From Armatimonadetes bacterium JP3_11 (lineage in GTDB: Bacteria > Armatimonadota > Fimbriimonadia > Fimbriimonadales > GBS-DC), in the NCBI GenBank assembly GCA_002254605.1, contig NKPV01000006.1:1-40274 (forward strand): a DNA stretch of 40,274 bases, given 5' to 3'. Of this stretch, positions 1-40,274 are shown one piece after another. Each line of letters opens with the position of its first letter. The stretch's first letter is position 1. The position numbers and the translations under genes were made by a program. The notes beneath the pieces are model-generated. The model was not told where the DNA came from and did not search any database. It saw nothing but the letters and a program-made list of their open reading frames with translations.

Positions 1-1310
1 TCAAGGTCGTGTGCTGTGAACATGGCGTACATCATCGCGCACTTCTCAACGCCGATTCCATGCTCGCCCGTGAGGCTGCCTCCCTCGCGCAGGCAGAGTG
101 CGAGGATTTCGTCGCCTGCTTCCACCACGCGCGCGACTTGGTCGGGGTCGGAATCGTCGAAGAGCAATACAGGGTGCAGGTTGCCATCGCCAGCGTGGAA
201 CACATTTGCGAGTTTGAGTTGGTATTTCGCGGCGATGTGTGCGGCTTCGCGCAGCACTTGGGGCAGTTTCGAGCGGGGGATAACACCGTCTTGGGTGACG
301 CATGAGGGTGCGAGTCGTCCGAGTGCGCCAATCGCCTTTTTCCGTGCTGCCCACAGCTGCGCGCGTTCCTGCGGTGTGGCGGCACGACGCACCTCGCGGG
401 CGCGATGGCGCTGGCAGATTTCCATCACGTTCGACTGTTCACCCTCCAACTCCGCCTCTAAGCCGTCGAGTTCGATGAGCAGCACCGCTTCCGCATCCAG
501 CGGGAAGCCATAGCCGAATGCGGCTTCCACCGCCTGCAGCGTGAGCGCGTCCATCAGTTCCAGCGCAGCAGGCACAATTCCGCCCGCGATAATGTCGGAC
601 ACGGTCTGGCTGGCGTCTTCCAGCGTCTCGAACACCGCCAGCAGGGTTCGCACGGCTTGTGGGTTGGGTGTCAGGCGCGCCACGACTTCCGTCACTATCG
701 CCAGCGTGCCCTCACTGCCGGTGAGTAGCCCTATCAGGTCGTAGCCGAGCGGTTCATCCTCCACGCCGCCCAGTTCCACCACCTCGCCGTCAGGTAGGAC
801 GATTTGTAAGCCGGTGATATGATTCACCGTGACGCCGTATTTGAGGGTATGGGGCCCGCCCGAGTTTTCCGCCACATTCCCGCCAATCGTACATGCCCCC
901 TGCGAGGATGGGTCGGGTGCGAAGTGAAGGTTCTCGCGTTGTACCGCTTTACTGAGTTGATAGTTCACCGCCCCTGCCTGTGCGCGCAGGCGTCGGTTGC
1001 GGGCATCCACCCACAGGATACGGTTCATACGACTGGATGCTATCACAATCCCGCCGTGAACTGCCAGTGCGCCGCCCGATAGCCCTGTACCCGCGCCGCG
1101 CGGCGTTATCGGTAGCCCCTCGCGATTTGCCAATTTCACAATCGCGGCGACCTGGTTGGTGCTTTGGGGCAACACGACCACCGTCGGCAACGATTTTTCA
1201 ATCGTGTAGGCGTCGCAGTCGTATGCCAGCAATTGCACGGGGTCGGTAATCACCCCATCCGCGCCCACAATCTGTTCCAGTTCTCTGCGCAACGCTTCCG
1301 AGAGGTTCAT
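1..1310 (-). CDS. glcD: FAD-linked oxidase, glycolate oxidase subunit GlcD (C-terminus cut by window edge)
   Basis: Own translation of the minus strand from ATG at 1310: MNLSEALRRELEQIVGADGVITDP...TPRGAGTGLSGGA...GACTIGGNVAENSGGPHTLKYG...GLLTGSEGTLAIVTE...NVFHAGDGNLHP...GGSLTGEHGIGVEK. Absent from the ORF track because it runs off the edge. Confidence 0.93.
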   Translation of the reverse strand, partial: MNLSEALRRELEQIVGADGVITDPVQLLAYDCDAYTIEKSLPTVVVLPQSTNQVAAIVKLANREGLPITPRGAGTGLSGGALAVHGGIVIASSRMNRILWVDARNRRLRAQAGAVNYQLSKAVQRENLHFAPDPSSQGACTIGGNVAENSGGPHTLKYGVTVNHITGLQIVLPDGEVVELGGVEDEPLGYDLIGLLTGSEGTLAIVTEVVARLTPNPQAVRTLLAVFETLEDASQTVSDIIAGGIVPAALELMDALTLQAVEAAFGYGFPLDAEAVLLIELDGLEAELEGEQSNVMEICQRHRAREVRRAATPQERAQLWAARKKAIGALGRLAPSCVTQDGVIPRSKLPQVLREAAHIAAKYQLKLANVFHAGDGNLHPVLLFDDSDPDQVARVVEAGDEILALCLREGGSLTGEHGIGVEKCAMMYAMFTAHDL

Positions 1311-1597
1311 CTCAATCCCTGGATCACCAAGCCAATCAGTACAGCGACGCCGAGCAGTGCGAGCGCTATCCAGCTGTAGCGTGCCGCCTGTCGGTCGCGC
1401 TCCTTCGCGAGCCACGCCAAATGCGCCAGTGCAGCCAAAGGCGTCAGAAGCAACAGCCCCAACCCCAGATTAATCAGCCAGTTCGTCGTATCGCCCCGCG
1501 CAAGGTGCCACATCCAGCCCGCTGCCATCAACAGTGCGCTGGCATAGGTCAGCCTCCGATAGGTCTGCGCCAAACTCTTCTCAATCTCGCCGCGCAT
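1307..1597 (-). CDS. small membrane protein, unknown function
   Basis: Start at MRGEIEKSL (1597) with GGTACAAT 6 nt upstream; two hydrophobic segments; stop overlaps the glcD start (ATGA). Confidence 0.6.
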   Translation of the reverse strand: MRGEIEKSLAQTYRRLTYASALLMAAGWMWHLARGDTTNWLINLGLGLLLLTPLAALAHLAWLAKERDRQAARYSWIALALLGVAVLIGLVIQGLR

Positions 1598-2477
1598 GGC
1601 TGGATTGTACCTGCTGCGGCAACGCAACAAATTGACCCGCTTCGTACCGCAACAGCGTATAGCGTTGCGCGTGCGACCAATGTATTACCAGTTTGTCGGG
1701 CAAGACGATAAGTTCATCACCTGCTGGAGTGCGCACGCCCTCTGGGGGCAGGAATATGTCGTATGGGCTGGAGAGTGTCGCAACACCATTGGCATATTGG
1801 ACGCTGGTATCGGTGCGCAGGCGCATCGTGAACCGACTGGCGATGAACATCGGCTGCGACGCGCGCTCCGGCAACCAGATTGCCACGCCTTCGTGGAAGC
1901 CCGCCCGCCAAATGTAGGCTCCATGAAAATGGTCAGGCAGGCTTAGGATGAGTAGGGGACGGTCTACGGGGGCATTTGCCAGCGATAATACGCTCTTACG
2001 CGCCAGCATCCCCGCTTCGCGCCAAGCGTCCACTTGACGCAGTGTACCGAAATAGTAAGCCAGAGCCACCATCACCCACGCGACGCCCATGAGTCGGCTG
2101 CGTTGCCCCCAGCGCGCTATTAGTGCGCCGACAATCACTGCCACGAATGCCGAAGCCAGATACGAGTAGCGACTGTTCAAAAAATACCATGGCGACGGTT
2201 TGAAAATCAGCACGGGCACTAACGCAATCACCGTGAACCCTGTCAGGAGATACCAGTCCACCTTGAGAGTATGCTGAGGAGTCGCTTTGCGCCGAGCGTA
2301 AATACATAAGCCTACCCCTACCCCCCACATGCCCCACAAGAGCGTATCCCACGGGTCGCGCCCCAGTCCATACAAATATGCTTTCCAACAACGGTTTCCT
2401 GCAGGGCAGGAGATTTTCCAACGGCGCCGAACCAGATTGCCGTGCTCATCCCAATACGCGACCATAATCCGTCGCAT
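1581..2477 (-). CDS. membrane protein resembling the C-terminal part of glycosyltransferase/TMTC-like proteins
   Basis: ORF 298 aa with WYFLNSRYSYLASAFVAVIVGALIARW; start uncertain, overlaps rhomboid start. Confidence 0.5.
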   Translation of the reverse strand: MRRIMVAYWDEHGNLVRRRWKISCPAGNRCWKAYLYGLGRDPWDTLLWGMWGVGVGLCIYARRKATPQHTLKVDWYLLTGFTVIALVPVLIFKPSPWYFLNSRYSYLASAFVAVIVGALIARWGQRSRLMGVAWVMVALAYYFGTLRQVDAWREAGMLARKSVLSLANAPVDRPLLILSLPDHFHGAYIWRAGFHEGVAIWLPERASQPMFIASRFTMRLRTDTSVQYANGVATLSSPYDIFLPPEGVRTPAGDELIVLPDKLVIHWSHAQRYTLLRYEAGQFVALPQQVQSSHARRD

Positions 2478-3137
2478 CGGTTTCCGTTCGTGACGGTCGG
2501 GCTCATCGTGGTGAATGTGATGGTGTTCCTGATGCAGTTGCTCGACCCGCGCATTACCTATGTGTATGCCGCCGTTCCCTACGAAATCACCGGCGCTGAG
2601 CTAACCCCGATGGCGCGGATGTGGCAGTTTCAGGTAGGAGCCCGTACCGAGCCTGTCGTTCACCCCTGGCTGACGATTCTCACCAGCATGTTCTTGCATG
2701 GGGGTTATCTCCACATCATTGGCAACATGTGGTCGTTGTGGATTTTTGGCAACAATGTGGAGGACGCGCTGGGGCACTTTCGGTATCTGCTGTTGTATCT
2801 GTTTTGGGGCGTTGTGGCGGCGTTGTCGCATATTCTGTTCAACTGGGGGTCGCCTGTCCCAGTGGTGGGGGCGAGCGGGGCGATTGCGGGCGTGATGGGC
2901 GCCTATCTGCTGTTGTTCCCCCACGCACGGATTGACTGCGTCCTCTGGTTTTTCATTATCACTTTTGTGGAGGTGCCTGCGATTTTCTTCTTAGTTTTCT
3001 GGTTCGTATCGCAGTTTCTTATCTATAATCCGGGCGTTGCGTATTTGGCGCATATTGGCGGTTTTGTGGCGGGGTTTCTCACCGTCAAACTGCTGGGCGG
3101 TCCTGAGCGACTGCTTTACCGGCGGAGGTGGTACTAA
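2442..3137 (+). CDS. rhomboid family intramembrane serine protease
   Basis: GTG start; MLIPIRDHNPSHRFPFVT N-terminus, HGGYLHIIGNMWSLWIFG, catalytic GASGAIAGVMGAY, AHIGGFVAGF. Confidence 0.93.
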   Translation: MLIPIRDHNPSHRFPFVTVGLIVVNVMVFLMQLLDPRITYVYAAVPYEITGAELTPMARMWQFQVGARTEPVVHPWLTILTSMFLHGGYLHIIGNMWSLWIFGNNVEDALGHFRYLLLYLFWGVVAALSHILFNWGSPVPVVGASGAIAGVMGAYLLLFPHARIDCVLWFFIITFVEVPAIFFLVFWFVSQFLIYNPGVAYLAHIGGFVAGFLTVKLLGGPERLLYRRRWY

Positions 3138-3180
3138 AGCGGTTCCCTGCTCCCAGTGAAAGCGGGGAACCGCTAACCGT
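3138..3180 (+). terminator. intrinsic terminator-like hairpin after rhomboid gene
   Basis: AGCGGTTCCC (3138-3147) pairs with GGGAACCGCT (3165-3174), followed by aaccgttttgttt. Confidence 0.65.
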
Positions 3181-3215
3181 TTTGTTTGCGAGATGTCCCA
3201 CCTCTGCGGAACAGG

Positions 3216-3971
3216 TTATCGTCCCGACTTCATCCGGAGCGCCGCCTCATAGCGGGCGTTGACAACATTCCAGTCGATCGCCTGAATGAAGGCGTCGATA
3301 TAGCGGGCGCGCGCCGTCTGGAAGTCGAGATAGTACGCGTGTTCGTACACATCCATCGCCAGGAGCACGGTGCAGTGCCACACGGGGAAGGTGTTTTGGG
3401 CGTCGCCGATATAGTTGAACAGGCTGCCGTCGTCATGGTCATATGCCAGCCACACCCAGCCGCGTCCGCCCATGCCGGTGCCCTTCAGGTCTTCCAGCCA
3501 GCGCTCGTAGGAGCCGAAGTAGCGTGCCAGCGCCGCCCGCAACTCACTGCTCGGCTCCGAGCCGCCGCCCCCGATGTTCTCGAAGTAGAGTTCGTGATTC
3601 TTGACCCCGCCCAGGGCAAAGGTGTAATCGACTTTCAGTGAGCGGATGAGGCTATAGGTCTGGTTGCCTTTGCTGAAGTCTTCCGAGGTAAGTTGAGCCA
3701 GTGTGCGGCGGATTTCGTTCGTCTTGTTCACGTACCCCTGGTAGAGTTTGTAGTGTTCCTCGTGCGTTTTGCGCGAAATGCCGAATTTCTCGGTCTCAAA
3801 CACTTTTTCGGGTAGGGGCTTCGCCGTTACTTCAACAACCTGAATCTCAGCCATAGTGGATACCCTCCTGTTGGTTGGAATTGCCAGCGCGTAGGGAGCC
3901 AGTGTCGCCAAGGCGGTGGTTGCCGCCGCCTGCTGTAGGAACTCCCGACGCGAAAGGCGTTTTGCACTCAT
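3216..3971 (-). CDS. Fe/Mn superoxide dismutase-like protein with Tat signal peptide
   Basis: MSAKRLSRREFLQQAAATTALATLAPYALA; SOD motifs HEEHYKLYQGYVNKTN, NHELYFENIGGGGSEP, DVYEHAYYLDFQ. Confidence 0.88.
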   Translation of the reverse strand: MSAKRLSRREFLQQAAATTALATLAPYALAIPTNRRVSTMAEIQVVEVTAKPLPEKVFETEKFGISRKTHEEHYKLYQGYVNKTNEIRRTLAQLTSEDFSKGNQTYSLIRSLKVDYTFALGGVKNHELYFENIGGGGSEPSSELRAALARYFGSYERWLEDLKGTGMGGRGWVWLAYDHDDGSLFNYIGDAQNTFPVWHCTVLLAMDVYEHAYYLDFQTARARYIDAFIQAIDWNVVNARYEAALRMKSGR

Positions 3972-4057
3972 AGCATCAAGATTATACCTGCTCGATCTAC
4001 TGGGGTGCTCTCTGGGAGCGGTTTCGGTATGCTTATGCCTCCTACGCTGGCGGGAGG

Positions 4058-5425
4058 CTACCTGTCGTTGCGTAGCACATCGTCATAGGTTTCGCGTTCT
4101 ACGATGATCCGCGCGTTGCCATCGCGTACCGCGACCATTGCTGGGCGTGGGTAGCGGTTGTATTGGCTGCTCATCGAGTAGGCATAGGCGCCAGTGGTCA
4201 GCAGGGCGATCACATCTCCCGCGCGCGTTTCAGGGAGCATGGCGCAGTCAATAATCGGGTCGGTCTCGCAGTGTTTCCCCAAAATACGATAGGGGTGGGT
4301 GTGGGGTTCTGCGCGGCGACCGACATGCACAGCGGTATAGCGCGCGCCGTACATCTGCGGACGGGGATTGTCCGACACGCCGCCGTCTACAATCAGGTAC
4401 TCACGCGGCAAATCGGGGTGTTCGTGGGGGACATGTTTCACAGCGCCCACACGGTAGAGCGTGATTCCCGCTTCGGCAATCAGCGAGCGTCCTGGCTCCA
4501 CGCCAAGCGCAGGTTCGGGGAAACCGTATTGCCTGCATGCAGCACGCAACGCATCTACCAGCGTTCGGGCGTACTCCTTCACCGCAGGCGGATTGTCTTC
4601 GGGGACATAGCGCACCGCCAGCCCACCGCCGATGTTGAGCAGGGGCGCGACATAGCCGTATCGCTGTTGCACGCTTTGTGCAAATGTCGCCATCGCCTGC
4701 ACGGCTGCTGCAAACGCGCTTAGGTCGCTTATCTGGGAACCGATATGGCAGTGGAAGCCGATGAGTCGGAGCCGTGGGTCGCCGAGAATCCGTTCCACGG
4801 CGCGGTAGGCGTCCCCATTGAGCAGGTGAAAGCCGAACTTGCTATCGCGTTGCCCTGTGCGGATTAGGGGGTGGGTTTCGGCGTCCACTTCTGGCGCGAT
4901 TCGTAGGAGAATCGGGAATTCCGCGTCCGCTTTGCGTGCAGTCGTGGTAGGGAGATTGGAACTCGCCTTGCCGTCGCTGGGGGCGCAGGGCAGGGAAGTG
5001 AGGAGGTTGACCAGCCGTTCTATCTCCTCGAAGTTATCCACCACGATAGCGCCCACGCCCGCCTCGATTGCCATCTGAAGTTCGGCGTCCGTCTTATAGA
5101 CCCCGTGCAGATGGATTCTGGCAGGTGGGAATCCTGCTTGTAGCGCGGTATACAGTTCGCCACCCGAGGCGGCATCGAGTCCCAGCCCCTCCTCGGCGAT
5201 AATCTGGCAGAGGGCGCGGTTCAACGCCGCTTTGCCAGCGTACACGATGTCCGTATCGGGTTTGAGATTCTCGAACGCGGTGCGATATTCTCGGCAACGC
5301 AGGCGCAAAGCGGTCTCATCCAGCACATAGAGCGGTGTGCCGAACTGTTCAGCGAGTTCCAGCGCGTCGCAGCCGCCAATCTCCAGGCGACCGCGCGTGT
5401 TGATTTTCTGGGTGCCCAACAACAT
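4058..5425 (-). CDS. lysA: diaminopimelate decarboxylase
   Basis: Start reassigned to MLLGTQKINTRGRLEIGGCDA (5425; GGTATACT 9 nt upstream). YAGKAALNRALCQIIAEEGLGLDAASGGEL, GFHCHIGSQ, GGGLAVRY, EPGRSLIAEAG. Confidence 0.93.
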   Translation of the reverse strand: MLLGTQKINTRGRLEIGGCDALELAEQFGTPLYVLDETALRLRCREYRTAFENLKPDTDIVYAGKAALNRALCQIIAEEGLGLDAASGGELYTALQAGFPPARIHLHGVYKTDAELQMAIEAGVGAIVVDNFEEIERLVNLLTSLPCAPSDGKASSNLPTTTARKADAEFPILLRIAPEVDAETHPLIRTGQRDSKFGFHLLNGDAYRAVERILGDPRLRLIGFHCHIGSQISDLSAFAAAVQAMATFAQSVQQRYGYVAPLLNIGGGLAVRYVPEDNPPAVKEYARTLVDALRAACRQYGFPEPALGVEPGRSLIAEAGITLYRVGAVKHVPHEHPDLPREYLIVDGGVSDNPRPQMYGARYTAVHVGRRAEPHTHPYRILGKHCETDPIIDCAMLPETRAGDVIALLTTGAYAYSMSSQYNRYPRPAMVAVRDGNARIIVERETYDDVLRNDR

Positions 5426-5478
5426 CGGCGAGGGAGTATACCTCGCGTAGCGATACCTGCGCGGTATACTATGTCGGC

Positions 5479-6705
5479 ATGCTCGACAAGCGCGATCTCC
5501 AAAAATGTATTCACTGTGGGTTATGCCTGCAAGCATGTCCGACCTATGTTGCTACAGGGCAGGAAGCCGAGTCACCCCGCGGCAGGATTTACCTGATGCG
5601 TCAAGCGCATGAGGGGCGCCTCGAGTGGTCGCAGGTACGCCCGCATATCGATGCGTGCATGGGGTGTTTGGGCTGTCAGACGGCGTGTCCCTCGGGGGTG
5701 CCCTATGCGAAGCTCATCGAAGCGGCGCGTGCGGAGGTCGAAACCCATGCACGCGCGCCTCTGCAACGCTTTATGCGCCGGCAGGCGATCAAGCACTTCA
5801 CAACGCCTCAGCGGCTGCGCCTGATGCTTCGGCTGGCGCAGCGTGTGGGGATGCGTCGTCCTCCGCGCTGGCTGGCGAGACGGCTGGGCGCCGACGGAGT
5901 CGCCCTGCGCTTGCCGACGCTGCCCGCCCAAGCGTGGCGACCGACGCGCACGGTGTATCCCGCTCAGGGAACGCCCAAAGCCCGTGTCGGGTTGCTGCTC
6001 GGATGTGCGATGCAGGTGCTCTTTGACCGCGTGCATCGGGCAACCATCGGGATGCTTACGCTCGCTGGCTACGAGGTGCATGTGCCCCGCAAGCAGGGGT
6101 GCTGTGGCGCGTTGTGGGTGCATAACGGCTACCCGCAAGAAGCGCAACGCAATGCGCACGTCCTGTTTGAAGCGTTTCGCACGGTGGATTACATCGCGGT
6201 GAACGCGGCAGGCTGCGGCTCCACGATGAAGGAGTACGGACTGCTGTTTCAGGGCACACCCGAGCACGCAGTCGCCGAGGAGTTCGCCCGTCGCGTGCGC
6301 GATGTGCATGAGTTGCTCTATCAAGCGGATTTGCCCGCGCCGAAACGCGACGATTCGTTAACCATTACCTACCATGACGCCTGCCACCTTGTGCATGGGC
6401 AAGGCATTCGCGTGCAACCGCGCGCCTTGCTCCAACGCCTACCAAGCGTCCAACTGATCGAGATGGACGGCGCGGAGATGTGCTGTGGTTCGGCGGGGAT
6501 TTACAATCTGCTGCAGCCCAAGTTAGCATGTGACGCGCTCCTGCGCAAAGTGCAAAACATCCGCAATACGGGCGCGACGATTGTCGCCAGCGCGAACCCC
6601 GGTTGCACGCTTTGGATACGGCAGGGTCTTCAGGAGGCGGGGCTGCCCGTGCAAGTGTTGCATCCAGTGGAGATTCTGGCGAAAGCCTACGACGCCATGC
6701 CATAA
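5479..6705 (+). CDS. glcF: glycolate oxidase iron-sulfur subunit GlcF
   Basis: CIHCGLCLQACPTY, CMGCLGCQTACPSGVPY, two CCG motifs (QGCCGALWVHNG, EMCCGSAGIYN). Confidence 0.93.
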   Translation: MLDKRDLQKCIHCGLCLQACPTYVATGQEAESPRGRIYLMRQAHEGRLEWSQVRPHIDACMGCLGCQTACPSGVPYAKLIEAARAEVETHARAPLQRFMRRQAIKHFTTPQRLRLMLRLAQRVGMRRPPRWLARRLGADGVALRLPTLPAQAWRPTRTVYPAQGTPKARVGLLLGCAMQVLFDRVHRATIGMLTLAGYEVHVPRKQGCCGALWVHNGYPQEAQRNAHVLFEAFRTVDYIAVNAAGCGSTMKEYGLLFQGTPEHAVAEEFARRVRDVHELLYQADLPAPKRDDSLTITYHDACHLVHGQGIRVQPRALLQRLPSVQLIEMDGAEMCCGSAGIYNLLQPKLACDALLRKVQNIRNTGATIVASANPGCTLWIRQGLQEAGLPVQVLHPVEILAKAYDAMP

Positions 6706-6713
6706 TAATCTTT

Positions 6714-7256
6714 ATGCGGTTTCGCAAGCACGAACCTCCGCGCTGGCTTCGGCGCTGGTGTCCCGATGAGCATGTACAAAGTGTTACGGAAATCACGCCG
6801 GAGCACCTACAGGCGATGGGCATTCGGGCGCTGCTTCTTGATTTAGACAACACGATTACCCCTTGGCGCAGTCGCCAAGTGCCCGCCGAGATCGTCGAGT
6901 GGGTGAAGCGGATGCAAGCGGCGGGCATCCAGCTTTGCTTCGTTTCCAACACGCGCAATCTGGGCAGGCTCCAGTGGCTGAGCGAGCAGTTGAACATTCC
7001 CTACGCGCGGGGACCGATGAAGCCCCGTCGCGCTATGCTGCGCCGCGCCCTGGAGACGCTGGATGTGGAGCCACAACACGCGGCGATTGTGGGCGACCAA
7101 CTGTTTACCGATGTGTGGGGAGGCAACCGACTCGGGATTTACACCATCTGGGTACACCCGATGCACCCGCGCGAGTTCATCGGTACCCGTGTGAGCCGTC
7201 AAGTAGAGAAGTGGCTGCTGAAGCGTCTCAAACGCTATCAGCAGGACGATGCGTGA
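6714..7256 (+). CDS. YqeG-family HAD IIIA-type phosphatase
   Basis: MRFRKHEPPRWLRRWCPDEHVQSVTEI...LLLDLDNTITPW...GDQLFTDVWGGNRLGIYTIWV. Confidence 0.88.
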   Translation: MRFRKHEPPRWLRRWCPDEHVQSVTEITPEHLQAMGIRALLLDLDNTITPWRSRQVPAEIVEWVKRMQAAGIQLCFVSNTRNLGRLQWLSEQLNIPYARGPMKPRRAMLRRALETLDVEPQHAAIVGDQLFTDVWGGNRLGIYTIWVHPMHPREFIGTRVSRQVEKWLLKRLKRYQQDDA

Positions 7257-7277
7257 GGCGGTGTCGCGCAGCGCGGT

Positions 7278-8270
7278 TTAGAGGTTTGGAATGCTGACGG
7301 GCGCCCCGCGCCGTACCGATTCGTAGCCTGCGATAGCGACTGCGGCGGCTCGGTAGCCGTCTTCGCCGGTCGCTAAGGTCTGCCGCGCCTCGCCTGCGAC
7401 AATCCGCAAAAACTCGTCCACCATCAGATAGTCGATGTTGTCGCCCCAGAAGACCTGCTTGATGCGCCCGGCGCGGTCATCGTAGTGGACGAGGTACTGC
7501 GCGAACATGTCCATCTCAATGATTCCGCGTGTGCCGACCGCCGCGAGCGTGACATCGCCCCAAGTGGGGAAGGTTTTCGGGCGCGACCAGCTCGAATCGA
7601 GCGTGGCGAACACGCCGTTTTGCAGCGTCATCGTGAGCATCGCGGTGTCGTCGAAGGCGCCGTGGAACATATTGTTGCCCGTTTCGGCGTACACTTCGGT
7701 AATCTCCTGACCCGTGAGCAGCCGTATTAGGTCTGCGACATGCACTGTGTGGTCGATCATAGCGCCGCCGCCCGCCAGTTCGGGGTCATTGAACCAGCCG
7801 CCGGGGTTCGAACCGCGGTTGGTTCCTCGCAAGGCGAGCAGCTCGCCGATGGCGCCCGATTCCACCATGCGCTTCATCTGCTGGAACGCGGGGCTGAAAC
7901 GGCATGGAAATGCTGTAAAGAGATGGATCCCTGCCCCTTGCGCCGCCGCCAGCATCGCCTTGCCGTCCTCGAGTTTGGTCATTAGGGGCTTTTCGCAGAG
8001 GATATGCTTGCCCGCGGCAGCCGCCATCTGCGCCAAGCGCGCATGATGGACATTCTCCGAGCAGATAATCACCGCTTGCACATCCGACGCAAGAAGCGAT
8101 TCGTAACTGTCGAACGCCTGCACTTCGAACTGTTGGGCTTTGGCTTGCGCGCGCGCCGTGTCGTGGTCGGCGATCCCAACAAACTCAGCGCGTGGGTTGC
8201 TCTTCAAGCAGTGCGCATAACTGTCGGCGTGTAGGTGCGCGAAACTCATAATGGCTACTTTGACTTTCAT
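7278..8270 (-). CDS. Gfo/Idh/MocA family oxidoreductase
   Basis: VKVAIMSFAHLHADSYAHCLK...VIICSENVHHARLAQMAAAAGKHILCEKPLM; ATGA overlap with the gene upstream. Confidence 0.9.
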   Translation of the reverse strand: MKVKVAIMSFAHLHADSYAHCLKSNPRAEFVGIADHDTARAQAKAQQFEVQAFDSYESLLASDVQAVIICSENVHHARLAQMAAAAGKHILCEKPLMTKLEDGKAMLAAAQGAGIHLFTAFPCRFSPAFQQMKRMVESGAIGELLALRGTNRGSNPGGWFNDPELAGGGAMIDHTVHVADLIRLLTGQEITEVYAETGNNMFHGAFDDTAMLTMTLQNGVFATLDSSWSRPKTFPTWGDVTLAAVGTRGIIEMDMFAQYLVHYDDRAGRIKQVFWGDNIDYLMVDEFLRIVAGEARQTLATGEDGYRAAAVAIAGYESVRRGAPVSIPNL

Positions 8271-9247
8271 AGCGACACAACCCTCCCTGTTTGCGCCGAT
8301 TCGATAGCGGCGAGCGCGAGCCGCACCGCGTTATAACCGTCCTCTACCGTGATTTCGGGGGGCTGACCCGTTTGCACGCAGTCGATGAAGTGGCGCAACT
8401 CCCGATAGTATGGGTTCTGCACGGCGGGGCTTTCGGGAATCTGTACGCCGCCGCCTGCGCCCCCGTCCGCGCGGGTGGCAATTTGTAGCGCGACCTGTCG
8501 CGTCGAGTCGTACTCAAGCATCCCCGAATCGCCGCAGACTTCGAAGTTCACCTTGAAGCCGCCGGGGTCGCACCAAGTGCCTTCGATATGCCCGACAGCG
8601 CCGTTTTTGAACTTGAGCGTGACCAGCGTGTAGTCCAGATGCTCCAGTTGGCGGAAGGTGAGCGCTTTGGCATACACCCGCTCCACCGCGCCCAGCGTCC
8701 AGAGCATCCAGTCGAAGTCGTGAATGATGAGGTCTAAGATGACGCCGCCGCTTTTCATGAAGTCGGCATACCAGTCGCTATTGGTGCGGGGAAAATCGCC
8801 GCCGCGTCGCATGCGTACCGCAGCGACCGTGCCCACTGCGCCGCTTTTCACCAGTTGATGCGCTGTGCGGTATTCGGGGAAGAAGCGCAGCACATGCGCG
8901 GGCATAAAGAGGGTGTTGTGCTGCTTTACAGCGTTCACGATTCGCTCGCACTCTTCGAGGGTGCGTGCGAGGGGTTTCTCGCACACAACCGCTTTGCCTG
9001 CCTCAATCGCGGGCAGGGCATACTCCGCATGCCGATAGGTAGGCGTGCAGATGTCTACCACATCGCACTGGTTGAACAAGTCGTTGAGCGTGTTCGCCAC
9101 GCGCACGCCGTATTCCTGCGCAAAGCCTTGCGCCCGATCGGGATGGTGGTCGTAGACTGCCGCCACCTCCACATCGGGCATCTGGCGGTAGGCGTTCATA
9201 TGTTGACGCCCCATCGTGCCTAATCCGATAATGCCGACTCTGGTCAT
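8267..9247 (-). CDS. Gfo/Idh/MocA family oxidoreductase
   Basis: MTRVGIIGLGTMGRQHMNAYRQ...CEKPLARTLEEC...GGVILDLIIHDFDWMLW. The ORF-track start at 9268 is an alternative TTG. Confidence 0.9.
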   Translation of the reverse strand: MTRVGIIGLGTMGRQHMNAYRQMPDVEVAAVYDHHPDRAQGFAQEYGVRVANTLNDLFNQCDVVDICTPTYRHAEYALPAIEAGKAVVCEKPLARTLEECERIVNAVKQHNTLFMPAHVLRFFPEYRTAHQLVKSGAVGTVAAVRMRRGGDFPRTNSDWYADFMKSGGVILDLIIHDFDWMLWTLGAVERVYAKALTFRQLEHLDYTLVTLKFKNGAVGHIEGTWCDPGGFKVNFEVCGDSGMLEYDSTRQVALQIATRADGGAGGGVQIPESPAVQNPYYRELRHFIDCVQTGQPPEITVEDGYNAVRLALAAIESAQTGRVVSL

Positions 9248-9324
9248 ATCTATTTGTTGATTCGCCAAGCGGGTCAGGTTTCCTGCCCCTGCAAAAAGCC
9301 GTTCGACACGCCAGAATTACCTGT

Positions 9325-9585
9325 ATGAGCCAAGGCGAAGTGCTGGAGTTAGGGCGTCAGGCGATGCTGGTGGGCTTGCAGGTCGCAATGCCCGTGCTGA
9401 TGGCTGCGCTCGTGGTGGGGCTTATTGTGAGTGTGTTTCAAGCCGTCACGCAGATTCAGGAGATGACGCTCCAGTTCGTGCCTAAAATGCTGGCTGTTGG
9501 TCTGGTCGCGCTTGTTGCCGGGGGATGGATGCTGACGCAGATGGTGGAGTTTATGGGCAGAGTGCTGGCGAACTTGCCTCCATAG
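9325..9585 (+). CDS. fliQ: flagellar export apparatus protein FliQ
   Basis: 86 aa, two TM; QAMLVGLQVAMPVLMAALVVGLIVSVFQAVTQIQEMTLQFVPKM. Confidence 0.9.
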   Translation: MSQGEVLELGRQAMLVGLQVAMPVLMAALVVGLIVSVFQAVTQIQEMTLQFVPKMLAVGLVALVAGGWMLTQMVEFMGRVLANLPP

Positions 9586-9614
9586 CGAGAGTGTGAGCGT
9601 GTGGTCCTACGAGG

Positions 9615-10394
9615 ATGAGTCTCGATTTGGAGTGGTTCTGGGCGTTTTTGGTGGCGTTTGTGCGGGCGTCGGGGTTAACGCTGGTGGCGCCCGTGTTCGG
9701 CAGTCGGTTGGTACCTGTACCCATTCGGGTGGGGCTTTCGGCGGTAATGGCGCTCGCGCTCGCGCCCTTAATTCAACGCTACACGGGGACGCCCCCCACT
9801 GAGTGGCTCCCCCTGCTGGCGCGGCTGATCGGTGAAGCCCTAATAGGCGTCGTGATGGGCTATGGGGTCAGCCTGATTATCGGCGCGGCGGTGATGGCAG
9901 GAGAGGTGCTGGACGCGATGATGGGGTTCAACCTCATGCAAGTACTCAATCCCGTAGCGTCTTTTCCTACGACGCTGCTGGCGCAGTTCCATTACATGCT
10001 GGCGATGACGCTTTTTGCGCTGGTGAACGGGCATCACTGGCTCCTGGTGGCGCTGGCGCGTAGTTTCGAGACGAGCGCAGGGCTGGGGAACCTCAGTGCA
10101 TGGGCAGATGGCAGCCTCCACATGGCGGCGCAGTTAGGGGGCGAGGTAATGATGCTTTGTGTACAGATTGCGGCGCCTGCAGGGGGTGTGCTGTTGGTGG
10201 TCGATGGCGCGATGGCGGCGGTCTCACGCGCCGTGCCCCAAATTCCCGTGTGGTTAATCGGCTTGCCAGCGAAAATCGCGGTCGGCATCATCGCGGTCGG
10301 GGCAAGCCTGCCAGGGCTGATCGCGGTGAGCATGCGCATGACCGACTTGAGCCTACGGTATCTGGAGAACCTGTTGCGCCTGTTGGGAGTGTGA
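9615..10394 (+). CDS. fliR: flagellar export apparatus protein FliR
   Basis: 259 aa polytopic; FVRASGLTLVAPVFGSRLVPVPIRVGLSAVMALALAP...GLPAKIAVGIIAV. Confidence 0.9.
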   Translation: MSLDLEWFWAFLVAFVRASGLTLVAPVFGSRLVPVPIRVGLSAVMALALAPLIQRYTGTPPTEWLPLLARLIGEALIGVVMGYGVSLIIGAAVMAGEVLDAMMGFNLMQVLNPVASFPTTLLAQFHYMLAMTLFALVNGHHWLLVALARSFETSAGLGNLSAWADGSLHMAAQLGGEVMMLCVQIAAPAGGVLLVVDGAMAAVSRAVPQIPVWLIGLPAKIAVGIIAVGASLPGLIAVSMRMTDLSLRYLENLLRLLGV

Positions 10395-10401
10395 AGCGCG
10401 G

Positions 10402-11121
10402 TTATAACTCGAAGCTCTCGCCGAAATAGTATTTTCGCGCTAAGGGGTCGGTAATCACCTCCTCGGGCGTGCCCTGTGCCACGATCACGCCGTCCGCCAA
10501 GATGTAGCTGCGATCGGTGATGCGCAGGGTCGCGCTCACATTATGGTCGGTAATCAGCACGCCGATATTGCGCTGGCGTAGCCCCAGAATGACCTCTTGG
10601 AGTTCCTCGATGGTTTTGGGGTCGATTCCTGTGAACGGTTCGTCGAGGAGCAGGAACGCGGGTTGCAGAGCGAGTGCGCGGGCGATTTCCACGCGCCGCC
10701 GCTCGCCGCCCGACAGCGCATAACCCTTGCTGTGGCGCAGGTGGGCGATGTGGAACTCCTCCATGAGCTGTTCGGCACGTTCGCGACGGGTCGGGAGCGG
10801 GATCCCGCGCATCTCCATCACCAGCAGCAGGTTCTGCTCGACTGTGAGCTGGCGGAACACGGACGCCTCTTGCGGCAAGTAGCCCATTCCTAAGCGCGCC
10901 CGCTGATACATCGGCAGGCGCGTAATCTCTTGGTCGCCGATAAACACGCGCCCCCCATGCGGACGTATAAGTCCCACAATCATGTAAAAGGTGGTGGTTT
11001 TCCCCGCGCCGTTGGGTCCCAAAAGTCCGACCACCTCGCCTTGTCCCACTTCGAGCGACACATCGCGCACGACGAGCCGCTTCCGATAGGCGCGTTTCAG
11101 GTTCACCGCGCGAATCGTCAT
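10402..11121 (-). CDS. lptB: ABC transporter ATP-binding protein, LptB-like
   Basis: [92 protein letters not shown]. Confidence 0.92.
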
Positions 11122-12092
11122 CGCCTCGATTGTACCTCCTGCACGAGTTGGCGGGTTTGCTCCACATCCTCTGCCATCTGTTTCAAAAGGGCATCTACGC
11201 TATTGAATGGGTGTTGCGGGCGCAAGCGTTTCAGGAACTGCAGCGTAAGGACGCGCCCATACAGGTCGCGGTCGGCGAAGCCGATGAGATGCGCCTCGAT
11301 GCGTCCGCGTGCGTTTTCGAACATCGGCGGCTTGCCCACACTCACGGCGGCAGGGTAGACCTGTTCCTCATCGGACTTGGCAGCGCGGAGCGAGCTGAGA
11401 CACACCTGCGCGCGGCAGGCATACACTCCCGATGGGGGTGTAATCAGCGGTTCTATGGGAACCAAGTTCGCTGTGGGGTAGCCGAATCCGCGTCCGCGTC
11501 TGTCGCCGCGCACAGCAACGCCTGTCCAGTGGAGCGGCTCGCCCAAAAGCGCGATCGCGCGCTCCAGTTCCCCTGCCTGAATTAACGCGCGGATGCGCGT
11601 GGAAGAGATTCGTTCTCCCGATTCGTCGGAGATGCTCGCGACGACGATCACCTCGAACAGCCCTGCAGCGCGTAGGGTCTCCACACTCCCTTCGCGACCA
11701 CGCCCGAACCGAAAATCGTCCCCCACGACCACGGCGCGTGCTTGCAGTCTCCGAATTAGAACCCGTTCGATGAACTCCTGCGCGCTCAGTTGGGCAAACG
11801 CCGCTGTGAACGGTTGCACAATGACATAGTCGATGCCCTGTTGTAGCAGTCGCTCCACGCGGTGGGCGAGGGTACAGAGCATGGGGGGGCAGTGCTGTGG
11901 CGCGAGGAGGGCAGCGGGGTGGGGGTCAAAGGTGACGGCGACCGCCGGCACGCCGTGAGTACGCGCCCAGCGAGCCGTCGCTTCAAGCAGGGCGGTATGC
12001 CCCCGATGCACGCCGTCGAACACGCCCATCGTCACCGCGCAGCCGTCGGGGAACGCGCTGCGTATTCCCTCAACACCAACAATCCAACTCAT
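11118..12092 (-). CDS. ribF: bifunctional riboflavin kinase/FAD synthetase
   Basis: Start reassigned to [32 protein letters not shown] (12092, ATGA overlap with truB stop); [26 protein letters not shown]. Confidence 0.9.
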
Positions 12093-12970
12093 CCTTGAAT
12101 CACCCGCACAGGACGCAGCAGCGGCGGTAGCCAGCGTGCAATCAGCGCGACTCTGCGTTCGGAATCGAGAACCACTACATGTCCTCCTGGCGCCCAAAGC
12201 GGATGCTCCGCTTGCACATAGTTTCCATGCTTGAGCCGTTCCAGCACGGCAGGCGTGGGCGACCACTGCGGTAGATGCGAAAGCGCGTCGGCGATGGAGA
12301 TGAGGCGACTCTGCAGGCTCTCGGCGTCCGCAACAGATTCCAACTCGCACGCATCCTCAAGGCGGAACTGACCAACGGCGGTGCGCGTGAGCTGCTTCAG
12401 GTGTGCCCCCACCCCCAGAGCGTCCCCCATATCGGAGGCTAAGGTGCGCACATAGGTTCCCTTAGAGCATTCTACTGTGAACTCGGCAGTGGGATAATCT
12501 CCTGGCTGGAAGCTTAGAATGTCCAGTTTGTAGATATGCACAGGGCGCGGCTCACGCAGCACTTCCTGCCCTTGTCGCGCGAGCTCGTGCAGCTTTTTCC
12601 CCTCGAATCGGACGGCGGAGAACATCGGCGGAATCTGGAGAATGCGTCCTGTGAACCGCTCGGCGGCGGCACGCACCTGCTCTTCGGTGAGTTGGGGTGC
12701 AGGCTTCTGATAGAACACTTCGCCCTCGGCATCCTGTGTGCTTGTGCGGATGCCGAACTGGATTACACCGCGATAGGCTTTGGGCAGTTCTTGGAGATAC
12801 GGCGTCAGGCGTGTGGCGCGTCCGAGCAGGCAGACCAGCACGCCCGTCGCCATCGGGTCCAGCGTGCCCGCGTGTCCTATCTCCTTCTGCCCAGCCACGC
12901 GACGCAAGTAGTCTACCACATCGTGGGAGGTCATGCCTGCTGGCTTGTTTAGGTTGAGGACTCCATCCAT
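12089..12970 (-). CDS. truB: tRNA pseudouridine(55) synthase TruB
   Basis: MDGVLNLNKPAGMTSHDVVDYLRR...GHAGTLDPMATGVLVCLLGRATR. Confidence 0.95.
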   Translation of the reverse strand: MDGVLNLNKPAGMTSHDVVDYLRRVAGQKEIGHAGTLDPMATGVLVCLLGRATRLTPYLQELPKAYRGVIQFGIRTSTQDAEGEVFYQKPAPQLTEEQVRAAAERFTGRILQIPPMFSAVRFEGKKLHELARQGQEVLREPRPVHIYKLDILSFQPGDYPTAEFTVECSKGTYVRTLASDMGDALGVGAHLKQLTRTAVGQFRLEDACELESVADAESLQSRLISIADALSHLPQWSPTPAVLERLKHGNYVQAEHPLWAPGGHVVVLDSERRVALIARWLPPLLRPVRVIQG

Positions 12971-13932
12971 CGTTGCGCCTCTTGCACTAAAATTGCTTCT
13001 GCTTCCGCCAAGCTGGTTTCCAGGGTGCAGCCGGCGGCGTTTTCGTGTCCGCCGCCCCCAAACTTTTGCGCCAGTTGCGCGACATTGACCTTGCCTCGAC
13101 TGCGCAGGCTGACCCGAATCTTGTGGTTGGGGGACTCGCGCAGCATCATCGCCACTTCCACGCCCCGCACCGAGCGCACGAAATTGACGATGCCTTCCGT
13201 CTCTTCCTCGTGGGCGTGCGCGGCTTCAAAGGCGCTGCGCGGAATGGTAATCCACGCGATTTTGCCGTCGGGAGTGCGCTGGAGACTGGCGAGCGCCAAC
13301 CCCAGCAGTTTCACGGCGGAGAACGAGCGCGTTTCGAACACTTGCTCGCTGATGAAGCTCAAGTCTGCCCCCGCCTGCTGGAGCGCCGCGGCGATGCGCA
13401 GCGTGCGCGGGGTCGTGTTGGGGAACTTGAACGAAAAAGTGTCGGTCACGATCCCTGTGAGCAGGCAGGTCGCGACTTCAGGGGTGACGCGCAGGCGCAT
13501 TGCCCGAAGCAATCGATACACCAGCTCCGCCGTCGCCGCCGCGCTTGTATCGACAAGGCGCACATCCGCGAACGGCTCTAAAGGCACATGGTGATCAATC
13601 TGCAGAATACGCCGCGCGGCGCGTACCAGCGCTTCATGCCTTCCAGCACGGCTGAGCTGGCTCTGATCGACCACCACCGCCAAGTCGTAGGTAGTCTGTT
13701 GCGGATGTTCTAAGTGAATCTTTTCCCAGTCGGGCAAGAATCGGTAAATCTCGGGTACGGAGTCGTGGCTCACGACTTCCACTACGCCCTTGCCCATTTG
13801 TCGGAGCGCATGGTACAACCCCAGCGCACTGCCCAGCGCGTCCCCGTCGGGATGTAAGTGAGGCACAATTAGCAGCGATTCTGCTTCGCACAGGAGCTGA
13901 GCAGCATGCTTGAATGAGTTTCGTGAACGCAT
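12949..13932 (-). CDS. nrnA: DHH-family bifunctional oligoribonuclease/PAP phosphatase NrnA-like
   Basis: Start reassigned to MRSRNSFKHAAQLL (13932; GGTACAAT 10 nt upstream). PHLHPDGDALGSALGL, VVVDQSQLSRAG, IDHHVP, FGGGGHENAAG. Confidence 0.9.
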   Translation of the reverse strand: MRSRNSFKHAAQLLCEAESLLIVPHLHPDGDALGSALGLYHALRQMGKGVVEVVSHDSVPEIYRFLPDWEKIHLEHPQQTTYDLAVVVDQSQLSRAGRHEALVRAARRILQIDHHVPLEPFADVRLVDTSAAATAELVYRLLRAMRLRVTPEVATCLLTGIVTDTFSFKFPNTTPRTLRIAAALQQAGADLSFISEQVFETRSFSAVKLLGLALASLQRTPDGKIAWITIPRSAFEAAHAHEEETEGIVNFVRSVRGVEVAMMLRESPNHKIRVSLRSRGKVNVAQLAQKFGGGGHENAAGCTLETSLAEAEAILVQEAQRWMESST

Positions 13933-13975
13933 TTCGCGCCGAATTGTACCCAAACGGGAACTTTTCGGCGCGAAA
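13932..13975. repeat. 12-bp perfect inverted repeat spanning the nrnA promoter and start codon
   Basis: TTTCGCGCCGAA (13932-13943) / TTCGGCGCGAAA (13964-13975), with inner CCC/GGG. Confidence 0.8.
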
Positions 13976-14015
13976 CTGCGTCTATATAGGTAGCAAGCAA
14001 CTACACACCTCTCTT

Positions 14016-14060
14016 GGGGGCGGCAGGTTTTGCTCTCCTTTGCCTGTCGTCCCCTTTTTT
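14016..14060 (+). terminator. intrinsic terminator on the plus strand with no plus-strand gene upstream
   Basis: GGGGGCGGCAGG (14016-14027) pairs with CCTGTCGTCCCC (14043-14054; 12 pairs, 2 G.U), then TTTTTT 14055-14060. Confidence 0.75.
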
Positions 14061-14138
14061 GTATCTTTAGATACCTCTCCGCGCTTCCAATTCCTGCCAT
14101 TTCGCATCGGGAAATTGCCTAATTAGGGGTGTTTGCTT

Positions 14139-14777
14139 CTAAAGGCTCCAGAGTATCCCGTACCGCAGCCCGCGTGCGCTAATTTGCACCGCCTCACGGC
14201 GCAGGGCGAACAGGGCACGCTCCAGGATGAGCGCGCCGATGTGAAGCAGGGGTGCGCGGTCAGGTTCTATGCCTGCGAGGGTGCGCCGTTCGGCGTCGCT
14301 GAGGCGTAGGAGCTGCTCCAGCAGCGCGGACAGCGTTTCATCGCTGAACCAGACGCCATGGGCTAAGGTCGGGTCAAACTGATTTAGCCCCAGCGCGAGC
14401 ATCGCCAGATTGACACCTGTTCCCCCAATCGACACGACGCGTTCAGGCTGGGGCTGGGCGCGCAGGGGTTCGAATGTCTCGTCCAGAAAGCGCACCGTGT
14501 TGAGAATCTCGCGCGGATGGGGCGGGTCGGAAGGCATCCACGTCTCTCGGATACGCCCTGCGCCCACGGGGAAACTGAACCACTGCTCGATGGTGGTGCG
14601 TCCCAGCGCCACCTCCACACTCCCACCACCGATATCCACCACCGCAAGCGGCGCATCGCCGACGCCCAGTTCCGCATCACGCGCCACCGAGAGAAAACTC
14701 AGTCGCGCCTCGTCGGCTTCGGACAAAATATGAAACTCCGCGCTTTTTATCGCTTCCCAGCCCGATTCTGGCATCAC
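14139..14777 (-). CDS. Ppx/GppA phosphatase-family protein lacking the usual N-terminal lobe
   Basis: HILSEADEARLSFLSV, VVDIGGGSVEVALG, GTGVNLAMLALG, RTLAGIEPDRAPLLHIGALILERAL; upstream frame closes within about 80 nt. Confidence 0.75.
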   Translation of the reverse strand: MMPESGWEAIKSAEFHILSEADEARLSFLSVARDAELGVGDAPLAVVDIGGGSVEVALGRTTIEQWFSFPVGAGRIRETWMPSDPPHPREILNTVRFLDETFEPLRAQPQPERVVSIGGTGVNLAMLALGLNQFDPTLAHGVWFSDETLSALLEQLLRLSDAERRTLAGIEPDRAPLLHIGALILERALFALRREAVQISARGLRYGILWSL

Positions 14778-14899
14778 GCTACCGAAGCATACCCGAACTG
14801 CATCGCGTGCCGAAACCGTATTCTCCGCTAAGGTGTAGGCTGTATGACTTCAAACTGAACTATGACCCAGCCAGAGTCGTCAATAAAAGTTAGGACGAA

Positions 14900-16282
14900 G
14901 TGATGCAATCGAGCCTGCGGGAACGGTTGGCGCATCTACGGAGGCGCACAGGGTTCAGCGCGCGCGAAAACGAGATCGAGCCGCTGATTCCACTTGGCAT
15001 CGAGGGCGCAGTAGACAAACTGCTGGAAAGCCCGTACGACCACTCCATCGACGACGAAGCCGTACTGCGCTTGCTGCAAGGCGATATGAACAACTTAGAC
15101 CCGCGTGCGGTGAGCGCATGGTGGCTCTATCGGATGCTCGTCTCGCAGCAGCCGATTCAGGAGCGTCTCGCGCTCTTTTGGCACAACCACTTCGCCACCT
15201 CCGCCTCCAAAGTGCAGGCGGGGCGGCTTATGCTTATTCAAATCCAACTTTTCCAACGGCTGGGGCTGGATAACTTCAAGACACTGACGCTGGAGGTCGC
15301 CAAGGACCCGGCGATGCTGGTGTGGCTGGATGGCAACCGCAATGTGAAGGGCAAGCCAAACGAGAATTTCGCTCGCGAGCTGTTTGAGCTGTTCACCACT
15401 GGCATCGGGCACTACACGGAGCGCGATATTCAAGAGGCGGCGCGTGCGTTCACAGGCTGGTCCTTTAGTCGCGTGACGGCGAGTTTCGTATTTAACCGCG
15501 ACCAGCACGACGACGGTGAGAAAGAGGTGTTCGGCAAGCGTGGGCGCTTCACTGGCGAGCAAATTATCGAGATGACGGTAGAACAACCTGCGACAGCACA
15601 GCACCTTGCCCGCAAGTTTTACCAGCACTTTATCAACGATGTGGAGCCACCCGACACGCGCACGGTGGAGGAGCTAGCGAAGGTATTCCGCGAGTCGGAC
15701 TATAGCATTCGCGCGCTAATGCGTCGCTTGTTGCTGACGCCTGCGTTTTGGAGCCCCGTGAACTGGCGCAAGCGGGTGAAAAGTCCTGTGGAGTTCGTCG
15801 TTGGCGCACTGCGGCAGGTGGGGGTGGGCGAGCGGCTCCGTGCGATTAACCTAAGCGACGGCGCGGGGCAACGCCTCTTGGTGGCGTATCTGCGCCTCGC
15901 AACGCAGTGGACACGCCGTATCGGGCAAGCGCTGCTCTATCCACCCGATGTCTCTGGCTGGGAGTGGGGCAAGGCGTGGATCAGCTCCACCACGATGCTG
16001 GAGCGTATGCGTTTCGCAGAGTTTTTACTGCCTAATCGGCAAGGTATCGGCTTCGCCACACTCAACGAGTTGATCGGTATTCCTGCCCCGCGCACCCTGG
16101 AAGAGTTCGTCCAGCGGCTGGAAACCACCTTGGATGTATCATTGCAACCCCGCACACGCCAGAGCCTGCTGGAGTACTTAGAGAAACGCGGCGGTGTAAA
16201 CGCCTTGCGTCAGCGCGATCGTCAAACTGTGCAGGGCGCGTTGCAAATCGTTTTTAGCTCAGCGGAGTATCAGATGCTATAA
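14900..16282 (+). CDS. DUF1800 domain-containing protein
   Basis: ERLALFWHNHFATSASKVQ, NENFARELFELFTTGIGHYTERDIQEAARAFTGWSF, QHLARKFYQHFINDV, PPDVSGWEWGKAWI. Confidence 0.9.
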   Translation: MMQSSLRERLAHLRRRTGFSARENEIEPLIPLGIEGAVDKLLESPYDHSIDDEAVLRLLQGDMNNLDPRAVSAWWLYRMLVSQQPIQERLALFWHNHFATSASKVQAGRLMLIQIQLFQRLGLDNFKTLTLEVAKDPAMLVWLDGNRNVKGKPNENFARELFELFTTGIGHYTERDIQEAARAFTGWSFSRVTASFVFNRDQHDDGEKEVFGKRGRFTGEQIIEMTVEQPATAQHLARKFYQHFINDVEPPDTRTVEELAKVFRESDYSIRALMRRLLLTPAFWSPVNWRKRVKSPVEFVVGALRQVGVGERLRAINLSDGAGQRLLVAYLRLATQWTRRIGQALLYPPDVSGWEWGKAWISSTTMLERMRFAEFLLPNRQGIGFATLNELIGIPAPRTLEEFVQRLETTLDVSLQPRTRQSLLEYLEKRGGVNALRQRDRQTVQGALQIVFSSAEYQML

Positions 16283-16319
16283 AAAATACCCGAGGAGAGG
16301 CTGGTCTGCCCCCCTCGGG
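16281..16319 (-). terminator. intrinsic terminator reading on the minus strand
   Basis: Minus strand: CCCGAGG...CCTCGGG followed by TATTTTTTA; the T-tract lies on the minus side only. Confidence 0.65.
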
Positions 16320-16470
16320 TTAGGCAGGCACGGCAGGGACTTTGCCCTGTTTCGGTGTATAAAAAGCGTCCGGGCTCTCGTGCAACCTCAAGGTTGGATG
16401 CGACGCGGAAACCCACGAAACACTGCATCCCATCGCACGGCGCCGCACCTGTATCCACCGCTTGTCGGTA
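16283..16470 (-). ncRNA. candidate structured non-coding RNA (novel, 5' end approximate)
   Basis: Outer stem CGGTGGATA/TATACACCG, inner CGTGC/GCACG closing a three-way junction with GGATGC/GCATCC and AACCTTGAGGTT, then CAGGG/CCCTG hairpin and terminator; TATTAT box just upstream on the minus strand. Confidence 0.45.
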
Positions 16471-16549
16471 CTATAATACAATTTCAGAGAGCTGCTGTGT
16501 TAGGGACTTTAGTCCTGATTCGGGGGAATTCAGGTAGAATTGGGCTGGT

Positions 16550-17545
16550 ATGAATATCGAGTTGTATGACATCACGATTATTGGCGGCGGTCCTGTGGGC
16601 TTGTTTGGCGCGTTCTATGCGGGCTTACGGGGTATGCGCACCAAGATTATCGATAGCCTTCCCGAACTGGGCGGGCAGCTCACCGCTCTATATCCTGAAA
16701 AGTATGTGTACGATATGCCGGGTTTTCCCGAGGTGCTTGCGAAAGACCTCGCCGCGCAGATGATCCGCCAAGCGATGCGCTTCAAGCCGACCGTGTGCTT
16801 AGAGGAGCGCGCGGAGCAACTCCAGCGTACCGAGAACGGCTGGGTGATTATCACCGATAAGGGAATCACGCACCACACGCGCACGATCGTCATCTGTGCG
16901 GGGGCAGGAGCGTTCGCGCCGCGTAAACTCAACGCGGAAGGTGTTGCTGAGTTCGAGGGCAACGGCGTCTACTACGGCGTGCGCGATAAGTCGCTCTTCG
17001 CAGGCAAACGCCTGTTAATCGTCGGCGGCGGCGACTCGGCAGTGGACTGGGCGCTGAATTTGTATCCGATTGCACAACAGGTCACGCTTATCCATCGTCG
17101 CGATGAGTTCCGCGCTCACGAACAGAGCGTGCAGGAACTGCGCCATTCCCCCGTGAGGATTTTAACCCCTTACGAACTACGACGCGTGTGCGGTAACGGG
17201 CGGCTCGAACGCGCCATCCTTTTCCACAATAAGACGCAGGAGGAGCTCGAGCTGCTCGTGGATGCCGTGATTCTGAATCTCGGCTTCGTGGCGACGCTGG
17301 GACCCATCAAGAATTGGGGGCTGGAGCTGCAAGGCAACCAGATTGTCGTGGATGAGTATATGCAGACGAACCTGCCTGGCGTGTACGCTGCCGGGGATGT
17401 GTGTACGCACCCAGGCAAACTGAAACTCATCGCGACGGGCGTGGGCGAAGTGTGTACCGCCGTGAACCACGCTAAAAGCATCATAGACCCGAGCGCGAAG
17501 ATGTTCCCCGGACATAGCAGCGACATGGCGTTGCCGAGCCTCTAA
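16550..17545 (+). CDS. ferredoxin--NADP(+) reductase, thioredoxin reductase-like (YumC type)
   Basis: YDITIIGGGPVGLFGAFYAGLRGM...SLPELGGQLTALYPEKYVYDMPGFP...IVGGGDSAVDWAL...AAGDVCTHPGKLKLIATGVGE; no CxxC active site. Confidence 0.9.
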   Translation: MNIELYDITIIGGGPVGLFGAFYAGLRGMRTKIIDSLPELGGQLTALYPEKYVYDMPGFPEVLAKDLAAQMIRQAMRFKPTVCLEERAEQLQRTENGWVIITDKGITHHTRTIVICAGAGAFAPRKLNAEGVAEFEGNGVYYGVRDKSLFAGKRLLIVGGGDSAVDWALNLYPIAQQVTLIHRRDEFRAHEQSVQELRHSPVRILTPYELRRVCGNGRLERAILFHNKTQEELELLVDAVILNLGFVATLGPIKNWGLELQGNQIVVDEYMQTNLPGVYAAGDVCTHPGKLKLIATGVGEVCTAVNHAKSIIDPSAKMFPGHSSDMALPSL

Positions 17546-17570
17546 AACCTGTCGGGTATTCTTCTCGCAT

Positions 17571-18206
17571 ATGTTCACAGGGATTATCGAAGCCACAGGG
17601 GTCGTTGAATCCGTTCAGGTTTACCCCGAGGGGGGCGCGCGCCTTGCTGTGCGTGCGTTCCCGATGACTGTGGGCGAAAGCCTCGCGATTAACGGCGTCT
17701 GTTTGACGGTGCAGCAGGTAGAAGATGATTTACTTTATTTTGACGCTGTGCCTGAAACCCTACGCCGCACCAACTTGGGCGACCTCAAGGGAGGGGATTG
17801 TGTGAACCTCGAGCGCCCTCTTACGCCCGAAAGTCGTTTGGGGGGGCACTTCGTGCAGGGACATGTCGATACAACCGCCCGACTTATCGAAATCCGCACG
17901 GACGGCAACGCGCGGGTACTCAAATTCCAACTGGATGACACAACCTATATGCGCTACATCGCGCCGAAAGGCTCTATTGCTGTCGACGGGATTAGCTTGA
18001 CAGTGGTGGAGGTGGGGGCGGACTGGTTCACAGTTTGGATTATCCCGCATACTTGGGCGGTTACCAACCTCGCGCATCGCCTTGTGGGAGCGCGCGTGAA
18101 CATCGAGACGGACATTTTGGCGCGTTATGTGGAGCGGCTGTTGGAGGCGCGTTTGTGGAATGATACCGTTTTAAATGCCCAGTCGCCGCAGATAGATCTC
18201 CAATAG
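17571..18206 (+). CDS. ribE: riboflavin synthase alpha subunit
   Basis: MFTGIIEATGVVESV, INGVCLTV, GGHFVQGHVDTTA, VDGISLTVVEV. Confidence 0.95.
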   Translation: MFTGIIEATGVVESVQVYPEGGARLAVRAFPMTVGESLAINGVCLTVQQVEDDLLYFDAVPETLRRTNLGDLKGGDCVNLERPLTPESRLGGHFVQGHVDTTARLIEIRTDGNARVLKFQLDDTTYMRYIAPKGSIAVDGISLTVVEVGADWFTVWIIPHTWAVTNLAHRLVGARVNIETDILARYVERLLEARLWNDTVLNAQSPQIDLQ

Positions 18207-18569
18207 CAGTGCGGCGGCGACGGCGTCAACCGCCTGCTTACGCTTGGCGCGCCGCGCATTGCTCTCACGCAGACGGCGCTCCGCTTCTATTGTCGTCAGC
18301 CGCTCATCGAGCAGTTCGACCGGGATGCCCAACCGCTGACTCAGGCTCTCTGCGAACCGTTCAATCTCCTGCACGCGTTCGCCCTTCTCACCCCACATGA
18401 GATAGGGCGCACCGACCACCACGCGCTCGATGTTCTCTCTCTGGAGCCAGTTCACAATCTGTTCCAAGTCGTTGGGGAGTATGCCTGCGGGCAATGGGAT
18501 GCCGAGTTCGGTGTTCGCAACAGCGACGCCCACACGCTTCGCGCCATAGTCCAGCGCAGCAATACGCAT
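18171..18569 (-). CDS. ruvX: Holliday junction resolvase-like RuvX (YqgF)
   Basis: MRIAALDYGAKRVGVAVAN, VVVGAPYLMWGEKGERVQEIERFAESL, LLDERLTTIEAERRL, KRKQAVDAVAAALLLEIYL. Confidence 0.93.
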   Translation of the reverse strand: MRIAALDYGAKRVGVAVANTELGIPLPAGILPNDLEQIVNWLQRENIERVVVGAPYLMWGEKGERVQEIERFAESLSQRLGIPVELLDERLTTIEAERRLRESNARRAKRKQAVDAVAAALLLEIYLRRLGI

Positions 18570-19601
18570 TTACGCCTCCCAATTCAGCACGATTTTGCCC
18601 GACTGTCCCGACGCCATCAGTTCAAAAGCGTGTTCGTAGTCGTGCCATGGCAGCACATGCGTAATCGCGGGGCGCACATCGAGCTGCCCCGACAGGAGCA
18701 GGCTCTGCATCACCTCCCAAGTTTGGAACAGGCGCCTGCCGACAATCGCGTGAACCGCTACGCCCTTAAAGATAAGCGCGTTGAGGTCTAACTTAACGGG
18801 TTGCGAGAACAGCCCCAGCAGGCTCACTTCACCCCCGGGACGGATTGCCTGGGTGATTAACTCGATAGAGGCTGGGTGTCCCGACATTTCCAGAGCGACA
18901 TCGACGCCCAGCCCGTCGCTGATGCGCCTCACATAGCCCAGTACATCGTCCGTTGTGGGGTTCAACACGGCGTCTGCGCCCATGCGCGTGGCGAGTTCTG
19001 CGCGATAGGGGCGTACTTCGGTGGCGATAACTCGCGTGGCGCCCAGCGCCTTCGCCACCGCGATACTAAACAGCCCAATCGCGCCACAGCCTGTGATCAG
19101 CACCGTCGCGCCCCGCACATCGGCGGCGGCGACAGTATGCACTGCGTTGCCCAGCGGCTCTTGCACCGTCGCGACTTCGGGGGGTAGCGCCGGGTCGGTC
19201 TTGCAGGCGTTCATCGCTGGAATGGCCACATACGGCGCAAACCCACCGTCCACATCCACCCCAAGGATGCGCGTGTTCAAACACACATGCGCCTGCCCCA
19301 GCCGACACAGTTTGCAATGACCGCACACGATATGACTCTCCGCCGCCACGAATTCGCCTACCTGCACATGCTCTACCTCGTCGCCGACCGCCACGACGAC
19401 CCCGCAGAACTCATGCCCGACAATTACAGGAGGCTTCAACCGACCGCTTGCCCATGCGTCCCACTGGTAGATGTGCAAATCCGTACCACAGATGGAGGAA
19501 CGAGTCACGCGAACCAACACCTCGCGCCTACCTAACGAAGGTTCAGGAACATCCCGTACTGCCAGCCCGACGCCGGGCTGGGTTTTACAGATTGCCTTCA
19601 T
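18570..19601 (-). CDS. tdh: zinc-dependent L-threonine 3-dehydrogenase-like alcohol dehydrogenase
   Basis: Start reassigned to MKAICKTQPGVGL (19601; GGTATAAT 10 nt upstream). CGTDLHIYQWDAWA, GHEFCGVVVAVGDEV, CGHCKLCRLGQAHVC, ITGCGAIGLFSIAVAKALGA. Confidence 0.87.
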   Translation of the reverse strand: MKAICKTQPGVGLAVRDVPEPSLGRREVLVRVTRSSICGTDLHIYQWDAWASGRLKPPVIVGHEFCGVVVAVGDEVEHVQVGEFVAAESHIVCGHCKLCRLGQAHVCLNTRILGVDVDGGFAPYVAIPAMNACKTDPALPPEVATVQEPLGNAVHTVAAADVRGATVLITGCGAIGLFSIAVAKALGATRVIATEVRPYRAELATRMGADAVLNPTTDDVLGYVRRISDGLGVDVALEMSGHPASIELITQAIRPGGEVSLLGLFSQPVKLDLNALIFKGVAVHAIVGRRLFQTWEVMQSLLLSGQLDVRPAITHVLPWHDYEHAFELMASGQSGKIVLNWEA

Positions 19602-19705
19602 TGACAGCGGGATTATACCTAAGTGCATGGGAAGGCAGTACCATCCGCGAATCGGCGCCGAATTAGCAGGACTGGGGGCGACCTTTCTCGAATCAAAAAC
19701 TCGCT

Positions 19706-20680
19706 ATGAACACCCTGATTGGCTGGAGCGTTTCAACGGTGGCATTAGCACTGATGCTGATTGGTGCGGGGCGCATGGTCGAGGGATTGCCGGCTCCGTC
19801 TCAGACCGAGTTGCCCAAAACGCGCGGCGATTGCCAAACTTGTCATCCCAACGAAGCACGCGACTGGGCAGAATCGCGCCATGCCGCCGCTTGGGAAAGC
19901 GAGACTTTCGGGCAGACCTCGCGCAATCGCACCCTCAAGATGTGTCTTCCATGCCATGCTCCTGAACCGATTCTGACAAAAGGCTTTGGCGAGCATCCTG
20001 CGCTGCGCGAAGCCGACCGTGCGCACGGCATCGACTGCATTAGTTGCCATCAGGACACCAACGGCGCGTATCATGGCACCCTTGGCACCAAGACCGACGC
20101 CCACCCCACCGTCAAAAACGAGAAGTTCGGTACCGTCGATATGTGCGCCACCTGTCACGAAATTTTCGGCACGGTGGACTGGTACAAGCAGAGCGAGTGG
20201 GGGAAAGACCCGAACGGGTGCGTGAGCTGCCATATGCCGGTGGTGGAGCGTCCCATCGCGACTGGCGACGGGTTGCCTGTGCGCAAGGCGCGCGTGCATA
20301 AGTTCGAAGGCGCAACGCCTGCGATGTTCCAAAAGGGCGTCAAAATGGCGCACGAGCGACGCGAGGACTACCTACAGATTAAGATGGAAAGCGTGGAAGT
20401 GGGACACACCGTACCCACAGGTCCGGAGTATGTGGTCGTGATTGTGGAGGCGCGGTTTCTGAAAGGCGACTCAGAAATCGGTAAGCATCAGACCCTGCTG
20501 GCGGATAATGTCGCTATCGATGGCAACGACACGCGCCTCAAGCCCGGCGAGCGCCGGGTCATTCGTGCGCCTATCCCCGAAGGTGCGACGAACGCCATCG
20601 TGCGCGTACTCCACAAGCGCAATCGCGAGTTGCCCGATGAGCAGGCGCGCGTGCTGTATGAAGCGAAGGTCGAGCTCTGA
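19706..20680 (+). CDS. exported pentaheme c-type cytochrome
   Basis: N-terminal signal-like segment; five CXXCH: CQTCH, CLPCH, CISCH, CATCH, CVSCH. Confidence 0.88.
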   Translation: MNTLIGWSVSTVALALMLIGAGRMVEGLPAPSQTELPKTRGDCQTCHPNEARDWAESRHAAAWESETFGQTSRNRTLKMCLPCHAPEPILTKGFGEHPALREADRAHGIDCISCHQDTNGAYHGTLGTKTDAHPTVKNEKFGTVDMCATCHEIFGTVDWYKQSEWGKDPNGCVSCHMPVVERPIATGDGLPVRKARVHKFEGATPAMFQKGVKMAHERREDYLQIKMESVEVGHTVPTGPEYVVVIVEARFLKGDSEIGKHQTLLADNVAIDGNDTRLKPGERRVIRAPIPEGATNAIVRVLHKRNRELPDEQARVLYEAKVEL

Positions 20681-20803
20681 GGGCAGGCGATGATGAGACG
20701 CGGATTGAGGCGGATTTTTCACGACGCTCGGAATGGTATTATAGTCAAAATAGCCCTGTCATGCCGAGCGTGGCGGGAAGTCCGCTCCTCTTTGAGAGGG
20801 AGG

Positions 20804-21403
20804 ATGGGGCTTCTCTGTGCTGGAGCGATCTGCAGCGTTGCTTGTGCTGACCGACTTATCGAAATCCCCACGGGCAAACTGATTTATCCAGAGCGTCTCA
20901 CGGTCGAAGCAGGGTTCTTGACGGGCACGCCCGAGCGCGAACGAGTCTTGGTGAACTTTCGGGTTGGTGGCTTGCTCGAAATCCAGGGGGCGCGCACTGG
21001 GTTTGAGAATCGCCTCGAGGTCTACGGATTGCAGTACAGCGTCTACCCCGAGATTCCGAGCTATGCACCAGGGATCTCGATTGGTGTGTTGGATATGTTT
21101 GATCGCACGGCACAGGGCAGGGGCTATTATGTGGCGTTGTCCTACAGCATTGCTGCGCTGGGGCAAACGCCGCTGGATCACGACCTGCGGGTGCACCTGG
21201 GCTTTGGGTGGGAAGGAATGTCAGGTTTTTTTGTCGGCTTCGATGTGCCCTTGACCAACCAGATTTTTCTGCGTGCGGAACACACTGGCAGCCATATTAA
21301 TGCGGCGCTGGCGTGGCGACCAACCAATCAGGTGGAATTGCGCGGTTCGGTCATCCGTGAACGCACTTGTTGGAGTATCATGATTCGGCTATGGGAGGAC
21401 TGA
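20804..21403 (+). CDS. secreted or outer-membrane beta-rich protein, unknown
   Basis: Signal-like MGLLCAGAICSVACA; alternating hydrophobic/polar strands to the C-terminus. Upstream ORF extension (20690) is probably non-coding repeat. Confidence 0.45.
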   Translation: MGLLCAGAICSVACADRLIEIPTGKLIYPERLTVEAGFLTGTPERERVLVNFRVGGLLEIQGARTGFENRLEVYGLQYSVYPEIPSYAPGISIGVLDMFDRTAQGRGYYVALSYSIAALGQTPLDHDLRVHLGFGWEGMSGFFVGFDVPLTNQIFLRAEHTGSHINAALAWRPTNQVELRGSVIRERTCWSIMIRLWED

Positions 21404-21856
21404 TTCGGGGGCGCGTGGGAGCCAGTCGCTCATGGGGTGGGCTCACCGAGGTATCGGGGTGGGCGCGTTGGAGCCACGCACTGCTGTTACTGGGGGTGTT
21501 GGTCATGTTCGGCGTGGGATGGTATCTTACTCCCAACCCTGAAGGGCATGGCACACATCGGCAGTTGGGGTTACCTCCCTGCACGATCTATTTTTCTCAC
21601 GGGACGCCCGTGCCCCTCATGCGGCTTAACCACCAGCGTTAGCGCCATATTGCATGGGCAGTTTGGACTGGCGTGGCGGGCGAATCCCATCGGCTATCTG
21701 GTTGTGGCGGCGGCGGTGGGGGTGGGATTGAATAGTCTCCTGGCGCTGGTTTCAGGACGCACGCTCAGGCTCGATATCCATCGTCTCAACCTGATTATGA
21801 TTGTGTTGTTGTCGCTGTGGCTGTTGCATGGGGTGGTGCGGTTCGTTTTAGCGTAG
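21391..21856 (+). pseudogene. DUF2752 family membrane protein split by a +1 frameshift at a T5 run (21591-21595)
   Basis: Frame 1 ends ...GHGTHRQLGLPPCTIYF; the conserved continuation LTGRPCPSCGLTTSVSAILHGQFGLAWRANPIGY is in another frame; removing one T restores one ORF. Confidence 0.75.
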
Positions 21857-21860
21857 CTAC

Positions 21861-21953
21861 TGGCGGAGCGGGTGGGATTCGAACCCACGAGACCCCTCTT
21901 CGGAGCCTACACGATTTCCAGTCGTGTCCCTTCAGCCACTCGGGCACCGCTCC
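21861..21953 (-). tRNA. tRNA-Ser(GGA), CCA encoded
   Basis: GGAGCGGTGCCCGAGTGGCTGAAGGGACACGACTGGAAATCGTGT...GGGTTCGAATCCCACCCGCTCCGCCA; long variable arm; anticodon GGA. Confidence 0.97.
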
Positions 21954-22078
21954 ACGCCTCTAAAATATACCCGAAACGTTTCCCCAAATAGAGCCCAGCC
22001 GTCAAAATCAACGGGTATACTTTATGCAGGGATACGCGCTGGCGGTTAGTTGAGACGCGCATTCTACGGAGGGAAGCC

Positions 22079-23980
22079 TTGCGGAACAAGGGCGCATTAG
22101 GATGGTTGCGGCAGATACCGCCCAGACGCTGGGCGGAGTTTTTGCGAGCGGTGTTCACGGATGTTCTGCTCATCTCAGCATCGCTAACAATTGCTGTTGG
22201 TTTGGTGCACGATTTTCGCTATACTGTTTCGGACCTGCGGATGCTCCAGTGGTTAGCGCCCCTGATGAGCGTGATAGGTATCGGCGCACTGTTTATGCAG
22301 GGGATGTACAAGGTTCACGCCCGCTATGCGGGGATTATGGACCTATTCCGTCTACTGAAGGCGAGCATCGGGATCCACATTGCGTGCTTTATTGGGATGC
22401 TGGCGTTTGCTTACTACGGTGGGCGGCCATTCTCGTTCGCAGAATGGGTTCTCTTTAGTTTCTTATCAACGGGTTCGCTCTCTGCGCCGCGTATAGGACG
22501 GCGTCTCTATGACTGGTACATCGCCTACGCCAAGAATCAAGCGCCTCGACGGCGTGCCTTAGTGGTGGGAGGGGGTGATATGGGCGAGGTTGTAATGCGC
22601 GAGATGCGCCGCAACCCGCAGACGGAACTGTGCTTGGTGGGCTTTGTGGATGACGACCCAAAGAAACAGTCACTCCAAATTCACGGCTACCCCTGCTTGG
22701 GGGCAACGCGGGATATTCCGCGGATTGTTGCGGAACACGGGGTGCAGGATGTGATTATCGCGATTTCTTCTGCTGATGGTGAGGTCGTGCGTCGGATTTT
22801 CAATATTTGTCGCTCCACCAACGCGCGTGTACGGATTGTGCCTTCATTTCAACCGACGGCAGAGCAGGGCTTTCAGCTGGCTCAGATCCGTGAGGTGAAC
22901 ATCGAGGATCTACTACGCCGCGCACCGGTGCAATTTGATCTGCGTCCCGTAGCGGATTATATCGCGGGTGAGCGCGTGCTGATCACAGGCGCAGGCGGCT
23001 CAATTGGCAGTGAACTGGCACGACAAACAGCGGAACTGGGACCTGCCAGTTTGGCTTTACTGGGCAAAGGAGAAAACAGTATTTATCAAATTCAGCAAGA
23101 ATTAATCACATGCGTGGGGTATCAGCCTGAATGTATCATTGCTGATGTGCGCGACGCGCCCCGCATCGAAGCGATGTTCCGCAGTCACCGCCCCACACTC
23201 GTGTTCCACGCGGCAGCGCATAAGCATGTGCCCTTGATGGAGGCGAACCCCATCGAAGCTATCAAAAATAATGTATTGGGCACATGGGTGATGGCTGAAG
23301 CCGCGCTGCGACACGGGGTGCGGAAATTCGTCTATGTGTCTACCGATAAAGCGGTGAACCCTGTAAGCATAATGGGGGCGACCAAGCGCGTGGGCGAGAT
23401 GATTGTTAGTGCACTGGCATGTGAGGGGGAAACGGAGTTCGCGATTGTGCGATTTGGCAATGTGTTGGGTAGTCGGGGAAGCCTTATCCCCACCCTGCAG
23501 GCGCAGATCGAGCAGGGCGGACCCGTCCGTATTACGCACCCAGATATGAAGCGCTATTTTATGAGTATCAACGAGGCTGTTCACCTCATTCTGCGGGCGG
23601 GGGCGTTTACCAGTCACGGCGACATCTACATCCTTGATATGGGCGAGCCGGTTCGGATTATCGATATGGCGCACGACCTCATCCGCCTGTATGGACTGGT
23701 GCCTGGGCAAGATATCGCTATTGTGTTTACAGGCGTGCGTCCCGGCGAGAAGCTCCACGAGCAGCTGTGCTACGATCAAGAGGTATTGGAAAATACACCG
23801 AACCCCAAAATTAAGCGCGTCCGTAATCACGCGGTGCCCCACTGGCGCTGGCTTCAAGGGCAGCTGGAGGCGTTGCTCAATCTATGCGAGAAAGAGCAAG
23901 CCGATGCGGCGCGCGTGATGCTAATGGAGCTGGCAAACTCTAAGTTGGCGATGGATGAACGAAAGGCGGTGCGAAGTTGA
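22079..23980 (+). CDS. CapD/FlaA1-like polysaccharide biosynthesis nucleoside-diphosphate-sugar epimerase/dehydratase
   Basis: TTG start with CGGAGGGAAGCC upstream; N-terminal TM region; VLITGAGGSIGSELARQTAELGP, HAAAHKHVPLMEANPIEAIKNNVLGT, YVSTDKAVNPVSIMGATKRVGE. Confidence 0.92.
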   Translation: MRNKGALGWLRQIPPRRWAEFLRAVFTDVLLISASLTIAVGLVHDFRYTVSDLRMLQWLAPLMSVIGIGALFMQGMYKVHARYAGIMDLFRLLKASIGIHIACFIGMLAFAYYGGRPFSFAEWVLFSFLSTGSLSAPRIGRRLYDWYIAYAKNQAPRRRALVVGGGDMGEVVMREMRRNPQTELCLVGFVDDDPKKQSLQIHGYPCLGATRDIPRIVAEHGVQDVIIAISSADGEVVRRIFNICRSTNARVRIVPSFQPTAEQGFQLAQIREVNIEDLLRRAPVQFDLRPVADYIAGERVLITGAGGSIGSELARQTAELGPASLALLGKGENSIYQIQQELITCVGYQPECIIADVRDAPRIEAMFRSHRPTLVFHAAAHKHVPLMEANPIEAIKNNVLGTWVMAEAALRHGVRKFVYVSTDKAVNPVSIMGATKRVGEMIVSALACEGETEFAIVRFGNVLGSRGSLIPTLQAQIEQGGPVRITHPDMKRYFMSINEAVHLILRAGAFTSHGDIYILDMGEPVRIIDMAHDLIRLYGLVPGQDIAIVFTGVRPGEKLHEQLCYDQEVLENTPNPKIKRVRNHAVPHWRWLQGQLEALLNLCEKEQADAARVMLMELANSKLAMDERKAVRS

Positions 23981-25335
23981 AGCGCTGGAGCGCCCTCGTT
24001 ATATGGGTGTTTGTGCAGTTAGGTGCTGCGCAGCAGCTCCCCTCGCGCGATGATCCAATCTATGACTGGCTGGCGCGTCAGCGTCCGACGCCCAGCACGC
24101 TGTTGCGCTTACCCCGCAGCGCAGACGAGTTTTTGAACATTTTGAACCGTGAGTCCACCCCAGTTTCGCAGCTCATACGCTGGAAGCTGAGCGCAAGAAA
24201 CACCCTGCCTGAAGACACGAAACTGCTCGTGGTGGAGATGCAAGGGTTCGCTTTTTTCGATACCGACAATGCAGACATCCCTCAAGGAATCTATCGCGTG
24301 GCAGGCGCGTGGGCAGTGAGCAAGCATGCCCTGCTGGAGGTGGTCTTGAGCGATGCGCGTCGGCACGCCGGCGCAAACCCTGGCGCGTTCGGGACTATCC
24401 CCTACGCCCAGCTCGTCCTACAGACGGGTGAGTGGCGCTGGCAGATAGGCTACCGTGCCTTGCGCTGGCTGGGCGGCTACAGCGGTGGACTCTTGGTCAA
24501 CGACGAAATGCCCGCCGTACCCGTCGCCAGTGTGCAGTTCCCCTTGCGAATTCCCCTGCTGGGTGAATGGCGATTCGAGCAGTTCCTGAGTCAGTTTGAA
24601 CAGGATGGAGAGCCGACCTGGTGGGGGGCGCGGCGCATCGAACGCGATTTCGGCACGCAGTGGACCGTCGCGCTTGCGGAAGCGTTCAAAGCGTTGGAAC
24701 TGCCTGGCAGTGCCGTGAGCCAGATAGTGCCCTACTATCTCTATCAAAAATGGTACAGCAACGCCCGTGTAGGCTCTGGCTGGTTCAACTACTTGGCGGA
24801 AGTGGGTGTTGTATACAAACTTGACTCCCAGAACCGCCTGTATCTGTTTTGGTTGATGGACGATTTGCGCGCGCCTACGGCTTTCGGCGGTTCTTCGATC
24901 ACTCCCCGCAAAGTCGCCACGCTTATCGGTACGCGAATCTATGCCACGCCCGATACGCGCCTGATTCTGGAATTGGTGCGTTCTGATGGCACGCCTACGG
25001 GTGGCGTGTATGACAACTCGGGGCATGCTCTCCGCTACGCTTATTATTATAAAGGCTTGCCGATGGGGCACCCCATTGGTGCGAACCGTATCGGCTTCTA
25101 TGCACGCGCAGAACACGAGCGTGGGCGGTGGCTCTATGCTGTCGACTATGCGACGCTGCGTCGCTTTCATGAATACCGTCCCGGCCTGCGTGGCTACACA
25201 CTGGAACTTCTGATAGGCTACCAGCCAACCGAGCGTGGCATGCTCTGTTTGCGGTATCGTGCGAGCTATCTGCGCGACACGGGCGCGCCCGATGTCCGTG
25301 CTGGCTGGTCTCTGCAGGCAGTCGCCCAGTTTTGA
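23977..25335 (+). CDS. exported outer-membrane-like protein, possibly Wzi-type capsule assembly protein
   Basis: TTG start overlapping previous stop (TTGA); signal peptide LKRWSALVIWVFVQLGAAQQ; beta-strand-rich sequence with recurrent aromatic residues. Confidence 0.5.
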   Translation: MKRWSALVIWVFVQLGAAQQLPSRDDPIYDWLARQRPTPSTLLRLPRSADEFLNILNRESTPVSQLIRWKLSARNTLPEDTKLLVVEMQGFAFFDTDNADIPQGIYRVAGAWAVSKHALLEVVLSDARRHAGANPGAFGTIPYAQLVLQTGEWRWQIGYRALRWLGGYSGGLLVNDEMPAVPVASVQFPLRIPLLGEWRFEQFLSQFEQDGEPTWWGARRIERDFGTQWTVALAEAFKALELPGSAVSQIVPYYLYQKWYSNARVGSGWFNYLAEVGVVYKLDSQNRLYLFWLMDDLRAPTAFGGSSITPRKVATLIGTRIYATPDTRLILELVRSDGTPTGGVYDNSGHALRYAYYYKGLPMGHPIGANRIGFYARAEHERGRWLYAVDYATLRRFHEYRPGLRGYTLELLIGYQPTERGMLCLRYRASYLRDTGAPDVRAGWSLQAVAQF

Positions 25336-25401
25336 CGCCTCTACGCTCTTCGCTGATTACTCAGTGCGGTTTCGTGCCGATTCAGGTATACTCAATATGC
25401 T

Positions 25402-26325
25402 ATGACTCGCTTCGCGAAGTTTGCCTGGTTTGTGCTGGGGTTGAATGTACTGGTGATTTTGGGCGGAGCGTTTGTCCGAGCGACTGGCTTCGGCGCGGGC
25501 TGCGGTAGCCACTGGCCCACCTGCAACGGTCAAATCGTCCCCCTCACGGGTTCGCTGGACACTTTCGTTGAGTTTGGGCATCGTCTTACCAGTGGACTTG
25601 CGTTCCTGCTGGTGTTGGGGCTGTTTGTTTGGGCGTTTCGGGCGTATCCGCGCAAGCACATCGTGCGTTTCGGCGCACTGATGAGTATAGTGTTTATGAT
25701 TGTGGAGGCGTTGATTGGCGCGGGGCTGGTACTGTTTGAGCGTGTGGCGACGGATGTCTCTTACGCGCGGGCGGTGTGGATGGCGGCGCACTTGCTGAAC
25801 ACCTTTATCTTGCTGATGTGGCTGACCCTCACGGCGTGGTGGGCGTCTGGTGGCGTACGATTCCCCTTGCGCGGGCAAGGCTGGGCAGGCTTCGCAACGC
25901 TGGGCGCATTGCTGCTAATGACGCTGATTGGCATCAGCGGCGCCATCACCGCGCTGGGCGACACCCTGCTGCACCTGAATGTAATCCACACGAACCCGGT
26001 CGTGGGCGAGACCCTGCTTGCCCTGCGTGTGTACCATCCGACGCTCGCAATCGGCATCGCACTCTATATGATTGTGGTGCTCACGCGCCTGATGATGGAT
26101 CGTCCCTCGCCTACCGCCTACCGGCTGGGCATCGCTTTCAACCTGCTCTATGTAGCCCAACTTGGGCTGGGCTTCCTGAATGTATGGCTTAAAGCCCCTA
26201 TCTGGATGCAACTGGTGCATCTGTTGGTTACGGATGCCCTGTGGATTATGCTGGTTCTCTTCAGCGCGACCATCCTTGCCACGCGCCCACAGGAAACAGT
26301 TTTCCCTGTTCGGGTACAATCTTAA
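25402..26325 (+). CDS. ctaA: heme A synthase / COX15-CtaA family protein
   Basis: LGGAFVRATGFGAGCGSHWPTCNGQIVP, EFGHRLTSGLAFLLV, AAHLLNTFILLMWL, RVYHPTLAIGIAL. Confidence 0.9.
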   Translation: MTRFAKFAWFVLGLNVLVILGGAFVRATGFGAGCGSHWPTCNGQIVPLTGSLDTFVEFGHRLTSGLAFLLVLGLFVWAFRAYPRKHIVRFGALMSIVFMIVEALIGAGLVLFERVATDVSYARAVWMAAHLLNTFILLMWLTLTAWWASGGVRFPLRGQGWAGFATLGALLLMTLIGISGAITALGDTLLHLNVIHTNPVVGETLLALRVYHPTLAIGIALYMIVVLTRLMMDRPSPTAYRLGIAFNLLYVAQLGLGFLNVWLKAPIWMQLVHLLVTDALWIMLVLFSATILATRPQETVFPVRVQS

Positions 26326-26338
26326 TGAGCGACCGACG

Positions 26339-26412
26339 GGGATTCCTCGCTGCGCTCGGAAAGACAGCGTTTGAGAGCTGTTGCTGTTTTTGCAAGTGTA
26401 GCGAGGAATCCC
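26339..26412. repeat. 13-bp perfect inverted repeat in the ctaA-mqnE intergenic region
   Basis: GGGATTCCTCGCT (26339-26351) / AGCGAGGAATCCC (26400-26412). Confidence 0.8.
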
Positions 26413-26439
26413 AAGGACGCAGTTACGGAGGCTATCTCT

Positions 26440-27594
26440 ATGCGCGTTCTTGAAGTGATTCTGGGGCGAGAGTTGATGCCCCTTTATGAAAAAGTCGTTC
26501 AGGGCGAACGGCTCTCGTTCGAGGATGGCGTGCTGCTGTACAAAACGCCGAACCTGTCGGGTGTAGGCTACCTGGCGAACATGGTGCGTGAGCGACTCAA
26601 CGGCGACTATGCCTATTACATCCGCAATCAGCATATCAACTACACCAACATCTGCAACAAGGGTTGTAAGTTCTGCTCGTTCTATGCGCAGAAGGGCGGT
26701 CCGAAGCCCTACACGCTCACGATGGACGAGGTGCGCGAGCGATTGCGAGCCTACAAACACATTCCCATCACCGAGGTGCATATCGTTGGAGGGGTGAACC
26801 CACGCCTGCCCTATCAGTATTACTTAGACCTCATCCGCACGGTCAAGGAAGAGCGTCCTGATGTACATATCAAGGCGTTCACGGCGGTTGAGTGGGAAGA
26901 GATTGCTCGCGTCGCCAAGAAGCCGCTGGCGGAAGTGCTGCACGAGATGAAAGCGGCGGGGCTGGGCAGCGTGCCTGGCGGTGGGATTGAGGTGCTCAGC
27001 GACCGCATCCACGCAGAGTTGTTTCCCAAGAAGATCAACGGGAAGCGTTGGAAGGAGATTGCCCGCGAAATCGCGGTCGCGGGGCTGAAACAGTACGCCA
27101 CCTTGCTCTATGGCATGGGCGAGACGGTCGAGGAGCGCGTTGACCATTTCATCCAGTTGCGCGAGTTGCAAGACGAGACGGGGCACTTCTTAGCAATGAC
27201 GCCGCTCTCGTTCCATCCCGAAGGTACACAACTGGCGCACCTGCCGCACCCCAGCGGCGACGACGACCTGCGCAATATCGCCGTGGCGCGTCTGATGCTC
27301 GACAACTTTCCCCATATCAAATCGTTTTGGATTATGAACACTCCCGCCATCACGCAGATCGCTCTTTGGTACGGCGCAGACGATGTGGATGGCACTGTAC
27401 ACGAGTACGAGATTGTCTATCAAGACGATGCTCCAGGCGTGCGCCAGCAGGTACTCACCCGTACGGAGCTGATTCGCCTCATTCGCGACGCGGGGCGTGT
27501 GCCTGTCGAGCGCGATAGCCTGTATCAAATCGTGCATCGCCCTGACGACGAAGAGTCGCCCCCTTCACCGAAAAAGTTGCTACGGGTATTATAG
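26440..27594 (+). CDS. mqnE: aminofutalosine synthase MqnE (radical SAM)
   Basis: Start MRVLEVILGRELM with ACGGAGG upstream; INYTNICNKGCKFCSFYAQKG, ITEVHIVGGVNPRLPYQYYLDLI, GLGSVPGGGIEVLSDRIH. Confidence 0.93.
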   Translation: MRVLEVILGRELMPLYEKVVQGERLSFEDGVLLYKTPNLSGVGYLANMVRERLNGDYAYYIRNQHINYTNICNKGCKFCSFYAQKGGPKPYTLTMDEVRERLRAYKHIPITEVHIVGGVNPRLPYQYYLDLIRTVKEERPDVHIKAFTAVEWEEIARVAKKPLAEVLHEMKAAGLGSVPGGGIEVLSDRIHAELFPKKINGKRWKEIAREIAVAGLKQYATLLYGMGETVEERVDHFIQLRELQDETGHFLAMTPLSFHPEGTQLAHLPHPSGDDDLRNIAVARLMLDNFPHIKSFWIMNTPAITQIALWYGADDVDGTVHEYEIVYQDDAPGVRQQVLTRTELIRLIRDAGRVPVERDSLYQIVHRPDDEESPPSPKKLLRVL

Positions 27595-27600
27595 AGGGGG

Positions 27601-28467
27601 ATGAGAACCCCTTGGTTCCTCTGGAGCCTCGCGTACTTTGCGCTGCAGTTAGGCACGCCGCTAATTACGCTGCCGAAAGGGTGGCTGTTGATTGGGGGCG
27701 TGCTGCTGACCACGCTGCTCTTGATGGCGACCCTTCTGGGTTTAGTGTTCGCATGGGCGCATGAAACCGAGAAGGCGCCATGGCTTGCGCCAATAATGTT
27801 GGTGGGGGGCGTGGGGGCATGGTGGCTGTGGGGGCTGGCGCCGTTTGTCTTGGGCTGGAGCCGTGAGAACCCGCCTGGAGAGATTTCATTTGGGGTCTAT
27901 CGCGTGGTGCATGGGTACCTGCTCATGCTCGCTGCGGTCGGGTTGGGCGCTACCCTGTCCAAGCTCATTCGGGAGAAGAATCTGCTGGCGCCTGTGATTC
28001 CCTTTGCGGCGATGGTGGACATGCTGACCGTGCTGTCGCCCGGCGGATTTGTCAAGCAAATAATGGAGAAGGCTCCTGAAATCGCCGAGCATGCTTCGGT
28101 GGCGGTGATGGCAGCCCCCAATGCTCCCGAAGCGGTCGCGCGGCTGACCCCAATTGCGATTATTGGCGCGGGCGATTTCATCTTTCTTGCGCTGTACGCG
28201 GCGTGCCTGATACGGTTCGGTTTGCGTGTGCGCGCTACGATGATAGGGCTGTTTGTAGCGCTGTGGGTTTATTTGGGGCTGGTGCTATGGGTGCTGCCTG
28301 CGTTGGGCGTGGCACCGCGTCTGCCTGCGCTGGTACCGATGGCAATCGTGACGCTGGCAATCAACTGGCGCACATTTCAGCTTAGCCGACAGGAAACCGT
28401 CGCAAGCGTGGTCGTGACGACATTGGCGTTGGGCGTCATCGCTTGGCTCTTCACGCGGGGCAATTAA
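27601..28467 (+). CDS. presenilin/SPP-like (family A22-type) GxGD intramembrane aspartyl protease candidate
   Basis: About nine hydrophobic segments; VDMLTVLSPGGFVKQIMEKA (D140), IIGAGDFIFLALY (D192), RLPALVPMAIV (PAL 242-244), in presenilin order. Confidence 0.7.
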   Translation: MRTPWFLWSLAYFALQLGTPLITLPKGWLLIGGVLLTTLLLMATLLGLVFAWAHETEKAPWLAPIMLVGGVGAWWLWGLAPFVLGWSRENPPGEISFGVYRVVHGYLLMLAAVGLGATLSKLIREKNLLAPVIPFAAMVDMLTVLSPGGFVKQIMEKAPEIAEHASVAVMAAPNAPEAVARLTPIAIIGAGDFIFLALYAACLIRFGLRVRATMIGLFVALWVYLGLVLWVLPALGVAPRLPALVPMAIVTLAINWRTFQLSRQETVASVVVTTLALGVIAWLFTRGN

Positions 28468-28494
28468 CGAAATCCCGTATTTCCCGCAGTGTCG

Positions 28495-28608
28495 CCTGAG
28501 TTCCATAGGTGGAACAACCCCTTCAGCGGGGAGAAGACGGCGCCAATCGCCGCCCGAAAGGCGAAGTTTTCTCCCCAGCATTCCGAAAATTCGGATATGG
28601 AGGGACAG
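28495..28608 (+). promoter_or_regulatory. structured 5' leader of the pilin gene with mutually exclusive helices
   Basis: GTTCCA-TAGG-TGGAAC; CCCC/GGGG; GGGGAGAAGAC (28528-28538) / GTTTTCTCCCC (28566-28576) enclosing two hairpins. Confidence 0.5.
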
Positions 28609-28962
28609 ATGATGATGCGCAATTGGATGAACCGACGCCGTGAGCGGGGCTTCACGCTCGTAGAAATCATGATTGTGGTGCTGATTATCGGCATCCTGTT
28701 GGCAATTGCGGTACCGAGCTTTATGAATGCGCGTGAGCGTTCTCGCGCGAATGCATGCCGTTCGAACCTGCGCCAGATTCAAGCCGCCAAAGAGCAGTGG
28801 GCGATGGCGACCAATCAGGGACCGACTGCAAGCCCTGCTCAAAGTGACCTTTCGCCTGATTTTATTCAGAACTGGCCCAGCTGTCCATCGGGAGGCACTT
28901 ATACGATCGGCAACATGAGCACCAATCCGACTTGCAGCATCGGCGGGCAACACAGTCTGTAA
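28609..28962 (+). CDS. prepilin-type N-terminal cleavage/methylation domain protein (type IV pilin / pseudopilin)
   Basis: RRRERGFTLVEIMIVVLIIGILLAIAVPSFMNARERSRANACRSNLRQIQAAKEQWAM; GGAGGG SD. Confidence 0.93.
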   Translation: MMMRNWMNRRRERGFTLVEIMIVVLIIGILLAIAVPSFMNARERSRANACRSNLRQIQAAKEQWAMATNQGPTASPAQSDLSPDFIQNWPSCPSGGTYTIGNMSTNPTCSIGGQHSL

Positions 28963-29020
28963 TCAACGAGTGTACGAAACAGCGTTTCAGGCTCCCCCAA
29001 CGGCGGGGGAGCCTATGCTT

Positions 29021-30229
29021 TTAAACCCAGCGATTAATGATCCCCAGCGTTTTGCCAACCTTCTCGAAAGCTTCGAGGGCATCGTCGAGGTCTTTTCGGG
29101 TATGGGTTGCGTTGGGCATGGTACGCACCCGTGCTTTGCCTCGCGGCACGGTCGGGTACACGATTCCGACAACGAACACGCCTGCCTCGTAGAGTTGGCG
29201 CTCCATCTGCTGCGTGATCCCTTCGTCGCCGCAGAACACGGGGGTGATGGGCGTCTCGCTGCCCATGGTGTCGAAGCCCAGTTTTTGGAGGTTCTCTTTC
29301 CAGTAGCGAGCGTTATCCCACAGGCGGCGCATCGGTTCTGGGTCGGTCTGTAAAATCTCGATGGCTTTGAGAATCGCGCCCACGGCGGCGGGGGGCAACG
29401 CCGTGCTGAACAGGTAAGGTCGCCCACGGTTAATCAGCCACTCTTTCAGCAGTTGGCTTCCTGCGATGTAGCCACCGACGACGCCGATTGCCTTTGAAAG
29501 CGTGCCCAGCTGGATGTCCACGCGCCCATACAGTCCGAAATGGCTCGTGGTGCCGCTGCCATGCTCGCCCAGTACCCCCGAAGCGTGCGCATCATCCACC
29601 ATGACGACCGCGTCGTATTGCTCAGCGAGCGCCACAATCTCTGGCAGGGGGGCAATATCGCCGTCCATGCTAAACACGCCATCGGTGACGATGAGCCGCT
29701 TCGTGAAGTGCCCGCAACGCTTCAAAATATCTTCCAGGTGATTCATGTTTTTGTGTTCGTACACATAGCCTTCGCTCTTTTTGTATTTCGCGCTACTGAG
29801 TCGCACCCCGTCGATAATGCTGGCATGGTTCAACTCGTCAGAGATGATCACATCGCCTTCCCCGAAGCACGAGGGGATCGTGCCCGAATTCGCGTTGAAC
29901 CCCGACTGGAACACCAGCACGGCTTCCGTTTTTTTGAACTCGGCGAGTTTTTGCTCCAGTTGCTCGTAGAGCGTGTTGGTACCGCCCAGCCAGCGCACAG
30001 CACCTGCGCCTGCGCCGAACTGTTGCACCGCTTCGATAGCAGCCTGTTTCAAGCGGGGGTCGTTTGCCAAGCCGAGATAGTTATTCGAGGCTAAGTTAAT
30101 CACTTCACGCCCGCCGATACGCACGCGCCCACCCTGCGGCGACTCCAAAATCGGCGGTTGCTTATAGAGGTTTTGTGCCTTGAGCTGTTCGATGCTCTCC
30201 CGAAGCCATTGCTGAAAACCTGCGTTCAT
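29021..30229 (-). CDS. kbl: glycine C-acetyltransferase (2-amino-3-ketobutyrate CoA ligase)
   Basis: Start [16 protein letters not shown] (30229) with [79 protein letters not shown]. Confidence 0.93.
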
Positions 30230-30291
30230 AGGCGCCTCCTCGCAACAAAAGTGTACCTGATGGGGGCTACGAGAGGCTCTAAGGAATCCTA

Positions 30292-30366
30292 TGGTGGGCC
30301 CGGCAGGATTCGAACCTGCGACCAAGCGGTTATGAGCCGCCCGCTCTGCCGCTGAGCTACAGGCCC
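30292..30366 (-). tRNA. tRNA with CAU anticodon, most like tRNA-Ile2 (lysidine type)
   Basis: GGGCCTGTAGCTCAGCGGCAGAGCGGGCGGCTCATAACCGCTTGGTCGCAGGTTCGAATCCTGCCGGGCCCACCA; anticodon loop CTCATAA as in ileX-type tRNA. Confidence 0.9.
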
Positions 30367-30391
30367 CACCACGCTTAATTATACCCTCCGT

Positions 30392-30741
30392 TCAGGGTTG
30401 CTCTTCCCACTCCACCAGCAATTGATCCACCCGTAGTTGCGCACTATCCCATGCGCCTTCATTCACGATGTGCAGGAACAGGTCGCCTTCATAGGAGATG
30501 TATGGAGCGGGGTTGGATAGCGAGACGGATAGCTGCCTGTGTCGAAGTTGTAGAGCTCCAGCCGTTCGGTGATATTCGTGGGCATGTTTTGTCCCCGTGG
30601 GCGATAGGTCAAGCGCAGAGCGCCGTGAGTATGCATGCTTGTAGCATGCGGCGCCGCCAGCACGCGCAACTGATTTGTCAGCGTGGGGGCATCCGCGATG
30701 CGAGCGAGAATCGCCCATACGGCTAAGAGCCACTCCCACAT
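30392..30741 (-). pseudogene. small protein gene apparently split by a frameshift
   Basis: Frame A MWEWLLAVWAILARIADAPTLTNQLRVLAAPH...TERLELYNFDTGSY continues in frame B as ...VSLSNPAPYISYEGDLFLHIVNEGAWDSAQLRVDQLLVEWEEQP. Confidence 0.55.
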
Positions 30742-30747
30742 AGGTGC

Positions 30748-32025
30748 TTAGGGATTGAGCGTTCCGCGTTGAGTTGCGTAGCGCAGCTGGAACCCTGCTG
30801 GTGGATTGCCGCCTTGCAGCGCGAGCCAGAGGGTATTTGTAGGAACCGTGTTCGGCACAACCAGCACGCGCAGCGCGGCGTCGAGGGGTTGCCCACGCTG
30901 AAGCGTCCAACTCGCGTTCCATCCCGAGAGGTTCGAAAGCACAGGCGTGTTGTAGGTATTCGCTCCTCCGAGCCAGCTGCGGGAGATGAGAATCTGATAG
31001 CGCACAGGTTGCCCACTGCCCGACAGCTCCAGCAGGTAGCCGCGTGCGGGCGTTTCACCGTAGGCGAAGCCGACCACACCCACCACAATCGCTCCTGTAC
31101 TGTTGACAGAGAACGACGGGTTGCTAAAGGGTGCGGGCAAGGTATAGTTCAGGCTGTTCGGCAAGGACGCCTGTACTTCCTCGATACCGCGCCCCTCGGA
31201 CGAGATAACTCGCACACGGAACGACTCGCCAGCACTTCGGATATCGTCGGGAATGATGGGATACCGCGCAACCACTCCGTCCAGAGTCGTTGTGCCTAAT
31301 CCGATGATGCTGGAGCGCACTGCTGATTGAAGGTAAATCTGGGAGGTGATCGTTTCATTGGCGCCGGTGTCGATTCCCGCGATATTCACTGTGCCGCTGG
31401 AAACATCGAACACGCGCACGATACTGCCGTCGGGTTGATTGAAGTTGATATCATAGGTCGTTGAGTTCGGGAACGACCGTCCGCGCTGCAACCAGACCCG
31501 GTTCGGGATTCCGCTGGCGAGGCGCACGGCGACCACATCATAGATGCCTGCGGGCATGCTGGGAATCGTGTAAACGCCGCCTACAGGTACGGCGGTCGAT
31601 TCGCCGATGGCGATTAGGGCTTGTCCTCCGTTCACTCCCTGCACCGTTCCATTGACCGTGATGGTACTGGAGGGGTTACCGCCGCCGCAGACCGCGTTGA
31701 ACTGGGGCGTCTCGCTCAGGGTCGTATGAACTACATGCACCGTTGGTTTTGCGCCGCTGCAGACATATGCCAGCGAGTAGCGTCCGTCAGCGGCAGTGAC
31801 GCGCGGGGCGCCGCTAAAGTCGCCGGCGCCTGCCAGCGTTTGCCATGCGCCATTAGCGCCATCCTGAAACGCCACCCACTGCGCGCCGCGTATGCTGACC
31901 TGAACAGCGGTGCCGGGAAGGTTATTGTCGCCCCCGCCGCCTCCGCCGCCACAGCCAGAGAGCCACAGAGCCAATCCTAAGACGCCTACAATGCCGAGAA
32001 CACGATAAGAATTCCTGTACATCAT
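30748..32025 (-). CDS. lipoprotein of unknown function with polyglycine linker
   Basis: Lipobox LWLSGCGGGGGGGDNN; AAGGAGG SD before the start. Confidence 0.75.
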   Translation of the reverse strand: MMYRNSYRVLGIVGVLGLALWLSGCGGGGGGGDNNLPGTAVQVSIRGAQWVAFQDGANGAWQTLAGAGDFSGAPRVTAADGRYSLAYVCSGAKPTVHVVHTTLSETPQFNAVCGGGNPSSTITVNGTVQGVNGGQALIAIGESTAVPVGGVYTIPSMPAGIYDVVAVRLASGIPNRVWLQRGRSFPNSTTYDINFNQPDGSIVRVFDVSSGTVNIAGIDTGANETITSQIYLQSAVRSSIIGLGTTTLDGVVARYPIIPDDIRSAGESFRVRVISSEGRGIEEVQASLPNSLNYTLPAPFSNPSFSVNSTGAIVVGVVGFAYGETPARGYLLELSGSGQPVRYQILISRSWLGGANTYNTPVLSNLSGWNASWTLQRGQPLDAALRVLVVPNTVPTNTLWLALQGGNPPAGFQLRYATQRGTLNP

Positions 32026-32117
32026 CGCCTCCTTACGGGAATTTTGACTTTTGTTGCGATTCTATGTTCCCCGTAGAAGCGCGAGATTCCTGCCCGATGG
32101 GGGGGCGAAGCGTTCGG

Positions 32118-33521
32118 TTAGCCCCGCACTTTGTTTTGCAGGTACTGTACACGCTCGCGCAGGCGGGGGTCGGTGCGGAGTCGCTGGGTCGCTTTTCGGT
32201 AGGCGTGCAACACGGTGGTATGGTCGTTGCGTCCGAGCGCCTCGGCGATGCGCGTCCATGGTTCGCCGATTGTTTCCCTAACAAGGAACACGGCGATTTG
32301 GCGCGCCTGCACAACCTCGGCGCGGCGGCTGTCGCCCGTGAGTTCTTCATGGGGCACGCCCAACTCGTCGCACACGAGGCGCAGGATACGCTCCAGCGAA
32401 GGCGTCTGCGAGGGTTGGGGGTGCGCATTCACCAGATACGCCTGTAACGCCTGCGACGCCAACTCCAGGGTGATGGGTTCGCCTGTGATCGAGCTTTGCG
32501 CGATTAGGCGCGTCAATACCCCCTCCAGCACCCGAATGTTGGACTGGATTTTATCGGCGATAAATTCGGCGATCTCAATAGGTAACGGGGCGCCGTCCCG
32601 CGTAGCCTTGTTCATCAGAATCGCGATGCGCGTCTCTAAATCGGGTGAGGCAATGTCCGCGCATAGCCCCATTTCGAAGCGTGTGCGCAGCCGCTCCTCG
32701 ACCCCAATCAGGTCGCGTGGGGCTTTGTCGCTGGTCATCACCAGTTGCCGCCCCGCGCCGTGGAGCATGTTGAAGATGTGGAAAAACTCCTCCTGCGTGC
32801 GCTCTTTGCCCGCGATGAACTGCACATCGTCGACCAACCAGAGTTGCACATGGCGGTAGCGTTCGCGAAACTCGTCGGCTCTTTGACAGCGTGTTGCCTG
32901 CACATAACTGCGTAGGAACTCCTCGCCACTGATATAGACCACCGAGGCATTGGGAACGCGCTGGAGATACGCTTGTCCAATCGCGTGGAGCAGGTGTGTT
33001 TTGCCTAGACCGGGTGCGCTGTAGATGAACAGCGGATTGTAGCGACCGCCCGCGCCTTGCGCCACGGCGAGCGCCGCAGCGTGTGCCAAGCGGTTGCTCT
33101 TGCCCACTACGAAAGTCTCGAAGGTCAGCAGGGGATTGAATTCAGGTCGTGGGAACGCGGGCTGTGGCGGTGCAGAGACGACAGGCGCAACCACCACAGG
33201 AGCGGGTTCAACATAGGGAGTTGCGTCTTCGCCCACGAATAGAATCACGACGGGGAACCCCAGCTGCTGGCTCAGGAGCTCCTGCAGGTCACGCTGGTAG
33301 CGTTTCTGAACCCAATCCCGTCCGAACGCGCTATCGAGCTGCAGGCGCACCTGATCGCCGTCGATACCTATGGGCACAATCGACTCCAGGTATCGTCGAC
33401 TGGACAGAGGAATGCGCGGCGTCAATGCTTGAAGCACATTCCGCCACGCGCGACGCAAACGCGCTGCGTCGATATCCTCTCCAAGATGTAACTGTTCCAC
33501 TGCATGGTCGTCCGTGCGCAT
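32118..33521 (-). CDS. dnaA: chromosomal replication initiator protein DnaA
   Basis: FVVGKSNRLAHAAALAVAQGAGGRYNPLFIYSAPGLGKTHLLHAIG, LWLVDDVQFIAGKERTQEEFFHIFN, GRNDHTTVLHAYRK. Confidence 0.95.
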   Translation of the reverse strand: MRTDDHAVEQLHLGEDIDAARLRRAWRNVLQALTPRIPLSSRRYLESIVPIGIDGDQVRLQLDSAFGRDWVQKRYQRDLQELLSQQLGFPVVILFVGEDATPYVEPAPVVVAPVVSAPPQPAFPRPEFNPLLTFETFVVGKSNRLAHAAALAVAQGAGGRYNPLFIYSAPGLGKTHLLHAIGQAYLQRVPNASVVYISGEEFLRSYVQATRCQRADEFRERYRHVQLWLVDDVQFIAGKERTQEEFFHIFNMLHGAGRQLVMTSDKAPRDLIGVEERLRTRFEMGLCADIASPDLETRIAILMNKATRDGAPLPIEIAEFIADKIQSNIRVLEGVLTRLIAQSSITGEPITLELASQALQAYLVNAHPQPSQTPSLERILRLVCDELGVPHEELTGDSRRAEVVQARQIAVFLVRETIGEPWTRIAEALGRNDHTTVLHAYRKATQRLRTDPRLRERVQYLQNKVRG

Positions 33522-33812
33522 TGCTGTTGATGCGTCCCTGCTCTCGCCTGCGGGGTGGCTATTATATTAGCATGCCCCACCCCCAATCCTGCAACGGTTA
33601 GGGGATGTTCAAAGACCAAAATTGCTATTTGTCTGCCTATAGAGCCAATAAAATTCCCCAAGCGATTTTTTGTGGGCATTTTATGTGTTTATCGTTCATT
33701 TTCTTTGCTAAACCAACCTGTAGTGGCAGGTGTAAGCCCCTATACAAGATTTGCCCCTTTCGCCCTCGAATCGTGGAACGGGATGCGTAATTATCAGGTA
33801 CAATAGTTGTAT

Positions 33813-34571
33813 ATGATGACGCGGCAGGCCTTTGATGCGGAACTGCAGGAGTTAGAGACCAAAGTCCTTGCGATGGCAAGTATCGTGGAGGGGATGGTCG
33901 CCGATGCGGTGGAGGCGCTCTGGCGCAACGACAGGCAACGCGCCGAGCAGGTGCTGAAACGAGACGACGAAGTGGATCAGATTGATGTGGAGATTGAGTC
34001 GAGCTGTCTGCGCCTGCTTGCCTTGCAACAGCCGATGGGGAGCGATCTGCGCGTGATAGGGACGATTATGAAGATGATAACCGATATCGAGCGTATTGGG
34101 GACTACGCGGTCGATATTGCCAAAGCCGCGCGCAAAATCCAGGATGAGCCGCCTGTGGAGCAACTGGTAGACATCCCACGCCTTGCGAACGCCGCGCGCC
34201 GCATGCTGCTGGACAGCATCGAAGCCTATGTCAAGCGCGACCTGCAGAAAGTGATTCAAGTGTGTCAGCATGACGATGAGGTGGACGAAATTTACCGACG
34301 CATTCGCACCCAACTCCAAGAGATTATGCGCGAGCATCCCGAAAAGGTTACCGCGGCGTCATGGCTGCTGCTGACAGCGCACTATCTGGAGCGTATCGCC
34401 GACCATGCGACCAATATTGCCGAGCGGGTCTGGTTTATGGAAACAGGACGGCTTGAACAGCTTGCCAAGAAGCACAAGAGCGGCGCCTTAGAGGAGGCGT
34501 TTGCAGAAGCCGCACAACACGCCGCAGAAACCCAGACCAGCCAGAGCGATTCCGATGCCCTCTCTGTCTGA
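33813..34571 (+). CDS. phoU: phosphate signaling complex protein PhoU
   Basis: RDDEVDQIDVEIESSCLRLLALQQPMGSDLRVIGTIMKMITDIERIGDYAVDIA; GGTACAAT 8 nt before ATG. Confidence 0.93.
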   Translation: MMTRQAFDAELQELETKVLAMASIVEGMVADAVEALWRNDRQRAEQVLKRDDEVDQIDVEIESSCLRLLALQQPMGSDLRVIGTIMKMITDIERIGDYAVDIAKAARKIQDEPPVEQLVDIPRLANAARRMLLDSIEAYVKRDLQKVIQVCQHDDEVDEIYRRIRTQLQEIMREHPEKVTAASWLLLTAHYLERIADHATNIAERVWFMETGRLEQLAKKHKSGALEEAFAEAAQHAAETQTSQSDSDALSV

Positions 34572-35229
34572 GCGCTGGAAGGCGTTGCAGGAGCGAGTTG
34601 CCGCCGTGTGCGCCCGCTGCGGGCGCGACCCGTCGACGATACGAATCGTTGCCGTGAGCAAGGGCGTTTCCCCCGAGCGCATCACAGAAGCCTACGCACT
34701 CGGGCTGCGCGACTTCGGCGAGAACTATTGGCAGGAAGCCCGCGCCAAACTGGAGGTACTCCCACACGATATACGGTGGCACTTTATCGGGCATCTTCAA
34801 ACCAATAAGGTCAAATATGTTGTGGGACGATTTGCTTTAATACAAGTGGTAGATAGGGTATCCTTATTGCAGGAGATTCGGCGCGTGGCGATACGCCAGC
34901 AGAGAGTGCAGCCTGTGCTTATCGAGGTACGCCTCGCGGAGGTAGAAGGAAGGGCAGGCGTGTCGCTGAGCGATGCGCCCATGCTCATCGAAAAGACGCT
35001 GGAAGCAGAGGGCGTCTCCTTGCAAGGGCTTATGGGTGTCGCGCCCTACACGGACGACGAGCGTACCATTCGCGCCGCGTTCCAGCGCCTGCGCCGCCTG
35101 TATGAGCACCTGCCGACGCCGAATCGCCTGTGGCTCTCGATGGGCATGAGCCACGACTTCGAAATCGCTATTGAAGAGGGTAGCAATATGCTACGGCTCG
35201 GTACTGCGCTCTTTGGGGAGCGATTGTAG
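34555..35229 (+). CDS. yggS: YggS family pyridoxal phosphate-dependent protein
   Basis: IVAVSKGVSPERITEAYALGLRDFGENYWQEA...WHFIGHLQTNKVKYVVG...LSMGMSHDFEIAIEEGSNMLRLGTALFGER. Confidence 0.93.
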   Translation: MPSLSERWKALQERVAAVCARCGRDPSTIRIVAVSKGVSPERITEAYALGLRDFGENYWQEARAKLEVLPHDIRWHFIGHLQTNKVKYVVGRFALIQVVDRVSLLQEIRRVAIRQQRVQPVLIEVRLAEVEGRAGVSLSDAPMLIEKTLEAEGVSLQGLMGVAPYTDDERTIRAAFQRLRRLYEHLPTPNRLWLSMGMSHDFEIAIEEGSNMLRLGTALFGERL

Positions 35230-35236
35230 CACAGAC

Positions 35237-35257
35237 GCTTGGACTGGAAGTCCAAGC
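35237..35257. repeat. short perfect palindrome (9-bp arms)
   Basis: GCTTGGACT-GGA-AGTCCAAGC. Confidence 0.85.
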
Positions 35258-35278
35258 CTGACGACAGGGAGGTTCACC

Positions 35279-35695
35279 GTGAGCTATTATTACGAGGAGA
35301 TGGAGGAACAGTACGAGGCGCGTCCGAGCATGTGGGCGCGTTTGCGCTCGCTGGTCGGATGGAATCGTGAAGAGGAAGACGCCGAATCGCTGCCGAACCG
35401 CGCGACCGACACCCGCTACCGTCGTTTCCACGCCTACCATGTGTGCATCCGTAAGGAGATTCACAGCCTCGAGGACGCTCGCGTCGCCGCGGATGGGCTC
35501 AAAGAGGGCGTGCAGCAGATTCTCAATTTGGCGTCCACGCCTCAAGGGGTGCGTGAGCGCGTGATTGACTTCCTCAACGGTGTGGTGTACGCCATCGAGG
35601 GCAGTGTGGAGCGCGTGAGCGAGCATGTGTTCGTCTACGCGCCACCGCAGGCGATTCTGGACGCTCCGAATATCACGCGCACGGAACGCACCTGA
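35279..35695 (+). CDS. sepF: cell division protein SepF
   Basis: GTG start with ACAGGGAGG SD; RFHAYHVCIRKEIHSLEDARVAADGLKEGVQQILNLASTPQGVRERVIDFLNGVVYAIEGSVERVSEHVFVYAP. Confidence 0.85.
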   Translation: MSYYYEEMEEQYEARPSMWARLRSLVGWNREEEDAESLPNRATDTRYRRFHAYHVCIRKEIHSLEDARVAADGLKEGVQQILNLASTPQGVRERVIDFLNGVVYAIEGSVERVSEHVFVYAPPQAILDAPNITRTERT

Positions 35696-35769
35696 CACGC
35701 CAGCGGAACCCAGACGCATAGCAGGGATCGCGTCCCGTAGGGCGTATTATGGCGCTTGGGTAAAAAGTG

Positions 35770-36687
35770 ATGCTCGGGCGTCTTCCGCGTTTTGTTCGGG
35801 TCGTAGAGGTCGGCGCACGGGACGGCTTGCAAAACGAGCCGACGCCAGTGCCGACGGAGGTGAAGGTGCGCTTCATCGAGATGCTCGCCGAGGCGGGCGT
35901 GTCCGTCGTGGAGGCGACGGCGTTTGTCAGCCCGCGCTGGGTGCCGCAACTTGCCGACGCCGAGCAGGTGATGACGCAACTCACACGGCGCGCGGGGGTG
36001 CGCTATCCGGTGCTCGTGCCCAACCTCAAAGGGCTGGAACGCGCCTTGAATGCAGGCGCCACCGAAATCGCCATCTTCACCGCCGCCTCTGAAAGTTTCT
36101 GCCAGCGGAACCTTAACCGTAGCATTGAACAGTCGCTGCACGAGTATGAGGCGGTGGTACACGCCGCGAAAGAGGCAGGCTGCTGGGTACGCGGCTATAT
36201 CTCCACGGCGCTGGTGTGCCCTTATGAGGGTGAAATCGCGCCCGATTCGGTCAAGCCGATTGTGGAACGCCTGCTCGCGATGGGGGTAGACGAGGTGAGC
36301 CTTGGGGACACTATCGGCGCCGCGACGCCGACTCAGGTCGCGCGACTCACCGACACCCTCCTGCCTCTCCTGCCGCCTGAGCAATTTGCCTACCATTTCC
36401 ACAACACTTACGGCGTTGCGCTGGCGAATGTCCTCACCGCGCTGCAGCAGGGCATCTTTATTTTCGATTCCAGCGCTGGCGGGCTTGGGGGCTGCCCGTT
36501 CGCGCCGGGGGCATCAGGCAACCTCGCCACCGAAGATTTGCTCTACATGCTGCACGGCATGGGCATCGAGACGGGCGTCAGCTTGGAAGGGGTCGTGGCG
36601 GCGGCGCAATACATCCTGAGCCACCTGCAACGCGCCACACCGCCGAGCAACTACCTCAGAGCCTGCCCCCTCATGAGCCCTGCCTGA
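35770..36687 (+). CDS. mvaB: hydroxymethylglutaryl-CoA lyase
   Basis: VRVVEVGARDGLQNEPTPVPTEVKVRFIEMLAEAGVSVVEATAFVSPRWVPQLADA...GLGGCPFAPGASGNLATEDLLYMLHGMGI. Confidence 0.94.
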   Translation: MLGRLPRFVRVVEVGARDGLQNEPTPVPTEVKVRFIEMLAEAGVSVVEATAFVSPRWVPQLADAEQVMTQLTRRAGVRYPVLVPNLKGLERALNAGATEIAIFTAASESFCQRNLNRSIEQSLHEYEAVVHAAKEAGCWVRGYISTALVCPYEGEIAPDSVKPIVERLLAMGVDEVSLGDTIGAATPTQVARLTDTLLPLLPPEQFAYHFHNTYGVALANVLTALQQGIFIFDSSAGGLGGCPFAPGASGNLATEDLLYMLHGMGIETGVSLEGVVAAAQYILSHLQRATPPSNYLRACPLMSPA

Positions 36688-36725
36688 CCCCATTCGCGTC
36701 CTCAAGCGAGTATAATTTCCCTGCT

Positions 36726-37358
36726 ATGCACGAGCCGATTATCCGTATTACCGAGCGTCCGAAACCGCCGCGCCCCGAAGAGCTCAACCTGCGCTTCTCG
36801 GAGCGAGCAGTGAAAGAGCTGGAGGCGTTGCTTTCACACTACCCCGACAAAAAGTCGGCAATGCTCCCTGCGCTATGGATTGCGCAACGCGAGTATGGCG
36901 GGCATCTGACCGCCGACGCCATCGCCGAAGTCGCCTACCGACTGGGACGCTCCTACGCGGAAGTGGAAGGCGTCGCCACTTTCTACACGATGTATAACAA
37001 AACGCCCGTCGGAAAATACATGCTGGAGGTCTGTACGAATCTGACATGCATGGTGTGTGGCGCGTATCGGATATTGGAGTACTTAGAACAGAAGCTGGGC
37101 ATCAAACTGGGCGAGACGACGCCCGACGGGCTATTCACTTTGACCGAAGTGGAGTGTCTGAACAACTGCGGTGATGCACCCGTGATGCAGGTTGGGGACA
37201 TCTATTGCCGTCGCTTGACACCTGAGAAGATCGATGCGCTCATCGAGCAACTGCGCAACAGCGAGGAACATACCGTCGTACAACTCGCCGACGCCGAGGT
37301 GCAACTCCATCTCAGCGAAGCAGAGCGCCAACAGATAGAAAAGGCGACCTCTGGGTAA
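36726..37358 (+). CDS. nuoE: NADH-quinone oxidoreductase subunit E (24-kDa [2Fe-2S] family)
   Basis: ALWIAQREYGGHLTADAIAEVAYRLGRSYAEVEGVATFYTMYNKTPVGKYMLEVCTNLTC...ECLNNCGDAPVMQV. Confidence 0.9.
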   Translation: MHEPIIRITERPKPPRPEELNLRFSERAVKELEALLSHYPDKKSAMLPALWIAQREYGGHLTADAIAEVAYRLGRSYAEVEGVATFYTMYNKTPVGKYMLEVCTNLTCMVCGAYRILEYLEQKLGIKLGETTPDGLFTLTEVECLNNCGDAPVMQVGDIYCRRLTPEKIDALIEQLRNSEEHTVVQLADAEVQLHLSEAERQQIEKATSG

Positions 37359-37440
37359 TCCCGTGAGGGGCGAAACTGAGCGATACCTTCCATCGGGTAT
37401 AATCTTAGCCACGCTAAATATTTGGCGTAGGAGACCGACG

Positions 37441-38505
37441 ATGCCTATGGTGACACGCGAAGATGTCTTAAACGCCCTTAGAAAGATCGTTGATCCCGAT
37501 TTGCATCGCGATATTGTGTCGTTGGGGTTCGTGAAAGAGGTCGTGATTTGCGAGGGCGCTGTGAAAGTGGTGATTGAGCTTACCACGCCCGCATGTCCTG
37601 TAAAAGACCAGATGAAGGCGGAAGCAGAGCGACTCATCGCGCAGATTCCGGGCGTGGCGGCGGTGAATGTGGAGATGACCGCGCAGGTGCGGGGACGCGA
37701 CATCGCTTCGGAAGACCTGTTGCCTGAAGTGAAGCATGTGATCGCCATCGCCAGTGGGAAGGGAGGGGTAGGCAAGTCGACGGTCTCGGTGAACTTGGCG
37801 GTAGCGTTGGCGCAGTCGGGCGCACGCGTGGGACTGCTGGACGCCGATATTTACGGTCCCAGCATCCCCAAAATGCTGGGCTGTCAAGGCGAGCATCCCT
37901 TGGTCGAGTCGCGTCAGATTATCCCGATACGACGCTATGGCGTGTCGGTGATGTCGATCGGGTTCCTGTTGGAGGAGGAGCAGGCGGCGATGTGGCGCGG
38001 TCCGATTGTGGCAGGCACCGTGCGCCAACTTTTCGCTGATGTGCGTTGGGGTGCGTTGGACTATTTGTTGGTGGATTTGCCGCCGGGCACAGGCGACGCT
38101 CCGATGACCACTGCGCAAACGGTGCCTCTCACAGGCGTGGTGATTGTAATGACCCCGCAGGCGGTAGCGGCATCGATTGCGGGGAAGTCCGTTGCGCTCT
38201 TTCGTCGGCTCAATGCACCCATATTGGGTGTGGTAGAGAATATGGCGGAGTTTGTATGTCCTCACTGCGGCGAACGCACGGCGATTTTCCCTGGTCCGGG
38301 TGCGCGGGCGTTCGCGCAGAAGTTGGGCGTCCCGTTTTTAGGCTCTGTGCCGTTAGATCCGACCGTCAGCGTTGCCAGCGATGCGGGGCAACCCGCGGTT
38401 ATAGCCGCCCCCGATTCGGCGCAGGCGCAGGCGTTTCGCGAAATTGCAGGCAAACTTGCCGCGGAAGTGAGCGTTGCCAGCATCGCCCACAGTGCGTCGT
38501 TCTGA
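37441..38505 (+). CDS. mrp: Mrp/ApbC family iron-sulfur cluster carrier ATPase
   Basis: N-terminal MIP18-like domain; IASGKGGVGKSTVSVNLAVALAQSGARVGLLDADIYGPSIPKMLG; VENMAEFVCPHCGERTAIFPGPG. Confidence 0.94.
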   Translation: MPMVTREDVLNALRKIVDPDLHRDIVSLGFVKEVVICEGAVKVVIELTTPACPVKDQMKAEAERLIAQIPGVAAVNVEMTAQVRGRDIASEDLLPEVKHVIAIASGKGGVGKSTVSVNLAVALAQSGARVGLLDADIYGPSIPKMLGCQGEHPLVESRQIIPIRRYGVSVMSIGFLLEEEQAAMWRGPIVAGTVRQLFADVRWGALDYLLVDLPPGTGDAPMTTAQTVPLTGVVIVMTPQAVAASIAGKSVALFRRLNAPILGVVENMAEFVCPHCGERTAIFPGPGARAFAQKLGVPFLGSVPLDPTVSVASDAGQPAVIAAPDSAQAQAFREIAGKLAAEVSVASIAHSASF

Positions 38506-38628
38506 GGGGCGCCGCAGGGGGTACCACCGCCACGGTAGTGTTCATACGGGGAGCATACCGTCTTGTTTACTGCTGTCGGAAGATCAGTCGGCTTGGGTTC
38601 GTCAAGTTGTACAGGCGACGATCGACGG

Positions 38629-40089
38629 TTAGCCCTTGACTACACCAATCGGGCGTAGCCGTGCGACTTTACGGGCGATACCCGCATTATGCACTACTTC
38701 CACCACATCGGCGACATCTTTATAGGCGTAGGAGGCTTCTTCGGCGAGGGTGGCTTTGTTTTGTGCGCGGACGATAATGCCTTGTTGTTCCATCTCTTTG
38801 GCGATGTTGCGGTTTTTGGCTTCGCGCAGCGCGCCCTTGCGGCTCATCTTGCGCCCCGCGCCGTGGCAGGTCGTGCCGAAGCTTTCGCGCATCGCGTTCT
38901 CGGTGCCTACCAGCACGAACGAGTAGCGCCCCATATCCCCTGGGATCAGCACAGGCTGTCCTACTGCTTTGTAGGCATCGGGGGTTTCGGGGTGCCCTGG
39001 CGGGAACGCTCGCGTGGCGCCCTTGCGATGCACACACACACGCACGGGCTTGCCGTCCCACACATGGTCTTCTATCTTGGCGATGTTGTGCGCCACATCG
39101 TACACCTGATACATCCCGAGGCTTTCAGGCGTGGATTTGAAGATTTTCGCGAACGCTTGGCGCGTCCAGTGCGCAATCGCCTGACGATTGGCGAACGCGA
39201 AATTCGCTGCGCAGTGCATCGCTCGTAGGTAGGTCTGCCCCTCTTCCGAGTTGATAGGCGCACACGCCAACTGGCGGTCGGGTAGGCTGATGCCGTATTT
39301 CGCGTGCGCCTCCTCCATAATGTCCAGATGGTCTTGGCAGGTCTGGTGTCCGAACCCGCGTGAGCCGGTGTGAATCATGATCGTGACCTGTCCGACCTGG
39401 GTAATGCCCATCGCGGCGGCGGCGTGCGGGTCGTAGATTTCGTCTACAACTTGAATCTCGAGGAAGTGGTTGCCCCCGCCGAGGGTGCCGAGTTGGTCTT
39501 TCCCGCGTTCGATCGCTTTTTCGGTAATCACATCGGGGTCAGGCATATCGAGTCTGCCCAGGGCTTCGGTATGTTTCAGGTCGTCTTCCCAGCCATAGCC
39601 GTGTTCCACCATCCAGTGCGCGCCTTTGAGCATCACTTGGCGCAAGTCCTGGCGAGTCGTTTTGATGAGCCCTTCACCGCCGAAGCCCGCAGGCACATCA
39701 CGGAAGATTTGGTCGACTAACTCTTTGAGGCGTGGGCGGACTTGTTGCTCGGTGAGGTCCGTGCGCAGGAGTCGCACCCCGCAGTTGATGTCGTATCCTA
39801 TTCCCCCGGGCGAAATCACGCCCTCGTCCAAATCCATCGCCGCCACACCGCCCACGGGGAAGCCATAGCCCCAGTGGATATCGGGCATTGCGATGGAGTA
39901 GCCCACGATTCCTGGTAGGAACGCTACATTCGCCACCTGTTCGGGCGCTTGGTCTTGCTTAATTTGTTCAATCATCGCCTCGCTGGCGAAGATGAGACCA
40001 TCGACGCGCATGCCCGGTTTATAACTTTTGGGTATACGCCAGCGATGGTCGTCAATCTGCTCCAGTGGTCCCTTCCAGTATTGGCTCAT
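38629..40089 (-). CDS. rtcB: RNA-splicing ligase RtcB
   Basis: MPDIHWGYGFPVGGVAAMD, GGIGYDINCGVRLL, GTLGGGNHFLEIQ, HTGSRGFGHQTCQ, CHGAGRKMSRKGALREA; start reassigned to MSQYWKGPLEQ. Confidence 0.95.
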   Translation of the reverse strand: MSQYWKGPLEQIDDHRWRIPKSYKPGMRVDGLIFASEAMIEQIKQDQAPEQVANVAFLPGIVGYSIAMPDIHWGYGFPVGGVAAMDLDEGVISPGGIGYDINCGVRLLRTDLTEQQVRPRLKELVDQIFRDVPAGFGGEGLIKTTRQDLRQVMLKGAHWMVEHGYGWEDDLKHTEALGRLDMPDPDVITEKAIERGKDQLGTLGGGNHFLEIQVVDEIYDPHAAAAMGITQVGQVTIMIHTGSRGFGHQTCQDHLDIMEEAHAKYGISLPDRQLACAPINSEEGQTYLRAMHCAANFAFANRQAIAHWTRQAFAKIFKSTPESLGMYQVYDVAHNIAKIEDHVWDGKPVRVCVHRKGATRAFPPGHPETPDAYKAVGQPVLIPGDMGRYSFVLVGTENAMRESFGTTCHGAGRKMSRKGALREAKNRNIAKEMEQQGIIVRAQNKATLAEEASYAYKDVADVVEVVHNAGIARKVARLRPIGVVKG

Positions 40090-40160
40090 CGCAGGTCCCT
40101 TCCCAAAAGAGTATACCTTTTGACGGAGGGACACCCACTAATACCGCCTGTTAAGACTTC

Positions 40161-40274
40161 ATGCAAGACCGGCGGACGCCGTTGGAGCGGCGTCTTTCGG
40201 CGCAACTTAAGGGTGTACCAGCAGGTTTGTGCCCTACTTTTGAGCAGCTTTTGGATCTGGCTCAACGTGGGCGA
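40161..40274 (+). CDS. start of an unidentified CDS running off the right edge
   Basis: Own translation: MQDRRTPLERRLSAQLKGVPAGLCPTFEQLLDLAQRGR, open to the end of the window; not in the ORF track. Confidence 0.4.
   Translation, partial: MQDRRTPLERRLSAQLKGVPAGLCPTFEQLLDLAQRGR

Follow-up and report, generated by a model that had tools for sequence, protein, structure and literature searches.

The gene at positions 27601-28467 (+) of the window, by which we mean the whole 40,274-nucleotide stretch of DNA analysed here, encodes a 288-aa product that we read as a bacterial intramembrane aspartyl protease of the presenilin/SPP superfamily. The protein belongs to a family of its own, found in nearly all of Armatimonadota, and we put the probability of this reading at roughly 0.8. 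Enzymes of the A22 type have been described from eukaryotes and archaea (PMC2947513, PMC4343526). No paper linking presenilin with the names of this phylum was found in the open literature searched, and the Armatimonadota group falls under no Pfam or NCBIfam family. Re-translation reproduced exactly, codon for codon, the three motifs of the initial annotation (D140, GAGD192 and PAL242-244), and family-averaged hydropathy its nine hydrophobic segments. The features of the locus are as follows.

26371-27594, + strand: mqnE-like gene, 6 bp upstream (open reading frames, context)
27601-28467, + strand: candidate presenilin/SPP-like intramembrane aspartyl protease gene, 288 aa, nine predicted TM helices (conservation, profile, model, Foldseek)
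27976-28044, + strand: TM5, residues 126-148, with the first catalytic Asp D140 (codon 28018-28020) in the motif PhiDxxxV (alignment, hydropathy, AF2 model)
28048-28095, + strand: predicted interfacial amphipathic helices, residues 150-157 and 159-164, in a position equivalent to presenilin TM6a and SPP AMPH1 (AF2 model 2; PMC13252537)
28096-28167, + strand: two predicted strands (about 166-171 and 183-189) around a low-confidence loop ahead of GxGD, compare the SPP membrane-plane strands (AF2 models; PMC13252537)
28165-28176, + strand: GxGD motif, here GAGD (189-192), with the second catalytic Asp D192, codon 28174-28176 (171-sequence alignment)
28213-28218, + strand: R205-F206 at D192+13/+14, spaced like the RF(D) of SPP/SPPL2a, at the cytosolic end of the second catalytic helix (alignment)
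28324-28332, + strand: PAL motif P242-A243-L244 at the start of TM8 (alignment; Pro in 166/171)
28393-28395, + strand: invariant Glu E265 at the start of the extra C-terminal helix TM9, residues 263-286 (171/171; AF2 model)
28489-28962, + strand: type IV pilin-like gene (RGFTLVEI...), a genus-level neighbour and not part of the system (open reading frames, context)

Conservation across the phylum and the active site

A single-sequence search with the window protein found homologues in 106 of the 113 genomes of the class, nearly always in single copy. A profile of 64 homologues (A1), whose matches reach down to about 21-25% identity, extended this to the phylum Armatimonadota, where the family was detected in 268 of the 291 genomes and in 152 of the 156 genera. 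These counts refer to genomes within Armatimonadota; the scan of the genome collection reached close relatives alone, and the nearest public contigs, 80-95% identical over the protein, belong nearly all to Fimbriimonadales. The gene is absent from the near-complete genomes G068 and G069 (reduced, 1.5 Mb) and from one genus (G205-G207), possibly through independent losses. One locus (L170, G133:C1:5630854-5632575) carries a tandem duplicate of the presenilin-like gene.

We aligned 171 homologues from the phylum, whose mean pairwise identity is about 26%. D140, G189, D192 and E265 are invariant (171/171), G116 is kept in 169 sequences and V144 of DxxxV in 157. The PAL proline is kept in 166 and L244 in 161, and PAL itself stands in the majority, so the two aspartates and PAL proved to be conserved in homologues. 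In five homologues (L114, L128, L132, L137 and L218) AAL or GAL replaces PAL, and a dus-like gene lies upstream in four of them. The distance between the aspartates, described in the initial annotation as compact, is 52 residues in the window protein and 43-61 across the family; in human SPP the catalytic pair, Asp219 and Asp265, is 46 apart (PMC13252537). The tyrosine that precedes the first aspartate in the YD motif is not conserved, being found in 6 of the 171 sequences. Residue 191 is always either Gly (86) or Ala (85), and on a quick tree the GxGD and GxAD labels require at least five changes; the corresponding Gly-to-Ala change considerably slows archaeal PSH (PMC2947513). Some relatives (L204, of 384-412 aa, L208, L212 and L219), all from one family of the phylum (f10), carry a C-terminal PDZ extension, recognised by Pfam PDZ_2/PDZ_6 matches, some above cut-off, and predicted to lie on the outside; such an architecture is the one seen in envelope proteases. 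In L034, L045 and L172 the domain is preceded by long open frames; these were considered as further fusions and rejected, family support being found for the PDZ fusions only. As for E265, it lies just after TM8. We know of no A22 function for such a Glu; SPP, too, has a Glu about as far past PAL.

Geometry of the active site was addressed by mean-field DCA of the 171 sequences (effective number 151). The antiparallel coupling register between TM5 and TM6 peaks exactly at i+j = 332, which equals 140+192, with a value of 0.103 compared to at most 0.065 in eight column shuffles. Couplings were also seen between G191 and A243 and P246, between T143 and G191 and A248, and between V144 and P242. In this coevolution analysis D140 is placed opposite D192 and beside PAL, as expected of an A22 active site, and the apposition of the two aspartates near PAL is borne out by both the register and the PAL couplings. 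TM5 and TM6, the catalytic pair, are adjacent in the AF2 model and by coevolution.

An improbable alternative is that the protein has the A22 fold but is an inactive or repurposed relative (a scaffold, an ion leak or a factor in lipid handling) in which the Asp pair is kept for another reason. It would agree with the occurrence of GxAD in about half of the family and with the changed N-terminal bundle and extra helix, and protease activity itself is a prediction. However, pseudo-enzymes usually lose their catalytic residues in some lineages, while here both aspartates are retained phylum-wide at such low mean identity, PAL persists and covaries with the active-site motif, and the PDZ fusions resemble those of envelope proteases. 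Computation establishes the family, the fold and the geometry of the active site; proteolysis itself, like orientation and substrates, is inferred.

Gene neighbourhood

Both genes that the initial annotation placed around the protease gene are present: just upstream the one that it named mqnE, and downstream the type IV pilin-like gene. The mqnE-like gene is probably co-transcribed with the protease gene, in this genus only. The private promoter that had been suggested comes down to a stretch within the end of mqnE that agrees with the consensus at 9 of 12 positions, which we do not regard as evidence. Comparison of contexts showed that the adjacency of mqnE and the pilin gene is kept within the genus only, with a possible weak exception (a pilin near L019). 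Elsewhere in the class the upstream neighbour is usually a GT4 glycosyltransferase. Over much of the remaining phylum the gene is followed by leuS and preceded by a divergent ANTAR response regulator or an uncharacterised small gene. A small CxxC...C protein with no Pfam match is encoded ahead of the gene in about 20 loci from outside the class, for example in L153 (-368..22 from the target frame) and L179 (-666..-3).

The initial annotation had linked the protease to the pilin or to secretion, and a dedicated role in processing the adjacent pilin or some secretion substrate, with the downstream pilin gene as partner, would fit the same-strand neighbours seen in the window and in most congeners. 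This link did not hold up, and we consider it highly improbable: the neighbours are conserved at genus level, with other genes in their place elsewhere, and the window genome has a separate prepilin peptidase gene (PF01478) at another site, PF01478 being found in 18 of the 21 genomes searched. Since no neighbourhood is universal, the contexts fit a housekeeping enzyme.

Profile and fold comparisons with presenilin and SPP

The window protein alone gave no significant match in single-sequence searches of Pfam, NCBIfam, PDB or plasmids. This failure is uninformative, because archaeal PSH and the human PSEN1 core do not find each other by phmmer either. We also compared profiles. In hhalign the phylum profile scored 34.1 against the PSEN1 core, 31.0 against the SPP core and 22.5 against archaeal PSH, with reversed sequences reaching at most 14.4 and unrelated membrane ORFs, from which one tandem paralogue was left out, at most 17.2. 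The score with PSEN1 exceeds that of PSEN1 with archaeal PSH (21.9), the former being a profile-to-sequence and the latter a sequence-to-sequence comparison. Against a joint alignment of five A22 sequences the score was 48.5 (prob 93%), the best of 100 block shuffles giving 24.7 and the reversed control 9.5. Together with the invariance of D140, G189 and D192, this supports the view of the initial annotation that the motif agreement goes beyond a chance GxGD. Among the reference sequences, PDB chains served to verify PSEN1 over TM6-TM9 as well as PSH, and the match to SPPL2a was the sole check on the SPP stretch; the N-terminal half of PSEN1, which lies beyond the verified part, entered a single comparison (hhalign with controls).

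A second profile (A3, 127 homologues) was searched against 177,635 PDB sequences with hmmsearch, and its sole match at E<=10 was presenilin-1 (E 0.023), with GxGD and PAL aligned. When the 127 homologues were compared with 24,736 Pfam models, the families matched by most members were Presenilin (8) and Peptidase_A22B (3). The eight PF01080 matches were obtained at E<=1, the best being 0.051, far below cut-off. Among the three PF04258 matches, which do not include the window protein, one (L174) exceeds the gathering score (25.4 vs 23.3 bits) and is aligned over the catalytic core. PF06550 was found in none of the 291 phylum genomes at E<=0.01, Haloferax and Methanosarcina controls being positive; genome searches with PF01080 missed the window gene, and a human SPP query gave no match in IMG/VR. 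A profile match to A22 is thus found at the level of the family (hhalign, PDB and Pfam), and the window protein taken alone has none.

Structure prediction led in the same direction. The AlphaFold model built from 64 sequences had a pLDDT of 86.5; with 127 sequences (AF2) the pLDDT was 89.7 and the pTM 0.88, five models scoring alike. In a blind Foldseek search of the whole PDB the first 12 hits were all gamma-secretase PSEN1 or SPPL2a (prob 0.44-1.00, ten of them >=0.94), and the first unrelated hit stood at 0.09. The best hits had TM-scores of only 0.30-0.41 (0.30-0.38 for these 12), a large rmsd and E of about 0.003, none with E <0.001. Such low TM-scores indicate that the helix arrangement outside the core differs, and in the models the match to PSEN1/SPPL2a probably covers the core and not the whole helix bundle. 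With model 1, archaeal PSH was also retrieved (weakly, 4y6k), and giant-virus SPP was found among viral models.

These searches bear on two further explanations. The motifs might be fortuitous in an unrelated polytopic membrane protein such as a transporter, as one could argue from the missing Pfam hit of the window protein and the modest TM-scores. We find this scarcely credible, as the blind searches (profile, fold and Pfam) converge on presenilin/SPP, the shuffled, reversed and unrelated-ORF controls fail, and couplings are present in the active site. The type 4 prepilin/preflagellin peptidases (A24, PF01478), likewise bacterial aspartyl proteases of the GxGD type and suggested also by the pilin neighbour, can practically be dismissed, since neither the window protein nor its homologues match PF01478, the fold check returned presenilin and SPPL2a and none of A24, a genuine A24 gene lies elsewhere in the genome, and the A24 aspartates sit in soluble segments several TMs apart and cleave outside the membrane (PMC2947513).

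The reading as a presenilin/SPP-type protease was compared with each known group. With SPP/SPPL (MEROPS A22B, PF04258) the family shares PhiDxxxV, GxGD and PAL, the RF at +13/+14 past the second Asp, an amphipathic helix with strands between the catalytic pair, a predicted placement of the inter-Asp loop outside, the L174 match and the SPPL2a fold hits. It differs from SPP in having the aspartates on TM5/TM6 instead of TM6/TM7, an N-terminus predicted inside instead of outside, an extra C-terminal TM9 with an invariant Glu, the unconserved YD tyrosine, common GxAD and its bacterial origin. Presenilin (A22A, PF01080), the catalytic subunit of gamma-secretase, is the best PDB match in both fold and sequence and shares D-x-x-x-V-L-x-P-x-G...E-x-A in the TM6 region, GDFIF and PAL. 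In contrast to presenilin, the family lacks the long cytosolic TM6-TM7 loop with its endoproteolysis region, as reflected in the Asp-Asp spacing, has another helix count ahead of the catalytic pair and is predicted to orient its active site oppositely. Archaeal PSH (MCMJR1; PF06550) resembles the family in being a prokaryotic single-chain A22-type protein of similar length with both catalytic motifs. However, its profile similarity is weaker than that of PSEN1 or SPP, it keeps YD, GxGD and the TM6/TM7 layout, and its gene context differs (SRP19/Gar1 beside the Natrinema homologue). That archaeal PSH is located on a Natrinema megaplasmid (L220 2941-4029), annotated as hypothetical, directly after the SRP19 and Gar1 genes.

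Of the proposal that the protein is a bacterial member of the A22 family, superfamily membership stands. Membership of a known family does not, given the different helix layout and YD tyrosine. As the TM6/TM7 placement and YD both failed and PF06550 was unmatched, we file the group as a separate bacterial family and not as presenilin, SPP or PSH.

Helix layout, orientation and candidate role

Family-averaged hydropathy and the AF2 model give nine helices: TM5 and TM6 bear the catalytic pair, TM8 begins with PAL, and an additional TM9 follows. In known presenilin, SPP and PSH, the catalytic pair (TM6/TM7) is preceded by five helices and PAL is on the last helix. In the family alignment, a conserved cluster of K/R residues is found in the loops TM4-5, TM6-7 and TM8-9; these positions suggest that the N-terminus and R205 lie inside and the inter-Asp loop outside. 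The charge distribution thus predicts an SPP-like orientation of the active site, opposite to presenilin. The helix at 150-164 and the strands at 166-171 and 183-189 are reminiscent of AMPH1 and the membrane-plane strands in human SPP (PMC13252537), and in SPP this orientation goes with type II substrates (PMC7768045, PMC13252537).

On this basis a mechanism may be proposed. D140 on TM5 and D192 on TM6, two adjacent antiparallel helices, would activate water inside the bilayer, and the PAL loop before TM8, together with the strands between the catalytic helices, would hold the unwound substrate. With the inter-aspartate loop outside and R205 inside, as in SPP, type II (N-in) segments are expected as substrates, and the enzyme might cut, e.g., leftover signal peptides and small membrane proteins. 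We tentatively favour a housekeeping role in clearing away what is left of signal peptides, as well as other N-in helices. SppA (S49) was found in only 3 of the 113 class genomes, the window genome being without it, against 106 for the protease family, and it could perhaps have been replaced by this family in Fimbriimonadia. However, SppA occurs in 70 of 151 phylum genomes sampled and coexists with the protease family in many genomes outside the class, and RseP/M50 is nearly universal in the phylum genomes sampled. As the two are not complementary outside the class, it is the orientation that speaks for a signal-peptide role.

A broader picture, which we consider rather doubtful as a whole, would be that of an ancient bacterial presenilin/SPP branch, near-universal and mostly single-copy, whose helices were rearranged (one fewer before and one more after the core), which serves as a general signal-peptide/type II peptidase and takes the place of SppA in Fimbriimonadia, and of which half works with a natural GxAD site that slows known enzymes.

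Presenilin and SPP are important for Alzheimer's disease and for the quality control of proteins. With a bacterial family that spans the phylum and shares their active site, the history of the superfamily gains a new root, and structure and inhibitor work gain hundreds of small single-chain candidate enzymes. The family also contains a natural G/A experiment at residue 191 (codon 28171-28173), the equivalent of presenilin-1 G384, and it offers a test of why such enzymes exist in both membrane orientations.
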